Shown piece by piece: positions 1-64,000 of a stretch of DNA of 64,000 bases. The stretch is from Terriglobia bacterium (GTDB lineage: Bacteria; Acidobacteriota; Terriglobia; Terriglobales; Acidobacteriaceae). The notes below the pieces were generated by a model. That model worked only from the letters and a program-made list of their open reading frames with translations. It ran no database searches and was not told the DNA's origin. Every line of letters begins with the position of its first letter. Positions within the stretch are counted from its first letter, which is position 1. The DNA is taken from positions 62,001-126,000 of the forward strand of contig JAIQGE010000023.1 in NCBI GenBank assembly GCA_020072815.1. The letters are read 5' to 3'. Both the position numbers and the translations under genes were made by a program.

Positions 1-209
1 ATGAGTTCCTTACCCGTATCAAGATCCTTGCGGGAGATGCTCTGGAGCGGTTCAGCCTTGTAGCCAAGGTTGTGCAGAATGCCCTGGATGAGCCGCTCAT
101 GCTTCCACGTGAGACCTCCATAAAGAAGGGTCACGCCGTCGCGCTCTTCCGCTCTGAATGGCTTGGCTTTGTATCCGGTGTAATGATGAATGACGGTCTT
201 CGCAGCCAT
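1..209 (-). CDS. N-terminal fragment, CoA-dehydratase-activase-like protein (partial)
   Basis: An ATG at 209-207 opens a frame that runs off the left edge of the window (69 codons seen). A good ribosome binding site, AGGAG, lies about 8 nt upstream. The visible protein starts MAAKTVIHHYTGYKAKPF and contains GGLTWKHE and KDLDTGKEL. From memory this resembles proteins related to 2-hydroxyacyl-CoA dehydratase activases, but the diagnostic Cys residues and nucleotide-binding motifs would lie outside the window. It is the most downstream gene of a run of same-strand genes. Whether it belongs to the sulfation/TOMM locus or only follows it cannot be decided here. Confidence 0.45.
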   Translation of the reverse strand, partial: MAAKTVIHHYTGYKAKPFRAEERDGVTLLYGGLTWKHERLIQGILHNLGYKAEPLQSISRKDLDTGKEL

Positions 210-276
210 GGATAGCTCCTAAACTCAAGTCAATGCAACACGTCTGATGTCAAAGTGCGATTTCACACGACAACCT

Positions 277-684
277 TCACCGGCGACCGCTCCAGGTGCG
301 AAACACGCGTATGTCCTTAAGATCATCGAAAGCATTTCCGGTATAGCGCAGGGCGCGATCATCCCAGTAAACGGTGGCCACCGGCTTGCTCCCGCTGTTT
401 CGATACGAGGAGTTCCTGTTGATTTCATCATAAGGAACCCCGTACTTGCGCAGATAGCCGTTGATCTCCTTCTGCGCTCGGGTGGTATGCACCACGATCT
501 TCCAGCCTTCATTTCTGAGGATGCGCAGCACCTCCACAACGTCGGAACGGGGTTTGCCCAGGACGCCGGCCCCTTTCCAGCCATCGTAGTCGGCCAGGAC
601 GCCATCGAAATCGACGGCAACCGTCGGCTGCCGCTGCGCGTCATCGCCGAGAGCTGCCGCACCGGGAATCGTTTTGCTGGCCAT
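277..684 (-). CDS. HAD-like hydrolase
   Basis: A 135-residue protein with the HAD nucleophile motif VAVDFDGVLADY near residue 23, a motif-II-like VVHTT, and an acidic VYWDDRA near the C-terminus that can serve as motif IV. There is no large cap domain, so it is a small HAD phosphatase-like protein with unknown substrate. I chose the ATG at 684 because GGAG lies about 9 nt upstream and the protein then starts shortly before motif I; the open frame extends further but would overlap cysNC. It begins 17 nt after the cysNC stop on the same strand, so it is probably cotranscribed. One guess is a phosphatase acting on a product of sulfation such as 3'-phosphoadenosine phosphate, but HAD folds are not the usual family for that and nothing here proves it. 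Confidence 0.75.
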   Translation of the reverse strand: MASKTIPGAAALGDDAQRQPTVAVDFDGVLADYDGWKGAGVLGKPRSDVVEVLRILRNEGWKIVVHTTRAQKEINGYLRKYGVPYDEINRNSSYRNSGSKPVATVYWDDRALRYTGNAFDDLKDIRVFRTWSGRR

Positions 685-700
685 CTCATCATCTCCAAGT

Positions 701-2590
701 TCATTCAATCGCAGCACCATCCTGCATTTCGGATAAGGAATCCGGCGGCGCCGCGGCAAAGAAAGCAAGAATGGCGGACATGACTTTGCCCACGCACGTG
801 CGCAGGCTTTCCCTGTCGGCATGGCACTCCACGTCAGGGGCTAGCGGCGCCTCATAAGGATCGTCAATGCCGGTGAACCCCGCGATCTCGCCCCGGCGCG
901 CTTTCCTGTAGAGCCCTTTCGGATCGCGCCGTTCACATACCTCCAGCGGCGTGTTTACATATACCTCAATGAAGTCACCGATCCTGGCGCGTACTTCCTC
1001 ACGCGCGACGCGATAAGGAGAAATGGCGGAAATCAGCACCACGACGCCGTTCCGGGTGAGCAACTCGGCCACCAGCCCGATTCTGCGGATGTTCTCGTCG
1101 CGGTCTTCCTTGCTGAAGCCCAGATCGCTGCAAAACAGCTTGCGGATCACATCGCCATCGAGCACCTCGACACGAAACGCGCGGGCCAGCAACTCCGTAT
1201 AGAGCGCGCTGCAGATCGTCGTTTTTCCCGCGCCACTCAGCCCGGTGAGCCACACCGTGAGCCCGCGCTGCTGCTGCTGGACCAGATTTGAGGGAAGGCC
1301 CGCAACCGGGTTCGTGTGCGGCCCCGGCAGAGGCAGTGAGGACGGAGCTGAAATAATTCCCGCTCCGGCCGTGTCGTTGTTCGAAGGATCGATGAGGATG
1401 AAACTCCCCGTTGCCCGATTGGCGGCGTACGAATCGACGAACGCCGGCTTGTGGGTCTGTATCTCCACCACTCCAACCTCATTCAGGCACAGGTTGTTAC
1501 ACCTGATCTTCTTCAGGGTGCCGGCGTCTGTCCGGTGGAGAATGCTGAGAACACTGCAGCATAGGGTTTGTCCCGCGTGCTTGATAAGATAGGGCCAATT
1601 GACTCGCAAGGGAGTTTGTGACATCCAGATCACGTCCGCGATCAGCCGGTTCGTGACCGCTGGGGGCCGCTCGGGGCAAACCAGCATGTCCCCCCGGGCC
1701 AGGTCAATCTCGTCAGCCAAAGTGAGCACCACCGATTGCGGCGGAAAAGCCTGGTCCAGGCTTCTGGCATGGAGCAGGATCTCTTTGATCCGCGTGGTGC
1801 GGCCCGAAGGCAAGGCAGTGACCTCGTCGCCGGGGCGGATGATCCCCGACGCAACCTGCCCGGCGTAGCCGCGGAAATCCTGGTTCGGACGCACCACGTA
1901 CTGCACGGCAAACCTGAAATCATGCAGGTTGCGGTCATCTTCGATGGGAAGCGTCTCCAGCAGCTCCAGCAATGACGGCCCGTTGTACCAGCCCATCTTG
2001 TTGCTGCGCCGCACTACGTTGTCGCCGGTGAGGGCGCTCACGGGAAGAAAGTAGGTTTCTACTCCGTTCATGTATCCACTGGCCGCGTTGAACTTTTCCT
2101 TGATGGACTGGAAAACCGGTTCGCTGAAGCCGACCAGGTCCATCTTGTTCACTGCAACCACCATCCTCCGGATGCCCAGCAGCCGCGTCAGGTAGGCATG
2201 TCTGCGTGTTTGTTCCAGAATGCCTTTGCGGGCTTCCACCAGGAGCACAACCGCGTCCGCCGTGGAAGCTCCGGTGACCATGTTGCGCGTATATTGCTCG
2301 TGACCCGGAACGTCCGCGATAATGAATTTCCGTTTTTTCGTGGAAAAATAACGGTAAGCCACGTCAATGGTGATTGCCTGCTCGCGCTCGGCTTTCAAGC
2401 CATCGGTGAGGAGAGAAAGGTCCATGCCGCTTGTCGTCCGCCCTGAGGCTTTGCGGATTGAATCCAACTGGTCCTGGTAAACGCCGCCTGACTCATAGAG
2501 CAGGCGGCCGATCAGTGTCGATTTGCCATCGTCCACGCTGCCGGCGGTCAGAAACCGCAGCATGTCACGCGCTTGTGCTGGAGAGCTCAA
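701..2590 (-). CDS. cysNC: Bifunctional sulfate adenylyltransferase subunit 1 / APS kinase
   Basis: The N-terminal half is a translation-factor-like GTPase ([19 protein letters not shown]), typical of the CysN subunit that drives APS formation with CysD. The C-terminal ~180 residues are an APS kinase with its own P-loop (GLSGAGKTT, near residue 450) and the family motif VLDGDVIRK. The fusion therefore turns sulfate and ATP into PAPS, the sulfate donor. Start: the TTG at 2590 overlaps the cysD stop and has a strong GGGAGGG six nt upstream, giving 629 residues; an ATG at 2563 is possible but has no ribosome binding site. No reductive-pathway genes (cysH, cysI) are nearby, while a sulfotransferase gene lies just upstream of cysD, so the PAPS is probably meant for sulfation rather than for assimilation. 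Confidence 0.95.
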
Positions 2591-3564
2591 AAATATCCCT
2601 CCCTTTTCTTCAGCTCCATGGAAGCTTCCTGGTCGTGATCGATCACTCGGCTCTCGCGCTCCGAGCGTGTGAGCGTTTGCAGCTCTTCCACGATTTTCGG
2701 AACCGTGTCCGCAGTCGACAGCATGGCGCCCGTACAGTAAGTGCAACCCAGGGAGCGCATCCGACATGAGATTTTTTGCGCCTCCTCTCCGGGCAGCAGT
2801 TTCCCGGCGTGCTGCAGCGGAATGATCATGTTTCCGCGGATGACCACTTCGCGGAGTTCCGCGAAATAGAGAGGCACCACGGGTATGTTTTCGCGCTCGA
2901 TGTACTGCCAGATGTCCAGCTCCGTCCAGTTCGAAAGCGGAAATACTCGTATGCTTTCTTCCTTGTTGGTGCGCGTGTTATAGATGTTCCACAGTTCGGG
3001 GCGCTGGTTCTTCGGCTCCCATTGTCCAAAAGAGTCGCGAAACGAAAACACTCTTTCTTTGGCCCGCGACTTCTCTTCCTCGCGCCGCGCGCCTCCGATC
3101 GCGGCATCGACGTTGTGGGTCCTGAGCGCATCAAGGAGCGCCTGGGTCTTCAGCAGGGCGCAACAACGCGTAGTGCCGAGCCGGAAAGGATTGGCGCCTT
3201 CCTGGATTGCCTGGAGATTGGAATGCACGATCAGCCGCAAACCCAACTGGCGGCAATTCCGGTCGCGAAATTCGATCATCTCGCGGAACTTGAATCCCGT
3301 ATCCACATGCAACATGGGGAACGGGACTTTATCGGGATAAAAGGCCTTCTGCGCAAGGCGCAGCATGACGGACGAGTCTTTCCCGATGGAGTAGAGCATC
3401 ACGGGATTCGCGAACTCGGCTGCCACCTCCCGAAGTATGTGAATGCTTTCCGCCTCGAGGAGATCCAGATGGGAAAGTCGCGGGACGCGCAGGTCCGCCT
3501 CCCGCGCTCTCGCGGTGAAAACTTCCATTCCGGGCTGTGGTTTGGCCGATGTGGGCATGATCAC
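2587..3564 (-). CDS. cysD: Sulfate adenylyltransferase subunit 2
   Basis: A 325-residue PP-loop ATPase with the motif [10 protein letters not shown] near residue 58, TGFKFREM, the [14 protein letters not shown] segment and the conserved C-terminal [11 protein letters not shown] and KKREGYF tail of CysD. It adenylates sulfate, with CysN supplying GTP-driven energy. The GTG at 3564 (or the ATG at 3558 two codons later) follows the sulfotransferase stop by only a few nt, and the end overlaps the cysNC start, so the three genes form one transcription unit. Confidence 0.95.
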
Positions 3565-3567
3565 GTT

Positions 3568-4629
3568 CTAATTCATTTGGGTGGCCGCCAGCGGCTGCGA
3601 TGCGGTGCTCTTCGCCAGCGTGGGTGCGAATACGTCGAGGCCGGGCCAGGCGTGGCGCGCCGCCCATTCCATGCCGGCATCCGCCTCGGCGCTCCAGCAT
3701 CTCTCCAGTTCCGTAATTTCAGCGGCGCGTGTACTCGCATCGTACGGCCGGGAAAGGTCCTTGGAATACCTGGCGACCGAAGGATGTGACACGAGCCAGT
3801 CCAGTTGCGCGTCGTCGACGGGAAGCCGGCAGAGCGCAGTGATCGCCGCCAGCGTCTGCCGTGGCGACTCCGCCACTTCGTCGCCGTCGACGAGCAGCAC
3901 GCGGGAACGATGCGGGCCGCAAAGCAGCTCCTCGGCAAGATATCTGTGCACCAGCCACAGGCATGCGGACGATTCCGCCACGCTCAATTGCTCCAGGTTT
4001 TTGCCGGCGATCCGGGGCCAGGTTGCGCCCCGCTTGAATATCTGCCGGACCCGCATCCCTGCCCAGTCCCGCCGCTCGCCTGATTTCAAAATGGACAATA
4101 TAAAATTCCGCAGCGGGATCATCAGAAATGTGATCGTTGCCTCCGGGTTGTGTTGCAGCAGCCGGTGGCCAATCATGCTGCAGCAATCCACGGGCTTCAT
4201 GACAACCATCTGATCGGGATCGTAAGTGCGTGAAAGCAACCGCAGGCATAAATCAAAGGCAGCATCCCACCAGGGCAGGGATTGGCGTTCCACCATCGCC
4301 ATCTGGGCCAGCAAACGCGGTTCCTTGAGCACGAAGCAGGATGGAAGTAGTTCGAAATAGCGGGCGAGCAGCGTTGAGCAGCAATAGGCTGAGTTCAGGA
4401 TGTAATGGGTGCGCTTGCGCGCAGCCGGCTGCCTGGTGGCAGCCAGCAAAAGATCGGCTAGCCGGAAATCGTAGGTGCCCTCTCCGGCCGGACGGGCCCG
4501 GAGATCTAGAAATACTGAATTGCGGTAACTTTCCCGGGACATGCGAAGGAACGTGAGAATACTCCGTTCCGTATCCAGCAGCAGCGGATAGAGATCAGGG
4601 GATATAAACAGGTCTTGTAATCGATTCAT
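3568..4629 (-). CDS. PAPS-dependent sulfotransferase-like protein
   Basis: A 353-residue protein. Around residues 74-90 the run HYILNSAYCCSTLLARY has the shape of the sulfotransferase 5'-phosphosulfate loop. A later segment, ITFLMIPLRNFILSILKSG, fits the 3'-phosphate-binding strand with an Arg-x-x-x-x-x-x-S pattern (R...S). No membrane anchor or signal peptide is seen, so it should act in the cytoplasm. It lies directly upstream of cysD and cysNC, whose product PAPS it would use. The acceptor is unknown. Because the same strand carries a TOMM pathway immediately upstream, a sulfated peptide is a reasonable but unproven idea. An alternative is a lipid or glycan acceptor. Confidence 0.7.
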   Translation of the reverse strand: MNRLQDLFISPDLYPLLLDTERSILTFLRMSRESYRNSVFLDLRARPAGEGTYDFRLADLLLAATRQPAARKRTHYILNSAYCCSTLLARYFELLPSCFVLKEPRLLAQMAMVERQSLPWWDAAFDLCLRLLSRTYDPDQMVVMKPVDCCSMIGHRLLQHNPEATITFLMIPLRNFILSILKSGERRDWAGMRVRQIFKRGATWPRIAGKNLEQLSVAESSACLWLVHRYLAEELLCGPHRSRVLLVDGDEVAESPRQTLAAITALCRLPVDDAQLDWLVSHPSVARYSKDLSRPYDASTRAAEITELERCWSAEADAGMEWAARHAWPGLDVFAPTLAKSTASQPLAATQMN

Positions 4630-4698
4630 GCGTGCTCCGTTCGCCAGCTTGCCGTTCGGTCAAGGCCTGAATGGCCATTTTTCTTCAAGCGTACCCAC

Positions 4699-5343
4699 TC
4701 ACCACAGGTATCCATCGAGAAATAGCGATCCCTGGATCGCGTCCATCCCCGTCCGGGCAGAGGCTATTCCGTAAGCACGGCGGGTGTCATGTACCAGTAA
4801 TTGGTTGAACTGAAGTTGCAGGTCGATCAGGCTGGCGACCCCGGCAGCATGGTTCCGCGGCCCTGAAACGCTTTCTGATATCAGCTTGATCCGCCCCGCA
4901 TCTCTGGCCTTATTGCGGGTCAGGGAAACCAGGTAATGCCACCGTGCTTCAGTGCTGTCACGCAGCAGCTCGCGCCGGCAGCCGTCAACGTAGACCCGCA
5001 GCTGCGGCGTAGTGACGTAAGAACAGCCGATGGTGTCTTTGCCCCACGCACGCAGGGCATCGGTAAGCTCGTTTAAGGCTTCTTGTGAAAAAAATCGTTC
5101 CGCGGTCGCGGTAAGGAACTGGTACGTATCCCGGCGAAACACGTACAACAATGCGGTCAAGCCGTCATTAGATTCCACGGCAGCCGTCATCTGTTTCTCG
5201 AATTGGGACCAGAGAGTGTCCACGTTACTCAAGAAATTGGTCTGCAGATAAAAAGGAGGGTCCGCAACCAGCGATGGCCCCTCCTTCCAGGGATGCAAAC
5301 TCGCCTTCATCTCTTTGAATTTCTGAACTAAAGCACTTTTCAT
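4699..5343 (-). CDS. Hypothetical protein, weakly 2OG-Fe(II)-oxygenase-like
   Basis: A 214-residue soluble protein that I cannot place firmly. The stretch LRVYVDGCRRELLRDS...YLVSLTRN recalls the core strand of some 2-oxoglutarate/iron oxygenases, in which the expected metal site is H-x-D before the SLT strand. Here that position reads LLRDS, with Leu in place of the first His, so if the relationship is real the protein may have lost iron-dependent activity. It lies between the SagB fusion gene and the sulfotransferase gene on the same strand with gaps of about 70-80 nt, so it is likely part of the same operon and may act on, or bind, the peptide product. Confidence 0.55.
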   Translation of the reverse strand: MKSALVQKFKEMKASLHPWKEGPSLVADPPFYLQTNFLSNVDTLWSQFEKQMTAAVESNDGLTALLYVFRRDTYQFLTATAERFFSQEALNELTDALRAWGKDTIGCSYVTTPQLRVYVDGCRRELLRDSTEARWHYLVSLTRNKARDAGRIKLISESVSGPRNHAAGVASLIDLQLQFNQLLVHDTRRAYGIASARTGMDAIQGSLFLDGYLW

Positions 5344-5422
5344 AAATAACCTAAAACCGCGCGTAAATTTTCACTACACAAGACACAGGCCGTTATGACT
5401 GCCGCGCAGGGAATAGCCAGGC

Positions 5423-7990
5423 TTATTTGGCGCCTTGGGCCCCATAACCAACGGCAAAGGCAAGCAGACTAGCGTGTTTGTAACCATCAAATCCGAACTG
5501 CCGCCGTGCCGCGCCGGGCACAACTCCAGCGACCAGGCAACCGGCAAGGCCCATTCCCAGCCCGGCCATCCAGAGCCGGTGGCCGGCTGATCCTGCGCGT
5601 AAAAGCAATAGCCGATGTCCAAACGAGCCATGGCGGGTGCATGCCGCAACCAGATTTCCAAAACTCCATATCACCACGGGTGCCGCTGAGAACTCGGGTT
5701 GGGGGAACAGTTCCAACGCATCTTGTTTTGAAGGAGCGGGAGCGATCCACGCCAGTTCATGGCGCGACGGCTGATATCGATAGATTCCGGGCTCGCATCC
5801 TTCCACCTTCAACGCAAGCACGATGAACGTCAGCGGAAGCCCAGCCGCGTGTTCTTCAGGCCACACATGCATGTCTTCCGCATAGGCACATTGCAACATG
5901 GTGCTGATCTGGCTCAAGGACACGGGCTCGTGGCCGTAATGGCGTGTGGAATAACGCCGGCCAAAATTATCGGAAATCAGCCTTCCTCCCCGCGCCGGTT
6001 CCGGCAATGGAACCAGGTTTTCCTCCTGCTGGTCGCGGACGAGAAGCTCCTGCGGAATGTGTGCGGGCGGCGCTTCAAGATCCTGTTCCAGCCGTCTACT
6101 TTCGCGATAGAGTGTTTGCACGATCTCATGCACGGGCAGGTCACGGAACTCATGCGCCGCTTTGCCCGATGCGGGCACACAGCCCGCCAAAGACTTTTCC
6201 TGAGAGTGATCGCTCGAAACCGCCGCCGTTCCATACAGCTCGGCTACTGCCGTCGACTGCTCCTGCCAGGGTTCGAGATTCAACTGCTCTTCCATTAAAT
6301 CGTCTGCCCAGAGCTTCGCGGTGCTGGACCGGATTCCCAGGGCTGTTGCCGCCAGATGCATCTGGCTCAGCGCGGCCCCGGCATCTAGATTTACCAGGCG
6401 GTAGCCGAATGGTCCGTACTTGCGGCTGAGCCGGTGATAAGCGCCGGTAAAGAGCACGAGAGCATCCGGCAATTCATCCCCTCTTTTGCGCACCAGGCGC
6501 TGCATGAACTCGCCTGCTTTCAGCTCGCCTCCGCGGCGGTGGAAAGCTGCCAGGGAATGCTCGCGCGGCTGGTACAAATAGAGTCCCGGGGGCAGGCCGT
6601 CCACATTGCGGGCCAGCAAGTAGAGTTCAACCGAGCCAAGATTTCCCGCGGTGGCTGCCCATCTCTTTGTCTGTTCCTCTCCTCGAGCGGATTCCCGGAT
6701 GCCGCCGGTCAACATGAGAATGGCGGCGACTTCTCGCAGTGTGAGCGGTTGATTGGAACCGACAGACCGTTCATGGAGGACGTCCAGGCTGCCGCGGTCC
6801 AGCTTCGGCATTTCACCCGGTAAAGCAAAAAGAGGGCAATTGGGCGCCCGCTTGGTCTCAAAGGTGAGCGCAATTGCTTTCTGCGCGGTCGCGGCGCCGT
6901 TGTTCGGCCCGGAAAAGGCCAGCGATTGTATGCTGACGCAGTCCTCGAAGACGGTCGCCGTGTGCAAAAGCTTACTGTTCATCGGGAAAACTGCCGGAAT
7001 CGGACGACACTTTTCGCATCCCGGAATGCGCGGCACAGACAGACGGCTGGCCTGCCACTCCTTCATGCGATATCGTTGGAAATCATGGCCGGTGGTAGGC
7101 GGCGCCATCTTGCTCAAAAGGTAGATAACTTCAACCGCCACCATGCTCAGCCAGAATTGAATTTCGTCGGCGCTCAGGGTTGCAGCACTATCCACAGGCG
7201 CAACCGTGGGAATCGGGCCATGTACGGCCTGGAAACAGCCGTAGCACGCGCTCGACTTTTCGCTGAACAACGGTCCAATGTCAGCCACATTGTCCACTGA
7301 ACCCACAGATACTCGCAACCAGGAGAGATGATGATTCCGGCACCAGTCATCGACCGAAAAGTGCCACTCAACGTCCTCGGGGCCGAACGCAAGAGAAATA
7401 ACGAGAGATTGCTCTGGCGCAACCCCCGATGCGGGAGACAACCCATTCAACGATTCCCGGTCAAGCAAGAGCACGCGGCCTACTCCCGTTGTTTCAAGCA
7501 CAGACTTCAGCGCCTGCTCCTGTCGTCCGCCGCCGAGAATGACCACTTCTGACGTTTGCAGCCTTTTATAGGCCTGCTCGCCGCTGGAGTTTGTCCCGGT
7601 TACGCCAACATGACGGCGGAAAAAATCCAGCGTTTGCTGGTTCGCGGTGGGGTCAGGTTCGGCAACCCCGTTTTCGATCAGGCCGCAGTTAAAGAGCAGG
7701 CTCACGGTGGTTTGGACGTGTTCCGCGGGAACACCCGGCACAGCAGATTCGAGTTCTAGCAGGGTCCGTGTGCCATCCAGCAGGGCCATGACTGCCGGAA
7801 GCACGTTCCGCGTTGACTTGCCGCGAAGGATCTGCAGGTAACTGGTCCCGTCCACGATCAGCTCTTCCCGGAATGGCAGCAGCACGAGTTCGCGCACCAG
7901 GCGAGGGCGTATCTTCGCCAACAGCGACGAAACGGGCATCTTGCTGAATTGTTGCCGTAAAGACGGGGCCCGAGGTCTCATCGTCACCAT
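5423..7990 (-). CDS. Fusion of TOMM E1-like leader-binding protein with two SagB-type nitroreductase domains
   Basis: An 855-residue protein. Residues ~25-340 match E1-like TOMM cyclodehydratase partner proteins (leader recognition): a winged-helix-like front (LPFREELIVDG, LLDGTRTLLELE), a Rossmann-like stretch, and two CxxC pairs (CYGC, CEKC) fit for structural zinc. Residues ~400-600 (LTLREVAAILMLTGG, GGLP-like PPGLYLY) and ~640-855 (RYSTRHYGHEPVSLSQ, GIYRYQP, AGLGMGLAG) are two SagB/ThcOx-type flavin dehydrogenase domains, which oxidise azolines to azoles. The second copy keeps more of the typical sequence. I took the ATG at 7990, with GGGG about 7 nt upstream, overlapping the preceding stop. 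A fused E1 plus double dehydrogenase keeps cyclisation and oxidation on one chain. It is cotranscribed with the second E1-like gene and ycaO. Confidence 0.85.
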   Translation of the reverse strand: MVTMRPRAPSLRQQFSKMPVSSLLAKIRPRLVRELVLLPFREELIVDGTSYLQILRGKSTRNVLPAVMALLDGTRTLLELESAVPGVPAEHVQTTVSLLFNCGLIENGVAEPDPTANQQTLDFFRRHVGVTGTNSSGEQAYKRLQTSEVVILGGGRQEQALKSVLETTGVGRVLLLDRESLNGLSPASGVAPEQSLVISLAFGPEDVEWHFSVDDWCRNHHLSWLRVSVGSVDNVADIGPLFSEKSSACYGCFQAVHGPIPTVAPVDSAATLSADEIQFWLSMVAVEVIYLLSKMAPPTTGHDFQRYRMKEWQASRLSVPRIPGCEKCRPIPAVFPMNSKLLHTATVFEDCVSIQSLAFSGPNNGAATAQKAIALTFETKRAPNCPLFALPGEMPKLDRGSLDVLHERSVGSNQPLTLREVAAILMLTGGIRESARGEEQTKRWAATAGNLGSVELYLLARNVDGLPPGLYLYQPREHSLAAFHRRGGELKAGEFMQRLVRKRGDELPDALVLFTGAYHRLSRKYGPFGYRLVNLDAGAALSQMHLAATALGIRSSTAKLWADDLMEEQLNLEPWQEQSTAVAELYGTAAVSSDHSQEKSLAGCVPASGKAAHEFRDLPVHEIVQTLYRESRRLEQDLEAPPAHIPQELLVRDQQEENLVPLPEPARGGRLISDNFGRRYSTRHYGHEPVSLSQISTMLQCAYAEDMHVWPEEHAAGLPLTFIVLALKVEGCEPGIYRYQPSRHELAWIAPAPSKQDALELFPQPEFSAAPVVIWSFGNLVAACTRHGSFGHRLLLLRAGSAGHRLWMAGLGMGLAGCLVAGVVPGAARRQFGFDGYKHASLLAFAVGYGAQGAK

Positions 7991-7992
7991 GT

Positions 7993-8667
7993 TCAATCCC
8001 CTTCTCCACTTGCCGAATCCCAGAGATGTGCGAGCTCTTCATGCATGCGGACGAAGGTCCGTGCCGGCGCGGCGCGATTCAGCCCGCATCGCGGACAACC
8101 ATGCATACCGATTACCAGACTCTTGGTAATCTCGCGGGTCAGCATATGAATCTGCCAGATTTGCCCGGCGATGGGTTCCTGGTCCAACAGTTGCTGAATG
8201 GTGTGCGACAGCCTGGCAGCCGCCATTACGGCAAATGGCTCCAGAAATCCACGGGGACCGGACTCAGGTTGCCGCGCATAGTGGTCCAGCAATGCCGTTT
8301 CCGCTTCCGACCATTCCGCATGCTGCTTGAAACGTCGCATCCAACAGCTCCAGCATGGGCCTTCGCCGGGAACCACAACAGGGCCGAGACGAAGAGCGCC
8401 CGAGACCTGAAATAAAGGTACAAATGGCCGTTGCCGCTGGTAGCTGAACTCTTCCAGCAGTTCGCACAGGTTTGGGTTGGGACGCCAGCCCGCTATCACG
8501 GTCACACGGCTATCAGGCCACACGCCGGGTATGGGAACCGTGTCGTTCATTACCACCGTTTCGATGACTTCAGACCGCTGCGCTTTCAGCCGCGCGGCAA
8601 CAGCCTGTCCGAAATCGCCTACCGAAAATATGTGAACTGTGCTGGGCGACGTGTCTCGTTTGTTCAT
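7993..8667 (-). CDS. TOMM precursor leader peptide-binding (E1-like) protein
   Basis: A 224-residue protein with the compact build of cyclodehydratase partner proteins: VHIFSVGDFGQAVAARL at the N-terminus is a Rossmann-like start, and two CxxC pairs (CWSC near residue 120 and CPRC near 197) should bind zinc. These proteins bind the precursor leader and activate YcaO. The end overlaps the start of the E1-SagB fusion gene by a few nt, and it follows ycaO by 36 nt, so the three are translated from one message. Having two E1-like proteins, one free and one fused, suggests that one may have become a scaffold or may serve a different leader. Confidence 0.85.
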   Translation of the reverse strand: MNKRDTSPSTVHIFSVGDFGQAVAARLKAQRSEVIETVVMNDTVPIPGVWPDSRVTVIAGWRPNPNLCELLEEFSYQRQRPFVPLFQVSGALRLGPVVVPGEGPCWSCWMRRFKQHAEWSEAETALLDHYARQPESGPRGFLEPFAVMAAARLSHTIQQLLDQEPIAGQIWQIHMLTREITKSLVIGMHGCPRCGLNRAAPARTFVRMHEELAHLWDSASGEGD

Positions 8668-8703
8668 CTTTAAACCCGGCTGCCCGGTTTTCCGGACCTC
8701 ATC

Positions 8704-10029
8704 TCATGCAAATGGCTGTGGCCATTGGTTTAATCTCTCTTCCGGATGGACCGGATAGCCCATCTGTTCCGGCCCTTCATAAAGGCGCGGATGTGCGAGA
8801 TAGCGTGCGCGATAGTGAAAAGCGAGCGGCTGGAGGCGCGGTATCAATACCCGCACCACGCGCATGCCTGCTCGCAAGGCTTCGTCCGTGCTCAGATCAA
8901 CGGCGAATGCCTCAAGCTGTTTCTGCTTGAGCCTATCCAGCACCGTGCGCAAGGCCTGCCTGGAATCCGCGTTGGACATGCCAGGCATTTCACTCAAGAG
9001 CCGCGTGCGGCCGGAGTGCACAAGGAAATCGAATGCACCGGCCTGTTCAGCGCGCGCCATGTAGCTGGCGCCATGGAATATTTCCGTGAACTCCTCCAGG
9101 TTTTCGGGGGTGGGCCTGGGTTGCCGGAAGGCTATCCGGCCCGCGGCCATTTCACGAATCGAACCCATTACGGCCGTTGCGGGATCAAGCGACGTGCTGC
9201 AAGAGACGAGGGTCGTCACTCGCCTGTTCGCCGGGGACAACTGCAAGCCGTAGACGGTCGGAAGCCCCACGTCTGTCGTGGCATCGAAAAACATGTACTC
9301 CAGTTCCTTGCATGCACGCTGGTACCGCTCCAAAAATGAGGCCAGCTCTCCGGAGAAGAGATCGAGTTCAAGGCGCGGAAGTGGAAGCTGCTGGAGCCAA
9401 GTGAGGCTGATGGCATCGCGCTCCACCACCTCCAGAATGCCCGCCAGCAATGCAGACTCCAACGTGGTGTGTGCGGCGCAGCCGGTGGAGATCGGAAACC
9501 AGATTCGTTCGCCCGGCCCTTCGATTCCGGCATAGAGATAAATCATTATCACCGGCAGATAGACCTGCCTGCCGTCAAAAAGCGAGATACCTTTCACCCA
9601 TCGAATTGGAAGGGCCTTATCCGGCAACAGGAGAGGGCATCTCGGATTTGAGAGTTCGTTGGCGCTGCATCGAGGAATAATCGAGAGGTCCAGTGCCGCG
9701 CCTCCCAGTTCATTGGCGCTGGCGCGGATAAACTGGTCATCGGTCAAAACGCAGGCGCAATATCTCTCCAAGGCTTCCGCTTTTGCCCGGACAGCGGCGG
9801 CAGGCTCGCTCAGGCCAACTCCCGCTCCCTCCACTGATTCGCGCACATGGGGACCGCGCCGTTTCCTGCCCACATTGGACCAGACCTGTCCCACGTCGCC
9901 GAGCCGCTCAATCCTCGTGAAAAGAAGCGGCTCGTCCGATGCGGCGCGAAAGCGCGTGAATCCGCCGAGCAACCCTCCGAGCGGTTGGAATAAACCATTC
10001 AATTTATCGGGTTGATGACCGGGATCCAT
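8704..10029 (-). CDS. YcaO-family cyclodehydratase
   Basis: A 441-residue YcaO protein. It shows the ATP-binding signatures KAEALERYCA (near residue 88), ILEVVERDAISL (near 203) and SIREMAAGRI (near 298). It ends NQWPQPFA; a proline-rich C-terminus of this kind is found in azoline-forming YcaO enzymes, where it inserts into the active site. The reaction is ATP-dependent cyclodehydration of Cys, Ser or Thr in a precursor peptide, and the neighbouring E1-like proteins supply leader binding. The gene starts with an ATG preceded by AAGGGTGGG and is the first gene after the regulated promoter at 10078-10141, so it opens an operon that runs through the E1, SagB and sulfation genes. Confidence 0.92.
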   Translation of the reverse strand: MDPGHQPDKLNGLFQPLGGLLGGFTRFRAASDEPLLFTRIERLGDVGQVWSNVGRKRRGPHVRESVEGAGVGLSEPAAAVRAKAEALERYCACVLTDDQFIRASANELGGAALDLSIIPRCSANELSNPRCPLLLPDKALPIRWVKGISLFDGRQVYLPVIMIYLYAGIEGPGERIWFPISTGCAAHTTLESALLAGILEVVERDAISLTWLQQLPLPRLELDLFSGELASFLERYQRACKELEYMFFDATTDVGLPTVYGLQLSPANRRVTTLVSCSTSLDPATAVMGSIREMAAGRIAFRQPRPTPENLEEFTEIFHGASYMARAEQAGAFDFLVHSGRTRLLSEMPGMSNADSRQALRTVLDRLKQKQLEAFAVDLSTDEALRAGMRVVRVLIPRLQPLAFHYRARYLAHPRLYEGPEQMGYPVHPEERLNQWPQPFA

Positions 10030-10077
10030 AGCCCACCCTTGTTCGGTTCACGCAGAAGCCTTACGAATGTAGCGGAG

Positions 10078-10141
10078 ATTCTATCGTTCAAATTTGATTT
10101 TCATAGAGCGTGAGCTACACAGTTTGGACATTGATTGGACA
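10078..10141 (-). promoter_or_regulatory. Predicted regulated promoter of the ycaO operon
   Basis: On the minus strand TGTCCAATCAATGTCCAAA (10141-10123) contains two direct TGTCCAA copies 11 bp apart, about one helical turn. After exactly 39 bp comes TAGAAT (10083-10078), a likely -10 box, and the ycaO ATG is 48 nt further on. The same layout recurs upstream of the precursor gene (15996-16059). No good -35 box is seen, as expected for an activator-dependent promoter. The nearby AraC-type gene (15999-16442) is the obvious candidate activator. Confidence 0.65.
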
Positions 10142-10248
10142 TAAGTGGAAGAAGCTGAGGCAGGCTCTTGAACGGTTGTTTGTTTCCATAAACTGCGCAA
10201 AAGCCCGCGCGCCTTTGATGGCCTGACATGCCGCCAGGCCATCGCCAC

Positions 10249-11385
10249 TTACGGAACGGCAAACGCCATAGTGGGAGTTTGGCCAACCTGAAGCTGCCGG
10301 ACGGCTTTGCCGGCAGCCACATCAATGACCGTCACCGCGGCCTTATCAGGGCTGACCGCATACAGGGTTTTTCCATCGCCACTCATGGTAAGAGTATAGA
10401 AACGGACGTTCGTGGGAATGCTTCCCTTGGGGGACAGCGTTGCAGGATCCACCGCGGTCACCTCGTCGTACGCGCTGGAATAGACGTCGCCCGAGGTCGC
10501 CTGGTCGCCGAAAAATACGGTCGAGTTGTCCTTGGCCAGCAAGCCTTTTTGCATGCCCAGGTAGCGCTTCAAGTCCGTGGCCGGAGCAGCCGAGTTGACC
10601 CTGCCCTGCTGGCGGTCCACCACCAGGTGAGCGCCGTTGGCGGCGAACAGGCCGACCTTTTGCGAAGGATCCAGGAAAGCCAACTGCCATTGGCGCGACC
10701 GCGTGGTGCGCTCCGGGGTGGCGGTAATCCCTCTGGTCTTGGTGGTGGCGTCGGAATCGCCGAACGTGATGTCTCTTACCACGGAGCTATAGTTGCAAAC
10801 CACGGCTGCCTTCAGGTCCTCCGCCGAGGGAAGTATCAGCATGCCCGGACAATTGGGCAAAAGGGCGTGCGCGGGCAGGAATTGCCTGGTCGTGGTGTTG
10901 AACGCCGACAGATAAAATTCCCCGTAGCCGAGCCAACGCCCCTTGAGCATGTAAATCCATTTCCCGGATGGCGCCATGGCCATTCGGGTCGGGTATGCGG
11001 GCATGGTCGCATTGACCGCATCAGGATTGGTCATGGAAGCCACCCGGTTTCCGGAGCTGTCATAAATCTCGAGGCGATTGTCTACATTCCCTGCGACCCA
11101 ATACTGCGAAGTAACGTAGAGCGCGCTGCCGTCCGGAGCCATAGTCATGTCCGGCGATGTACCCGCCGTTATCGTGCGAATCACCGTGCCCTGGGCGGGA
11201 TCCACCAAGAGGATGCTGGAGGTGGGGCCAAGTTTCTGGGTGTCGAGAACGTAGAGCAATCCCGACTTTGCAGCGCCAGTCTGCGACCAGCCGCTCCAGG
11301 TCCCAAGCAGCACCATCGCAATTAATGAAATCCATGTATGCACTTTGCGTGCTTTGCCTTTCGCCGTATCGAAACTCATAGCCAT
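10249..11385 (-). CDS. Secreted beta-propeller, methylamine dehydrogenase heavy chain (MauB)-like
   Basis: A 378-residue protein with an N-terminal signal (hydrophobic ISLIAMVLLGTWSGWSQ) followed by repeated propeller strands (LLYVLDT, SILLVDPAQG, MTMAPDGSALYVTS, MAMAPSGKWIYML, LTMSGDGKTLYAVSP, VTVIDVAAGKAVRQL). Size, a segment like NRLEIYDSSGN followed by PTRMAMAPSGK, and the ending RQLQVGQTP fit the seven-bladed heavy chain of methylamine dehydrogenase, which pairs with the MauA light chain; a generic YVTN-type propeller is the alternative. It is the last gene of the mau-like set (mauE-mauD-mauA-mauF-mauB order), which supports the MauB reading. AAGGAG precedes two close ATGs (11385 and 11379); the second has better spacing. 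Confidence 0.7.
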   Translation of the reverse strand: MAMSFDTAKGKARKVHTWISLIAMVLLGTWSGWSQTGAAKSGLLYVLDTQKLGPTSSILLVDPAQGTVIRTITAGTSPDMTMAPDGSALYVTSQYWVAGNVDNRLEIYDSSGNRVASMTNPDAVNATMPAYPTRMAMAPSGKWIYMLKGRWLGYGEFYLSAFNTTTRQFLPAHALLPNCPGMLILPSAEDLKAAVVCNYSSVVRDITFGDSDATTKTRGITATPERTTRSRQWQLAFLDPSQKVGLFAANGAHLVVDRQQGRVNSAAPATDLKRYLGMQKGLLAKDNSTVFFGDQATSGDVYSSAYDEVTAVDPATLSPKGSIPTNVRFYTLTMSGDGKTLYAVSPDKAAVTVIDVAAGKAVRQLQVGQTPTMAFAVP

Positions 11386-11459
11386 GAACTCCTTCTTAGG
11401 TTGCTGTCATCCAGCCTTTTAGGTTCGCATTGCAGCGTCTGTGCTGAATGTTTCCAAAA

Positions 11460-12266
11460 TTATTTCACACCCAAGGTGATCAGGAACACCCCTGTTATCG
11501 CCAGAGCCACGGCGCTGGTGATGAAAGATGCCGGCCACCATAGCTGGGTTATAGAGTTATACCTACCCTGCTTTTCCTGGTCTCCTTTCGCTGCGAGATA
11601 CAGCGCCCACAAGGGAAAGTTCCGGGACAATGCGTAAATTACCATGACGGTGATGCCCCAGCGAATACCTCCGGCCAACACCACCCATCCCATCACCAGA
11701 TAGAGCGCATTGGTAATCCTGGTCAGGAAACCCGCGCCCAGACATAGTCCGAAGAAAACCGCCGCCATGGCTTCGGGCATCTTCACCAGCCAGATGCGAG
11801 GCACCTGCCAGGTTGACTCTGGTAGGTGCAGTTGAGTTAACCGGGCGGCCCGCAGGGCCAGGAGGAACGCTACCACACCGATGAAGACGTTCACCGCCGC
11901 CATTCGCCCGTTCACCAATCGCTGCATCAGGTTTCCCAGCCCACCCAGGACAAGCCCGCCGATCAAACCGCCTATTAGGCTGCCGCCCGTGTGGGCCAGG
12001 AGCACAACCGGCATCTTTCTCCCACCTGCTTCTTTCCCGTAGACCACGGGAATCATGGTCCCGGCCATGGAGCCCCCTCAAGGAGACCAGAGCGCCGCAA
12101 TGCCGGCCCAAAAAGCCAGGCATCCCATGACCCAGAACGATCCCACGTGCGGAAACCAATAAGCTACAAATAAGGCGACGCAGCTCATGATTCCCAGCAA
12201 CGCCAAGCGGCGGCGCCTGCTGGGCATGGTAACCGCGTAGGTCGTAGCTTCACAAGAGTGCGTCAT
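11460..12266 (-). CDS. MauF/CcdA-like membrane protein with in-frame UGA (possible selenocysteine)
   Basis: Two open frames, 12266-12081 and 12077-11460, lie in the same reading frame and are separated only by a TGA (12080-12078). Read through, they give 268 residues with about six membrane segments. The join reads AALWSP-(UGA)-GGSMAG, and the UGA sits where DsbD/CcdA/MauF-type proteins have the Pro-Cys of their first redox helix. A partner Cys is kept in the later helix (FFGLCLGAGFLT). A hairpin lies 18-36 nt after the UGA. This fits a selenocysteine codon. The alternatives are a nonsense mutation, or restart at the ATG 12068, which does have GAGGGGG upstream. Role: such proteins move reducing or oxidising equivalents across the membrane for MauA disulfides. 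It starts 6 nt after the mauA stop. Confidence 0.65.
12042..12060 (-). promoter_or_regulatory. SECIS-like hairpin downstream of in-frame UGA
   Basis: On the minus strand GACCATG, loop ATTCC, CGTGGTC forms a seven-pair stem with one G-T pair. It begins 18 nt after the UGA at 12080-12078. Opening the top pair leaves a seven-base loop with G first. Position and loop G agree with the general bacterial SECIS pattern, but the pattern is loose and no folding calculation was done. Confidence 0.4.
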
Positions 12267-12272
12267 AGGTCC

Positions 12273-12815
12273 CTAGAACCCAAATGGTCCGTTGCACGCG
12301 TTGCATGGCCCACCCGCGGTTACGATCGTGCACGCATAGGGCGCGCCAAAGGGGTAAACCGTGATCTGAATGCCCTGATTGCAGCCGTTGCTGCAAGGTG
12401 TGCCCCTGCAGGCGCTGAGATTGGTCGACGAAGTCCCAATGCAATCCCGATATGCGAACTGGGTGCCGTTTTGGCACTGGCAGGTGGTGGAGTCAAAGCA
12501 GCATCCGAACCACGCTCCGCCCTGGGTCGTACAATTCGGACAGGTGGAAACTCCTCCGGAGCCGCCGCAGCAGCTCGAGCTCCCGGAGCACAGGTTGCCG
12601 CACATCCCGCAGGTCGTCCAGTCGCAGCTGCCAACCGGAGTCTCGTCGCAACCGAGGGACGGCAACAGAGGTACAAGGGCCAGGCCGGATAGCGAGAGCA
12701 GCGTCTTTCCTATTTTGACCATTGCTCCGCGCCGGGAGAATTTCTGCGAATGTTTAGCCAGATATCGCGCTACTCGTGCGTCTAAATTGTCCTGAATATC
12801 CCGTTCGTCATTCAT
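12273..12815 (-). CDS. Methylamine dehydrogenase light-chain (MauA)-like protein
   Basis: A 180-residue Cys-rich exported protein. The N-terminal ~50 residues carry SRRGAMVKIG plus a hydrophobic stretch ending LPSLGC, a likely Tat leader as in MauA. The mature part keeps MauA landmarks: CDWTTC, GGAWFGCCF (aligns with the SWVASCY that holds TTQ Trp57) and FAYRDC (aligns with IAYRDC). It holds 20 Cys, more than usual for MauA. The region where MauA has the second TTQ tryptophan (Trp108, IIWCFG) reads QITVYPFGAPYAC, with no Trp. It can therefore not form a standard tryptophan tryptophylquinone. Start ATG 12815 has GAGGAT upstream and follows mauD by 4 nt. No mauG is seen nearby. Confidence 0.75.
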   Translation of the reverse strand: MNDERDIQDNLDARVARYLAKHSQKFSRRGAMVKIGKTLLSLSGLALVPLLPSLGCDETPVGSCDWTTCGMCGNLCSGSSSCCGGSGGVSTCPNCTTQGGAWFGCCFDSTTCQCQNGTQFAYRDCIGTSSTNLSACRGTPCSNGCNQGIQITVYPFGAPYACTIVTAGGPCNACNGPFGF

Positions 12816-12819
12816 TTTG

Positions 12820-13479
12820 CTATCCTCGCGGTCCATTTCCGTTGACTGTTTTAGACTCCAGAGAATCCCCGTGCCCGGCCGCTGCCTGCCCCAAAGCGCG
12901 CTGATAGTACTCCACATTGCCGGAAACTCCCAGGTCGAGAGCATTCAGCAAGCTGTCGAGATGCTCCTTGCTGTTTACCAGGCCTTTGCTGCGCAAGATC
13001 CCCTCACGGTCGATTAGGAGAGCGTAGGGAGCGGTAAATACCATCATGCCGAAAGCAAAATCCTTAGAGAAGATGTACGGGAGGTGCGACAGTCCATGTT
13101 TTTTGGCGTAGCGTTTGTTGCTTTCCGCGTCGCCGTTGAAAGTGGCCAGCACCACGGAGATATGCCGCTCCTGCCGCACCAGGGCCACGATCGCCGGAGC
13201 GAGCTGCTCGCAGACCGAACATCCTTCGGATAGAAAGAGCACCAGCGTGTTTTTCTCGTTGGAAGGCACCTGTACCTTGTTGGCATAAATGTCTTCTATT
13301 TCGAATTTCTGAACTGCGCGTCCCACCTGTGGGCCTACTCTGGTTGCCTTGGCTCCAGCCGGCAAAATGCGCCCATGCAGGAGAGCAATCTGGCGAGTCA
13401 TAACCAGAATAGCCACGCACAACAGCAACAGCAGGACCCAAGCCGCGATGTAAGAGCCCACAAAGAGACTCGACGCCAT
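12820..13479 (-). CDS. MauD-like membrane-anchored thioredoxin-fold protein
   Basis: A 219-residue protein with one N-terminal membrane helix (AAWVLLLLLCVAILVM) and a periplasmic thioredoxin-like domain. The redox motif is EGCSVCEQL near residue 93, followed by TAPYALLIDREGI and a cis-Pro region. Size, topology and position between the mauE and mauA homologues fit MauD, which helps form the many disulfides of MauA. It lies 10 nt after mauE and 4 nt before mauA. The C-terminal ~40 residues, rich in Gly, Ser and Asn, look like a flexible tail. Confidence 0.8.
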   Translation of the reverse strand: MASSLFVGSYIAAWVLLLLLCVAILVMTRQIALLHGRILPAGAKATRVGPQVGRAVQKFEIEDIYANKVQVPSNEKNTLVLFLSEGCSVCEQLAPAIVALVRQERHISVVLATFNGDAESNKRYAKKHGLSHLPYIFSKDFAFGMMVFTAPYALLIDREGILRSKGLVNSKEHLDSLLNALDLGVSGNVEYYQRALGQAAAGHGDSLESKTVNGNGPRG

Positions 13480-13489
13480 TCAAATACCC

Positions 13490-14059
13490 TCATCGATTAA
13501 GTTCGGTAAATACCACGTTATACGTTCTAAGCCTGTGAATATGCGCGAACAGCTGCCAGGCGACCAGCGCGGAGACGCCCAGGAGCATGGCATCCAGGCG
13601 CCTGAGCCCGGAGAGCGCCTGCGGCGAAGCCACTCTGAACCATCCTGCCGCCAGCATCGAAAACAGGACCAGCACTGTATTGCGAGCCACCAGCCACCAG
13701 CTGATCTCCGATTCGTCGTCGCCGGCGAAACATCCGCAGGAGATTTTGCGGCGGCCGCGCAACAGGTTGATGGCGATGGCGGCCCCGAACACGATAAAAA
13801 GAGCCATCGCGAACAGGGCAGCCGTAGCCAGCAGCGGTTGCTGCATGGCGGCCGCGAGCAACAGAACCAGCCCCAGCAGGCACTCGGTGACGGGAATGGC
13901 CCGGGAGAGAAGCAGCGCCACGCGAAGAGAAACAAGCTGAAATCCGCGGACCGCCGCTTCAAACTTGATCGGATCTCCCATCTTGGCAACGGCCGAGGCG
14001 AGCAGCAGCATTCCTGTGAATGCCTGGCAAGCCGTCATTAAGTAGCTGTTGCTGAACAT
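13490..14059 (-). CDS. MauE-like integral membrane protein
   Basis: A 189-residue protein with four membrane segments of DoxX/MauE type: ACQAFTGMLLLASAVAKM at the front, then AIPVTECLLGLVLLLAAA and later helices. A cytoplasm- or periplasm-facing loop holds RKISCGCFAGDD, the Cys-x-Cys loop typical of MauE. In methylamine-dehydrogenase clusters MauE works with MauD in light-chain maturation. The ATG at 14059 is preferred because GGAG lies about 7 nt upstream; the frame opens 30 nt earlier at a TTG. Confidence 0.82.
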   Translation of the reverse strand: MFSNSYLMTACQAFTGMLLLASAVAKMGDPIKFEAAVRGFQLVSLRVALLLSRAIPVTECLLGLVLLLAAAMQQPLLATAALFAMALFIVFGAAIAINLLRGRRKISCGCFAGDDESEISWWLVARNTVLVLFSMLAAGWFRVASPQALSGLRRLDAMLLGVSALVAWQLFAHIHRLRTYNVVFTELNR

Positions 14060-14177
14060 GGAAGTCTCCGCCTCTTGACTTTCAGTCAAAAAAATACCTG
14101 TGGTCCTGTTGCCGTATTCAATACCGTGCTTTTATGGACGCGGCCATCGACTCGTGCGTCCGACCCGAGGTGCAGGA

Positions 14178-15239
14178 TCACTGCTGCTCGTCGGCGTAGA
14201 TCCTTGCGTCCCACTTGCTCAGAGTCAGCCGCGCCTTCTGCAGATCGGCAGAGCTCATGTTTCCGGTCAATTTGGCCAGCCGGTCTCCAGCGAGCTTGTC
14301 TCCCTGCTGCGAAGCCAGGTTGTACCAGATGAACGCATACACCGGATTTGCGGGAACGCCAATACCGAGTTCAAAGGTACGTCCAAGTGCCCGCTCACCC
14401 GGACCATAGCCGGAACCCGCAGATTGCCGCAGGTATCGAGCAGCGGTAGTAAGGTCCTGCGGCACCTCTGTGCCGGCTTGCAGCATGAGCCCCAGCCGCA
14501 GTGCCGCGATGGCGTTACCCTGCGCCGCGGAATCCGTGAATAATTGGACGGCGCGGTTTGGATTTTTCTGGTCTTTCTGGAGGAATATGCGGCCCAATGC
14601 CAGCTCCGCCCATGGATCTCGCTTGGCCGCTCCTTGATTGAACAGGCTGATGGCTTTGTTCCGGTCCTTGGGAACTCCCTTACCCATCAGGTACATTCTC
14701 CCCAACCAGGCCATTGCGTTCGCATCACCCAGATCCGCCGCTTGCTGGAACAAAGATGCTGCCTGCACGTCATCATGTAGCGCTTTCTGGGCCAGCTGGC
14801 CTGCGAATCTCAAACCGACCGGATCATTGGCAGTTGCCGCCTGCGTGATAAGCGCTATTCCCTGGTCATAGTCCTTGGGCACTCCCCGGCCATACATCAT
14901 GAAGCTGCCCAACCACGCGCTGGCTTCCTGTGAGCCCTGGTTCGAGGCTGCCTTGAACCACCGGGCCGCCTCACTGTAATTTCTGGCGCGGTTGGGGCCC
15001 TGATGGTAAAACTTGGCCACTCTAATCTGCGCCTGTACGTCGCCGGCATTGGCGGCTGCGAGGTCTTTCTGGAATGCAGGGTTGGCGGTTGGGTCGTTTC
15101 CATTGCCGGGAGGGGCCTGCGTCCAGCCCGTCGACACCACGAGCGCCACAAATGCGCAGGTAATCAGGATTCCGCAAAACAACGCACTCTTTTTCCCCGG
15201 CACTTCGCGCATGGTTTCATTTCTGGTGATTCGCAACAT
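14178..15239 (-). CDS. Secreted Sel1-repeat (TPR-like) protein
   Basis: A 353-residue protein with a signal peptide (CGILITCAFVALVVSTGWTQ) followed by about six Sel1-like helical repeats, visible as DVQAQIRVAKFYHQG, GSQEASAWLGSFMMYGRGV, DANAMAWLGRMYLMGKGV and YGPGERALGRTFELGIGV. Such solenoids bind other proteins, here in the periplasm or at the envelope. It lies between the Cys-rich precursor gene and the mau-like genes on the same strand, with about 120 nt on each side, so it may be a scaffold or immunity/escort factor for the product. AAGAGGAA is about 8 nt before the ATG. Confidence 0.88.
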   Translation of the reverse strand: MLRITRNETMREVPGKKSALFCGILITCAFVALVVSTGWTQAPPGNGNDPTANPAFQKDLAAANAGDVQAQIRVAKFYHQGPNRARNYSEAARWFKAASNQGSQEASAWLGSFMMYGRGVPKDYDQGIALITQAATANDPVGLRFAGQLAQKALHDDVQAASLFQQAADLGDANAMAWLGRMYLMGKGVPKDRNKAISLFNQGAAKRDPWAELALGRIFLQKDQKNPNRAVQLFTDSAAQGNAIAALRLGLMLQAGTEVPQDLTTAARYLRQSAGSGYGPGERALGRTFELGIGVPANPVYAFIWYNLASQQGDKLAGDRLAKLTGNMSSADLQKARLTLSKWDARIYADEQQ

Positions 15240-15357
15240 TGTCTTGTTCCTCTTATCGTCCGTTCCGGGCGGCTCCGGGATCTGTTTGGTGCACCGCCGG
15301 ATATGGCCGTGATCGCCGCCTCACGGCACCAGGTTGAAGTTCCGGCAGACCAGGCGC

Positions 15358-15879
15358 TTAGTAGAAGCAGCTGGTGCAGCCTGCGCAGAAGCAGGAGAAG
15401 CAGCTGGAGCAACTGGAGCATCCGCCGCATCCCGTGCAGCCGCAACTGCAGCCGGAACATCCGGAACAACCGGAACAACCGGAACATCCAGAGCAGCTTT
15501 CAATAGGGAGTACCTGATTCGTGGAGGCACCCTGCTGCGCATTTATCAAACCGGTAACGGCGTGCAGGTCAAGAGCATCCGTTGTCAGCGACAAAGCAGC
15601 GCTCTCCATGGGAGCGCCGACTGCACTGCTGGAAACCGAAACCACACGGACGAACGGAAAAATGCCTGTGATCTCCAGGGCGTAATGCCGTTCCTCAGTT
15701 CGCGCGCTGCCCAGTTTCAGCAGCAAGCTCCGCCGGAGGTCATCCGGCACTGCGTGTTTGGACAATCCTCGAGATGAGTTGCGAAAAGGCCAGAATTGTG
15801 TAGCAACCATCCGAACGCAAACTCCGAGGAACACGATGAAAACGAGTACGCGAGTGTGGAACTTCTTAATTGTGATCAT
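15358..15879 (-). CDS. Putative TOMM-type precursor with membrane-anchored leader and Cys/Ser/Gly core
   Basis: A 173-residue protein. Residues ~8-22 form one hydrophobic segment (RVLVFIVFLGVCVRMVA), then about 100 ordinary residues follow (unrecognised; ALEITGIFPFVRVVSVSSS), and the last 46 residues are almost only Cys, Ser, Gly, Thr and Phe, beginning SCSGCSGC and ending TSCFY. I count 16 Cys, 13 Ser and 2 Thr in that tail, with Cys at about every third place. Tails like this are substrates for YcaO cyclodehydratases, one of which is encoded 5 kb downstream with the same promoter element. Start: ATG 15879 with GGGGTGG just upstream; a TTG at 15945 in frame would add 22 residues and would give a leader length like that of ycaO. 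An alternative is a structural metal-binding or disulfide-rich tail. Confidence 0.72.
   Translation of the reverse strand: MITIKKFHTRVLVFIVFLGVCVRMVATQFWPFRNSSRGLSKHAVPDDLRRSLLLKLGSARTEERHYALEITGIFPFVRVVSVSSSAVGAPMESAALSLTTDALDLHAVTGLINAQQGASTNQVLPIESCSGCSGCSGCSGCSGCSCGCTGCGGCSSCSSCFSCFCAGCTSCFY
15454..15489 (-). repeat. Four tandem 9-bp repeats inside the core-peptide coding region
   Basis: On the plus strand the unit GGAACAWCC occurs four times back to back (15454-15489), encoding part of the Ser-Gly-Cys series. Near-identical codons in tandem suggest that the tail grew or shrinks by slippage, which would vary the number of cyclisable residues between strains. Confidence 0.8.
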
Positions 15880-15963
15880 GGCCACCCCAACAATCTTTTG
15901 AACCTTTGCGACGTAGCGGTTTTGGGATTTCCTCGCAGCTGTCAAGACTCACTTGCGGTCGGG

Positions 15964-15980
15964 TCACAGTCAGACTGTGA
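15964..15980 (-). promoter_or_regulatory. Perfect inverted repeat in the precursor mRNA leader
   Basis: TCACAGTC-A-GACTGTGA forms an 8-bp perfect palindrome with one central base, between the predicted TAGAAT -10 box and either possible start codon of the precursor. It may be a repressor site just downstream of the transcription start or, less likely because the loop would be too tight, part of a larger mRNA structure. Confidence 0.45.
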
Positions 15981-15995
15981 TCTGACAGCATGTGG

Positions 15996-16059
15996 ATTCT
16001 ATTCTTTGATGACCACAGCGCAAGCAACTTGATGAGACACTTTGGATGTTGATTGGACA
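15996..16059 (-). promoter_or_regulatory. Predicted regulated promoter of the precursor operon
   Basis: On the minus strand TGTCCAATCAACATCCAAA (16059-16041) differs at 2 of 19 positions from the element upstream of ycaO. After exactly 39 bp lies TAGAAT (16001-15996). The element sits within the 3' end of the AraC-type regulator gene. The predicted leader then carries a perfect inverted repeat (15964-15980) before the start codon. Confidence 0.65.
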
Positions 16060-16442
16060 GATCTGGAATTTGCCGGCTTGCCCCGCGTGCGCGGACCCAC
16101 CGCCACAGCTTCAAAGTTACGATCTGCTCGAAGTTCCTTTGGCGAGCAACCTACGCTGCTCTTGATGAACCTGGAAAAAGATCTTTGTGACCGATAGCCC
16201 AACTGGAAAGCAACTTCCTTGATGCTCTGATGAGGATTGTTATCAAGCAGGCCCCTGGCATACTCCAACAGCATTTCACTGCGCAACTCGCGAAACGTTC
16301 TCGAGGTCGCTTGTTTGACCGCTTTCTCGATGGTATGGCGTTCAACGCCGATCCGAGTGGAAAGCTCATTCAAGGATAGATACGGGGTGGAGCGCAGATT
16401 GAGTTGTATGCGGTTGAACAGCCCATTCAGATCGTATGACAT
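15999..16442 (-). CDS. AraC-type HTH transcriptional regulator without sensor domain
   Basis: A 147-residue protein made almost only of an AraC DNA-binding domain: first HTH around LSLNELSTRIGVERHTIEKA, second around SIKEVAFQLGYRSQRSFSRF, ending GCSPKEL. A ~40-residue basic tail follows. No ligand-binding domain is present, so control may depend on its own level or on a partner. It starts at an ATG with GAGGAGAG six nt upstream. It is the most upstream gene of the minus-strand locus and contains one copy of the shared 19-bp element in its 3' end. I infer that it activates the precursor and ycaO promoters. Confidence 0.88.
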   Translation of the reverse strand: MSYDLNGLFNRIQLNLRSTPYLSLNELSTRIGVERHTIEKAVKQATSRTFRELRSEMLLEYARGLLDNNPHQSIKEVAFQLGYRSQRSFSRFIKSSVGCSPKELRADRNFEAVAVGPRTRGKPANSRSVQSTSKVSHQVACAVVIKE

Positions 16443-16827
16443 CGATCTCTCCTCGTTCGCTCAATGTTCTTGAGAATCCATTTCTTGATCACTAGGCTTA
16501 AGAGTCGGCTTGCAACCGTAAGTCAGCTGTGCCTATGCTCGTTGATGGGTAAAGGAGAGTCACAGTAGTATTGAGACAACCACGTGTCAAGGTTTGTGAG
16601 TTAACTTTTGTAAATTTCGGAAGCGTCTAGTTCCATTTCGGGAAGGCTCGAAGCGTTAACGAGGGTATGCACCTATTAGACAGTAATGGTATTGCCCTGC
16701 TACTGATGCGGAATATGGCCTCCTATTCCCCACGAGCACCATAAGAGGGCATTGCTCCCACCCAAGCAGGCTATCAGGCCATAGAATGTTAAAGACTGCT
16801 CAAAAGCTTATGGATGGCCGTTATAGG
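16443..16827. other. Intergenic region upstream of the regulator gene
   Basis: No coding potential or repeat stands out. The promoter of the AraC-type gene must lie in its left part, but I see no convincing -35/-10 pair and no copy of the 19-bp element. Confidence 0.5.
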
Positions 16828-17562
16828 CTACTTCAACAGTGAGCCATCTATCATGTCCAGCAAATTATGCAAGGCAGAAATACGCTCTTTGTCGGACATG
16901 GCTATGAGGTAAGCGCGCGCCCGCAGATAAAGCTCGGGACAATTGAGCCCTGCCCACCGGATCACGGATGGAAGAGAAGACGTCCAGCGCCGGCGCTCCA
17001 CTTGATACGTATAGATTGCTTTGGAAAAAATTTCCGCCAACCGTACTTGTGCAAGCGCCCCGAATTCCGCCGCGTCCTGTCCCCGCTGCAAAATCCTCTC
17101 CGCCGACGACAGCGCCGCTCTTATCTGCTTGCGAGTGATGATGGCCTCGGATTCGGGCACGCCCGGCGGCCCGGCGGCCCGCTTTTCCTGCGCGCTGGCC
17201 ATCAATCGGGATAATTCGCCCGTGGTATCGAGAAGAATGCGGCCACCTGTGAGCGCATTCAGTAAAAAATTATTGTTGTTGGGGAAGGTCGAGTGCAGGC
17301 GGCGGAACAGCGGCGCCACAGGGGAATAGCAAGCGTCAATGTAAGTACTGCGGAACGGCAAGAATTCGCGTCGTAACTCATAGTGGCCGGGGGCTAAAAC
17401 GCATATCACGTCAAAGTCACTGAGTTCATCGGCAGCGCCTGCAGCCCGGGAACCATGAAGCAACACACCCGCGACGGAAGGTTCATAAACTGCTTGCACC
17501 ACGGCATCGTCCAACGGATCCCCAGTGAGTGCTTTTACGGGCTGGCGATCGACTGTCTGCAT
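16828..17562 (-). CDS. Nucleotidyltransferase-domain protein
   Basis: A 244-residue protein with the polymerase-beta-like signature LLHGSRAAGAADELSDFDV near residues 34-52 (Gly-Ser then Asp-x-Asp for metal binding). A helical C-terminal half (SSAERILQRGQDAAEFGALAQ) resembles HEPN-like or substrate-binding helices. Members of this family adenylylate small molecules or partner proteins. It stands alone, so its substrate cannot be guessed; no cognate antitoxin gene is visible. Confidence 0.75.
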   Translation of the reverse strand: MQTVDRQPVKALTGDPLDDAVVQAVYEPSVAGVLLHGSRAAGAADELSDFDVICVLAPGHYELRREFLPFRSTYIDACYSPVAPLFRRLHSTFPNNNNFLLNALTGGRILLDTTGELSRLMASAQEKRAAGPPGVPESEAIITRKQIRAALSSAERILQRGQDAAEFGALAQVRLAEIFSKAIYTYQVERRRWTSSLPSVIRWAGLNCPELYLRARAYLIAMSDKERISALHNLLDMIDGSLLK

Positions 17563-18452
17563 CGCGCGTATTATACCGAAGTTCCTTAATAGTGATGGCA
17601 GAACTCTTGGGTGAGGCCAAAACAGAAGCCTGGTTTATCTTTTCTGCAATTGCGGTTGTCATCCTCAATTGCTAGTCAAGCCCGGCTTCCAGGCTCAGTC
17701 ACACTATTTCCGGTATATTTGCAGAAAATCTACTATCTTTTTTCGGGGGAAATCTTTGTATGGTAAAGGATCCGTGAAAGATCGGCGTTTCCACTGGCTA
17801 GTCTCGCGCAAGCAGATAGTAGTCCAGGGAATAATCGCGTCATCCTCGATCGGACGTTCCTCAAGGACTATCTCAACGGACAACTGGTCGCGGGGTTGGA
17901 AAATCCGCTCGTCGTGCGAGGTCTTGTGATTCATTATCGTATGGTATCAACATTGCGAGCTTGGCTGGCACTTCGGTCATCCACGTCCCATGCGCATTTC
18001 TGCTTTTCTTACGCTAACGTGAAAGTTACATTTTCTGCTTGTAATTTGCGTCTCGCATAGCTCTCGGCTGATGGCGAAACCGAGGCATTTCTGCTGTCCT
18101 TGCGACTTGTCCCGGTACCTGCGGCGGAAGGCCTCAAAGATGATTGGTTGCTTGTTGGCCGAATGCCAATGGCACTATCGCTACTTCAAAGGCAATCACA
18201 GCTGCCGCGTTACCGAGAATGGGGATTACCATTAGTTTTGTTAGTAAATCTTTCCGGTGTGCAATTGCTCATCATAATAGTCACCCGAAGGTTCAAGGGC
18301 GTGTCCTGCTTTCCCATTTTGGGAATAGTGGCCATCATTTCTCCACTTCCACTTTTCCGAGGGACATAGGTGAAGTAATATCTACGGCGCCGTTACATTG
18401 TCCTGGATGTGTTATCGCCGATCTGGTGGACAGGGCCCATTCTGGAGGATTC
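17563..18452. other. Long intergenic region
   Basis: About 890 bp with lower GC than the surroundings. Short frames on both strands (for example 17704-17934 on the minus strand) lack a ribosome binding site and recognisable sequence. The frame of the following gene is open from 18144, but the upstream part does not look like coding sequence. I see no RNA gene here. Confidence 0.5.
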
Positions 18453-20339
18453 GTGAAGGCATCTCGACTATTTTCGGTCGTGACCATGGCAACCGCAATT
18501 CTCGCCTGCCTCTTCTGCGGCGCCGCCAGCGCACAGCGCAGTAACAGAACAACGGATCAGGCTGAATCCCCGCGATGGCGAAGCTATTCTCGTCTTGTGG
18601 TGGTCGATGTGGTTGTGAGCGACGGCCATGCTCCCGTCAAGGGCTTATCGAAGGAAGCATTTGAGGTTTTTGAAAAAGGACGCGAGCAGACCATCACTGG
18701 ATTCGAAGAGCACACCATAGCCAACCAGTCCCAAGCCGAAAAAGCACGGCCGCTGCCCCCTCATACCTACAGCAACCAGCTGGCTCGCACAGAATCCATC
18801 AACATTCTCCTGCTTGACGCACTGAACACGCCCGTGTCGGACCAACGCGCTCTTCGCGTGGAGATGGCAGACTACCTTAGGAGCATCCCAGCCAAGGCCC
18901 CCATTGCAGTGTTCACCCTCGTATCCAGGCTGCGACTCTTGCACGGACTCACCGCAGATACCGCATCCCTCCTGGCAGCACTGAACGGGGCCAAGAGCCC
19001 GGCCAGCCCCTCGCCGCTACTCGAAGATCAGAATGGTTCGGACGCTTCCGTCATGCAGGCGGACGCGGCTGAACAACCTTTGCAACTGCTGGAACAGTTC
19101 GAGACCGAGACCACCGCCATCCACACCGACCTTCGCGTCCAGATCACGGTTGATGCGTTCAAACAAATTGCCAGATATCTAAGCGGCATTCCGGGCCGTA
19201 AGAATCTGATCTGGTTCTCTGGTTCTTTCCCGTTGAGCCTGGAGCCCAGTGAATCATCCGATGATCGCTTTCGTGGGCAGCGCGTCTACAGTGACGATCT
19301 GCGGCAGGTTGGTAATGACCTGGCAGCCGCGCGTGTGGCCGTTTATCCAGTGGACGCACGTGGCTTGATGCCGGAAACACTCTTTAGCGCGGCCGCGTTG
19401 AATTCTGCTTATGGAACTTCAACTCCGCGGTCATCAGGTAGGGGACGCGCCCTGCCCGGAGGCCCCGGAGCATTCGTTCACGACCACTCCCAGTTCTTGC
19501 GGCAGACGGACGCAGAACACAACAGTATGAAGCAGATCGCCGAAGAAACCGGAGGTGCGGCTTTTTATTCTACCAATGGCTTCAAGGAAGCTTTGGCGGC
19601 GGCCCTGGAAGATGGTGCAAACTATTACACTTTAACTTACTCACCTGATAATAAATCGTTCGACGGTCGCTTTCGCAATATAACTGTGAAGCTCTCCAGT
19701 GGCAATTACCGTCTGGCCTACCGCCGCGGCTATTTTGCAAGGGTGCCGGAACTCCACAATCCAAAAGATGCCGACGCGCTTCTAAGTCCGTACAATCCCG
19801 GCATCCAGCTTGGCGCTCCTCCTTCCTCCCAGGTTCTGTTCCGCATCCGAGTTCTGCGTGCAGACGCAACATCACGTGTCCAGGCCGGTCCCGCAGGCCT
19901 GATAAAACAGACTGGGCAGGTGGAACGCTATCTCCTCGACTATAAGTTGGAGATGCCGAACATCGGGTACAGATTTGATACTAGTTATCATCTTGGTCTG
20001 GAGTTGGTGGCGATCGCTTATGATCCGGAAGGAAAGCCTCTGAACATCGCCAACGCGGCATTCCAACTTCACCTGCGGCCCTCCGAGTATGAAAAGCTGG
20101 TGAACGAGGGGTTACCTCTGCACCAGGAAATTGACGTGCCGGTGAGGAACGCGTATCTCCGGTTAGTCGTGCACGACCTGTTGACTGACCTGTTTGGCTC
20201 GATCGAAGTTCCCCTGCACTCGAGCGCGCTAACAGCCGCGAGACGCGGCCGGGATTTCGGTCGCCCTTTTCGGTATCGACTCGGACAAGTGCCGCAAGCA
20301 AAGAGGAACGCGAAATTCAGGATCCTTGAATCGAGTTAA
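18453..20339 (+). CDS. Secreted VWFA-related protein of the Acidobacteria type
   Basis: A 628-residue protein from a GTG at 18453 with GGAGG five nt upstream. It begins with a signal peptide (MATAILACLFCGAASAQ region). The segment VVVDVVVSDGHAPVKGLSKE followed by FEVFE and then ILLLDALNTP is the start of the VWFA-related domain that is very common in Acidobacteria (described as TIGR03436). Later parts (KNLIWFSGSFPL, AARVAVYPVDARGL, YYTLTYSPDN) complete the fold, and a beta-rich C-terminal third follows. The role of these proteins is not known; they are exported and may bind partners through a metal-dependent adhesion site. The next gene starts 2 nt downstream, so the two are cotranscribed. 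Confidence 0.9.
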   Translation: MKASRLFSVVTMATAILACLFCGAASAQRSNRTTDQAESPRWRSYSRLVVVDVVVSDGHAPVKGLSKEAFEVFEKGREQTITGFEEHTIANQSQAEKARPLPPHTYSNQLARTESINILLLDALNTPVSDQRALRVEMADYLRSIPAKAPIAVFTLVSRLRLLHGLTADTASLLAALNGAKSPASPSPLLEDQNGSDASVMQADAAEQPLQLLEQFETETTAIHTDLRVQITVDAFKQIARYLSGIPGRKNLIWFSGSFPLSLEPSESSDDRFRGQRVYSDDLRQVGNDLAAARVAVYPVDARGLMPETLFSAAALNSAYGTSTPRSSGRGRALPGGPGAFVHDHSQFLRQTDAEHNSMKQIAEETGGAAFYSTNGFKEALAAALEDGANYYTLTYSPDNKSFDGRFRNITVKLSSGNYRLAYRRGYFARVPELHNPKDADALLSPYNPGIQLGAPPSSQVLFRIRVLRADATSRVQAGPAGLIKQTGQVERYLLDYKLEMPNIGYRFDTSYHLGLELVAIAYDPEGKPLNIANAAFQLHLRPSEYEKLVNEGLPLHQEIDVPVRNAYLRLVVHDLLTDLFGSIEVPLHSSALTAARRGRDFGRPFRYRLGQVPQAKRNAKFRILESS

Positions 20340-20341
20340 TC

Positions 20342-21145
20342 ATGGAATGGATTGCCGGCTTTGTAATTGCCACAACCGTTGGGCTGACTGGAATGGGTGG
20401 GGGCAGCTTTACTGTGCCGATTCTAGTGCTAGCTGGCCTGCCGACTGCTGAAGCCGTGGGAACCGCCATGCTATTCGCGGCCTTCCTACGCCTGGTTGCC
20501 GCGCCGATTTACCTTCGGCGCAAGCATGTCCATACTCGATATCTGGCGTCGCTGTTGATAGGGGCGGTCCCCGGCGTCCTCGCCGGAAGCTGGGCGCTGC
20601 ACTCCCTCGGCGCTTCGTCCTGGAAACCAGCTGTGCTGTTGGCTGTGGGGTTGATGCTGGTAATTTCTTCGCTCCTGAGTTTCGTTCCTCGCCTGCGAAA
20701 GCCGGATTTTGCGCGAAGAAATACTCCCTGGCTGGCTTTGCTGGCCTTGCCCATCGGCATGGAAACAGGCTTCTCTTCCGCCGGGGCCGGCGCGCTCGGA
20801 ACAGTCCTCTTGCTGAATTTTTCGGAAATGCCAGTCGCACAAGTTGTCGGAACTGACATTTTGTTTGGGATTGTTCTGGCAATCGTCGGCAGCGCATTCC
20901 ATTTAGGCTGGGGTTCAGTGCACACTGAGACTCTGCTGCGCTTGTCGGCTGGCGGACTGCCAGGTGTGCTCTTAGGCTGCGCTTTGGCGAGACACATTGC
21001 CAGCGCCAAACTTAGAGCAGCCGTGGCCGTGGTCGCGGTTGCATTGGGATTGCAGCTCGTTTTGATGGCTGGCCGCAGCTTGTGGGAAAATCGGGTAAAG
21101 CATCGTGATTCACAAGTGATCGTCCTTCGAAGCGGCCTCCTATAG
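20342..21145 (+). CDS. TauE/SafE (TSUP) family permease
   Basis: A 267-residue protein with about eight membrane helices. GLTGMGGGSFTVPILVLAGL near the N-terminus and GFSSAGAGALGTVLLLNF in the middle are the two repeated signature segments of the sulfite-exporter TauE/SafE family. Members export sulfite, sulfoacetate or related anions; the substrate here is unknown. It begins two nt after the VWFA-protein stop. A link with the sulfation locus 16 kb away is not supported by position. Confidence 0.9.
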   Translation: MEWIAGFVIATTVGLTGMGGGSFTVPILVLAGLPTAEAVGTAMLFAAFLRLVAAPIYLRRKHVHTRYLASLLIGAVPGVLAGSWALHSLGASSWKPAVLLAVGLMLVISSLLSFVPRLRKPDFARRNTPWLALLALPIGMETGFSSAGAGALGTVLLLNFSEMPVAQVVGTDILFGIVLAIVGSAFHLGWGSVHTETLLRLSAGGLPGVLLGCALARHIASAKLRAAVAVVAVALGLQLVLMAGRSLWENRVKHRDSQVIVLRSGLL

Positions 21146-21266
21146 GCTCAAATGAATACAGCAAGCGCCTTGCGGAGGCAGATGGCCGTGTTAGGCTGAT
21201 CGACACCAAGTCGCGCACTGTGCAAGCGATGCTGGGTGCGTAGGTCCGTCGGGAACCTTTCCGCGC

Positions 21267-21476
21267 TTGACCTTTTGGCAGCGATTCAAGCTGCTCATTA
21301 TCGGGATTGCAGTCGCCGCAGTCGCGGCTGCGGTCCTGGCCGCTGCACTGACACTCGGCTCAATACTCGCAGGTGTCCTTCGGATAGCACTGGTGGCCGT
21401 GATTGTGGCTGTAACTGCGCCGGTCCCTTTCGCCATCACGACTTCTGGCCCGCAAGAACTTCCGGTTATCCCATAA
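21267..21476 (+). CDS. Possible small membrane protein
   Basis: A 69-codon frame opening at a TTG, with FKLLIIGIAVAAVAAAVLAAAL and a second hydrophobic stretch, would give a two-helix membrane protein. The start codon is weak, there is no clear ribosome binding site, and Ala/Val-rich frames arise easily by chance in GC-rich DNA. I keep it only because nothing else explains the stretch between the permease and the nuclease remnant. Confidence 0.25.
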   Translation: MTFWQRFKLLIIGIAVAAVAAAVLAAALTLGSILAGVLRIALVAVIVAVTAPVPFAITTSGPQELPVIP

Positions 21477-21510
21477 CACGCCCTCGAAATCGGGTCGAGT
21501 AGTTCCGGTT

Positions 21511-21970
21511 GTGAGCGAAACTCCGCATGAAGAGGAGGGCCTGCGTTCCCACTTTCTCGTACAGCTCGACGGCGCGTGCAAGGGGCAGGCCACCGGTGAG
21601 ACTTTCAAATTTACAGGGCAAACCCGACATTGTCATCCGCGTCGAGGGGAAGGACGTTTTCATCGCTGAGTGCAAGTTCTGGAAACGTGAAAAGGTCTTT
21701 CTTGGAACGATAGAACAGCTCCTTTCCTATCTGAGCTGGCGGGACACAAAGGCCGTGGTCCTCGTGTTCAACAGGAATGCCGATTTCACTGCCGTTCTCT
21801 CGAAAATTGCCGAGATCACGCAAAAACATAACAATTTCAAACGCGCACTCGGCAAGTCAGACGAAAGCACTTTCCGATATGTTTTTGGACAGCCGAATGA
21901 TGCGAACCGCGAGATTGCGCTGACCGTAATGGCATTTGATATTCCATCGGCGCCATCACCCGAGAAATAA
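21511..21970 (+). pseudogene. PD-(D/E)xK nuclease-like protein, 5'-truncated and frameshifted
   Basis: From 21511 one frame reads EEEGLRSHFLVQLDGACKGQ and ATGETFKF; near 21605 the sense continues one frame over as LQGKPDIVIRVEGKDVFIAE then CKFWKRE. Together they form the C-terminal part of a nuclease-like family whose metal site is the D...E-x-K of PDIVI...AECK. A one-base insertion at the AAATTT run explains the break. The usual N-terminal two-thirds of the family are missing, so the gene is a remnant. A sequencing slip at the homopolymer-like run could explain the frameshift but not the truncation. Confidence 0.7.
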
Positions 21971-22027
21971 AATCTCCCCCTCCTGCCCGTGCCCGCCACT
22001 TCACGGTCCGTTGCATGCCCTCCCCAG

Positions 22028-23596
22028 TCACCGAGGTTGTTCCCCGGCACGCACCTTTGCGGCCTCTTGTTTCATCGACCACTGTACCCGCTCCGCGATG
22101 AACCCCGCAAACGGCCGGATATCCATGTCTATGCTGGCGCTGTCCAGCGCCTTGAGATACGCCTTGCGGTCCTCAAGCCGAACCACTGTCCACGGATAAC
22201 CGCCTGACGCCAGCATCGCGTTCATGAAGAACCGCGCCATGCGCCCGTTGCCATCGGGATACGGATGTATATAGCCGAACAGCCAGTGTCCCAGCACAGC
22301 GCGGACGCCGGGTTCGGTTTCCTTTTCGAGCAGGTCGAACAGCTCCGGCATGGCGTCGCGCACCGCTTCCCATCGCGGTGGCACATAACGCGAGGTCCGC
22401 AGGTAAACCGCGTCATTCCTGTAGCCGGCGAGCGCGCCGGCCGGAATCAGCCCCGCCGCGACGCTTGGCTGAAACAATTCGCGGTACCAATCCTTGTGAG
22501 CGATGCGCGCCAGCGTACCGGGATTATCGCCCGCGATTATTTTTTCAACTGACGCTTTTACGCTCTGAAAAGCCTGAAAGTATCCGCGCGCCGCCAGCGC
22601 GTCGCGATCCCTGCTGTCACCTTCATGATGCTCGGGGTCCCAGTCCCCCCGCTGCACTCTTTCGATCAGCGCAGGCGTAACACTGTAGCCCTCGATGGAC
22701 AGCGAGTGATAGGCATCGCTCTTATAGATGTCATCCACAAAACCGAGGTACTTCTCCCTGTCTTTGGGAAGGCCCGGCGCTTTCGGAAATACTTCAACGA
22801 CCGTGCCGCGCATCGATTCCCACATCGCGCGCATGCGCGTGACAATCGGTGATTTCGCCGCGGGAAGCGCGCCGAATGTCTGTTCGGGCGCGAAAGGATC
22901 GGTCTCGCGGACAATATATCCCGCCGCCTTCATTGTGCTGACAATCTCGTCCGCCATGGTTGCGCGGCCGGTGCGGCGCAACGCGCCGGCGAGCTGTCCC
23001 GCCTTGACGGTCCGGCCGCCATCCAGAAGATGCCGCAGCACGTCAGACGCGTCCCCAAGGTTTGCAAGGGCAACCTGCGTCTCGATGGGATTTCGAGCGA
23101 AGAATGCCTCCGGTGCCTTGACCAGCGCCGCCGCCGGCGAAAACAGGCGCAGGCCGTTTCTCAAGGCTAGATCCGGTCCGGCTGGCATGTCAGCCTGCTT
23201 CAGGTCATAGAGAGACGTGCCGAAAAGCAGGTCCATGCTGTGGTTTGTGGCCTTGGGGCTGTAGATCACCACCTGCATTGGAATGACCGTGTTTTCGGCG
23301 TGAAGGAGCAGCGACTGCTCGGGCGACAGATGCCATTCTTCTCCAAAACGGTCGTCACCGTAACGGGCACAGAATTCCCAGAACGATGCATACCAGGGCG
23401 TGCTATCGCCCGCGTGCGCGCCCGGACTCGATGAGATTAGCCAACCCTTCATGACTTCCTGCAGAAATCCGTTCTGAACCAAACGTTCCCTGTGCGTGCG
23501 GCTGAGATCGTCCGACTTGAACACACGCCGCCCTCCCTTCTGGAGGTCTTGGAGCACTGCCAGGGAGTCGGCCAGTTTTTCATTCGGTGTCGGCAT
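22028..23596 (-). CDS. Fic-domain protein (AMPylator-type), class II-like
   Basis: A 522-residue protein. The Fic core HPYPDGNGRMARFFMN lies near residue 435 and contains the catalytic His and the Gly-Asn-Gly-Arg loop that positions ATP. Upstream, SLSIEGYSV near residue 300 matches the inhibitory motif (S/T)xxxE(G/N), where the Glu blocks ATP binding, so the enzyme is probably self-inhibited. The N-terminal ~200 residues (FKSDDLSRTHRERLVQNG...GWLISSSPG) resemble a winged-helix AbiEi-like region that could bind DNA, with a second HTH-like part further on. Four 24-bp repeats directly upstream could be its own operator. Function: transfer of AMP or another nucleotide to a target protein. Confidence 0.88.
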   Translation of the reverse strand: MPTPNEKLADSLAVLQDLQKGGRRVFKSDDLSRTHRERLVQNGFLQEVMKGWLISSSPGAHAGDSTPWYASFWEFCARYGDDRFGEEWHLSPEQSLLLHAENTVIPMQVVIYSPKATNHSMDLLFGTSLYDLKQADMPAGPDLALRNGLRLFSPAAALVKAPEAFFARNPIETQVALANLGDASDVLRHLLDGGRTVKAGQLAGALRRTGRATMADEIVSTMKAAGYIVRETDPFAPEQTFGALPAAKSPIVTRMRAMWESMRGTVVEVFPKAPGLPKDREKYLGFVDDIYKSDAYHSLSIEGYSVTPALIERVQRGDWDPEHHEGDSRDRDALAARGYFQAFQSVKASVEKIIAGDNPGTLARIAHKDWYRELFQPSVAAGLIPAGALAGYRNDAVYLRTSRYVPPRWEAVRDAMPELFDLLEKETEPGVRAVLGHWLFGYIHPYPDGNGRMARFFMNAMLASGGYPWTVVRLEDRKAYLKALDSASIDMDIRPFAGFIAERVQWSMKQEAAKVRAGEQPR

Positions 23597-23604
23597 AGTG
23601 CGTT

Positions 23605-23700
23605 CTGTATGCTTACAAGCTTTTCATGCTGTACTAAGACAAGCATATCATGTTGTGCATTTACAAGCAAATTATGCTTTACGCTTACAAGCAAATCATG
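23605..23700 (-). repeat. Four 24-bp tandem repeats upstream of the fic gene
   Basis: Units at 23605-23628, 23629-23652, 23653-23676 and 23677-23700 share the plus-strand core CTTACAAGCAAATCATG with a few changes each, all with the same 24-bp period. They start 8 bp before the fic ATG and cover its promoter region. This looks like an array of operator sites, possibly for the HTH part of the Fic protein; an iteron function is less likely because no replication gene is present. Confidence 0.75.
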
Positions 23701-24182
23701 CTGTTGTGATGAAAATACAGCCGGTTAGTTCTGTTTCTTGTTTGTAAATATAGCGGCGATTCGACCCACTCTTAGCCATCCTTAATATGTAGGCGTCGGA
23801 GTGGCAGCCATGGCCATGGAAACCCTGCAAGAAACGGCCGCGCCCATGGGCGTCAAGACCTCCCGCATCGTTGAAATCACCGATGAGGATGAGACCATCA
23901 TGATCGTGTTTGTTGCTGTGGCCTACATGGCCAGCAGCGCCATGGTTCCGGCCACCGCCAGCAGCACCATGATGATCACCACCACCAGCATCATGCTGGC
24001 GAACAAGAACAACACCGTCGGCGTGCGATGAGCGCTGCATACCAAGAAACACCGGTTGCAATGGGACGGCATCACCATCGAAGCCGCAAGGGCTGCAGCT
24101 TCGGCCCAGGCACCTCGCTCCAGCGCATAGCGGGCCGGAATCGCGGAGGTAGCCGTGTATCCGGCCAGGTCACGTGAATGTG
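23701..24182. other. Intergenic region between fic and the TA-like pair
   Basis: No convincing gene. Frames on both strands (plus 23801-24031, Met/Thr-rich; minus 23696-24061, His/Gly-rich) overlap each other, lack known motifs, and at most one can be real. I could not decide, so neither is called. Confidence 0.4.
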
Positions 24183-24212
24183 TTCGCTATTCGCGAATCG
24201 CGAATGTAGAAT
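24183..24212 (+). promoter_or_regulatory. Two overlapping TTCGC-N5-GCGAA operators and -10 box
   Basis: TTCGC-N5-GCGAA occurs at 24183-24197 and again, overlapping, at 24190-24204. A TAGAAT at 24207-24212 lies 6 nt before the ATG at 24219, so transcription may start at the ATG itself and the mRNA may be leaderless; no ribosome binding site is seen. The same palindrome occurs four times near higBA (47825-47987). Confidence 0.55.
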
Positions 24213-24218
24213 AGACAC

Positions 24219-24749
24219 ATGAACCTAAAACCACAGGATGTCATGGTGGTCCTAAAGCTATGTACCTACGCCACCTCGCGTCCCGCTATCTCTATTCTCG
24301 CGAGCGAACTCGCTATAAGCCCGTCGGAGGTGCATGGCGCTCTCAAAAGGCTTCACCGTGCACGGTTGTTACATGGGCCGGAAATGAGAGATAAACCCAA
24401 TGTCTCAGCCCTTGAAGAGTTTCTCCTACACGGCTTAAAGTACGCATTTCCCGCCGAGCACGGACAGGTAACCCGCGGCGTTCCGACTTCATACGCCGCT
24501 GCACCGCTTAAGGGAGAAATCCTGCCGGGCGATGAATTGCCTCCTGTGTGGCCGTGGCCAAAGGGCGACACTCGTGGGATCGCTCTGGAGCCGCTCTACA
24601 AAACGGCGCCCATCGCCGCCTTGCGCGATCCGAGCTTCTATGAACTCTTGGCTCTCGTGGACGCTATCCGAGATGGCCGAGCCCGAGAACGCAAGATTGC
24701 TGAACGAGAGTTGCTCAAGAGATTGCGATTGGTAAATGTCAAAGCATAA
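24219..24749 (+). CDS. HTH protein, likely antitoxin/repressor of the following nucleotidyltransferase
   Basis: A 176-residue protein with a winged-helix-like N-terminus (ISILASELAISPSEVHGALKRLHRARLL) and a C-terminal half without known motif. The last 14 nt overlap the next gene, a nucleotidyltransferase, which is the usual layout of type IV or type II toxin-antitoxin pairs of the AbiE kind. Palindromes just upstream are probable binding sites for it. The name of the family was not recognised. Confidence 0.7.
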   Translation: MNLKPQDVMVVLKLCTYATSRPAISILASELAISPSEVHGALKRLHRARLLHGPEMRDKPNVSALEEFLLHGLKYAFPAEHGQVTRGVPTSYAAAPLKGEILPGDELPPVWPWPKGDTRGIALEPLYKTAPIAALRDPSFYELLALVDAIRDGRARERKIAERELLKRLRLVNVKA

Positions 24750-25440
24750 CTTGGAACTCCTTACGGACGCCGCACGGCTCCTGAAACCGCTGCTCGGTGA
24801 GTTGGTATTTGTAGGAGGCTGCACAACCGCTCTCCTTATTACGGACAAGGCCGCTGCTGATGTCCGGCCGACATTCGATGTCGATGCCATTGCCGAGATC
24901 ACCTCTTACGCGGCATACGCAAACTTCTCTGAACGGCTGAGGCAGCTTGGATTCGCCGAAGACACTTCCGAGGGAGCCCCCATTTGCCGCTGGCGTCAGA
25001 AGAAGACGACCTTGGATGTAATGCCACTCGATGAGAAGATTCTTGGGTTTTCAAATCGCTGGTACAAGCCAGCAATGGACGCGTCGGAGGAACGGGAGAT
25101 AGAAGCCGGCCTCAGTATACGAGTCGTCAGTGCAGTTTTGTTTTGCGCCACCAAGCTGGAGGCATTTGCAGGCAGAGGCAAAAGCGATTTTTTAGCGAGC
25201 CCCGACCTCGAAGATTTGGTGGCAGTAATTGACGGTAGGCCGGAGCTCATCCAGGATATCCAATTGGCGGAGCGCAGCGTTCGTTCCTATATCGCTTCAG
25301 GAATTAGAAAGCTGCTTGCGACGCCCGCCTTTCTTGATGCCCTGCCTGGATATCTTCTTCCGGATGCGGCCAGCCAAGCTCGAGTTACCACGATGATGGG
25401 CCGCCTGAAACAGATTGCAGTGCAAAGCCAGGAGACTTAG
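24736..25440 (+). CDS. Nucleotidyltransferase-fold protein, possible toxin
   Basis: A 234-residue protein with VFVGGCTTALLITDKAA and then FDVDAIAE near residues 27-55, matching the Gly-Gly...Asp-x-Asp layout of AbiEii/MenT-like nucleotidyltransferases. TKLEAFAGRGKSDFLASPD with a following EDLVAVIDGR segment is typical of that group. Such enzymes can add nucleotides to tRNA or proteins and stop growth. It overlaps the upstream HTH gene by 14 nt. Confidence 0.75.
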   Translation: MSKHNLELLTDAARLLKPLLGELVFVGGCTTALLITDKAAADVRPTFDVDAIAEITSYAAYANFSERLRQLGFAEDTSEGAPICRWRQKKTTLDVMPLDEKILGFSNRWYKPAMDASEEREIEAGLSIRVVSAVLFCATKLEAFAGRGKSDFLASPDLEDLVAVIDGRPELIQDIQLAERSVRSYIASGIRKLLATPAFLDALPGYLLPDAASQARVTTMMGRLKQIAVQSQET

Positions 25441-25740
25441 ACTCACTTACTGATCGAACCGGCCGGCGATCCCGATTTACGCTGAATACCAGCATTTTTT
25501 CGCCCTGCGGCGAAGCGAGCGGATCCTTGGGCCGCGGGTAAATTCTCTCAATCGAACGGCGCCACAGTGCTCGTGTTCGACTTCTTCAGCTTCGCCTGAC
25601 AATTCCGTGCATGCGGTTCGGCATCACGTTGTGATCTTGGCTTCAAGAAAGCTCACAAAACCTACCGTCTCAGGATCTCGGTGGAACTCAATAGGAGTTT
25701 AGAAGGCCCGAAGATCCCCGTGTGCCATTTATCGCCGGGA
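25441..25740. other. Intergenic region
   Basis: 300 bp without a supportable gene or RNA. Its patchy composition suggests old junctions, but I could not recognise an insertion-sequence end. Confidence 0.4.
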
Positions 25741-26478
25741 TCACGCCATTCGGCCAAGGAAATCATCGCCCTCGCCGGAGCTCTCCGCGCCGAAGCCGGC
25801 TGAAGCCTCTGGGAGTTCACCGTCCTTTAGCTGCGCCGCGTAAGCGCCTCGCTCCTTTTTGCTGTCGCGCACTGGTAGGAGCTCTGCGTGGCTCGGCGGA
25901 AACACGAAATGATATACAAAGTCTAGCCGTGCTTCCGTGAGGCGGTTTCCAACGACATCCTTTGTGTGCTGTCTGCAGAATTCGCAAAAGTCTTCCGCCT
26001 CGATCACCATCCTCTTGCTTCGGCCTGTTTCCATCTCTTGTGCCTTGAGCCAGCCTTGGGTGATCCATCCCTGCACCGTCTCTGGACGGACATGGAGCGC
26101 CAAGGCCAGCGTGTACTTCGTGAAGCTGTCCTTGCCCATCTTGGCGTTTGCTCCCAGGCGTTGGAGCATGTGCCAGACCGAGCTCTGCGACCGGCGCATC
26201 AATTTGGCGATTTCATTCACCGGATGCAGGTCGATCAGTTTCAGCAGGCGCTGCTGTTCCGGTGCTGTCCACACACGTTGCGGTCGTTTCGATTGGATTC
26301 CCATGCGCCGCACGAATCTTCGGCAAGCCCATCTTGGGTTCCCAGATTCCTCAACCAGTCGCGTAACCAAAGCACTCACTTCGGTTCCCACAGCGCTCAT
26401 GTTTGCCCGCACGAGGTCGCGTGCCGCTTTCGACCAGCGACATTCGCGGCGGGGATTCCCAGAGTTTATCTCATTCAT
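25741..26478 (-). CDS. DNA-binding protein with Myb/SANT-like and HTH segments
   Basis: A 245-residue protein, start taken at the ATG 26478 because the upstream 20 codons look noncoding. WTAPEQQRLLKLIDLHPVNE then IAKLMRRSQSSVWHML resembles a SANT/Myb-like helical DNA-binding unit, and TLALALHVRPETVQGWITQG resembles a MerR-like or excisionase-like HTH. The C-terminus is low-complexity and acidic. The protein stands alone; its role is unknown, and regulation of a mobile element is one option. Confidence 0.65.
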   Translation of the reverse strand: MNEINSGNPRRECRWSKAARDLVRANMSAVGTEVSALVTRLVEESGNPRWACRRFVRRMGIQSKRPQRVWTAPEQQRLLKLIDLHPVNEIAKLMRRSQSSVWHMLQRLGANAKMGKDSFTKYTLALALHVRPETVQGWITQGWLKAQEMETGRSKRMVIEAEDFCEFCRQHTKDVVGNRLTEARLDFVYHFVFPPSHAELLPVRDSKKERGAYAAQLKDGELPEASAGFGAESSGEGDDFLGRMA

Positions 26479-26845
26479 GTTCCTCAAGATTTCCAGAAGT
26501 AACAGGCCGAGGTACACAGTTCGGCAGCGGCAACCCACGGCCCCTGAACCTCCGGAAATCCTCCTTCATGTATATGTCGCTGCGAATTGCAGCTTTCGCC
26601 GGTTATACAGTGGCAGCGAAACAAGAAGTGTGTGATTTTCGGAGTTACTTCTGAGATTTGTTGTGTTGCGACTGGTGCTTAGCTTGGCCCCAGAAGCGCG
26701 TATGCGGGAACCAAAGCGGAGGACGCGGCAGACAATTAAGGTCCAGATTCCCACCATTCTAGAGGGTGTGCTCATTGCTTCTGATCCCCTCGAGGCCGGA
26801 TTGTCGTGTGTGCTTCTGTGGCGCGAACTCTTACTGGGTCAGGGA
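26479..26845. other. Intergenic region
   Basis: About 370 bp separating two minus-strand genes. A 64-codon plus-strand frame (26663-26857) has no ribosome binding site or motif and is not called. Confidence 0.4.
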
Positions 26846-27799
26846 CTACTCTCTTAGAACAGAGAAAGTGAAAGTGCGAGTTTTTTCGGTACTTCCGGCT
26901 GCACTCGTTGAGTAGAGATCAACGACATAGTGCTTCCCGTCTTCGATGAGAGAGGAGGGCAGTGAGAACATGAGCAGCATTCTTCCGCCCTTTTGCTCAG
27001 GCTTCAAGTCATTCTCGCTCAAGATTTCTCGCTTTTCGGAGATTGGCCGCAAGGCCGCGCGGTATAGCGTACTCCGGTCGCCGCTGACCGGGAGTTCGAG
27101 AACCACCAGAGCTGTATGCGGAGGCACCGAGACGACCGGCTCTTTCCCGCCATTTTGCCCGCGCACGCGCAGATCGTCGGGCGTCAGCCGGCTGGCGATG
27201 AGAATTGCTGCGCCCTGCTGGGTATCGAGGCGGTGCTGCAGCTTGGCGCGCTCGGCTTTTTCCTGCGCAAGTTGTTTGTTGATGCGTTCGATATTCGCTT
27301 GCTGCTCAGCCAGATCACCGCGATATTTGAGCGTACCCAGAATCCAGCCAGCCGCTATCAGCGACAGCAATGCCAAAGCATATTTGGGCATGCTGTAACG
27401 CCACCAGTAGCAGGACCGTAGGGATTCTCCCCAGCCAGCTAGCCGCGAAACTGGCCGGCATTTCAACAACATTGAGGCGCCAGCGGGGCCCCCGTCCGCT
27501 GGGCTTGCGGGGAGGGTTTCCAGCAACAGTTCTCTTCCGTTCCCGAGGGCCACTGTCGCTGTTGACCGGGCGATGCCCTGCCACTCCGTATAGTCGACCC
27601 AATGCGTGGCCAGCAGGAGCTTTTCGCCTTGATCCTGCATCCAGAATTCAATCAGCTTGACGCCCGCCTGAATCTCAAAGCTTTGTGTGCTTTCGCGATC
27701 AACGTCCAGCCGGGCGCGCTCTGCCCCGTGGACCATCACCGTTACAACTCTGGGCGTAACTCGCTGGTGCAGCCCAGGGCCCCCGGCAACATGATCCAT
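26846..27799 (-). CDS. Single-pass membrane protein with coiled coil
   Basis: A 317-residue protein. The first ~170 residues are soluble, one membrane helix follows (YALALLSLIAAGWILGTL), then a coiled coil (DLAEQQANIERINKQLAQEK onwards) and a beta-rich C-terminal domain (TALVVLELPVSGD, YVVDLYSTSA). The layout recalls anti-sigma or sensor-like envelope proteins of Acidobacteria but no zinc-finger is seen. The open frame extends to 27871 and would then overlap the divergent kinase-like gene; the ATG at 27799, with GGAG 11 nt upstream, gives almost no overlap. One of the two genes may have a truncated front. Confidence 0.6.
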   Translation of the reverse strand: MDHVAGGPGLHQRVTPRVVTVMVHGAERARLDVDRESTQSFEIQAGVKLIEFWMQDQGEKLLLATHWVDYTEWQGIARSTATVALGNGRELLLETLPASPADGGPAGASMLLKCRPVSRLAGWGESLRSCYWWRYSMPKYALALLSLIAAGWILGTLKYRGDLAEQQANIERINKQLAQEKAERAKLQHRLDTQQGAAILIASRLTPDDLRVRGQNGGKEPVVSVPPHTALVVLELPVSGDRSTLYRAALRPISEKREILSENDLKPEQKGGRMLLMFSLPSSLIEDGKHYVVDLYSTSAAGSTEKTRTFTFSVLRE

Positions 27800-28727
27800 G
27801 ATTGTTCGCCGCTCCGTTTCCGTGAGCTGTGGGGCTTCCTCTTCAGAGCTTCCTGAACTAGGGAAACCCAACGAGGGACGCTTGCGTCAGGTCGTTGCCA
27901 ATGCCGTCCGGGCACATCCCGAGAAGGGCAGAATCATCCCGGAGCTACTCCAGTGGCGTGAAACGGAAACCGATGAATTTACCCGTAGAGCGATTGAAGG
28001 AGCTCTCGTTGATGTCGATCCCATCGCAATTCTAGGCAGGGTGCACCAACAGATTACTGCGCCCAATCAGCTCACGGAGGTATATCGCTATGTATCAGAT
28101 CGATTACGGCATCGATTGCGCAACTCAATGTTTTCGGCGCAAGCGCAGGCAAGCCGCCTGAAGAAGTTGGTGTCGGCCGATCTTGGAACGGACGTCCAGA
28201 CGACAATTGCAAAGTTGAACGATGCCATGGTTTCGCTGGCTAGGGAACTTGCCGCAACGGATGTTGATCCTGAGTATTTTCGCCAGAGGTCCGTTGCTTT
28301 GGCGGACTGGCTTAGGCAGCTGAACTCGCGATATACAACTCAATACAGCGCAGTGAACTTGCGGTTGATCAATGCTGATGATCCGCGACTTCGGGTGTTC
28401 GCGAACGATTACCTTCTGGACACAATTTTCTGGAATGTTTGGCTAAATGCGCAACAGGCGATAGGAGTTAACTGCGAAATCACGATAGTATTCCAGGTTT
28501 CGGAGAAGGAACTCGAACTCGTCATTTCTGACAACGGCGAGGGATTTCCCAATGAACTGAAGGATGTGGTGTTTCAACAAGTGTACTCAACGAAGAACCA
28601 CGGTCGCGGTCGCGGACTGCTCGAGATCCAAGACGCTGTGGAGCGCCTCACCGGACGAGTTGAGCTATATGAGGCGAATCCGTCACAATATCGAGTCCGC
28701 ATCTTCCTGCCCCTGGATGCGCAATGA
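27798..28727 (+). CDS. Histidine-kinase-like ATPase
   Basis: A 309-residue protein. The C-terminal third is a GHKL ATPase domain: N-box NVWLNAQQA, DNGEGFP, and the glycine lid GRGRGLLEIQDAVE. Upstream RLRHRLRNSM in a helical region could be the phospho-accepting His box. No sensor or membrane segment is present. The N-terminal ~30 residues overlap the divergent membrane-protein gene region and may not be real; a TTG near 27881 is another start. Its stop overlaps the start of the receiver-phosphotransferase gene (ATGA-type overlap), so the two form a dedicated signalling pair. Confidence 0.8.
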   Translation: MIVRRSVSVSCGASSSELPELGKPNEGRLRQVVANAVRAHPEKGRIIPELLQWRETETDEFTRRAIEGALVDVDPIAILGRVHQQITAPNQLTEVYRYVSDRLRHRLRNSMFSAQAQASRLKKLVSADLGTDVQTTIAKLNDAMVSLARELAATDVDPEYFRQRSVALADWLRQLNSRYTTQYSAVNLRLINADDPRLRVFANDYLLDTIFWNVWLNAQQAIGVNCEITIVFQVSEKELELVISDNGEGFPNELKDVVFQQVYSTKNHGRGRGLLEIQDAVERLTGRVELYEANPSQYRVRIFLPLDAQ

Positions 28728-30355
28728 GTTACCCTCTCACTCTTCAGCCTCTTGTCATCGAGGACGATGAAGGCGCGAAAGATGCTTACAAAGGCATCTT
28801 CGAAGCGATTGCCGCAGACTACGGCGATCTTCCCTTCGCTCCCGCTCCTCCCTGTTTCGCCTTTTCTTATGAAGAGGCAAAGGAATATTTGGACGGCAGC
28901 AAGATCTTTCATGTTGTCATTCTTGACCTACGACTTCCTGAGAAACCGAAGCTGCCGCCGATCGATGGCACTGAACTTGGCCTCAAACTCCTGACTCTTT
29001 GCGTCGACCGAGATCACTATCCGATCCCTGCGCTACTAGTGATAAGTGGCCACATCGGTTCAACTGAGCAGACTCGCATGCAGGAAACGGTTCGTCAGGG
29101 TTTCTACTATGGCCGCGCTTTCGTGAAGACGTACGAAGGACTCGAGGACGAGATACGTCGAGCTTGTACGGCGGCACTTCGTTATTGCTCAGTTGGCGTT
29201 CACCTTCGCGATGCGGGAGACCAGCAATGCCCGACCATTACTCCTCGTGAGGAAGACTTATTGCGTCGCTCCGTGCTGCAGCAGCAGGGAGGGATCGGAC
29301 TAGACTTGAACTGGTGGTCGGCCCAGCAGTTCCACAGGGACATTGAGGGCCATGGCACCGCGGCAAACCCTTGGACTAAGGTACTGATGGGAAGATACTT
29401 ATTGGACGGCGGACGCGGCGCATCCAGGCCTAAATTTTTCAAGTTACTGGCTGGATCCGATGCACAATTCGTTATAGAGAGTGCTCGGCATCTGGAGCAA
29501 AAACTGAATCACGTCAAGCTCACCAGTACTGTTGCGGCAAAGAGTAACGCCCTCATAGTCACCGAGAAGGTCGGGGCGCAAGATGCAAGGCCGAAGTCCT
29601 TGGAGGAATTTCTCGGACGAGCTCGCCCGGAACAGGCTTTTGACATCGCTCGTCAAATTACTAACCAGGTGCAACAACTGGGGGATCTTTTGCCGGAAAG
29701 CAGGCCGCTGAAGACAATTCTTTGGCCAGCCCACGACAGGACCTTATTGAGCGAACAATGGAATCAGTTTGGACCGGAAATACAACAACAGATAGGGTCC
29801 AACGTTGACCCGATCTCCCTCTACTCGGAACTGGTCGCGTGTGAAGACAAGCTGCGAGTTAAAGAGCGATCTCTTGTTCACGGCGACCTGCACATCAGGA
29901 ACGTTGCTCTCGATATTGACGGCGATAAAGCAGCCGCTTATATCTTCGATCCAGGTGTTATCAAGCGGAGTGTTGCCGGGCGAGACCTTGCTGTGCTCGA
30001 GGTGTCGGTCGTTCTGCATCAGCGGATTGATTTCGACACCTTGTCTCAAATCTGCTCGGTTCTTTATGGTTCGGATCCGCCGGTCAAGGAGAGTGTTGGA
30101 TCTATCGTCAATCCGGTGGGAAAAAACATAGTCGAGTTTATCCGAGGGCTGCGGGACGCTGCCAGAGCTTGGAACGACCCGGACGTATATGCTCTGATGG
30201 TCTTTGATTTTGCGTTGATTCAGGTCGGGGGGCTGGCATTCGGATCTTCCGGTAACAAGATTTGGGACCAGCGCTCGGCAGTATATTTATTGGCCGTTGT
30301 TGCCGATTGGTATCTGAGACTGCGACAACCGAGTCAAGACAGGGGGGAAACTTGA
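28724..30355 (+). CDS. Response-regulator receiver fused to APH-like phosphotransferase
   Basis: A 543-residue protein. Residues ~1-140 form a receiver domain: acidic pocket VIEDDEGA and phospho-acceptor VVILDLRLP near residue 68. Residues ~290-520 resemble aminoglycoside/choline-kinase phosphotransferases: SLVHGDLHIRNVALDI holds the HGDxHxxN catalytic motif and AYIFDPG gives the following metal-binding Asp. A middle region (~150-280) is unrecognised. Fusion of a receiver to a small-molecule or protein kinase is unusual; phosphorylation by the upstream ATPase would switch the kinase. It overlaps that gene by 4 nt. Confidence 0.78.
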   Translation: MSYPLTLQPLVIEDDEGAKDAYKGIFEAIAADYGDLPFAPAPPCFAFSYEEAKEYLDGSKIFHVVILDLRLPEKPKLPPIDGTELGLKLLTLCVDRDHYPIPALLVISGHIGSTEQTRMQETVRQGFYYGRAFVKTYEGLEDEIRRACTAALRYCSVGVHLRDAGDQQCPTITPREEDLLRRSVLQQQGGIGLDLNWWSAQQFHRDIEGHGTAANPWTKVLMGRYLLDGGRGASRPKFFKLLAGSDAQFVIESARHLEQKLNHVKLTSTVAAKSNALIVTEKVGAQDARPKSLEEFLGRARPEQAFDIARQITNQVQQLGDLLPESRPLKTILWPAHDRTLLSEQWNQFGPEIQQQIGSNVDPISLYSELVACEDKLRVKERSLVHGDLHIRNVALDIDGDKAAAYIFDPGVIKRSVAGRDLAVLEVSVVLHQRIDFDTLSQICSVLYGSDPPVKESVGSIVNPVGKNIVEFIRGLRDAARAWNDPDVYALMVFDFALIQVGGLAFGSSGNKIWDQRSAVYLLAVVADWYLRLRQPSQDRGET

Positions 30356-30702
30356 TTGGCGTAGTGAATCGATAGCCCGGTTTGCACAGACCAACATTTA
30401 ACGTTTATGAATTTGACCTTCCGGGCCATACTCACCTCCCGTTCTGCTGGACTGAATATGGTGACAAGCGTGGACAATGGCCAAACTGCGCATTGCGGGC
30501 AATCCCCTGCGGCGCAGTTCAGTTGACGACCTCCTCTACTCGCTTCATCGCCTTCGGTTATCGCTCGACCCCGAAGAGGAGCCTTTGAACGGCCATGCGG
30601 AGGACGAACGTTCAGATCCAGCTTGCCGGGCCAAAGTGAACGGTGCGGAGCATTATTGGAATCGTCTCCCCAGTTGACTATGCCCGACCGGCGCCCCCGG
30701 CG
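30356..30702. other. Intergenic region
   Basis: About 350 bp after the receiver-kinase gene, convergent with the nuclease remnant. No gene or clear terminator hairpin was found. Confidence 0.4.
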
Positions 30703-31061
30703 CTAACGGTTGTCGAAGCACTCCACCCAGAGTTCGGAGTCAATCTTGAGAAGACCGATCTCGACAAATGCGGGCTTGGCCGTTTGCTCAATGTAGAACG
30801 GTCGGCTGAAACAAAACGTGCCGGGATTCAATACGCAGTACTTTTCCATTTCGCGAAACCGCTTGCCCGTCGCTGACCAGCCGCGATTGAGATCCCGTCG
30901 TAAAATACGTTCGCCTCCAGTCCATCCACTGCGCCGCCAATCGAGTGCGCTATGAAATGCCCTTTGTCCCAGCCTTGACCGAACATTTTCTCAGTGGCCC
31001 CTACCCAGCCCTTGAGTCGATAGTCGTCCCGCGCGGCAGTCTTTGGTCGTGACCGGCCCAA
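30703..31061 (-). pseudogene. DNA/RNA non-specific endonuclease remnant, frameshifted
   Basis: Reading leftwards, the frame from 31061 gives GWDKGHFIAHSIGG and GLEANVF, typical of a nuclease with the GHFIAH metal/His core. Near 30900 the sense moves by one base and continues RRDLNRGWSATGKRFREMEK and LNPGTFCFSRPFY to ELWVECFDNR and a TAG at 30703. A missing base at the TTTTA run explains the break. The N-terminus is also not clear. It lies downstream of an XRE gene on the same strand, which may once have been its regulator or antitoxin. Confidence 0.7.
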
Positions 31062-31123
31062 GGCAGCAACAAGCTCGGGTTAGCCTAACCCGTTGATTTT
31101 CCTGTCTTTTCTTAGGCTCGTGG

Positions 31124-31357
31124 CTATCTGTAGATACCGCGATCCAGACCGGACACCAGTTTCCCCAGCGAGATCTGAAATGCAGCGCAAATTCGGAGTA
31201 AGGTCGTGACCGTGATTGGTCTACCCGCCTCAATCTGTTGCCAATGACGCGCGGAGAAACCAAAGGAAATCATGTCCTCTTGGCTGTGGCTGCGATGTTT
31301 GCGTACCTTCTTCACTCGTTGCCCGAGATTCCGGAAAAATTTAGCTTTGTCTACCAC
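31124..31357 (-). CDS. XRE-family HTH regulator
   Basis: A 77-residue protein that is almost only a Cro/CI-type HTH: FFRNLGQRVKKVRKHRSHSQ leads into EDMISFGFSARHWQQIEAGR and TVTTLLRICAAFQISLGKLV. It starts at an ATG without a strong ribosome binding site. It precedes the nuclease remnant on the same strand and is divergent from the ECF sigma gene, so it may control either. Confidence 0.85.
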   Translation of the reverse strand: MVDKAKFFRNLGQRVKKVRKHRSHSQEDMISFGFSARHWQQIEAGRPITVTTLLRICAAFQISLGKLVSGLDRGIYR

Positions 31358-31510
31358 GCATTGTCTTGTAGTCCAACACGTGCAAAATCACCACGAGCAG
31401 ATTAGCGTGGACTGTGGCATAATGATGACCTGGACTGCCTTACTAGCAGCGCTTACGGCCGCAAAGCGGTGGTGCTCTGACAGTCTGAACGACCTCGTAC
31501 CGTCGAGCCC

Positions 31511-32179
31511 ATGGCCTCTAGACCTCAAACCGAAACCCCAGTGCAATCGGCCTGTGCCTCCACACCACTCCGCACGTTTGAGGACGACGAACTGATTAGG
31601 GATTTGCGCGGTGGAAATGGGGAAGCGTTTGCAGCCATCTTCAACCGCTACCACCGCCTGGTCCTGGTGACGGCCTTGCGCATTCTCGGGGACATGGGTG
31701 AGGCCGAAGACCTGGCCCAGTCCGTCTTCCTCGAAATCTATTCCAATGCAGGCCAATTTGACCCCAGCCGCGGCACCCTCAAGAACTGGATCCTTCAATA
31801 TGCCTATCATCGCAGCATCAACCGCCGGAACTACCTGGCGCTCAGGCACTTCTATCATCAGGCAACGACGAACGTAACTGGTGAGGAGGATCCCTGGGTC
31901 ACCCAGGTTTCTCCGCCCACGCAGGAGGCCACCCGGTTGGTCGACGAAGCCCTGGCTTTGTTGAACGACCGGCAGCGGCAGGTCATGGTGCTTGTGTTCT
32001 TTGAGGGCCTGAGCTTGAAGGATGTAGCGGAGCGGACTGGCCAGACCTTCGCGAATGTGCGCCATCATTACTACCGCGGCATACAGCATCTGCGCGATTC
32101 GCTGTCCACCCGTCGCGGGGGCGACGCCAAGCGCGTGGTCTCTGCTGCCCTCGGGAAAACCAGCCCCGCGCATGCATGA
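31511..32179 (+). CDS. ECF-type RNA polymerase sigma factor (lasso locus, right-facing)
   Basis: A 222-residue sigma-70 factor of ECF type: region 2 (FNRYHRLVLVTALRILGD, AEDLAQSVFLEIY, NWILQYAYHRSINRRNYL) and region 4 (LNDRQRQVMVLVFFEGLS then VAERTGQTFANVRHHYYRG). It is closely similar to the sigma factor at 43092-43748, down to the VRHHYYRG turn. No intact anti-sigma gene follows; a short frame opening MHDHFHGIFSGC at 32172, overlapping the sigma stop as the real anti-sigma does at the other locus, looks like a decayed copy. It lies 0.5 kb upstream of the lasso genes on the same strand. Confidence 0.93.
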   Translation: MASRPQTETPVQSACASTPLRTFEDDELIRDLRGGNGEAFAAIFNRYHRLVLVTALRILGDMGEAEDLAQSVFLEIYSNAGQFDPSRGTLKNWILQYAYHRSINRRNYLALRHFYHQATTNVTGEEDPWVTQVSPPTQEATRLVDEALALLNDRQRQVMVLVFFEGLSLKDVAERTGQTFANVRHHYYRGIQHLRDSLSTRRGGDAKRVVSAALGKTSPAHA

Positions 32180-32676
32180 TCATTTTCACGGAATATTCTC
32201 CGGCTGCCGGCCCCGAGGCCGGCCAGCAACCGGGTCGTGATCGGCATTTTACTTGCGAAAAAGGATCGGGGCTGCCGGGAACCGGACTGGCCAAGGCAGA
32301 AGCAAGCTTTGAAATCTCGCTTGACGTCCTCGTCCAGCCAGTTAAGCTTAAAGCCCCCCCGTCGATTGCTGGCAAACGTTGCCTTTTGCTCCGCAGCCGG
32401 TGGCTGCATTCCCGATTAGATTTCCACACTTTGTGGAACCCGCCACGGGTCCGGCTGACTCTCGTCAACGGTTTACCACAGGACAATAAAACCGAAAGCG
32501 GTGCGGCAAGCCCCGTTAGGAACTTGTAATCATGGCGACAGGAACCGCATTTGCTTGACCGTCCACTGTTTCCCCTTTTGGGTCTCTACATTCCGTTGAC
32601 GGCCCTCACATTTTTTTGGGGCCCGCCCGGACCCGCTTTTAGTCTTGAGTGCGTACCGCCACCGGGAGGATTCCTC
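32180..32676. other. Spacer between sigma gene and lasso genes, with possible anti-sigma relic
   Basis: About 500 bp. The first 60 bp carry MHDHFHGIFSGC and then a stop, like the start of the anti-sigma factor at the other end of the locus. The rest has no gene. The promoter of the lasso peptidase gene must lie here; I do not see a clear consensus pair. Confidence 0.35.
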
Positions 32677-33429
32677 ATGCTCCGCTCCCTGCAACCCGCC
32701 GTGAAGCCTCCGAAGTTACACCTGGCGATCTCTAAAGATGGCGGTGTCATTTTTGATCCGGAACGCGACCGCCTGCTGAAACTGAATTCGATCGCGGTTG
32801 AGATGTGGATGCTGCTTGTTTCCGGAGAGAGTGAGTCGCAAGTTGCCCGGCACATGGCTGCCCGGTATGCCGTCGATCCAGGGCGCGTGCTCGAAGACCT
32901 TCACCAGCTTGTGGCCAGTGCGGCCGAATTGGGACTCACTCCCCGGGGTGTGCTGCTGGCTGAGCACGCTGGGCTGCCGGCCGTACACAATACGCAAGCC
33001 GCATTTCCATGGTATGCGCAAGACCCGGCTGTGCCGCGGCCCCATCCATCGGCTCCAAGTGTGCTTTTTGCGGTTGTGGGTTTGGCGCTATTTGACTTTA
33101 TTCTCTCCTTCTTTTCCATGGATTCCCTGTGTGCCTTCGTCAAGGCCTGGCCGGTCAAAAACCAAGCCGTCAAGGACCAGCCTGATGTAATCGGACGGCT
33201 GTGCGCAGCCGTGGAGCGGGCGTGCGTGTGGTATCCCAAGAAAACCCTGTGTCTTCAGCGGTCGGCAGTGACCACTTGCCTGCTGCGGAGCCGGGGCATT
33301 TTCGCGCGCATGGTCCTGGGGGTGCGCCCCATGCCCTTTGTGGCCCACGCATGGGTCGAAGCCGAGGGGTCGGTGGTCAACGATTTTCCGCGGGTCCAGA
33401 AGTTTTACAGCTCGGTGAGTTCGTATTGA
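32677..33429 (+). CDS. Lasso peptide leader peptidase with N-terminal PqqD-like leader-binding domain (B protein)
   Basis: A 250-residue protein that starts at an ATG preceded by GGGAGGA. Residues ~1-95 are a PqqD-like RRE (KLHLAISKDGGVIFDPERD, LLKLNSIAVEMW, VDPGRVLEDLHQLV), which binds precursor leaders. Residues ~150-250 are a transglutaminase-like peptidase: KKTLCLQRSAVTTCLLRSRG with the catalytic Cys and FVAHAWVEAEG with the catalytic His, then an Asp in VVNDFP. The two functions are fused, as in proteobacterial lasso loci, not split into B1 and B2. It removes the leader so that the cyclase can close the ring. The cyclase gene begins 32 nt downstream. Confidence 0.92.
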   Translation: MLRSLQPAVKPPKLHLAISKDGGVIFDPERDRLLKLNSIAVEMWMLLVSGESESQVARHMAARYAVDPGRVLEDLHQLVASAAELGLTPRGVLLAEHAGLPAVHNTQAAFPWYAQDPAVPRPHPSAPSVLFAVVGLALFDFILSFFSMDSLCAFVKAWPVKNQAVKDQPDVIGRLCAAVERACVWYPKKTLCLQRSAVTTCLLRSRGIFARMVLGVRPMPFVAHAWVEAEGSVVNDFPRVQKFYSSVSSY

Positions 33430-33461
33430 GCACGCGAGGGCAAGACAAGCGAGGCAACAGC

Positions 33462-35339
33462 ATGAAATTGCAATGCGGACTGCTTTACGTCGATGGCCGC
33501 GCAGCCCGTCTGCCGGAAGCGGCCCGGGTTCTGGGGGAGTTTGCTGCCGTCCCGGCCGAAACCCGGGGAGAATTCGCAGACGGCCCGCTGATCATGGCCT
33601 ACCGCGGTGACCGGATCACCTGGGAAGAAGAGAGCGAAATCCAGCCGTTCAAACACGGGCCGTACGTCATTACCTGGGATGGCCGCCTCGACAACCGGGA
33701 AGACGTCGCAGCCCGTGTCGGACTCACCCCGATGCAATCGCTTCCCGATCCGGTCCTGGTGGCCAACGCCTACGCCGGAATCGGAGATTCCATATTCAAT
33801 GATCTGATCGGAGAATTTGCTTTTACTCTGTGGTGCAGGCGTTCCAGGTCCCTGCTCTTTTGCCGGTCGGCCTGCGGCGCACGGCCGCTGTACTATTTGC
33901 CAGGCAAACACGCTCTCCTGTGGTCCAGCAGTTTTGCGCATCTGGCCAGGATCTCAGATGTAGAACTTACCCCCAATGAGAGCTACTTGCTCAATTACCT
34001 CCTGGCTCGCCCGCTTCCCCAGCAAACGCCCTTCCTGCAGATCCAGGCAGTACAGCCCAACACTGTTCTGCGGTTTCACGATGGTGGCGTGAGGGCTTGC
34101 CGCGAGCTTTGGAGCCCGAGCACGGTCCGGCCCCTTACGGACCGTTCGGACCAAGAGCACGAGGAGCATTGTCGCGAAATCCTGACCCAGGCGGTTCGCG
34201 TTCGCTTGCGTTCGCGCCACCCGCTGTTTGCGGAACTCAGCGGGGGCTTTGATTCCTCCTCGGTCGTTCTCCTCGCCGACCAGCTGCTGCGCGCGGCGCA
34301 TGAGCCTCCCGAGCGCCTGCGGACCGTGTCCTATGTCTACGAGCAGTCGGAAAGCTGCGACGAGAGCTTTTTCATCCGGTCTGTCGAAGAGCATCGGGGA
34401 ATTCCCGGTATTCGTATCAGCGAACAAGAGCAGCAGATCACCCTGGGATTGCGCGATATCGAATTTACAGGGGTCCCCAACCCCTTACACTGCTTTCCGG
34501 GAAAGCATCGGGCTCTGGCAAAACATCTCTGCAAGCACCAAGCCCGGGTAGTCTTGACCGGAAGCGGCGGGGACGGCCTGTTCTGTAGCGAGCCTGACGG
34601 CGCCGCCCTGGTTGCCGATGAACTATTGCAGGGAAACATCCGCGAAATGCACCGGCAATGCCGGACTTGGAGCCGCGCCACCGCCAATACCTACTTCTCT
34701 CTACTGCTGAAGCGCGCGCTTCCCCTGGCAGTCTCCTCGATTTTGCGGCTTGCGCCTGGCGGTCAGAATGCTCCCCCGCCCGAATGGCTTCATCCGCGAT
34801 GCAAAAAGAACATCCGTGACGATTCCTGGCAGATTGGGCCGCCGGGGACCCGCCGCACCCCCGGTTTTGCCGCAAAACTCAACCTCATCCACTTGGCGCT
34901 GTCGCACCTTTCCTCAGGCTATTTCGGCGAATACGGCGCTGTCTTCGTCACTCATCCGTACCTCCACCGGCCGCTCATTGAATTCTGCCTGGCCGTGCCT
35001 CTGAACCAGCTGGTCCGGAATGGGCAGGGGAGATCTCTGATGCGACGAGCCCTTCGTGATGTCTTGCCCCCAAGAATCCTCCGTCGCAACAGCAAGGGAT
35101 CGGTGGATGAGGCCCTCTGCCGGGCGGTGCAGCGGGAATGGAACGAATTCGACCATCTCTCCCGGTGGCAGGTCTGTGAACGTGAACTGGTCGATCCGCA
35201 GCGGCTTCGCCGGGAAGTGGAATTGATGAAGCTCGGCCTCCAGGCGCCCACCAACCGGATGGTTCGTGTCTTCTCTCTGGAGCGCTGGCTAAGGAGCTTG
35301 AGCCGCGTGCGCCACGATCTGCAGGTGGCCGCGAGTTGA
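33462..35339 (+). CDS. Lasso cyclase (asparagine-synthetase-like, C protein)
   Basis: A 625-residue protein. The N-terminal ~200 residues are the glutaminase-like domain but the protein begins MKLQCGLLY, so the catalytic N-terminal Cys of true asparagine synthetases is displaced, as in lasso cyclases. The synthetase domain holds the PP-loop ELSGGFDSSSVVLLAD near residue 255 and VVLTGSGGDGLF near 362. It adenylates the Asp/Glu side chain of the core peptide and joins it to the new N-terminus. Start chosen at 33462 (GAGG 8 nt upstream); the frame is open further up but overlaps the peptidase gene. Three precursor genes follow. Confidence 0.92.
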   Translation: MKLQCGLLYVDGRAARLPEAARVLGEFAAVPAETRGEFADGPLIMAYRGDRITWEEESEIQPFKHGPYVITWDGRLDNREDVAARVGLTPMQSLPDPVLVANAYAGIGDSIFNDLIGEFAFTLWCRRSRSLLFCRSACGARPLYYLPGKHALLWSSSFAHLARISDVELTPNESYLLNYLLARPLPQQTPFLQIQAVQPNTVLRFHDGGVRACRELWSPSTVRPLTDRSDQEHEEHCREILTQAVRVRLRSRHPLFAELSGGFDSSSVVLLADQLLRAAHEPPERLRTVSYVYEQSESCDESFFIRSVEEHRGIPGIRISEQEQQITLGLRDIEFTGVPNPLHCFPGKHRALAKHLCKHQARVVLTGSGGDGLFCSEPDGAALVADELLQGNIREMHRQCRTWSRATANTYFSLLLKRALPLAVSSILRLAPGGQNAPPPEWLHPRCKKNIRDDSWQIGPPGTRRTPGFAAKLNLIHLALSHLSSGYFGEYGAVFVTHPYLHRPLIEFCLAVPLNQLVRNGQGRSLMRRALRDVLPPRILRRNSKGSVDEALCRAVQREWNEFDHLSRWQVCERELVDPQRLRREVELMKLGLQAPTNRMVRVFSLERWLRSLSRVRHDLQVAAS

Positions 35340-35420
35340 CGGAGGATTGCAGAGGTGTCCGTGCTGCCGGATGAAACGGTGCCCCTCCCGGCAAAGAGGG
35401 CCAAGCGGGACACGAGTTCG

Positions 35421-35446
35421 CCCGGACCGTCCGCCAAAGGTCCGGG
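35421..35446 (+). other. Hairpin upstream of first lasso precursor
   Basis: CCCGGACC (35421-35428) pairs with GGTCCGGG (35439-35446) across a ten-base loop, in the 145-nt space between cyclase and first precursor. No T-run follows, so it is not a classic terminator. It may protect or define the abundant precursor mRNA. Confidence 0.5.
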
Positions 35447-35484
35447 ATGGAAAGAATGGGAAATTGGCGGAGAAAGGAGGAGTC

Positions 35485-35619
35485 ATGTACGAAAAACCAG
35501 CATTGAACGTGGTTGGAGTTGCCAGTGATCTGATTCAGGGCGTGGCAGGCGAATTCCTTGACCCTGACAACATCACGCCGAAAGTGACTCCGTGCTCGAG
35601 CAAACTCGAAGAGGAGTAG
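35485..35619 (+). CDS. Lasso peptide precursor 1
   Basis: A 44-residue peptide with a very strong ribosome binding site (AAAGGAGG, 5 nt from ATG). The leader shows YEKPALNVVG at residues 2-11, the Y-x-x-P-x-L-x-x-x-G motif read by the PqqD-like domain. Counting as in known precursors, seven residues after that Gly the core starts at Gly19, giving GVAGEFLD as residues 1-8 of the core. An Asp at position 8 can form the ring with Gly1. The residue before the last of the leader is Ile17 instead of the usual Thr. The tail is long and ends SSKLEEE. A Cys (TPCSS) is unique to this copy. Confidence 0.8.
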   Translation: MYEKPALNVVGVASDLIQGVAGEFLDPDNITPKVTPCSSKLEEE

Positions 35620-35628
35620 TGGACCATC

Positions 35629-35653
35629 GGAGCCGGCCGGACCGGCCGGCTCC
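35629..35653 (+). other. Strong GC-rich hairpin between precursors 1 and 2
   Basis: GGAGCCGGCCGG and CCGGCCGGCTCC are perfectly complementary around a single A, a 12-bp inverted repeat. No T-run follows. It probably stabilises or separates the precursor messages; the sequence could also act as a transcription attenuator that lowers the level of later copies. Confidence 0.65.
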
Positions 35654-35705
35654 GCTCGTGCTCCTCTGTCCAACTGTTTCAAGCCGGGTGGAGAAAGGAG
35701 GAGCC

Positions 35706-35840
35706 ATGTACGAACAGCCGGCCGTAAACCTGATTGGGAGCGCGAGTGACCTGATCCAGGGCGTAGCGGGCGAGTTTCTCGACCCTGACAACATCACGCC
35801 CAAACTGACCATGCTCTCCAGCAAGCTCGAGGAAGAGTAA
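35706..35840 (+). CDS. Lasso peptide precursor 2
   Basis: A 44-residue peptide, near-identical to precursor 1 from residue 13 to 33, with the same strong AAAGGAGG ribosome binding site. Leader motif YEQPAVNLIG; predicted core GVAGEFLD and onward, ring between Gly1 and Asp8. It differs in the tail, TMLSSKLEEE instead of TPCSSKLEEE, so the Cys is absent. The similarity points to recent tandem duplication including the upstream flank. Confidence 0.8.
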   Translation: MYEQPAVNLIGSASDLIQGVAGEFLDPDNITPKLTMLSSKLEEE

Positions 35841-36002
35841 ACCGAGGTTGCGGAGCCGGATTCGGTGGCCCTCCGCCAGAGTCTGCAACTGCTCCAGCCT
35901 TGGAATGCGACAACTTTGCAGTGCAAGTTCGCGCGTTCGCGTACCGTCCATTTGCATTACAAACGGTGGCTGGGCAGTGTCGAATTCAGGAGAGAAAAAG
36001 CC

Positions 36003-36140
36003 ATGTACCAGAAGCCAGAACTGAGTGCGGTAGGAACTGCCAGTGAACTGATCGCAGGCGTGGCGGGCAATTTCGTTGAATCCGATATTGTCACCCCGGG
36101 CTTTCAGTCGTTGCTCTCCAGCAGGCTCGACGAGGATTAG
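36003..36140 (+). CDS. Lasso peptide precursor 3
   Basis: A 45-residue diverged copy with AGGAGAG upstream. The leader motif YQKPELSAVG is kept. The predicted core is GVAGNFVE then SDIV, where Glu replaces Asp as the ring-closing residue at position 8. The tail ends LLSSRLDED. The conserved Gly1, Phe6 and acidic position 8 across all three copies support the ring assignment, while the tail varies. Confidence 0.78.
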   Translation: MYQKPELSAVGTASELIAGVAGNFVESDIVTPGFQSLLSSRLDED

Positions 36141-36212
36141 CCGTCGAACCGCCGCAACCGAAGCCTGCCCGGTGCGCTCTCGAAGCTCCAGCAATGCCGT
36201 ACTTTCGGCGGA

Positions 36213-38483
36213 TCAGTCCGGCTTCCCCGCAGTTAAGACGTTCTCCTGTTGTCTGCGGAGTTCGTGCCATCTGCGGTACTGTTCCACCTTGGCAGCGTCA
36301 GGATCCTCATTCCCCTGGATCCAAAAGCAAAACCAGTCCACATCGCCTTGCTGCGCGGTCATGCGCTCTCCTGGCCTCACCGGGGCGTGTTCGGCTTCGG
36401 GGAGCCATATCAGTTCCACTGGTTTTCCCAGATTCCGCAGGCCGGCAAACCATTCCCAATTATTCAGCAGAGAATACGTCCGGAATCCCAGGAGCCGGAC
36501 CGGTGTATGCACTTTTTCGAGATTGAAGCCAGTCGCCCGGCTGACCCAGGATTTCAGGCCTTCTCCGAAAGGAGCGGCTCCGTTGATCCTCTCGTATTCG
36601 CTCACTGCATTGCGGCCCAGATTGAGGAACGACATATACTGCACATAGGAGCTGTCCATGCCATCAGCGATGGCCGCGGCAGCGAAGTGATACTTCGAAA
36701 ACGTGAGGGCATAGCGGATGTGAAAGCCGGTGCGGCTCCATCCCATGAGGCCGACTCGCTCACGATCGATCAGACCCCGCTTGTCCAGGCAGTCGATCAG
36801 CCCCTCAAAAGTGGCCATGGCGCGCGGGCCTTCCTCCGTGGTGCCTTCCTGTACTTCGTCGCCAACCTGGGCGACGACAAATCCCTTCGCAGCCAAGGCT
36901 TGAGCGGCGTAACCCGCGGTCGACACTCCATCGATCCAAAACTTTGTTGCTTGCCATCCATGCGTCTGGATGACCAAAGGATACCTTTGCCCCTGAACAT
37001 AGTCCGGCGGCAGATAGAGGCCGCCTTTTGCCTCATGCGAGTCGCTGGCTTGCCAGGCGATCTCCTCCACTTTTCCCAACCTGAGGTTCCGGAACTGAGG
37101 ATTCAGGTCCATTAAGACCGACTTCTCGTGTGTTTTGCGATTGACGGCCACCAGGCGGGGTGCCGTATTCATATCTTGCTCTTCCAGCACCTCAAGATCA
37201 CCACCCGCTTTCGCGCTGTATTGGAGCGGATCGATTTGTTCCCACGTTTGAGTTGTCTTGCGGAAGGCCACCGGCGCGCCGGCTTTTCTCCCCGTGGCGG
37301 ACGTCGGTTGCAGGAGCACCGAGTTGGATCTGGAGCTTGCCTGCAGGAGATCTGAATTCCCGGTTGCAATCTTGGTTACTCTTCCGGTTTCAACCTCGAC
37401 CTCGACCGCGAACAGGTTCGATTCGCGCTCGGACCGCTCCGCTTCGTCAGCCAGGTCGAGCGGGAGGTACGTCGCGGCTGCCACGACCGATTTTCCGTCC
37501 GCACACCACCATAGGTGCGGGCCGATGGCATTCATGGCAACTGGGGCATTGACCAGCGGCCGCACCGAGCCGCTGCGGGTATCGATGAGCAGGTACCGGG
37601 GAACAAAGCCGCCGCGCCGCAAGGTCACGATATCGTGAATCGCATTGTTCCACGGGTCCTTGTAGTCTTTCCAGAAATCCGGAAAACTTCCCGCGCGGGC
37701 CTTCAACACGAGGTATCTACCAGATTGCGATAGAAATAGTCCGCCCTGAGGCTCCGGTTTGTCGCCGTGAAGATCAATTGGCCTGGCGGGACCGCCTTTC
37801 CGCCTCACAAAAAGCTCAAAGGGATGAAGAATCCCGGAAGGATCCGAGCCGCGATCCATCATCAACTCGGTTAGCTGCTGCGTGGAAACCAGGATGCCGC
37901 GTTGCAGGGCCTCGCGTGTCAAGTATTTTGCTGCCGCCGGGCGGGCCAGGAACGCGACGGTGTTCAAGTCGGCCGTGGTGTCGAAAGCGACAATGCTGGT
38001 TCTATGCGAAGACAGCTTCGCCAGCGCCAAAGTCCTGGTGTTCAGCGAGTAGATTTGCGGCAGTTTCCCGGGCTGCTCGCCAATAAACGCGATGGTTTCA
38101 TTGTCCCGCAGCCAGCGGACATCGTCGATCGCGGGACGGCTGGAAGAAGAGGCCCGAGTCAGCAGCAATTTGGGGCGGAGCGAGCGCAAGACATCCCGGC
38201 TGCGGAACAGCCACAGTGAATACTCGTTGGTGTTGTCCCGGATGTTTCCCTTCCGCGTGACCACGGTGAATTTCTGGCGGTCCGGTGAAAACTCCGCCGG
38301 CGGCCTATCCAGATATTCGGCCAGGCCATTGCCGGCCACGGTCATCGTGATGGAATCGGCGACAGTTACGGCCCGTTGCGCCGCATGCCCCGGCGAATTG
38401 GGCCGTGTTTGGGCCACGGCCCCTATCGCCGCCAGCAGAACTATGAATTGCGCCCACTGAAATAATCCCACAGTACGCGGCAT
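36213..38483 (-). CDS. Lasso peptide isopeptidase-like S9 (prolyl-oligopeptidase-type) protein
   Basis: A 756-residue secreted or periplasmic protein (hydrophobic FIVLLAAIGAVAQ after the start). The N-terminal ~450 residues are beta-propeller-like; the C-terminal ~250 form an alpha/beta hydrolase with the nucleophile GLMGWSRTGFHIRY and a late catalytic His in PEAEHAPVRPGER. Its position next to lasso genes and a TonB receptor is that of isopeptidases, which open the lasso ring after uptake; a general dipeptidyl peptidase is the alternative. The ATG at 38483 has AGGAGG four nt upstream. It converges on the precursor genes and is 54 nt after the receptor gene. Confidence 0.82.
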   Translation of the reverse strand: MPRTVGLFQWAQFIVLLAAIGAVAQTRPNSPGHAAQRAVTVADSITMTVAGNGLAEYLDRPPAEFSPDRQKFTVVTRKGNIRDNTNEYSLWLFRSRDVLRSLRPKLLLTRASSSSRPAIDDVRWLRDNETIAFIGEQPGKLPQIYSLNTRTLALAKLSSHRTSIVAFDTTADLNTVAFLARPAAAKYLTREALQRGILVSTQQLTELMMDRGSDPSGILHPFELFVRRKGGPARPIDLHGDKPEPQGGLFLSQSGRYLVLKARAGSFPDFWKDYKDPWNNAIHDIVTLRRGGFVPRYLLIDTRSGSVRPLVNAPVAMNAIGPHLWWCADGKSVVAAATYLPLDLADEAERSERESNLFAVEVEVETGRVTKIATGNSDLLQASSRSNSVLLQPTSATGRKAGAPVAFRKTTQTWEQIDPLQYSAKAGGDLEVLEEQDMNTAPRLVAVNRKTHEKSVLMDLNPQFRNLRLGKVEEIAWQASDSHEAKGGLYLPPDYVQGQRYPLVIQTHGWQATKFWIDGVSTAGYAAQALAAKGFVVAQVGDEVQEGTTEEGPRAMATFEGLIDCLDKRGLIDRERVGLMGWSRTGFHIRYALTFSKYHFAAAAIADGMDSSYVQYMSFLNLGRNAVSEYERINGAAPFGEGLKSWVSRATGFNLEKVHTPVRLLGFRTYSLLNNWEWFAGLRNLGKPVELIWLPEAEHAPVRPGERMTAQQGDVDWFCFWIQGNEDPDAAKVEQYRRWHELRRQQENVLTAGKPD

Positions 38484-38537
38484 GACCTCCTCGGAAAAAC
38501 GGCTCCTATATCCCAGTGAATCCGATCGCAAGAACTT

Positions 38538-41500
38538 TTAGAATTCAAGTTTCAGCGCTAATTGCAGAGACCGGGATCCGCCCGTCTGATACAGGGGACT
38601 AAACCCGCTCCCGAATCCGGTCGTGTTGAGCCCTTGCCCAAACATGCTTTGGGTAGTTCCGAAAGTGTTTTGCACGACCAATTGCCCCGCTGCAGTGACC
38701 ACGCCAAGGAAGCCTGATTGCGGTGAGAAGTTGGGGTGATTCAAAACGTTGAAGGCTTCAGCGCGCGCCTGCAAGCCTAGCCTCTCTGTCAGCCGAAAAT
38801 GGCGCCGCACGGCGAGGTCGGCCTGGACCAGCGCAAATCCCCGGTAAGCGTTTCTGCCCAGGTCGCCTTGACGCTGGGCCGCTGGCACGGTGAGAGCCGA
38901 AGCGTTGATTTGACGTCCGCCCGGTATCGCGGAACTGTCCAGGTACAAAGGGACTCCGGGAACCAGGTCGGGGCGAAAACTGTAGTTTCCAAACCCGATA
39001 TTGCGCAGGAAAAAGACGTTGATGGGTGGCGAGGAGCGCGCGGTCACGACCGGGTCCACGGACCACCCGGAGAGAAGGGTTCTTAGCAGCCGCGAATCCG
39101 CCCGGTTGGGTATGTCATAGTCCAATGCCAGCGCGCCGGTGTGGCGGATGTCGTTGTCCGAAGAGGCGTAGTCAATGCGCGGGTCCAGGAACTGTCCGGG
39201 TACGCTCACACCCGCATCTGTGGAGATGTTGTCGAGGGCATGGGCCCAAGTATAGGACGCAATGACGCCCAGCCCCTTGCTGGTCCGGCGCCGAAATTGC
39301 GCTTGCAGGGCGTCATAGCGGGAAAAACCGGCGTTGCTGACGAAGGTGACCTGACCAAAACCCGGCGGCAGATTGGGCTGCAGAAACAGCTGTGGATCCA
39401 GCAAGCTGTGCCCGGCTGCCCCGATGTACCCGACGGTGACCGTCTGCTGGGTTCCCACGGACTGCTCGAGAGAAAGGTTCCACTGCTCGGTGTACGGCGC
39501 TTTAAGTGTCGATGGAAACACCGTAATGGCCGTGACTGGTGGGTTTGCGGTAATGGCGACTGGCGTGGCATCGGCCGCGCTGAAGGGGAAAGGATGGCCG
39601 CCTACGAGCTTTTGCGAAAGGAAGGGAAAGTTGGTAAAGGCCGTTCCCGATGGTCCGTTCCCCAAGTCATAGAAGATGCCTGCCCCGGCCCGAAGGACCA
39701 GCTGGGTCTTCGGATCACTCCTGACTTCATGGGCCACGCCAAGGCGCGGGCCGAAGTTATTGACCGTAGCGTGGTAGAGCGGAGTCCCTGCCGGTGCGAA
39801 CGAGAGAGTCTTCGGATTGTCGATGCCCTGAATCGCAAAGGGAGACAGACCGTTGCTTCCTAGAGCGTCGGGTGCAGGATTGTAGTCCCACCGCAGACCA
39901 TAGGTCAGGCTGGTTCGAGAGTGGATCCTCCAAGTGTCCTGCGCATAGAGGGAATAGTTATTGAAAGCGGCGTTGACCGCGGCTCGGGCCTGAATGACGC
40001 CGATGGTTGCATTCGCCGTGAGGGCCGACTGGATCGTGGCAAATTCCGCCAATTGCGTGTACGCCGCCGGGCTGGTTTGCGGCGTCAGTCTCCTGTAGTC
40101 CAGGCCGAATTTCATCAGATGCCTGCCCGCTTGCAGCGCCACATTGTCCACGATGTTCATCTGGTGCTGCACGTTGCTGAGAATCCTTCCCACCGTCAAA
40201 ATCGGATTTTGTCCATTCAGGTCCAGAGCGACTACCTCTTCACTGTCATTCGTGGTAAAGGGGCTGGGGAGAAGGGCTTGTACCCCGGACGGATCTGCTC
40301 CGGCAAAATTGTCCAGCTGGAAGGACCCGGCTCCGGAAACCCGGGTCCAGTTGAACCGCACATCCTCTGTTAGGTTCGGCCTGGCCAGCCACGCGAATCC
40401 GATGGTGGCACTCTGGTTGGTGGCTGAAGTTACCGCAACTGTGTTGAGCGTGCGGGCGCCGCCTCCTCCCCTTTGCTTGGTGTCGGAAGGGGCATTGTTG
40501 TAGCGTCCGAAAACGGAGAGAGAATCAGTAAAATGATGGTCGATGCGAATGCTTACGGCGTCCAATCCTGAGGGATTGGAGAATGTGTAATTCGCCGGAG
40601 CGAGGCCGTTGCCTTCATCCGCTCCGTTGGGCAGCGGATAGGCATTGAACAACGGTTGCCTCGAGGCTGGAGCAGCGCTCCTTATAGCCACCGTTGGAAC
40701 ATCGCTTAGTCCGGTTGTCGGCTGGCGTAACCTCAAGCCCTCGTACGAGAAGAAGAAAAATGTCTTGCTCTTGAACAGCGGCCCACCTAGCACGCCGCCG
40801 AAATCGTTTTGCCGGAGGGCAGCTCGCGGCAGAACCTTTTGATTCGCAAACCAGTCGTTGGCATCGAAAAAGTCGTTGCGCAGGTAGTCAAAGACATTGC
40901 CATGGAAATCATTTGTGCCCGACCGCGTCACGATGGAAACTTGAGCTCCAGGCGTCCGCCCAAATTCCGGCGCATAGGTCGAGGTCTGAATCGCGAATTC
41001 CTGCACTGCCTCCGTAGAAACCAGGGTGTTGGTTCCGCCTAAAGCACTGAAGGCCGGGAGCGACCCGCCGAATGTCTGACCATTGCCTCCGCTGGCGGAG
41101 ATTCCCGCGTTTGCGCTGGCCCCATCCACCAAGAAGTAGTTGGCATTGGTGCGCTGTCCATTGACGCTGAACTGGCCTTGCGTGTTATTGCTGGTCGGCG
41201 TGATCGTTACTCCGGGCGTTAATTGAAACAACCCCTGAAACGACCTCCCGTTCAAAGGAAGCTCCTGTACTAGCTTCGGATCGATGACCGTGCTGACCGA
41301 CGCGTCCACGGTATTGATGTTGGTGGCGCTCGCCGATACCGTCACCGACTCAGAAAGTGCCCCCACCTGAAGCACGAAATTACGGGTCACATTGTCCTGG
41401 ACTTCGAGTGTAGCTCCAGTAGCCGTCACTGACCGGAACCCCTGCTTGCTGACGGTGATGACGTAGTGCCCGGGGGGCAGGTTGGGAACAGTGTAAAGCC

Positions 41501-41726
41501 CCACCTTGTTGGTCTTCGAAACGGCCACGATATTGGTATCGACGTTTCTTATTTCGATGGTCGCGTCTTGAATCAGGGCGCCCTGCTCGTCGGTGACCCG
41601 TCCAAAGACCGTCGCCGTGTTGGCCTGCCCCATCGCCGGGGATGCGAACGCGAGGAACATCAGCGTAAGAGTGACTAACCCTCCCAGCCCTACGTTGCGG
41701 CGGGAACTACATGCAGGCTCTGACAT
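38538..41726 (-). CDS. Oar-like TonB-dependent receptor with carboxypeptidase-regulatory domain
   Basis: A 1062-residue outer-membrane protein with a signal peptide (LTLMFLAFASPAMGQ). Residues ~35-115 form the carboxypeptidase-regulatory-like domain (VFGRVTDEQGALIQDATIEI, GLYTVPNLPPGHY). A plug domain follows (LNGRSFQGLFQLTPGV, QFSVNGQRTNANYFLVDG), then a long beta-barrel ending in Phe (LQLALKLEF). Such receptors are abundant in Acidobacteria. Here, between an isopeptidase and an anti-sigma/sigma pair, it is the likely importer of the lasso peptide or of a metal-lasso complex. Confidence 0.92.
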   Translation of the reverse strand: MSEPACSSRRNVGLGGLVTLTLMFLAFASPAMGQANTATVFGRVTDEQGALIQDATIEIRNVDTNIVAVSKTNKVGLYTVPNLPPGHYVITVSKQGFRSVTATGATLEVQDNVTRNFVLQVGALSESVTVSASATNINTVDASVSTVIDPKLVQELPLNGRSFQGLFQLTPGVTITPTSNNTQGQFSVNGQRTNANYFLVDGASANAGISASGGNGQTFGGSLPAFSALGGTNTLVSTEAVQEFAIQTSTYAPEFGRTPGAQVSIVTRSGTNDFHGNVFDYLRNDFFDANDWFANQKVLPRAALRQNDFGGVLGGPLFKSKTFFFFSYEGLRLRQPTTGLSDVPTVAIRSAAPASRQPLFNAYPLPNGADEGNGLAPANYTFSNPSGLDAVSIRIDHHFTDSLSVFGRYNNAPSDTKQRGGGGARTLNTVAVTSATNQSATIGFAWLARPNLTEDVRFNWTRVSGAGSFQLDNFAGADPSGVQALLPSPFTTNDSEEVVALDLNGQNPILTVGRILSNVQHQMNIVDNVALQAGRHLMKFGLDYRRLTPQTSPAAYTQLAEFATIQSALTANATIGVIQARAAVNAAFNNYSLYAQDTWRIHSRTSLTYGLRWDYNPAPDALGSNGLSPFAIQGIDNPKTLSFAPAGTPLYHATVNNFGPRLGVAHEVRSDPKTQLVLRAGAGIFYDLGNGPSGTAFTNFPFLSQKLVGGHPFPFSAADATPVAITANPPVTAITVFPSTLKAPYTEQWNLSLEQSVGTQQTVTVGYIGAAGHSLLDPQLFLQPNLPPGFGQVTFVSNAGFSRYDALQAQFRRRTSKGLGVIASYTWAHALDNISTDAGVSVPGQFLDPRIDYASSDNDIRHTGALALDYDIPNRADSRLLRTLLSGWSVDPVVTARSSPPINVFFLRNIGFGNYSFRPDLVPGVPLYLDSSAIPGGRQINASALTVPAAQRQGDLGRNAYRGFALVQADLAVRRHFRLTERLGLQARAEAFNVLNHPNFSPQSGFLGVVTAAGQLVVQNTFGTTQSMFGQGLNTTGFGSGFSPLYQTGGSRSLQLALKLEF

Positions 41727-41830
41727 GGGATCTTTTATCCTTTCTTTCGTCAGAGTATGCCTGCCGGACGGTGCGGTCTGTCCCAGGACAGCCTGCAGTT
41801 TTTTGCGTGAGTGGTATAGACGGCGGGAAC

Positions 41831-43105
41831 TTATGGATGGTTCGGCACACCACGAAGATATGCGTCCATCAATTTTTGCCCTTTGGGATGCGACGCATCG
41901 GCCCCAGGCGGCTCCAGGGTCACGAAAACCGAATCGATTTCGCTCAGGACTCTGGAATCATCACATCTAAAGACCCAGCGGCGCTGCGCCCGGTCATCGG
42001 AATAGAATATGCCCAGGCTCCTGGCCTTGTCTTCGTGCCCCTCTTTCCCGCCCCAAACCCGGTAGTGATAATTAGCCTGCTGCAGCTTAGCTTCATTGAG
42101 ATCATAGGCGTAAAAGATGAGCGATTTGCCTTCGGTGTAAAAGACCCGGCCGAAAGCGGGCCGGGTTTTCCCCTTGGCATCGGTGTCAAAAACATCCACG
42201 ATGTGCAGGTTGCGCGCCACCATCAGCTCACGGATGTCACGCCCGCCCTGCAGCAACTGGCGTTCGCGATCCAGAGCAGCGGCCTTTTCCGCAAGCTGAT
42301 CAGCCAGTTCCCTGCTTCTGATTCGCGCGGCGACATCGTTGGCCTGGGACTCAGCCGCAGAAGTTTGTAGCCGGGCCGCTTCGTCCTTCGCTGCGCTCGA
42401 TGCCGCTTCCGCATCGGCGAGTGCCTGCTGCAATTGTTGGATCCTGGAGTCCCGCATGGTCCGCTGTTCTTGTTCTTGAGCCAAGACCGATTGCAGGCTG
42501 GCGCTGCTGGCGGTGAGCCGGCCGGTGGTCTTCTTCAGGTCCGCCCTGAGGTCTTCAATCAGAGACTCCAGCCGGGCATTGAGAGCGGTCAATCGCACTA
42601 CATCTTCAGTCTCTTGTATCGCCGTCGGCGCTTTTGTCGCCTGCGGCACTGGCATTGTTTTTCCGGTTACCGAGCGTTTTCCGGTTTCAAACGCTCCCAA
42701 GATAGCAGCCGCGAGGACCAGGCCGGCGGCCACCCGTGCTGGGAAACTCCAGCGCCTAGTGCCCGGGATGGAAAGCCCTGGTCGGGAAACTGGAAGCGGG
42801 CTCCGCGATTGGGGCGCCTGCTGCAATGTCGGCGACGCGGCGATCCCTTCCTCGGCGAGCCCAAGGAGAACGCGCTGGCGGGAACCAGCGGAAACGAAGT
42901 AGAGTTCCGCCTCTTCCTCAGAAATCTCTGGCACGTTGTCGCGCAGGCTAAACTGATGGGCCGCGATATTCAGGTAATCGGCATAGGCCCTGCGGCACTC
43001 GGCGCATCCGGCCATGTGTTGGTCGAGCAGCGCCAGATCTTCGGGTTCCGCTTGCCCGAGGCTGGCCGCCGCACAAAGTTCCTGATAGTGCTCATGCATT
43101 CGCAC
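41831..43105 (-). CDS. Transmembrane anti-sigma factor (zinc-finger + RskA-like domain)
   Basis: A 424-residue protein. The first ~45 residues form a zf-HC2 anti-sigma domain (HEHYQELC then DQHMAGCAECRRAY: His and Cys for zinc). One membrane helix lies near residue 125-145 (RVAAGLVLAAAILGAF). A long coiled coil (~170-300) and a C-terminal RskA-like domain follow (LIFYAYDLNEAKLQQANYHY, VFVTLEPPGA). The start overlaps the sigma gene by 14 nt. It would hold the sigma factor at the membrane until a signal, perhaps from the TonB receptor, releases it. Unlike FecR it has no FecR domain. Confidence 0.9.
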   Translation of the reverse strand: MRMHEHYQELCAAASLGQAEPEDLALLDQHMAGCAECRRAYADYLNIAAHQFSLRDNVPEISEEEAELYFVSAGSRQRVLLGLAEEGIAASPTLQQAPQSRSPLPVSRPGLSIPGTRRWSFPARVAAGLVLAAAILGAFETGKRSVTGKTMPVPQATKAPTAIQETEDVVRLTALNARLESLIEDLRADLKKTTGRLTASSASLQSVLAQEQEQRTMRDSRIQQLQQALADAEAASSAAKDEAARLQTSAAESQANDVAARIRSRELADQLAEKAAALDRERQLLQGGRDIRELMVARNLHIVDVFDTDAKGKTRPAFGRVFYTEGKSLIFYAYDLNEAKLQQANYHYRVWGGKEGHEDKARSLGIFYSDDRAQRRWVFRCDDSRVLSEIDSVFVTLEPPGADASHPKGQKLMDAYLRGVPNHP

Positions 43106-43748
43106 GGCTCACTTTCCCGAAGGGCACCACCGCGTCCCTCTCGTCCCGTCCGGAAAAAAACTTGGCTCGTAACCGTTTCAGGCCCCGGTAGTAGTGATGC
43201 CGCACGTTCACGAAGGTCTGGCCGGTCCGCTCCGCGACTTCGCTTAGGCTCAGGCCCTCAAAAAATACCATCTCCATGACTTCTCGCTGGCGGCCGTTCA
43301 ACAGCTTGAGCAATTCGCCTGTCTGAACCTTAGTTTCCTGGGAGGGAGGCGAAATCTGGGTTTCCCATACTTGCCCCAGTTTATACGCTGGCTCGGCGCT
43401 CGGCCGATAAAACTGCCGCAGCATAAGGTAGTTTTTCCGATTGATGCTGCGGTGGTAGGCATACTGCAAGATCCACTTTTTCAGTATGCCTTTTCCAGGG
43501 TCAAACTGTGCCGCTTTACAATAAATCTCCAGAAAAATAGCTTGGGCGAGGTCTTCCGCTTCTCCCGCATCGCAGACGATGCGCAGCGCGGTCACCAGCA
43601 CGAGGCGATGGTAGCGGTCAAAAATCACCGCGAAGGCATCGTCATTTCCCGCAACCAATTGCCCCATCAGATCCTCGTCTCCGTAGGTCTGGAGCTTGTC
43701 ATTGCGGGCAGACGCACGCGCTCTTGTAGTTGGCTCTCGATAAACCAT
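43092..43748 (-). CDS. ECF-type RNA polymerase sigma factor (lasso locus, left-facing)
   Basis: A 218-residue ECF sigma factor from the ATG at 43748, with region 2 (FDRYHRLVLVTALRIVCDAG, EAEDLAQAIFLEIY) and region 4 (LNGRQREVMEMVFFEGLSLS, AERTGQTFVNVRHHYYRG). It is a clear paralogue of the sigma factor at 31511-32179; the two flank the lasso locus facing inward. The frame opens further upstream at 43826, but those residues have no counterpart in the paralogue. It is translated together with the anti-sigma gene. Confidence 0.93.
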   Translation of the reverse strand: MVYREPTTRARASARNDKLQTYGDEDLMGQLVAGNDDAFAVIFDRYHRLVLVTALRIVCDAGEAEDLAQAIFLEIYCKAAQFDPGKGILKKWILQYAYHRSINRKNYLMLRQFYRPSAEPAYKLGQVWETQISPPSQETKVQTGELLKLLNGRQREVMEMVFFEGLSLSEVAERTGQTFVNVRHHYYRGLKRLRAKFFSGRDERDAVVPFGKVSRANA

Positions 43749-44084
43749 TGAGATTGAGAGTCCACAAACTTTCTCTGAGTTAGAAAATGCAAGTGCAAAC
43801 GAAAAACGGATGCTGGCTCCGAGCACATTTTTTCTTGCCGAACTGGGCCGTAGATTCCTGGGTCCTTAAAGAATCTTAACTTTGAGGAAACGTTTATCAC
43901 AAAACTTAGCTCGCATGCTAGCCCAATATTTTCATTTTTGACTGGCACAAATTATGAATTTTGGCGGCAGGCTTATACGGGCGGCTCGGTCAACCGGCAA
44001 CTACATTTAAAGGAGTGTTGGAGCTGGCATCGGGCCGGAAGACTGTTCAGCCACGTGTGCGCGAAATCAATAACACCACGACTC
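43749..44084. other. Intergenic region
   Basis: About 335 bp, AT-richer than the genes around it, upstream of the sigma gene. It must hold the promoter of the sigma/anti-sigma/receptor/isopeptidase unit. I cannot point to a clear ECF-type -35/-10 pair. Confidence 0.4.
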
Positions 44085-44906
44085 TTACAGGAGTTCGACC
44101 TGAAACAGTACTCTGCCGGCGATATAGCCAACTAGATCGACTCGGGACAAAGGATATCTCTCGGTTGCTGTCCCGGAGCGGTTGGGCTTGGCCAGGTGAA
44201 GCCATCGCCCTTCCTGAAACGCGATGCCGAAATCCAGTTTGCCATCGGGCAAGTACAAAAACCAGCAGCGCTTGTCGATGGTGTTGACGTCGCCTAGCGC
44301 TGAGCGTCCGGCGCTCAAGGGAACCATGGATCTGGGGTGCCGAACCAGCGGGCTGAGAGATGTATCGGGAACCCACCCGTAACACGCGTAGTCGCTTCGC
44401 TCCAGGTGCCGCTTCAACCGGACGGGCTCCGGTTGAAACACTTCCGCCCAGTGGCGATACACGGCCGGTTGGGCCAGGTCGATGTCATTTCTCACCGTCA
44501 GCCGGTACTCAAAATCCCGGTCGTTGCGTTGTAGATGTACCAGGACCGGCCTCACAACTGGTTTCTCAGTTGAAATTGGTGGCGATTCGTCGAGGGCGCG
44601 GTTCAGCTCTTCCCATGGCACCTGGAAGATCAGGGCCAGCGCCCTGCGGTGTTCAGGCCTGGGTGTGCGCGTACCGTTCAGCCACGCCCAGGCCGCCTGT
44701 TGCTTAAAGGCCAGGCTTGGCTGCTGCAGGGAGTCGGCGAAGACACGGCTGAGCCGCGCCATTTCTGGGGCGCTTATCTTGTGCCGCTTTTGAAGGTCGC
44801 GGAGATATGCGACTTGTGACGCACGTCGCACCAAAATGGCCCCTGCTTCCGTCCGAATTCGCGCGCGGAACCGCGCTCTTCGGAATTCCGTGACCTGGCG
44901 CGGCAT
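44085..44906 (-). CDS. HTH-containing hypothetical protein
   Basis: A 273-residue protein. Residues ~15-100 look like a Cro/CI-type HTH with an insertion (VAYLRDLQKRHKISAPEMAR, AAWAWLNGTRTPRPEHRRAL, ALIFQVPWEELNRAL). The C-terminal half is beta-rich and unrecognised (DKRCWFLYLPDGKLDFGIAF). The frame is open to 44969; I prefer the ATG at 44906 by length. No partner gene is adjacent, so role and target are unknown. Confidence 0.6.
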   Translation of the reverse strand: MPRQVTEFRRARFRARIRTEAGAILVRRASQVAYLRDLQKRHKISAPEMARLSRVFADSLQQPSLAFKQQAAWAWLNGTRTPRPEHRRALALIFQVPWEELNRALDESPPISTEKPVVRPVLVHLQRNDRDFEYRLTVRNDIDLAQPAVYRHWAEVFQPEPVRLKRHLERSDYACYGWVPDTSLSPLVRHPRSMVPLSAGRSALGDVNTIDKRCWFLYLPDGKLDFGIAFQEGRWLHLAKPNRSGTATERYPLSRVDLVGYIAGRVLFQVELL

Positions 44907-45131
44907 TGAGCGCCTGCTGCTCTCCAGCCGTTGCCAGATACCCTTTGTACCGAACGCAGTCTTTCCCAAGAGGCTCGGCCCACCGCGACATGCACGGTCC
45001 TGCGGATTTTGAAGCCTCGAACCGTAGAGTGTGCTCCCGCCACGATATTTTCATCATTTTCACATGCGAGGAACTCTGGCGCGACGGCAGCTTGATTGGT
45101 TTCGTTTTCACGAACAAAGGTTAGAGAATAG

Positions 45132-45864
45132 TTGCTTTCTACGAACTGTAGTAACGTGAGAAGTGTTGCGCCCCGCCCGACGCAGAGTCACTTGAATACC
45201 GCAAGCGCGGTTTTGAAGCTGTTTTGGGCACAGAGTTGCAGCAGAAACTCCGGCCGTTCGTCAACGGCGCGACTGGCGTCTACTGCCCAGTTCCCTGCCG
45301 CAAATACGCATAAGCGAGATCTTATAAATAGACAGTCCAGTCATGCACAGTCACTCCTCCGCCGCTGGCCACTTGGAAGCGAATCCATCTTCTCGCGCGA
45401 TAGAGATGAGAGAATTCAAATCGAGACGGTCGCTCGCCGGCTCTACCAACTTCTAACTGCGCGAAATCGCATTCAGAAGAACGAAGCTCGCACCCAGATG
45501 GATGTGCGTTGGGCGAGGACCGATCAGGAGTATCTTGCTGCGGCCCAACAGTTGAGCGAGATGCTCCTGTGTCCACTGGCTGGGGTGCTAGCGAAGAAAC
45601 GATTGTTGATCGTGAGCGACGGCGCATTGCAATTGGTTCCAGTCTTTGCTCTGCCTGGGCCCGGAGCAACTACAAATGCGCCGCTGATCGTTGACCACGA
45701 AGTTGTGAACCTGCCATCGATCTCGGTGCTCGCAGAGCTCCGGCGATAGCATATGGGGCGGCGGAAGCCCACCAAAATGGTCGCCGTGTTGGCCGATCCG
45801 ATCTTCAATCGCGAGGACGAGCGAGTCACGCGAAACGGCCATCATCCCAACCCGATATTCTAAA
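45132..45864 (+). pseudogene. CHAT-domain protein remnant
   Basis: The readable part is RLYQLLTARNRIQKNE, KKRLLIVSDGALQLVPVFAL and HEVVNLPSISVLAELRR, the first part of a CHAT (caspase-like) domain. An in-frame TAG at 45747 interrupts it, and the same frame continues KMVAVLADPIFNREDERV before a stop at 45862. The N-terminal repeat region and the catalytic His-Cys part are missing. It is a doubly truncated gene with a nonsense mutation; acidobacterial CHAT proteins usually follow TPR domains. Confidence 0.72.
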
Positions 45865-46170
45865 GATCAGTCAAGACTGTCGCATAGCGATTGAGGAATT
45901 CTTGCACCTCGCTGGTTTAATCACTTAACCCTACCGTCGCCTCATTTTCCCGGCACGATTGTACGGAGCGCGGGAGGTTGCTCAAGGCTCTCCGCTTCGC
46001 TCCGCCCGCCGACGCGGCGCACACAAACGCGCGGCCTTGACCAACCTCCCTTATGCGCTCCTGTGTTGCTTCCAGCTAAGGGAAAATGAAAGAGAAAATG
46101 AAAAGGGGTTGATACGGGATCGCACAGACGTTTTTACAAGCGTTCTGAAAACGGGATACTGCGGGGCTCA
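45865..46170. other. Intergenic region
   Basis: About 300 bp between the CHAT remnant and the hipA fragment. Nothing could be recognised in it. Confidence 0.35.
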
Positions 46171-46818
46171 TCATAGTAAACGGAAGTCTGTAGCCACGCG
46201 ACCGGATGCAGAATTGCTCAAACCCGCCTCCTTGGAAAATGTCGGCCAACTTTCCAATGCAGAGCGGACCTCCTTCAGCAGATCCACGGGCCGGCTTACG
46301 CTGAAGCGTTCTGCCTCCAACAGAAGGTCCTCGCGTGCAATCTCTTTGAAGTTGCCATTGATGCTCATCAGGTGCTGGTAGGTCCATTCGCCTCTTGGGT
46401 TATAGGCATGAGTCACGTCATATGCCGGAGCGAGTTCCCAGACTCCCCCTTGTTTCAGACGAAAGGCAAAGTTCTTCGCGTGATCGTCACAGTTCCGCGC
46501 CATCACATTGAATGCCATACGCCGGAACACCTGCTCCAACGCTCCATTGCCCAGATGGAGGCGTGATACAACCATGAAGAGTTGCGCGTAGGAGTGCGTG
46601 CCACGTTGCTTGAAATCAAGATGGTCCATCGCGCACAGTGTCTGGACATGGTGCTTAATTGTTTCTCCGTTGATCACTTCGCGATCAAATCGGCGAGTCA
46701 TGAAATGTGCTCTTGCATTCTCTTCGAGCAAGCGACATTCAAACATGTCGATACCAGCGGCTTTCGCCATTAAGTGGTATGCGTATTCGATTCGCCCATA
46801 GTCGACTCCAGCACCCAA
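46171..46818 (-). pseudogene. hipA: hipA, C-terminal part (split gene)
   Basis: This fragment holds the kinase C-lobe of HipA: YGRIEYAYHLMAKAAGIDM, CRLLEENARAHFMTRRFDRE, the catalytic FNVMARNCDDHAKNFAFRL and WELAPAYDVTHAY. It is the 3' piece of the gene whose 5' piece lies at 48205-48663 on the same strand. Between them are about 1.4 kb of inserted genes, and about 80 central residues (including the usual Gly-rich SAGGARAK segment) are missing, so HipA is inactivated unless the fragments act separately. Confidence 0.82.
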
Positions 46819-46898
46819 TTCGGTAGTGGGTCATTTTGAAATTCCGCAGGACTGACGGGCTATGGCGGTAAGGCGCGGGATGTGGCAGGATAGGGGCT

Positions 46899-47141
46899 AT
46901 GCCAAAGCGCTCAAGCAAGAAGCCGGACACATTCCAGAACGCATTGCGCGTCGTGGAAGAGGCCATTGGAGGCCAGTTAAAAAAGAACCCTGCTGCTGTG
47001 GCCCTAGGACGACGCGGAGGACTTAAGGGTGGCAAGGCAAGGGCTAAGGGCATGTCGCCAGAGAGGCGCAAGGAAATAGCCCAGAAGGCCGCGAAGGCCC
47101 GCTGGGCTAAGCAACGGCGCTCTCAGAATCTTCATCAATGA
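46899..47141 (+). CDS. Small basic histone H1-like protein
   Basis: An 80-residue Lys/Ala/Gly-rich protein (GRRGGLKGGKARAKGMSPER, KAAKARWAKQRR) with GATAGGGG before its ATG. Such basic proteins bind nucleic acids. It lies inside the insert in hipA, convergent with higA, whose 3' end it overlaps by 35 nt. Confidence 0.65.
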   Translation: MPKRSSKKPDTFQNALRVVEEAIGGQLKKNPAAVALGRRGGLKGGKARAKGMSPERRKEIAQKAAKARWAKQRRSQNLHQ

Positions 47142-47529
47142 AAACATCGGCAGAGAGCTTGAAATAGACGGAAAGGCGCTTTACGTGCTTAAGGGTTAAG
47201 CCACGTGTCCCTTTTAAGGTTTCGGATGCTACGCTTTCAGTCTCGAATATCGCCGGGACTAAATCTTTCTGTTTCAGTCCTTGATGTTCCATGAGGTATT
47301 TGACCGCCTCGATGGCGGGGGTTTTCTCGTTGTCCCTGAAACGCTCTTTTTCGTATTCCTGAATGAGAACTGTAAGTAGTTCTGCGAGCTTTCCTTCTGC
47401 TTCATTAAGCTCATCACGAACCAACAGGTCAGAGAGCTTTTTAAGCATCTCTCTGTACTGCTCATCGCGATGCGCTACCTCTGGCTGGGTATGTGCCAGG
47501 AGAGCTCCATAATCAAGCACCGCATTCAT
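47107..47529 (-). CDS. higA: HigA-type antitoxin
   Basis: A 140-residue protein. The N-terminal half is helical and acidic, and the C-terminal ~60 residues hold an HTH of HigA type (AVKYLMEHQGLKQKDLVPAI, ETLKGTRGLTLKHVKRLSVY). The ATG at 47529 has GGTGG upstream and overlaps the toxin stop by 17 nt, as usual in higBA where the toxin gene comes first. It would neutralise HigB and repress the operon, probably through the palindromes upstream of higB. Confidence 0.85.
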   Translation of the reverse strand: MNAVLDYGALLAHTQPEVAHRDEQYREMLKKLSDLLVRDELNEAEGKLAELLTVLIQEYEKERFRDNEKTPAIEAVKYLMEHQGLKQKDLVPAIFETESVASETLKGTRGLTLKHVKRLSVYFKLSADVFIDEDSESAVA

Positions 47530-47812
47530 TTTTCCACCCGTCCCTATCATAATCGGCATGTTTGAGAAACGCTTTAACGATCACAGTTGATCGGGCGTAA
47601 TTCACCAGCGCGATTAAGCGAAAATCATCATGTTTAATGTCAAAAACGACGCACTTGCCAACTGGATCTGGAGCGTTGAAATGTTGCTTAAGATCTTCAA
47701 AGTGTCTCCAGCTTGCGCCATCTGTAATCGTTTTCCATCGCACTATACCGGGTCTAGCGAATGGGTATCTCCGCTTTGCATCTTCCAGTATGTCGATTCC
47801 GAGCACTGTCAT
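47513..47812 (-). CDS. higB: HigB-type mRNA interferase toxin
   Basis: A 99-residue toxin of the RelE/HigB fold: WRHFEDLKQHFNAPDPVGKC, VVFDIKHDDFRLIALVNYAR and VIVKAFLKHADYDRDGWK are diagnostic. Such toxins cut mRNA on the ribosome. It is the first gene of the higBA operon and is preceded by four TTCGC-N5-GCGAA palindromes. Confidence 0.88.
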   Translation of the reverse strand: MTVLGIDILEDAKRRYPFARPGIVRWKTITDGASWRHFEDLKQHFNAPDPVGKCVVFDIKHDDFRLIALVNYARSTVIVKAFLKHADYDRDGWKNECGA

Positions 47813-47824
47813 TAGTAAGAACGC

Positions 47825-47987
47825 TTCGCGATATGCGAAGTTGCGTATCGAGGGAGATAATTCTTCGCATCCAGCGAAGCCAGAACTTTATTCGCAAATC
47901 GCGAAGAAGTCAATGATTTTAATGTTTGGTATTCGTGGGGAATAATCCACCGTCAATACAGTAGCACAAAACTTCGCAAATTGCGAA
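47825..47987. promoter_or_regulatory. Four TTCGC-N5-GCGAA palindromes upstream of higBA
   Basis: The palindrome occurs at 47825-47839, 47864-47878, 47891-47905 and 47973-47987; the last is a perfect palindrome around one base. They fill the space between higB (leftward) and the transposase fragment (rightward), and are probable HigA operators. Two overlapping copies of the same palindrome lie before the TA-like pair at 24219. Confidence 0.7.
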
Positions 47988-47994
47988 TTATTTC

Positions 47995-48023
47995 TTGACA
48001 TTGCATTACCGCTCAAGCATTAT
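47995..48023 (+). promoter_or_regulatory. Consensus-like promoter before transposase fragment
   Basis: TTGACA (47995-48000), 17 bp, CATTAT (48018-48023), pointing right. An 8-bp inverted repeat, GCTCAAGC and GCTTGAGC (48011-48018 and 48041-48048), brackets the start codon. Confidence 0.4.
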
Positions 48024-48033
48024 AGGTATTGTT

Positions 48034-48204
48034 ATGAATCGCTTGAGCACAGAAAAACGCAAGCAAATAGTGGCCTCTTTGGTCGAGGGTAATTCAATTC
48101 GTAGCACCTGCCGTATGACTGGACGCTCCAAAGGTGCTGTTCTGGCGTTACTGGCTGAGATTGGTGAAGTCTGCGCCAAGTACCACCATACTGCCGTGCG
48201 GAAC
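48034..48204 (+). mobile_element. 5' fragment of an IS1-like transposase gene
   Basis: The reading MNRLSTEKRKQIVASLVEGN then IRSTCRMTGRSKGAVLALLAEI and GEVCAKYHHTAVRN is the HTH-bearing start of an IS1-type transposase. The similarity stops at about 48204, where hipA sequence begins in the opposite direction. The catalytic part is missing, so this is a relic that marks the left-to-right junction inside hipA. Confidence 0.65.
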
Positions 48205-48663
48205 AATCGATAGATCTCCCGCTACTAGTTTGCGCGCATTCTCCACAAGGGATTTCATCTCAAGCGGGGCAGCGCTCTCACTATGGGAGCAATGCGCGGG
48301 TTTGAACTCCAACGCGCCCACTCCTCGTTTTCCCATGTACGCTAGGCGGTCCAGCGGAGTCATTTGGCTCTTTTCGAAACCGCGCTCAGCCATCCAAGCA
48401 TCGATGAGTGCGTTGCCAAAATCGTCCGGCAATGCATCAGCGAGCATTCCCGGCAGTCGATGAAACGTTGCGTCAGGAAGATTCGGGAAGGCAAAAGCGG
48501 TTCTTCTGTCATCAAGCGGCAGAGTTAACGGCGCTAACTCAATCCCAGTACGTCGCCACTCCGGTTCATATGCGAACGCATAGTAGCCAAGTCGGTCATC
48601 AAGAGCCACAGCGCCAACTCGTTTTCCCCAAACTCGAACTACAATGACACGGACATGTTTCAT
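48205..48663 (-). pseudogene. hipA: hipA, N-terminal part (split gene)
   Basis: This fragment holds the HipA N-terminal subdomain (VRVWGKRVGAVALDDRLGYY, GMLADALPDDFGNALIDAWM and RGVGALEFKP). It begins at an ATG just after hipB. From about 48204 leftwards the frame runs through antisense transposase sequence to a stop at 48148, so the last ~18 codons are not HipA. The rest of the gene is at 46171-46818. Confidence 0.8.
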
Positions 48664-48666
48664 TGG

Positions 48667-49029
48667 CTACTTCTTTCGCTGCGTCCGTGATGTGCGTACA
48701 CGCTGCGGGGCCTTAGCCGAATGTAGCAGTGCGAGTGGATTGACAGTCACGTCGGGCGCGAGCATCTCGATTCCTTGCAGTGAGTCCAGCGCCTTTAGAG
48801 TTCTGAGGAGAGTTTCTACCGTAGAACCTCGTCCTGTCTCCAAGTTTCGGAGTGCCTTCTCGGAGATTCCTGCTTTGTCCGCCGTCGTGAGCTGAGCCAT
48901 ATTGCGCGACAAGCGCAGCTTGCGTATGCGTTCGCCTACTCGCTTGGCCTTGCCGCGAGAAACCAACTTTCCGCGAACAAATGATCCTGCCCCTTGGTGA
49001 AGGCGACCTCTTTCGCGCATCTGCAACAT
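48667..49029 (-). CDS. hipB: HipB-like XRE antitoxin/repressor
   Basis: A 120-residue protein with an HTH (GERIRKLRLSRNMAQLTTAD, AGISEKALRNLETGRGSTVE) followed by LLRTLKALDSLQGIEMLAP, as in HipB. The basic N-terminal ~30 residues may be an extension caused by an early start; an ATG three codons in is equally possible. It lies 4 nt upstream of hipA. With hipA broken it may survive only as a repressor. Confidence 0.8.
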   Translation of the reverse strand: MLQMRERGRLHQGAGSFVRGKLVSRGKAKRVGERIRKLRLSRNMAQLTTADKAGISEKALRNLETGRGSTVETLLRTLKALDSLQGIEMLAPDVTVNPLALLHSAKAPQRVRTSRTQRKK

Positions 49030-49150
49030 GCCATCCCAGCCAACGCGCTTGACGCCCGGCCCGATGTGCTTGTTCCAAATGTCGCGTTCGCTTAGGTCCT
49101 TCTTGTCTTGCTTGTCTTGGTTCTTTCGGAGTTTCAGCTTCTAACTATTC

Positions 49151-49880
49151 CTACGTCCGCTGGCTCAAGGTTGAATTTTTGGTAGCACCGATTGGCCCGT
49201 TTATTTCCTGTTCAAGCCTATTCAGTGTTTCCATGATTTTGCCGAATGCCGGCGGCTCACCAAAGATCATCACACCCATGTTCCGGTAGTCACGTTCCAA
49301 CGCCGCCACACGATCCTCCGTCGGTATGAGGCGGAGGCTTCCGGGCCGCGCGAAGTCGTAGCGAGCCCATGCGGAAGGATAAAAGGTCTCTTTGTGCTTC
49401 ACAACCTGAGCCAGGAGCGTCATGTCGCTAAGCGCCTCGGCTGGGATCGCCCCTTGGGCCATCATGGCGACATCATAGTAGTGCCGCGAATACCGATCAG
49501 GCAGTGCCTTTTCCTGTGGACGATAGAATTCGGCATGGAGGATCGTCGCCTTCTCCCAAAAGGTTCGCTTGGCGAGAAGAGCAACGACACCAACGTCACC
49601 ATCGGTAACCACATTCGGAAATTCTTCGGCAGTGAATGAGCGGATCGTGAAACGATCGTGGGGTACAAATTCTGCGTGGGTTCCAAGCTCTAGCACCACC
49701 TGCGGAACAACGTAAGCAAGGTTTGTGGATCCGGCCGCGGGATAACGAAATTGGACCACATTCGGGTCTTGATTGCTCAGATCGAGACTCCAGGTCTTTT
49801 CCGTTCCGAGGATCTCCTGACACCTTGTCCTTAACGCAGTCAGGAACCCGCCGAATCGCTGGCCACGCTGGTGCATGAAC
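49151..49880 (-). pseudogene. AbiEii-type nucleotidyltransferase toxin, 5'-truncated
   Basis: RTFWEKATILHAEFYRP, RYSRHYYDVAMMA, HKETFYPSAWARYD and MIFGEPPAFGKIM are the C-terminal half of AbiEii toxins. The catalytic N-terminal part with its Gly-Ser/Asp-x-Asp motif is missing: upstream of about 49880 the frame runs antisense to an ArdC fragment on the other strand. The junction therefore joins two broken genes tail to tail, and this toxin must be inactive. Confidence 0.75.
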
Positions 49881-50146
49881 TCGCCCATGAAATGTTGCAC
49901 AGAGCCGAACGGCGCACCCTCACGACCAAAGCCGTCCGCGAAACAGAAGCCGAGGCCGTGGCCTTCGTGGTTTGTCACGTGCTGGGGCTTGAAACCGGAA
50001 CCAGTTCGAGTGATTACATCCAGCTCTACCACGGCAATGCAGCATTGCTTACGGAGAGTTTGGAAGTTGTCCAGCGCACCGCTTCCGTCATCCTTGGGGC
50101 CATTGGCCCCGAGGATGTGCAGACGGAAAAGGCGGTGCAGCAATGA
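49871..50146 (+). pseudogene. ArdC-like antirestriction protein, C-terminal fragment
   Basis: The fragment begins inside the metalloprotease motif (MHELAHEMLHR) and continues with ETEAEAVAFVVCHVLGLE and SSDYIQLYHGN, as in the C-terminal half of ArdC. The N-terminal DNA-binding half is gone. ArdC proteins are typical of conjugative plasmids and integrative elements. The stop overlaps the start of the HipA-like kinase gene. Confidence 0.7.
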
Positions 50147-50959
50147 ACGGCGCCAGCGGCCTTTCCGCAGTCCAGCAAGTCCGCAGAATGCGCGGGGGGG
50201 CGCAGTCACATCTTATGCGCGCTTCCGATGGCGGTTTCGTCGTCGTCAAGTTTCAGAATAACCCGCAAAGTGTGCGCGTACTGGCCAATGAATTCTTGGC
50301 TACCCGCCTTGGTTTGTACCTTGGACTTCCCATGCCCGAGGTTGCGGTCATCGAAGTGTCGGATTGGCTCATTGCCCAAACGCCTGAATTGCGGATGCAA
50401 AATGCAGGGAATGAGACGCCGTGCAGCAGCGGATTGCAGCTGGCTTCGCGCTATGTTGCCGATCCCGAGCAGGAGATGGTATTTGATTACCTGCCCGAGG
50501 CCCTCATGCTGGAGAAAACCCGTGATCTGGCCAATGCTGGTTTTGGACAAGTGGACAGGCAATGCCGACGGACGCCAGGCCGTGTTTACCAAGCGAGTCC
50601 ATGCCCGGAAATATGACGTTCACTTCATCGACCAGGGCTATTGCTTCAATTGCTCCGATTGGGATTTTCCCGACTCACCCTTGCGGGGAGTCTATGCCCG
50701 CAATTGCGTCTATCAGCAGGTAACAGGCTGGGACGCTTTTGAGCCTGCATTGAGCCGGGCAGAGCAGATGGATTGCGCCGACCTGTGGAGCCTCACCGAG
50801 GGTATGCCAGAAGAATGGTGGTCTCGTGGTGACGCCGACGCTGATGCTCTGCCGCGGTTAATTGAGAGCTTACACAGCCGCCGTTCATCGATCCGAAACC
50901 TCATCACGGCTTTCCGCAACTCCTCCCGCAATCCCTTCCCCAACTGGGCCGGCGACTAG
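50143..50959 (+). pseudogene. HipA-like kinase gene with frameshift
   Basis: The first frame gives MRGGAQSHLMRASDGGFVVV, VLANEFLATRLGLYLGLPMP and YLPEALMLEKTRDLANA. At about 50530 the sense shifts by one base and continues MLVLDKWTGNADGRQAVFTK, HFIDQGYCFNCSDWDFPDSP to the stop at 50959. Repaired, it would be a ~270-residue stand-alone HipA-like kinase, with the DKWTGNADGRQ catalytic loop. The front overlaps the ArdC fragment by 4 nt. Confidence 0.75.
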
Positions 50960-50990
50960 CAGGCCACAACTAACCTAGAAAATAGTAAAG

Positions 50991-51016
50991 AGGAGCACCC
51001 GAAGGAGGGTGCTCCT
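50991..51016 (+). terminator. Rho-independent terminator
   Basis: AGGAGCACCC, six-base loop, GGGTGCTCCT forms a 10-bp perfect stem, followed by CTTTGTCTTT. It ends the ArdC/HipA-like unit and separates it from the next module. Confidence 0.8.
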
Positions 51017-51092
51017 CTTTGTCTTTCCAGCCTCCCAAAAAATCCGAGGGGCGCTCGCCGCCCCCTCGTGCTCCCCCGGCCCGACAATGGCA

Positions 51093-51098
51093 TATAAT
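51093..51098 (+). promoter_or_regulatory. -10 box of the STAND/PRTase operon
   Basis: A perfect TATAAT lies 19 nt before the ATG at 51118, right after a terminator. It places the transcription start near 51105 and rules out the earlier in-frame TTG at 51019 as the real start. No convincing -35 box. Confidence 0.6.
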
Positions 51099-51117
51099 CT
51101 CATTTGCCACAAATGCT

Positions 51118-54100
51118 ATGAGCCCATCACTGCCTCCCGAAGTAGTCCGTGCCTTTATCGATAGAAAGGCAATTCTATGGGTCTGCCAAAAGTACGATCT
51201 CAATAGCGGTGAGCAGCCACACGATTATGATCTCCCAACGCCGCAGACAATCGCGCGTTACCGCAAATTCCCTGACAAAATTGACAACCAGATTGCCCAG
51301 TTGTATTGGGAAGCCATTTGGTTGGAGGGCGCGGCAAGCCCCCTTTTACAAACATTTCGCGCCTCAAGCGCTCAGGGAAAGGAGAACCGCCCGGTCGTCC
51401 TGCTAGCGAGTGCATCGGACACACAAGCAAGAGTGCCAGTCGAGGAGTTTCTTCCGATCCGAGTCCTTCCGGGAGTAATTGATGCCAATGCACCACTTGA
51501 CGCCCAATACGGTGTCACAAAGGGAAGAGTTCGCGAGAGAACTGCGTGGGATCTCGCGTCACAGCTCGACCAATACCGCGGACGGACTTTGGTCGTTCTC
51601 GGTGCAGTAGGAGAAAGCGATCTAGCCAGGCTCTTCGAAGTTCTTGAGGATACGCCAGCGTTAGACCTAGACGTCCTCATCGTCGGCCCTGGACCAACAG
51701 CAACCGGGAATCAGCCCATGCTCGCTGGGGTACGTGTAGTTTGGTTGAATGGTGAAACCGCTGAATTACTGAAGGCGATTAGTGATGCGGGCGCACCTTC
51801 CTCAAGAGAGCTTCCCACTTGGGCGATACGTCTTGGTAAAAAGACACTTGCGCTTTCTGGAAAAGATGTTCGACATATTCTGACGAAGTTCGCAATCATC
51901 ACCGAGAGGGACACCATTCCTCCAACTTCATTCGCGCTAGATGATTTGCAGCAATTCCTTGAGGGGGATCTGTCGAACTGGAAAGCTTTTGGGGTTGCTC
52001 TACCTGTGGAACGGGGATACCAATCAAGTGCGGGACGATCATTTGCCCTGGAGGTCGAACAAACACTGCGGCAGATGGAGGGGAAAGACTCTGAGACATC
52101 CACATTCGTACTCCAATTGCCTGCGCAGGGCGGGTCGGGTGCCACAACCCTCCTACGCGCTGCAGCATATCAGTCCGCACGCTCTGGCTATCCGACTCTA
52201 GTGCTGAGACCTGACGAGGTGGACATCGATCTCGATCATATCTTGGCATTCTCAGATGTAATAACAGATGGCGCACTGACATTGGGGCTGGATGAAGTAC
52301 CTCCGCTTGTCGTCGTCACAGATGTTGAGCACTCCTCGATTCCAAGTATCAAACAAATTTCTCAATTACTCGCTTCTCGAAACAGGAAAGTCCTGCTGAT
52401 TCAAGGCATTCAAATTGATTGGGAAGACAGTCTTCAGGAGAAGAGAACAAAGAGATTCGCCAGACTGGCTCCGCTCAAAAGTCATGTTGAAGCGGGAGAG
52501 ATATCGAGGTGTGAGGCAGCGTTTCAATCTTTAGCAAAGAGATGGGACTTGCCAATTGAGGCGAAAACAGAGGATCAATGGAGCGCTTATGAATCGGCAA
52601 CGCGCTGGTATGACCCCGGCAGCCAGAAACAGATATCGTCCCTGTTTTGGGTGGCGCTGAGATTCTTTGTTGTTGAGGCATTCGATATTGACCAACGACA
52701 GCGTGCTGAGGACGCTGTCGGTAGGTGGATACAGAAGCGAACGGATAAAGTTACCGACGCCGGCATGAAGAAACTGCTGGACTACGTCGCTGTTCTTTCG
52801 TCTTTTAGAATCGTGAGTCCAATGTGGACTGTTTTGAGGCCTATCACTGGGGGAGCATTTTCCTCTTTGATAGTTGATGCGCTCAGGCAGACCAGGGATA
52901 TTGTGGTTTGGGGCGATTCCGTTGAAGAGCTAGGTGACCAAACACTGCGGTTCCTACACCCGGCATTGGCTGACGAATATCTGCGTCGAAGGGGTATTCG
53001 GGACATTGCGGACAAAATCAATCTCCTGAGCCCAGTGATTGCCTCGTTATCCGGTGGCCATCAGGGAGATATATGGGTGGCAGAGAGTTTCGTAATTGAT
53101 GTGCTTGTACCCGATTATCTGGGCCGCAGGCAATTTGATTGGGATTGGAGGCTTGATTTCTTCCGCCAGATACCTCCGTTTATTCGAGATCAAAGTAAGC
53201 TCATACTTCATCACTGGGCGAGGTGTCTGTATCAGTCAACCGACTCACCAAAATTGACAGAGGATCAAAAGCGAGAGCGTTTCGACGGTGCGATTGAAAA
53301 GTTAAAAGTAGCCATTAAGCTTCCTCGCAGACCTGCCAGAGATGAACACCCCAGCCATCTATACAACACTCTGGGCACCGCATACGCACGATACGCACGA
53401 TTGCTGGAGGGAATTCGCGGGCAGGAAGATAATGCGCGAAATTCATGGAAGGAGGCCTCTAGTGCGTTTCAGCAGGCAATCAATGTCGGTGGTGGCACTA
53501 ACCTTGAAGCCCTACTTGGTTTCAGCCTAAGGCTAATTGACCATGCCGAGCATCAAGCAGGTTCTCGACTAGCCCCCGAGCATGCGGACGACGTTGCATA
53601 TGCCTTAGATTTAATTGACGAGGCGGAGTTGCTCTTGACTGATGCCGCCAGCCCTGACCCTGAACTCGAAGAGAACGTTGTCAAATACAGGGCACGAGCA
53701 CTGAATTGGCTGCAAGTTGGAGCCGGCTTGGACTATTTGCGGCGCCTCCAGCAGACCGATAGCTCTGATCTTGGGTTTTACTGCGAGGCCCAACTAACGC
53801 TAGGGGGCACTCCCAGCGATAGCGCCTCAATTGAAAATGCCCTAAGCGTTCTGGAGAAAGCAGAGGCACGCGGTGTTCAACTCTCTCCTAGAAGTCTGCG
53901 TCTGCGCCTGAGTCTTCTTCGACGGCACCCAGGCGAACGATTCAATTTCGCCTCACAGAAGGAAATCTTACAGGCCCTTGAAACGAGGTTGGGATACCAG
54001 CCTCGCCCTCTTGAACTGTTCTACCACGCCGTGCTTTGTTATCAGCTTGAAGTCTTCGTCGAAGGCGCTGAACGATTTCGCAAATTGCGAGACAAGACCG

Positions 54101-54393
54101 CTCGCTCTGGCAATACACCCCCTCGGGTTCGTGAGGTTTGGAGGGATCGCAAGGATCCAACACGTGCGAGAGTAACGCATATCAAGGTGACGCGAGTTAT
54201 GGGCGATTGGAGGGGAGAAGCATTTGCACCTGAAATGGGTCAACGCATGCCGGTACGGCCGCGTCAATTCAGTCCGGCACTAAAAATGAACGACGTAAGT
54301 GAGTGCATTGTCAGGTTTGAGTTCTCGGGGCCATTGGCTATCCCTCGCCGTCTAGAAGAAATCTCAGAACGAGGCAGCAAGCGAGTACGCTGA
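51118..54393 (+). CDS. STAND-like NTPase with C-terminal TPR region (putative defence protein)
   Basis: A 1091-residue soluble protein. The first ~250 residues (FIDRKAILWVCQKYDL, DAQYGVTKGRVRERTAWDL, VVLGAVGESDLARLFEVLED) resemble an uncharacterised N-terminal domain of large NTPases. Near residue 345, LPAQGGSGATTLLRAAAYQS is a P-loop in which the usual Lys is replaced (GGSGATT), followed by VLRPDEVDID and PLVVVTDVEHSS as a Walker-B-like strand. Residues ~700-1090 are helical repeats of TPR type (HLYNTLGTAYARYARLLEGI onwards). Large ATPases of this kind act as sensors in phage defence. The next gene starts one nt after the stop, so the two are a fixed pair. Confidence 0.65.
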   Translation: MSPSLPPEVVRAFIDRKAILWVCQKYDLNSGEQPHDYDLPTPQTIARYRKFPDKIDNQIAQLYWEAIWLEGAASPLLQTFRASSAQGKENRPVVLLASASDTQARVPVEEFLPIRVLPGVIDANAPLDAQYGVTKGRVRERTAWDLASQLDQYRGRTLVVLGAVGESDLARLFEVLEDTPALDLDVLIVGPGPTATGNQPMLAGVRVVWLNGETAELLKAISDAGAPSSRELPTWAIRLGKKTLALSGKDVRHILTKFAIITERDTIPPTSFALDDLQQFLEGDLSNWKAFGVALPVERGYQSSAGRSFALEVEQTLRQMEGKDSETSTFVLQLPAQGGSGATTLLRAAAYQSARSGYPTLVLRPDEVDIDLDHILAFSDVITDGALTLGLDEVPPLVVVTDVEHSSIPSIKQISQLLASRNRKVLLIQGIQIDWEDSLQEKRTKRFARLAPLKSHVEAGEISRCEAAFQSLAKRWDLPIEAKTEDQWSAYESATRWYDPGSQKQISSLFWVALRFFVVEAFDIDQRQRAEDAVGRWIQKRTDKVTDAGMKKLLDYVAVLSSFRIVSPMWTVLRPITGGAFSSLIVDALRQTRDIVVWGDSVEELGDQTLRFLHPALADEYLRRRGIRDIADKINLLSPVIASLSGGHQGDIWVAESFVIDVLVPDYLGRRQFDWDWRLDFFRQIPPFIRDQSKLILHHWARCLYQSTDSPKLTEDQKRERFDGAIEKLKVAIKLPRRPARDEHPSHLYNTLGTAYARYARLLEGIRGQEDNARNSWKEASSAFQQAINVGGGTNLEALLGFSLRLIDHAEHQAGSRLAPEHADDVAYALDLIDEAELLLTDAASPDPELEENVVKYRARALNWLQVGAGLDYLRRLQQTDSSDLGFYCEAQLTLGGTPSDSASIENALSVLEKAEARGVQLSPRSLRLRLSLLRRHPGERFNFASQKEILQALETRLGYQPRPLELFYHAVLCYQLEVFVEGAERFRKLRDKTARSGNTPPRVREVWRDRKDPTRARVTHIKVTRVMGDWRGEAFAPEMGQRMPVRPRQFSPALKMNDVSECIVRFEFSGPLAIPRRLEEISERGSKRVR

Positions 54394-54394
54394 C

Positions 54395-55966
54395 GTGACC
54401 CTATCTCTCTGCTCGGTTCAGGATCAGGCTCGTAGCCTCATCTATAGTGCTCTCGAAAACGCGAGTTCTAGGCTGCCCTCCATTCTATTGATCGGCCTAC
54501 CCGGAATCGGGAAACATACAATTCTTGAGGAAATCGCTGCTGAGCTTCAACTCGACATTGTTGAGCTACGACTCAATCAGCCAAGCAGATACGTCCTTGA
54601 GCAGCTTTTTGGCACTCGCGTCGAGGGACCGACCGTGCCAGAAGACGAGGCCTCTGGAGGCGTGTTAGGCAAGGACGCACCCACGCTGCTCCATCTTCGA
54701 GGGCTCGAAGATTTGGAGCCGGGTTTGCTCCATGTGCTTGCGCGAGTATTGACTCGACGGAGGTATTCGGATGCTCACGGACGTGAGCGTTCAATAGGGG
54801 ACGAGCTTTGGATCATAGCTACCGTGTCAGTGAAGGCGGGAGCTTCAATCGGGCCGGAGCACTGGATATCCACGACCTTTGACCACCGGATCACTGTTGC
54901 CGAACCCGTGCTAGCAGAAGATCTGCACCTCGTGTCGGCTAACATTGCGGCTAGCCATGCCGCTCCCCATGAAATCGACAAGAATGTGGGAGAGTTCTTC
55001 GCGCAGCAGCCCGCAATCCCCGAGAATCTGCGCTCGATTCGACGATGGATTGAGGCAGCTTGTTCAACTGTTGTTACTGATCAGCCCATCTCCATAAAAG
55101 CGCTCCGTGAAGCCATGATTGACGATCTTCAATGGGTAATAGCAGGCCTCATCTATCGCGGCACGCCCCTAAGCGCACAGCACGTTCGCAGATGGCTCAA
55201 TCAATTTCCGGACGAACTTCGGCCTATTGGCGTCCACTTGATTCGCGAGGTGGCTGGTCGATACTTTGTGGCGTGGCCACTGTTTCACGAAGGATTGGCA
55301 AGACTTATTTCGGACTCAGGCATATCTCCGGGCTCCGCAGTAACCTTCTGTAAATGGCAGGCAATGGGGAAGAGTGCGCCGTGGATAGCACACGAAATCA
55401 AGAACCAAGCGCGTTGGAAGATCAATGAGGACGTCGATCTCTCTGCTCACGAGAGCAGCTGGCCAGCAGTTCAGGGCCTGTCCCCTGTATTTGTGCTGGC
55501 GGATGATTTTGTTGGCTCGGGAAAAACCCTCGGGCGTCTGTGTAAGGGCCCGCACAGCCCACTGATGAAACTGGCGGCGCGGTACCCTGACGCCCGGTTC
55601 GTCATTCTGGTGTTCGCGGGCTATCAGCGTGGTATCCAGAACGCGACGCAGACTCTTTCTCGCGCTCTCGGCAAGCGTTTGCGGCTCTTGACGCATAGAA
55701 CATATAACGAAGAGGATCGCTGCTTTAGCGCACAAAGCCGAATTTTGACTACCGAACGGCAGCGCCGCAACTTGCAACAGTTCTGTACTTATGTCGCAAA
55801 GCATCACTATCCAGGCTTGGCCAGACGCTTCATTTTCGGCTTTGAAGACACAGGAGGCATTGTGGTCTTTTTCAATACCGTGCCGAACAATACGATTCCG
55901 TTGATGTGGCACGACCAAGGCACATGGGTACCACTGTTTCCCTCGTCTGGACTGCCGCTTGAATAG
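54395..55966 (+). CDS. AAA-type ATPase fused to phosphoribosyltransferase-like domain
   Basis: A 523-residue protein from a GTG one nt after the preceding stop. Residues ~1-215 are a P-loop ATPase (ILLIGLPGIGKHTILEEIAA; LLHLRGLEDLEPG as Walker B; WIIATVSVK). Residues ~245-500 resemble phosphoribosyltransferase-like conflict-system domains: VIAGLIYRGTPLSAQHVRRW at the front and VFVLADDFVGSGKTLGRL as the PRPP-binding loop (Asp-Asp...Gly-Lys-Thr). Such domains are thought to act on nucleotides as effectors. The pair with the STAND-like gene suggests sensor plus nucleotide-modifying effector; the name and target are unknown to me. Confidence 0.65.
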   Translation: MTLSLCSVQDQARSLIYSALENASSRLPSILLIGLPGIGKHTILEEIAAELQLDIVELRLNQPSRYVLEQLFGTRVEGPTVPEDEASGGVLGKDAPTLLHLRGLEDLEPGLLHVLARVLTRRRYSDAHGRERSIGDELWIIATVSVKAGASIGPEHWISTTFDHRITVAEPVLAEDLHLVSANIAASHAAPHEIDKNVGEFFAQQPAIPENLRSIRRWIEAACSTVVTDQPISIKALREAMIDDLQWVIAGLIYRGTPLSAQHVRRWLNQFPDELRPIGVHLIREVAGRYFVAWPLFHEGLARLISDSGISPGSAVTFCKWQAMGKSAPWIAHEIKNQARWKINEDVDLSAHESSWPAVQGLSPVFVLADDFVGSGKTLGRLCKGPHSPLMKLAARYPDARFVILVFAGYQRGIQNATQTLSRALGKRLRLLTHRTYNEEDRCFSAQSRILTTERQRRNLQQFCTYVAKHHYPGLARRFIFGFEDTGGIVVFFNTVPNNTIPLMWHDQGTWVPLFPSSGLPLE

Positions 55967-56411
55967 ACTCAGCAACGTGGCTATGGGAGAACTGTTTAGG
56001 TTGCTCAACTTTCGGGTCATGGCTCTGTCCGTCAAGGGTCCAATGGCGAGCTAAGTGTCAATGTCGCCGAACTGCAGGATTAATCATGGTTGACCCTTGG
56101 CACAGGATGTTCACTCCACCGGTTTCCGCCAGATGGCGGCAACCTGTGCACTCCCTCAACGCACTGTTGCACCCATTCTCGTGGATGCAACACAACATTT
56201 GCAGTTGACTTAGAGATGCTTTGTATTCAGAATCCTCATTCCCAGGGAAGGAAAGTGCCCGATGAGCCGCCGAAACAAGCTGCTTCTCAGTGTCGTATTG
56301 TTATCGCTGTCAACGTCCTGGCTCAGTTCTCTATGGCCGGTTTTGAAGTGACCTTACATGGCCGCTCTTGGGTGACCCCCGAGGCTACGAGCAAAAGCCT
56401 TATGGTCGAGC
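55967..56411. other. Intergenic region
   Basis: About 445 bp between convergent genes. Plus-strand frames here (for example 56090-56479) have odd composition and no ribosome binding site. Nothing supportable. Confidence 0.4.
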
Positions 56412-57065
56412 TTAGGCCGGCTTCTTTCTCGAAATTAGCCCTCCAATTGCACCGGCAAGTAACATCAATACGCCGATGAATGTCAAAAAGAAGGGGCTAG
56501 TCAAGGCACGTCCAATTGTTACGGGCGTCTCAAGGCGGCCAATCTTGTCGTTCGCCTCGTCGATTTCTTTACTTAACCTTGTAAACGCTAAGACTGTGTC
56601 TGCGCGTTTGTTCAGTTCCTGCAGGTAGTCTTCCAGAGTCGCCTCTTGCCTAGCTTGGTTCTGAAGCGCGTCTTGCAGGGACTTGAGTGAGTCCCTAGCC
56701 GCGCCGAGGTTCTTAAGGTCGTTGGAGTCTAATTTTTCGAGAAGAGCATTGACCCGCCTGGTTGCGTCAGCCTCGAGTCCGTTGACTTGATTGGAAAGGT
56801 TCGCTACATCCCGTGAACTGAGTGCGACTGACTGCTTAAGAGAGGCGACAGACTGGTCGATTTCGGTTTTTGCCTGGGCAGCGTGGTCACTCACTGTCTT
56901 GACCTGGTACGCGCTTACGCCTACGCCCACGCCAACGAGAGCGGCCACACCGAACAGGGAGAAGAAAACGAATCTTACGACGCTCGAGCCCAGAAACTGT
57001 TCCGTGGCCCTGTTGACCATAGCGTCCACTTGGCTATCTCGGTCGTGTGCATTGTTGCTCGTCAC
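56412..57065 (-). CDS. Two-helix membrane protein with coiled coil
   Basis: A 217-residue protein. Membrane helix one lies near residues 30-55 (FVFFSLFGVAALVGVGVGVS), a coiled-coil stretch of about 115 residues follows (TEIDQSVASLKQSVALSSRD, LSNQVNGLEADATRR), and helix two is at the C-terminus (FFLTFIGVLMLLAGAIGGLI) before RKKPA. The GTG at 57065 is chosen because AAGGAGG lies 8 nt upstream; an ATG 18 nt earlier overlaps that site. The layout resembles chemoreceptor-like or defence-associated membrane effectors, but no domain is recognised. It stands next to the att site. Confidence 0.65.
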   Translation of the reverse strand: MTSNNAHDRDSQVDAMVNRATEQFLGSSVVRFVFFSLFGVAALVGVGVGVSAYQVKTVSDHAAQAKTEIDQSVASLKQSVALSSRDVANLSNQVNGLEADATRRVNALLEKLDSNDLKNLGAARDSLKSLQDALQNQARQEATLEDYLQELNKRADTVLAFTRLSKEIDEANDKIGRLETPVTIGRALTSPFFLTFIGVLMLLAGAIGGLISRKKPA

Positions 57066-57487
57066 AACTTTCCTCCTTTTCATAATGCGGTCATGGATTC
57101 TCCCGCGGTCCCTAATGGATCGTAACAGGCCAGCGGCACTCGTCACAACGAGCCTTCAGCATCGTTGTCCAACCTAAGCAACCCTAAATGAATACATGCT
57201 TCCGGAACAGTGAAGAGTTGGAACGCGATCCACAGCTCATCAGAATTGTGCAGTGGGCCTATTGAGTTGAAGCCCGTTCGGTCGTTCGTAATTGGCTCTG
57301 GGTCCAGAAACGGGCTTCTCGGAATTGCCAAGGTCGCGTGTTGGTCTTTTAATCCACCCTCCCCGCAGCTTCCGCCCAGTTAGGTAGACGAGGGTTCGAT
57401 GGGGGTTCGATAAGAGCATCCAGCCGTTCCCAAGGGTACTCAGAAAAGCCATCCGTGCCTTAGAATTTCAATGGGTTACGCTACAAC
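57066..57487. other. Intergenic region ending at the tRNA fragment
   Basis: About 420 bp without a gene. Sequence just left of 57488 does not match the 5' half of tRNA-Phe, so the tRNA is not complete here. Confidence 0.5.
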
Positions 57488-57538
57488 GCAGCCCTGAAAA
57501 GGCTGGCGTCGGCGGTTCGATTCCGTCCCTGGCCACCA
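57488..57538 (+). tRNA. 3' fragment of tRNA-Phe(GAA), probable attachment site
   Basis: The 51 bp contain an anticodon arm (CAGCC, loop CTGAAAA with GAA anticodon, GGCTG), a T-arm (GGCGG TTCGATT CCGTC), the acceptor 3' strand CCTGGCC, discriminator A and CCA. The 5' half (GGCCAGG acceptor strand and D-arm) is absent. A 3' tRNA piece is the usual mark left at the far end of an integrated element. By orientation the complete tRNA should lie to the left; I did not find it within the window. Confidence 0.8.
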
Positions 57539-57909
57539 TCTTTTCAACCACTTAGACAAACAAAAAACAGCATTTGTGTTCCGAAATGTTCCAAACTTTC
57601 GGCGTGGGCGGGGTTCGTCTCAATGATTTCCAGTCCTCCCGAAAACGGCACAAGTTCTAGAACCACCGACGTTCACTCTCAACGGACACGCGAGCCATCA
57701 TGACTACGATCCGCGAATAGACAAGAGCAGAGCATATTGAGTAACCTAACCTGCTAGATTCGGCTTGCTGGCATCCCGTTGACAGTCGCGCCCAAGCCGG
57801 AGCGGCCCCCACGCATGGCGTTCAGCATTTCTGCAACTCTGTCACAAACGGGGCCAGCCATGTTGCAGGCATTACAGCTAGACAATTTGTTTTTGTTCAG
57901 GAAGCGATC
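57539..57909. other. Intergenic region after the att site
   Basis: About 370 bp, start of the core-genome-like exopolysaccharide region. No gene; the promoter of the export gene must be here. Confidence 0.4.
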
Positions 57910-60387
57910 TTGCAAACTAAAAGTGTTTCGGTCATTTGCGCTGGTTTAATGATCTTTGCTACTGCGGCTGGGCAGATGGCCGCCGGTCAGTCCTCGCAAT
58001 CATCTTCCGGACAATCTCAGGACACACCCTCTCAGCAGATGCCCGGCGTACAACTGCCGCCACGCCCGCCGCAGATCACCAATCTGTCGCCGGAAGGCGA
58101 TGGCCGTGAGCGTGATCGAGAGCTGTCTCCGGAAGATCGCAATTTACCGCGCTATTCGCAACCAACGGCTTTGGTTGCGCTGCCGCCCGAACCCGATATC
58201 GAGTTCCAGGAGATGATCGCCGGCTCGCTCGGCTACCGTCTGCCGATTTTCGGACAAGATCTTTTCCGCAACGTGCCTTCGACCTTCGCGCCCCTAGACC
58301 GCGTGCCGGTCACGCCCGAATACGTGATCGGCCCCGGCGACGAACTCCTGATCCGCGCCTGGGGTCAAGTTGAGATCAACGGCCGTGCCGTGGTTGACCG
58401 CAATGGGACCATCTACCTGCCCAAGGTCGGCACTCTGACCGTGGCCGGGCAGCGCTACGACCATCTCCATGACTACTTGCAGACTGCCATCGGAAGTATG
58501 TTCAAGAATTTCGAACTCAGCGTGACGATGGGCCAGTTGCGCTCCATCCAAGTATTTGTGGTGGGCCAGGTGCGGCGTCCGGGCGTTTACACCATCAGTT
58601 CGCTGAGCACGCTGGTTAATGCGCTATTTGCTTCCGGCGGGCCTTCCAAGCGCGGATCCATGCGCCGCATCCAGCTTCAGCGCCAGGGAAAACCAATCAC
58701 CACCTTCGATCTCTACGCCCTGCTGGTCAAGGGCGATAAATCCAGGGACGTGGCGCTGCTGCCCGGCGACGTGATCTACGTGCCACCGGTGGCGCGATTG
58801 GCGGCCCTGGCCGGCAGCGTCAACGTCCCGGGAATATTTGAACTGCAGGAGCACGATACGCTGGGCGATGTCATTGGGTTTGCCGGAGGCCTCACCGTCG
58901 CCGCCACCGCCGAGCACGCCACCCTGGAACGCATCGGCGACCATCGCATCCGCAGAGTCGAAGAGGTTTCGCTGACCAGCGAGGGGCTGAAGCGAGAATT
59001 GCAAAGCGGAGACCTGGTGCGCTTCCTGCATATCTCGGCGAAGTTTGAGAACGCCGTCACTCTGCGCGGGAATGTGGCCATCCCGGGCAGGTATGCGTGG
59101 CACGCCGGCATGCGCGTACATGATCTGATTCCCAGTCGGGATGCCCTGATCACCGAAGAATATTGGAAGCGGCAAAGCCGGCTGGCCCTCGATCCTACGG
59201 GCCAGAGTTTCAAGACGATCGAAGAACAGAGAGCTGAGAAGAAGCAGCAGACTCAGCAAACGGGGCAACCGGCGCAACCAGGACCACTGGGAGGCCAAAC
59301 CGCACCGCTCGAGCAGTCCGGGCAATCCGGGCAATCCGGGCAATCAGAGAGGCGCTCCGTGAATGGCGACGCCCAGCGTGATCGAGCGGAAGAGATCAAA
59401 AACGAAGTCAAGCGCTCCGCCGCGGAGATCAACTGGGAGTACGCCGTGGTCGAGCGCCTCGATCTGGATACTTTGACAACAGAGTTGCTGCCTTTCAACC
59501 TGGGCAAAGCAATTGCCGGGGAAGAATCCCAGAACCTGCCTTTGCAATCCGGCGACGTGATCGTCATCTTTTCTCAGGCCGACCTGCAGGTGCCCATCGC
59601 TCGGCAGAGCAAGTTCGTGCGCATGGAAGGTGAGTTCCAGGCGGGAGGTGTCTACCGCGTGCAGCCGGGCGAAACACTGCGCCAACTGGTCAGTCGGGTG
59701 GGCGGATTCACGCCCCAGGCTTACCTTTACGGCGCGGAGTTCACGCGCGAATCCACGCAGAAAGACCAGCAGAAGCGGCTGGACCAGTACATCAATGAGA
59801 TGGAGAAGACCGTGGAGCGCTCCGCCGGCGGGTTGCGCGGGCGCACCGGCGACGAGGCGGCTGCCGAAAGCCAGGCCCTGGAAGGACAGCGCCGCTTGCT
59901 GGAGAAATTGCGGCTGCTGCGGGCTGCCGGACGCATCGTGCTGGAGTTAAAACCAACAGGGCTCCGGGCCAACGCTGACTCCATCGAACAGCTTCCCGAC
60001 CTGGTGCTGGAAGACGGCGACCGGCTGGTTGTCCCCTTCCGTCCCGCCACCGTGGACGTTATCGGCGCCGTCTACAACAGCAATGCCTTCGTGTTCAAGC
60101 CGGGAAAGACCGTGTCCGACTATCTGCGGATCGCCGGCGGCGTCACTGCCAGCGGAGACCGCGGGCGCGCGTTCGTGATTCGCGCTGACGGGTCAACGGT
60201 CGCCGGCAAGGGACACCGCGGTTTGATCGGCAATGACTTCGGCAGGCTAAGGCTTGAGCCGGGCGATACCATTGTGGTGCCGGAAAAGTTGAACCAGGGC
60301 GCCGTCCTGCGCGGGTTCAAGGACTGGACCCAGATCATCGGGCAGTTCGTCCTCGGCGCCGCCGCCGCGAAAGTATTGTTCCCGTAG
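57910..60387 (+). CDS. Polysaccharide export protein with SLBB domains
   Basis: An 825-residue secreted protein. It starts at a TTG with AGGAAG upstream (an ATG 13 codons later is possible) and has a signal peptide (CAGLMIFATAAGQMAAGQ). A Poly_export domain (YVIGPGDELLIRAWGQVEIN, DRNGTIYLPKVGTLTVAGQR) near residue 140 is followed by several SLBB domains (VFVVGQVRRPGVYTIS, LAGSVNVPGIFELQEHDTLG, VTLRGNVAIPGRYAW, FQAGGVYRVQPGETLRQLVS, VYNSNAFVFKPGKTVSDYLR). A Gln/Ser/Gly linker (QSGQSGQSGQSE) divides the two halves. Wza-like proteins form the outer part of capsule or exopolysaccharide exporters; this one is about twice the usual size. Glycosyltransferases lie next to it on the opposite strand. 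Confidence 0.92.
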   Translation: MQTKSVSVICAGLMIFATAAGQMAAGQSSQSSSGQSQDTPSQQMPGVQLPPRPPQITNLSPEGDGRERDRELSPEDRNLPRYSQPTALVALPPEPDIEFQEMIAGSLGYRLPIFGQDLFRNVPSTFAPLDRVPVTPEYVIGPGDELLIRAWGQVEINGRAVVDRNGTIYLPKVGTLTVAGQRYDHLHDYLQTAIGSMFKNFELSVTMGQLRSIQVFVVGQVRRPGVYTISSLSTLVNALFASGGPSKRGSMRRIQLQRQGKPITTFDLYALLVKGDKSRDVALLPGDVIYVPPVARLAALAGSVNVPGIFELQEHDTLGDVIGFAGGLTVAATAEHATLERIGDHRIRRVEEVSLTSEGLKRELQSGDLVRFLHISAKFENAVTLRGNVAIPGRYAWHAGMRVHDLIPSRDALITEEYWKRQSRLALDPTGQSFKTIEEQRAEKKQQTQQTGQPAQPGPLGGQTAPLEQSGQSGQSGQSERRSVNGDAQRDRAEEIKNEVKRSAAEINWEYAVVERLDLDTLTTELLPFNLGKAIAGEESQNLPLQSGDVIVIFSQADLQVPIARQSKFVRMEGEFQAGGVYRVQPGETLRQLVSRVGGFTPQAYLYGAEFTRESTQKDQQKRLDQYINEMEKTVERSAGGLRGRTGDEAAAESQALEGQRRLLEKLRLLRAAGRIVLELKPTGLRANADSIEQLPDLVLEDGDRLVVPFRPATVDVIGAVYNSNAFVFKPGKTVSDYLRIAGGVTASGDRGRAFVIRADGSTVAGKGHRGLIGNDFGRLRLEPGDTIVVPEKLNQGAVLRGFKDWTQIIGQFVLGAAAAKVLFP

Positions 60388-60428
60388 GTTACGAGCGACT
60401 CCCAAGAGAGTTGGGGTTGGCGGGCTTC

Positions 60429-61622
60429 TTATGTTCTTTCAGTCAGAGAAATCGCGTGCGTGAACAGATCAATGTACTCTTCACGGGTGCCCGGCAACTC
60501 AACGAACTCGCGGGCGAAGCGGCGCGCTCTCTCTGACATCTCCGTGAACGCTGTATTTTCCATGTCCACACAGGATTGGAGAGCCTGTCTCCAGCCGGAC
60601 AAATGGTCCAGCGGCAGCGTCCACCCGACGCCCTTCTCCTGGAGTTGCGACCACGGAGTCTGGTCGCTGATGACCACAGGACAGCCGGCGCCCAGGGCCT
60701 CAAGAATCACGTGGCCAAAATTTTCGCCCAAGGTTGGCAGCACGAACAGATGATATTGCCCCAGAATCGCCTGGACGCGATCAGGAGCCACCGGCCCGCG
60801 GTAGCTGATCTTCACATTGGCCGGGGCCTGCTTCATGGCGTCTTGGCATTCAGCCCACAGCGCAGGGTCTTCCAGCGGCCCGTAGATGTCGAATGTGATG
60901 TCGCCGCGCAGACCGCAGGATAGCTCAATCGCAGTGCGGGGATTCTTCATCCGCGAAATACGCGCCAGAAACACGATTCGCGCGCTCCCCGGCTCTTTCC
61001 GTAATCGTACGTTGGCTGGGCTTCCATGCAGCATGCCGGGCACGTCCGGCGCGACGTGGATCACATTCCGGGCCAAGGCCACTTTGCCGCGCGGTTTGTC
61101 GCCCTTTCCCGCCAGCGCGCGCTTGATCTGCTCTGCTTCCTGCTCCGTGGATGCCTGCCAGAGGACTTGGCGATAGAGGAATGGCAACGCCACCTTCATG
61201 TAGAGCCACTTGCGGCGCCTCTTGATGCTGCGCGCCCCCTGGGAAAACTCACCGCGCGGGGCCAGCACCACGGCGCACCGCGGAATCAGTCTCAGCCAGC
61301 GCAGCAGCAAGATGCGGATGCTGATGCGAGAGAAGAAACTGTTGAGATAGATGATGTCGGGCGCGATCTCCGCGATTCTGCGCCGCAGGCTCCTCAGCGA
61401 GAGGTTGCCGGAATAGTACACCTGGGCCGCGCCGATCTTTGTCCACGTACCGAGCGGAAGGGACGGGTACGGCTGGGTGTCGTGCAGGTCGCGATCGCGC
61501 GTAACAATGAAAAACTCAAAATCCTCGCGCAGCAGTTCCACCAGGTTGGAAACCGTGCGAACCGGCCCACCGGCCTTGAAGCCGGGCAGATACCAGTCTA
61601 TTGTCGCCAGGATTTTTGTCAT
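60429..61622 (-). CDS. Glycosyltransferase family 4 protein
   Basis: A 397-residue GT-B enzyme: donor-domain signature IVFLARISRMKNPRTAIEL near residue 215 and LGENFGHVILEALGAGCPVV near 315 with the E-x7-E pair. The N-terminal half (ATIDWYLPGFKAGGPVRTVS) binds the acceptor. It would add a sugar to a lipid-linked exopolysaccharide intermediate in the cytoplasm. The start overlaps the stop of the next gene by 4 nt (operon). A nearby export protein supports the pathway. Confidence 0.92.
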   Translation of the reverse strand: MTKILATIDWYLPGFKAGGPVRTVSNLVELLREDFEFFIVTRDRDLHDTQPYPSLPLGTWTKIGAAQVYYSGNLSLRSLRRRIAEIAPDIIYLNSFFSRISIRILLLRWLRLIPRCAVVLAPRGEFSQGARSIKRRRKWLYMKVALPFLYRQVLWQASTEQEAEQIKRALAGKGDKPRGKVALARNVIHVAPDVPGMLHGSPANVRLRKEPGSARIVFLARISRMKNPRTAIELSCGLRGDITFDIYGPLEDPALWAECQDAMKQAPANVKISYRGPVAPDRVQAILGQYHLFVLPTLGENFGHVILEALGAGCPVVISDQTPWSQLQEKGVGWTLPLDHLSGWRQALQSCVDMENTAFTEMSERARRFAREFVELPGTREEYIDLFTHAISLTERT

Positions 61623-62875
61623 TGCCGCCTTGCATGTGCCGGCTGGGCGGCTTGCGATGTGCCACCCGCATCGGTTTCGGTTTCGTCGCCGCCGGTCACC
61701 AGGCCTGCCAGTTCCGCCAGCCGGGCGTCATGGGAATAAAGCTTCTGCACGCGCAGCCTGAGTTCTTCGGGGGCGTGGGCCGGCAACTTGCCGGAGACGA
61801 AGGCCGCCACCACGTCCGCAATGCCATTTTCATCCGCCGACCGTGCCAGCCAGCGCGGCTCGAAGTTGCGCAGCATCTCCGGGATCGCCGCCACCGGCGT
61901 CGCCAGCACCGGACGTCCGCAGGCCAGCGCCTCCAGCGCGATAATGCCGAAGCATTCAAGTTCGGCGGTGGGCAAGACAAAGGCGTCGCACGCTCCATAC
62001 ATCATGGGAAGCTCAGCAGCCGGCACCCGGCCCACGAAGCGGACCGAGTCACCCAGCTCCAGGCTGATCGCCAGTTGCTGAAGTTCCTCACGCAGCGGGC
62101 CGTCGCCGCCGACGATCACCTGCATCGCCTGGCCCTGGTCGCGCAGCCGGCGGACCGCGCGGAGGAGCCGGTCCAGCCCCATGCGTGGCACCAGCCGGCG
62201 CAAGGTGAACAGCACCGGGACATCCAGCGGCCAGCCCAGAGATTTTTTGGCCGCGTCGCGGTCTTCGATGATGCGGAATTCGTCCAAGTCTACCCAGCCG
62301 GGGAAGACCCGCACCCTGGCCGCGACTTCCTCTCCATGGATCCTGATCAGTTGCTGCCGGGTAAACTCCGAATCTGACGTTACCGCCGTCGAGCGCACCA
62401 GGCACTGGCGCTCCATGCGCCTCACCAGCGGCAGGCCAAATGCGCGACGCACCCTCCCAGCCAGCGTACGCCGCGGCCAGCTGATCTCCATCTCCATGCT
62501 CACCGGGGAATGCACGCTATAAAACGTGCGCGCGTGATTTCCAAACAGTTCACAGGCAGCCAGGTAACTCAGGGGCGCGTGGCCGTGTACCACTTCCACC
62601 CCGCCGGCAATGTGCCTGCGCATTGCGTCCTTGGCGGCCCGCTGATGGCCCCAGGCCCTGCGCGGATCAGCCAGATGGAAATCCCGCAGCGGATAGCGCA
62701 GCAAGCTGAGTCCGTTCACCTGCTCGAACTCCGGCGAAGCCGCGTCAACCGACGGCGCCAGCATAAAGACCCGATGTCCGGCCGCGGCCAGGTAGCGCGC
62801 TTCGTCATACGCAAGACGTGAGGAACCGCTAGGCCGGTCCGTGTAGTGCTGAATGCTGGTGATGAGGATGTTCAC
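61619..62875 (-). CDS. Glycosyltransferase family 4 protein
   Basis: A 418-residue GT4 enzyme. VLFTLRRLVPRMGLDRLLRA and IVGGDGPLREELQQLA form the donor site, and AELECFGIIALEALACGRPV holds the E-x7-E motif. The N-terminal GSSRLAYDEARYLAAAGHRV is the usual GT4 front. The last ~40 residues are low-complexity. It overlaps both neighbours by 4 nt, so the methyltransferase and the two glycosyltransferases are translated as one unit. Confidence 0.92.
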   Translation of the reverse strand: MNILITSIQHYTDRPSGSSRLAYDEARYLAAAGHRVFMLAPSVDAASPEFEQVNGLSLLRYPLRDFHLADPRRAWGHQRAAKDAMRRHIAGGVEVVHGHAPLSYLAACELFGNHARTFYSVHSPVSMEMEISWPRRTLAGRVRRAFGLPLVRRMERQCLVRSTAVTSDSEFTRQQLIRIHGEEVAARVRVFPGWVDLDEFRIIEDRDAAKKSLGWPLDVPVLFTLRRLVPRMGLDRLLRAVRRLRDQGQAMQVIVGGDGPLREELQQLAISLELGDSVRFVGRVPAAELPMMYGACDAFVLPTAELECFGIIALEALACGRPVLATPVAAIPEMLRNFEPRWLARSADENGIADVVAAFVSGKLPAHAPEELRLRVQKLYSHDARLAELAGLVTGGDETETDAGGTSQAAQPAHARRQ

Positions 62876-63513
62876 GGCAATCTGGCAATTCTTGTGGCTG
62901 GATCTGGGCCCCCTTCGCGCACCTTCGTGGCTTCAATGTAAAGGCTCTCGTCTCGGCGCTCGGGGATCTCGATCTGCTCGATGCCGGGGATTGCGCTCAC
63001 GCGGAACTCGCGTACATGCGGGTTGTACCCGGTTTCACTCATGAGATGCAGGAGCGATCTGGCATCAAACATTTGCTGATGATGCGCGCCTGGGTGAAAC
63101 AATCCTCTCACCGTGCTTCTTAACATCAGTCGGTCGATAAAGGCGTGCGAAGCAAGGGGAGAAGGATCTTTGAGATACCCATCAACGAGTTTGCTGAGGT
63201 CAGGAACTGCGACACGGATAATGCCGGAAGGTTTCAGCGCCCGATGGCAATTCTTAAGGAGGTCCGAGGCCGCTTCATATGAAAAATGTTCGAAAGTGTG
63301 CGACGAGTAAATGTAATCGATGCTCTCCGCAGCAAACGGGAACCTTTTGAGGACGTCAATCCGTCTAACATCCCGCGGCCAGGGAGGAGCAAATCGCCTC
63401 AGTACCGGAATACGGGAAATTGGAATAGTGGGCGAGTTGTCAATGTTAACCCAGCCCGCAGCGCCGGATAAGCCACAGCCTATGTTCAAACCCGAAAATG
63501 ACATCTCCGCCAT
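62872..63513 (-). CDS. SAM-dependent methyltransferase
   Basis: A 213-residue class I methyltransferase: LNIGCGLSGAAGWVNIDNSP binds SAM and FAAESIDYIYSSHTFEHFSY with ALKPSGIIRVAVPDL follows in the order of Methyltransf_11-type proteins. In this setting it probably caps or decorates the growing glycan. It overlaps the following glycosyltransferase gene by 4 nt. Confidence 0.88.
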   Translation of the reverse strand: MAEMSFSGLNIGCGLSGAAGWVNIDNSPTIPISRIPVLRRFAPPWPRDVRRIDVLKRFPFAAESIDYIYSSHTFEHFSYEAASDLLKNCHRALKPSGIIRVAVPDLSKLVDGYLKDPSPLASHAFIDRLMLRSTVRGLFHPGAHHQQMFDARSLLHLMSETGYNPHVREFRVSAIPGIEQIEIPERRDESLYIEATKVREGGPDPATRIARLP

Positions 63514-63563
63514 ATTCTAGCGCGTCTCTTGCCAATCCCAAGATGTTCACGAATCAAGGCCAC

Positions 63564-64000
63564 CTAGGCCCGCTGAGGAACCGGCATCCGGCGCAGGACC
63601 ACAGGGGAAGTCCGCGGCTTGAGCGACCCATAGGCTGCCCAGCCGATTACGGAGAGTGCGACGATGGTCTTCATGAGCGAAGTCCAAAAGGGGAAAGCAC
63701 CCGTTTCCAGCCAGAAGCAGGTTAGAAGGAGGACTGAGTACTTGAGCACCTGGTACTTTGAAACCACACCATTCAATGAGTTTGTAAATCTCTGGGCAAA
63801 AAGACCGAGTACAAACATACCCACTACGATTCCGGGTAACCCAGCATAGATGTAGCAGTCGCCGATATATGGTAGGTTCGTCGCGGTTGCCCTTCCTTTT
63901 CCGAGAAGATCGCTGAAACGCGCCGCTTGGTCCAGGATCGGCTTGGATGGCCAGATTACACGCGGCACAAAAGGATAGAAGGGGACCATCCACAACCGCT
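63564..64000 (-). CDS. Polysaccharide polymerase-like membrane protein, C-terminal part
   Basis: The frame enters from the right edge of the window and ends at 63564. It shows FYPFVPRVIWPSKPI, a large loop with AARFSDLLGKG, then helices GDCYIYAGLPGIVVGMFVLG and LLLTCFWLETGAFPFWTSLM. A loop of this kind followed by two to three helices fits O-antigen-polymerase/Wzy-like or related oligosaccharide-polymerising proteins. The N-terminal part is outside the window, so the assignment is provisional. Confidence 0.6.
   Translation of the reverse strand, partial: RLWMVPFYPFVPRVIWPSKPILDQAARFSDLLGKGRATATNLPYIGDCYIYAGLPGIVVGMFVLGLFAQRFTNSLNGVVSKYQVLKYSVLLLTCFWLETGAFPFWTSLMKTIVALSVIGWAAYGSLKPRTSPVVLRRMPVPQRA

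Follow-up and report, generated by a model that had tools for sequence, protein, structure and literature searches.

Bufferins provide the precedent for an export signal on a Cys-rich RiPP precursor: in the available part of the paper (PMC12452194), the modification is done by MNIO enzymes with DUF2063 partners, and it is described as highly unusual for a RiPP precursor to carry an export signal. Candidates of another kind were reported by decRiPPter in Streptomyces, where mauE, once together with mauD, adjoins Cys-rich putative precursors; according to the accessible portion of that paper (PMC7794033), its genomes hold no further mau orthologues. The accessible part of a third report deals with other clusters (PMC7298704). 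In the open-access literature, from which subscription papers and preprints stand apart, we recognised no description of a YcaO enzyme, an export signal and mau genes in combination.

Our locus lies in a 64,000-nucleotide stretch of contig JAIQGE010000023.1 of a Terriglobia bacterium, the whole of which is called the window here. Every gene assigned between 16442 and 277 lies on the minus strand, and the genes of the window and their parts are given below for this strand. The precursor gene (15358..15879) translates to 173 aa and a stop. The first 127 aa form a leader that has a single hydrophobic stretch near its N-terminus, and the other 46 residues form a Cys/Ser/Gly tail (15361..15498), a putative core by its composition and Cys spacing. 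A preliminary description made from the same DNA had given this architecture; the leader of about 127 residues with one hydrophobic segment is confirmed from the translation, and the tail numbers proved correct on recount (16 Cys, 13 Ser and 2 Thr in 46 residues, with 10 Gly). In open frames of at least 100 codons, the rest of the window has at most 11 Cys per 46-residue stretch. Twelve of the 15 Cys-Cys gaps in the tail are three residues, a number reached by none of 5000 tail shuffles, and the pattern of a Cys at every third residue is common to this tail and the cores adjoining related YcaO genes.

The enzymes of a TOMM pathway are encoded in the same gene run. They comprise a YcaO cyclodehydratase (8704..10029; TIGR03604 1.8e-87, above cut-off), an E1-like TOMM leader-binding protein (7993..8667; TIGR03882 1.2e-13, above cut-off) and a protein in which an E1-like N-terminal part is fused to two SagB dehydrogenase domains (5423..7996; TIGR03605 4.8e-40 in two stretches). 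The N-terminal side of this fusion gives weak ThiF (0.01) and TIGR03882 (0.0048) signals. Thus the pathway enzymes that had been placed in the locus are there, at 5423-10029, with the qualification that of the two E1-like proteins claimed one is clear and the second is a weak signal. Four features by which a TOMM/LAP cluster is recognised, YcaO, its leader-binding E1-like partner, a SagB-type dehydrogenase and a Cys/Ser/Thr-rich C-terminal core on the precursor, are found in the window; a further one, azol(in)e rings in the product, is predicted. The same genome has a second YcaO on another contig (L001, G000:C22:54162-55118), in an ORF of 611 aa whose N-terminal part is much extended.

The genes that separate the precursor from ycaO encode a Sel1-repeat protein (14178..15239; PF08238 1.1e-38, homologue in L017 2.7e-48) and homologues of MauE, MauD, MauA, MauF and MauB, to which we return below. 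Two proteins on the other side of the enzymes are of unknown family. The first, of 214 aa (4699..5343), is without a Pfam or PDB relative and has a partial match in one relative genome (G660, 1.0e-5); the second, of 353 aa (3568..4629), has no family match. A resemblance to the P-loop of sulfotransferases suggested an identity that was dropped for want of backing from Pfam, PDB and hhalign searches; a Sulfotransfer_3 protein (9.4e-8) is carried by L042. Genes for sulfate activation, CysD and a CysN-CysC fusion (701-3564), come after the cluster in the window, and CysD has no match in L016 or L017.

Transcription of precursor and enzymes appears to be coupled. A promoter block composed of a 23-bp element, 34 nt and ATAGAATC stands ahead of the precursor at 15995..16059 (-) and ahead of ycaO at 10077..10141 (-), so that the shared promoter element of the preliminary description is real, with identical downstream spacing (exactly 34 nt from core to ATAGAATC at both sites). 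The 23-bp core is contained in a 32-nt repeat (10119-10150 and 16037-16068) and, at up to 3 mismatches, has two sites in the whole genome; the reversed control has none. It should be noted that the pattern was derived from its own two sites, hence exact-match shuffles are not independent evidence for it. The precursor-side block sits at the 3' end of a gene for an AraC-type HTH protein (15999..16442; HTH_18 5.8e-17), a probable regulator, which probably drives both matched promoters. A sigma-70 scan gave one match, upstream of neither gene, where 5.7 are expected. A perfect 17-bp palindrome, TCACAGTC-A-GACTGTGA, lies at 15964-15980, downstream of the promoter block and ahead of the precursor; as a shared element it is ruled out, being present in a single copy in the window.

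Homologous precursors occur in an Acidobacteriaceae MAG (L016:8876-9604) and a Pyrinomonadaceae MAG (L017:7821-8360), on the same strand as the cluster genes, and in a Granulicella MAG (L042), where a precursor of 118 aa ends 1 bp ahead of ycaO. L016 and L017 carry the enzymes and also homologues of both unknown-family proteins, with 46-48% identity for the 353-aa one. A second precursor in the L016 genome (L108:9589-10224) comes with copies of two neighbouring proteins and has no YcaO within the 11.3 kb read. Compared with the window by leader-only BLAST, these score 3.6e-8 (L108), 8.9e-7 (L016), 8.8e-6 (L042) and 5.3e-4 (L017). A leader profile built without the window gives it 33.4 bits versus 8.7 for the best of 2000 shuffles, and a held-out profile gives the L017 leader 15.4 bits versus 12.9 for shuffles; the L042 leader is missed by the family profile and scores below its own shuffles. 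Judged by the leader BLAST to other Acidobacteria and the held-out profile, the precursor is a real gene. In the alignment the leaders have in common a signal-like start, a TGxFPFVRV block and a HAVxG stretch. The second of these, which reads TGIFPFVRV at residues 71-79 (15643..15669) in the window, is a block common to the window, L016, L108 and L017 and a possible recognition strand.

These findings bear on several points of the preliminary description. Homologous leaders adjoining YcaO genes in other Acidobacteria, which it had proposed to look for, exist in L016, L017 and L042, and homologues in genomes devoid of YcaO, which it had named as evidence against itself, were not seen: the five precursors come from four genomes, all with this YcaO. 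Its assignment of the protein as a TOMM-type precursor is backed by the enzymes, the shared promoter element, the Cys pattern and the adjacency of precursor and ycaO in L042. A single-sequence precursor search of 100 relatives returned the genome's own match and two others (G010 5.1e-4, G041 9.9e-4), both weak, of low complexity and with an internal stop in each. A three-gene cassette is present twice in the L016 genome (L108:8974-11251 and L016:6944-8833) and consists of a precursor and two proteins that look secreted, one of about 200 aa and the other of 320-410 aa; neither partner has a match in the window. One protein encoded beside the L016 cluster (L016:16481-18763, minus strand) combines a PQQ-type propeller with an aspartyl/asparaginyl beta-hydroxylase domain.

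A single YcaO query found no match in the genome contigs; a search with a four-row YcaO alignment found 168, the best 80 of which were kept. In the YcaO tree, the window, L016, L017 and L042 form one clade (100/98), joined next by L018 (98/93) and then by Bacillota (100/98), some of which have thiopeptide genes. The same picture emerges from a quick tree of the E1-SagB fusion (91), with L042 on a long branch and L018 partial. For L018, the next YcaO relative, we found no such precursor in the locus, whose contig ends inside the cluster, or in the genome, and the precursor profile gave 0 hits in 151 relatives of that genome in a run without positive control. Among other genomes of the family, YcaO is matched at 1e-40 in one of 299 (35% identity), and among other genomes of the phylum at 1e-30 in 3 of 395 (27-30%). 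The precursor profile finds three of the four genomes that hold the loci and, in a sample of 199 genomes, that of L016 alone; these genome samples may overlap. The system is rare and was seen in four genomes. Two unrelated observations were made among the compared loci: Actinoplanes regularis (L032:14417-16720) encodes three or more TOMM precursors whose leaders are nearly identical and whose His/Gly/Cys cores differ, and the annotation of a Streptomyces plasmid (L010:7716-9076) splits a YcaO gene into two overlapping pieces.

The tail and the enzymes could also belong to a conventional azole bacteriocin of the heterocycloanthracin type, in which the modified tail would be cleaved from an incidental long leader and act as a diffusible antimicrobial once released. 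The Cys pattern is the same in short-leader TOMM cores, and the heterocycloanthracin model TIGR03601 matches the tail region at 4.4e-5, but its 24.0 bits are below the cut-off of 35 and the other four precursors have no match at E 1. The leader is long and conserved, and mau-type genes stand within the run. ABC ATPase matches are found in none of the four loci with signal-type precursors versus 44 of 77 other loci; the stretches compared differ in length (L042 7.6 kb) and the far end of L016 looks permease-like by eye, so this absence is only consistent with general export. We therefore regard a diffusible bacteriocin as unlikely and prefer an exported, TOMM-modified protein.

The N-terminus of the precursor is of special interest for this preference. 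The preliminary description called the leader unusual, and comparison with 17 control precursors adjoining related YcaO genes (selected by eye) supports it. Residues 1-26 of the window precursor (15802..15879) carry a cationic n-region (+3) and a hydrophobic core (KD12 3.40), a probable export signal. In all five N-termini a charge of +3 to +5 precedes a core of KD12 1.74-3.40, whereas the net charge of the control leaders lies between -4 and -10 and their KD12 reaches 1.76, a value overlapped by the 1.74 of L017. By charge and hydropathy taken together, five of five precursors are signal-like and 17 of 17 controls acidic. Since the cationic n-region and hydrophobic core recur in each of the five, an export signal is likelier than a tether. 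Cleavage sites of export signals end in A, and by eye such sites are plausible in four of the five, L016, L108, L017 and L042 (VRA twice, AHA/AQA and SWA); the putative site of the window, MVA, is poor. Tat export is not preferred: a clear twin Arg ahead of the core is seen solely in L042.

The earlier proposal was that this segment is an uncleaved anchor, by which the modified tail stays tethered to the membrane and offers a surface for redox reactions or metal binding. The hydrophobic stretch is indeed present, the window core exceeds the other four in hydrophobicity, and because the MVA site is poor the anchor is kept as a rival. Against it, the other four precursors have plausible sites, so that across the family the stretch resembles a cleavable signal, and it is just ~12-14 residues. 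We consider a permanent tether quite unlikely; the hydrophobic stretch is more likely a cleavable export signal, as predicted from the five N-termini. As to the role of the tail, a redox or metal-binding function is made somewhat more plausible by the mau-type redox genes of the same run.

The mau homologues were recognised by tblastn with Paracoccus proteins against the window and by family models. They encode a MauE-type membrane protein (13490..14089; PF07291 8.5e-22, Paracoccus MauE 7e-19), a MauD-type thioredoxin-fold protein with CSVC (12820..13479; TIGR02661 8.2e-35, below cut-off, Paracoccus MauD 1.3e-32), a light-chain-like Cys-rich protein homologous to MauA (12273..12812, exact start unsure; Paracoccus MauA 6e-4), a MauF/DsbD-type membrane protein (11460..12068; Paracoccus MauF 0.001, and the L016 homologue matches DsbD_2 at 7e-6) and a beta-propeller distantly homologous to MauB (10249..11385; TTQ_MADH_Hv 1e-6, far below cut-off, Paracoccus MauB 0.003). 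Taken alone, the window light-chain-like protein has no PDB or Pfam match. The relation becomes firmer through its relatives, with matches of the L016 protein to solved MADH light chains (3.2e-7) and of a three-row light-chain profile to those of aromatic amine dehydrogenase (1.7e-5). Homologues of all five are present in L016 and MauD-, MauE- and MauF-like proteins in L017, where BLAST does not back a Cys-rich RR-leader protein as MauA and the propeller was not found. Among the loci compared, MauD and MauE are matched only in the window, L016 and L017; no mau genes were matched in L042 (contig of 7.6 kb) and L018. That the precursor shares its gene run with mau homologues is a new finding, and the recurring link suggests a new use for methylamine dehydrogenase assembly proteins.

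One may suppose that the tail is not a YcaO substrate at all, and that an exported Cys-rich protein has its thiols handled by the MauD/E/F-type proteins only, with YcaO acting elsewhere. The thiol-redox genes do come after the precursor, and azoles are unnecessary for exported Cys-rich proteins. But the single base pair between the L042 precursor and ycaO, the promoter element common to precursor and ycaO in the window and the core pattern known from TOMM-type loci speak for a substrate, and a filtered ORF scan of L016, L017 and L042 revealed no alternative core-like ORF besides the precursor. We find it improbable that YcaO leaves the tail alone. Equally improbable is an ordinary methylamine dehydrogenase operon merely adjoining a TOMM cluster: each of Paracoccus MauF, B, E, D and A has its window counterpart and the L017 genome has two longer MauG-like matches (34% and 32%), but L016 shows the same linkage and L017 part of it, the window gives no tblastn match at 0.1 for amicyanin, MauJ or MauG, MauG in its genome amounts to two 40-42-residue matches inside ~900-aa frames and has no match in the L016 or L042 genomes, and, of what we take to be the cofactor Trp pair of MauA (aligned with Paracoccus and Novosphingobium), the first is kept while the second is Tyr in the window and Trp in L016.

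The explanation that we favour, and think rather probable, is a Cys/azole protein that is modified by the TOMM enzymes, exported, and handled in the periplasm by a Mau set put to a new use. In it, the matched promoters, probably under the neighbouring AraC-type protein, would turn on precursor and enzymes together. The E1-like protein would bind the leader, perhaps via the conserved TGxFPFVRV block, and YcaO and the SagB fusion, by their families, would cyclise and oxidise some tail Cys and Ser to azol(in)es in the cytoplasm. The modified protein would then leave by the general pathway and lose its N-terminal signal, the leader thus doubling as export signal. Beyond the inner membrane the Mau set may act on or with the precursor, with the MauD, MauE and MauF homologues setting the redox state of leftover Cys, and the light-chain-like protein and propeller serving as partners in the window and L016. 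What results is most likely an exported protein, rich in azoles and thiols and active with metals or in redox reactions, whose logic would be comparable to that of bufferins. A bolder version, tentative and on balance doubtful, is a new class of exported azole proteins. In this version, thiopeptide-related YcaO enzymes would have come to act on substrates that bear an export signal, and a methylamine dehydrogenase would have been dismantled, its light-chain fold, propeller and MauD/E/F turning into a partner in the periplasm by which the azole/thiol tail is oxidised, docked or wired to serve as a device for metals or electron transfer.

Compared with described systems, the locus combines features that are otherwise found apart. 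With the heterocycloanthracin group of TOMM/LAP clusters it shares YcaO, the leader-binding E1-like protein, SagB domains and a Cys-rich core at the C-terminus in which every third residue is Cys, but differs in the 127-aa signal-like leader, the mau homologues in the run, the lack of an ABC ATPase nearby and the sub-cut-off TIGR03601 score. The thiopeptide-type azole enzymes of Bacillota (L008, L019, L020, L028) belong to the sister YcaO clade (100/98) and have the same E1-like/SagB arrangement, whereas tblastn with Anoxybacillus proteins detects neither a LanB-type dehydratase nor a related protein in the four signal-type loci (window, L016, L017 and L042). The mauFBEDACJG operon of Paracoccus (L120) has the same MauE, D, A, F and B; what sets a methylamine dehydrogenase apart, both cofactor Trp and MauG with amicyanin in the operon, is not found in the window, where the second Trp is replaced, the gene order is different and a TOMM precursor is joined to the set. 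In contrast to the decRiPPter candidates, five mau homologues stand here together with YcaO enzymes and a signal-like leader. Relative to bufferins, YcaO and SagB take the place of MNIO and DUF2063, for which the locus proteins scanned have no Pfam match. If our explanation is right, the system would be a YcaO counterpart to bufferins, in which cytoplasmic ring formation and general export are joined in a second enzyme class, and the order of modification before export would become testable.
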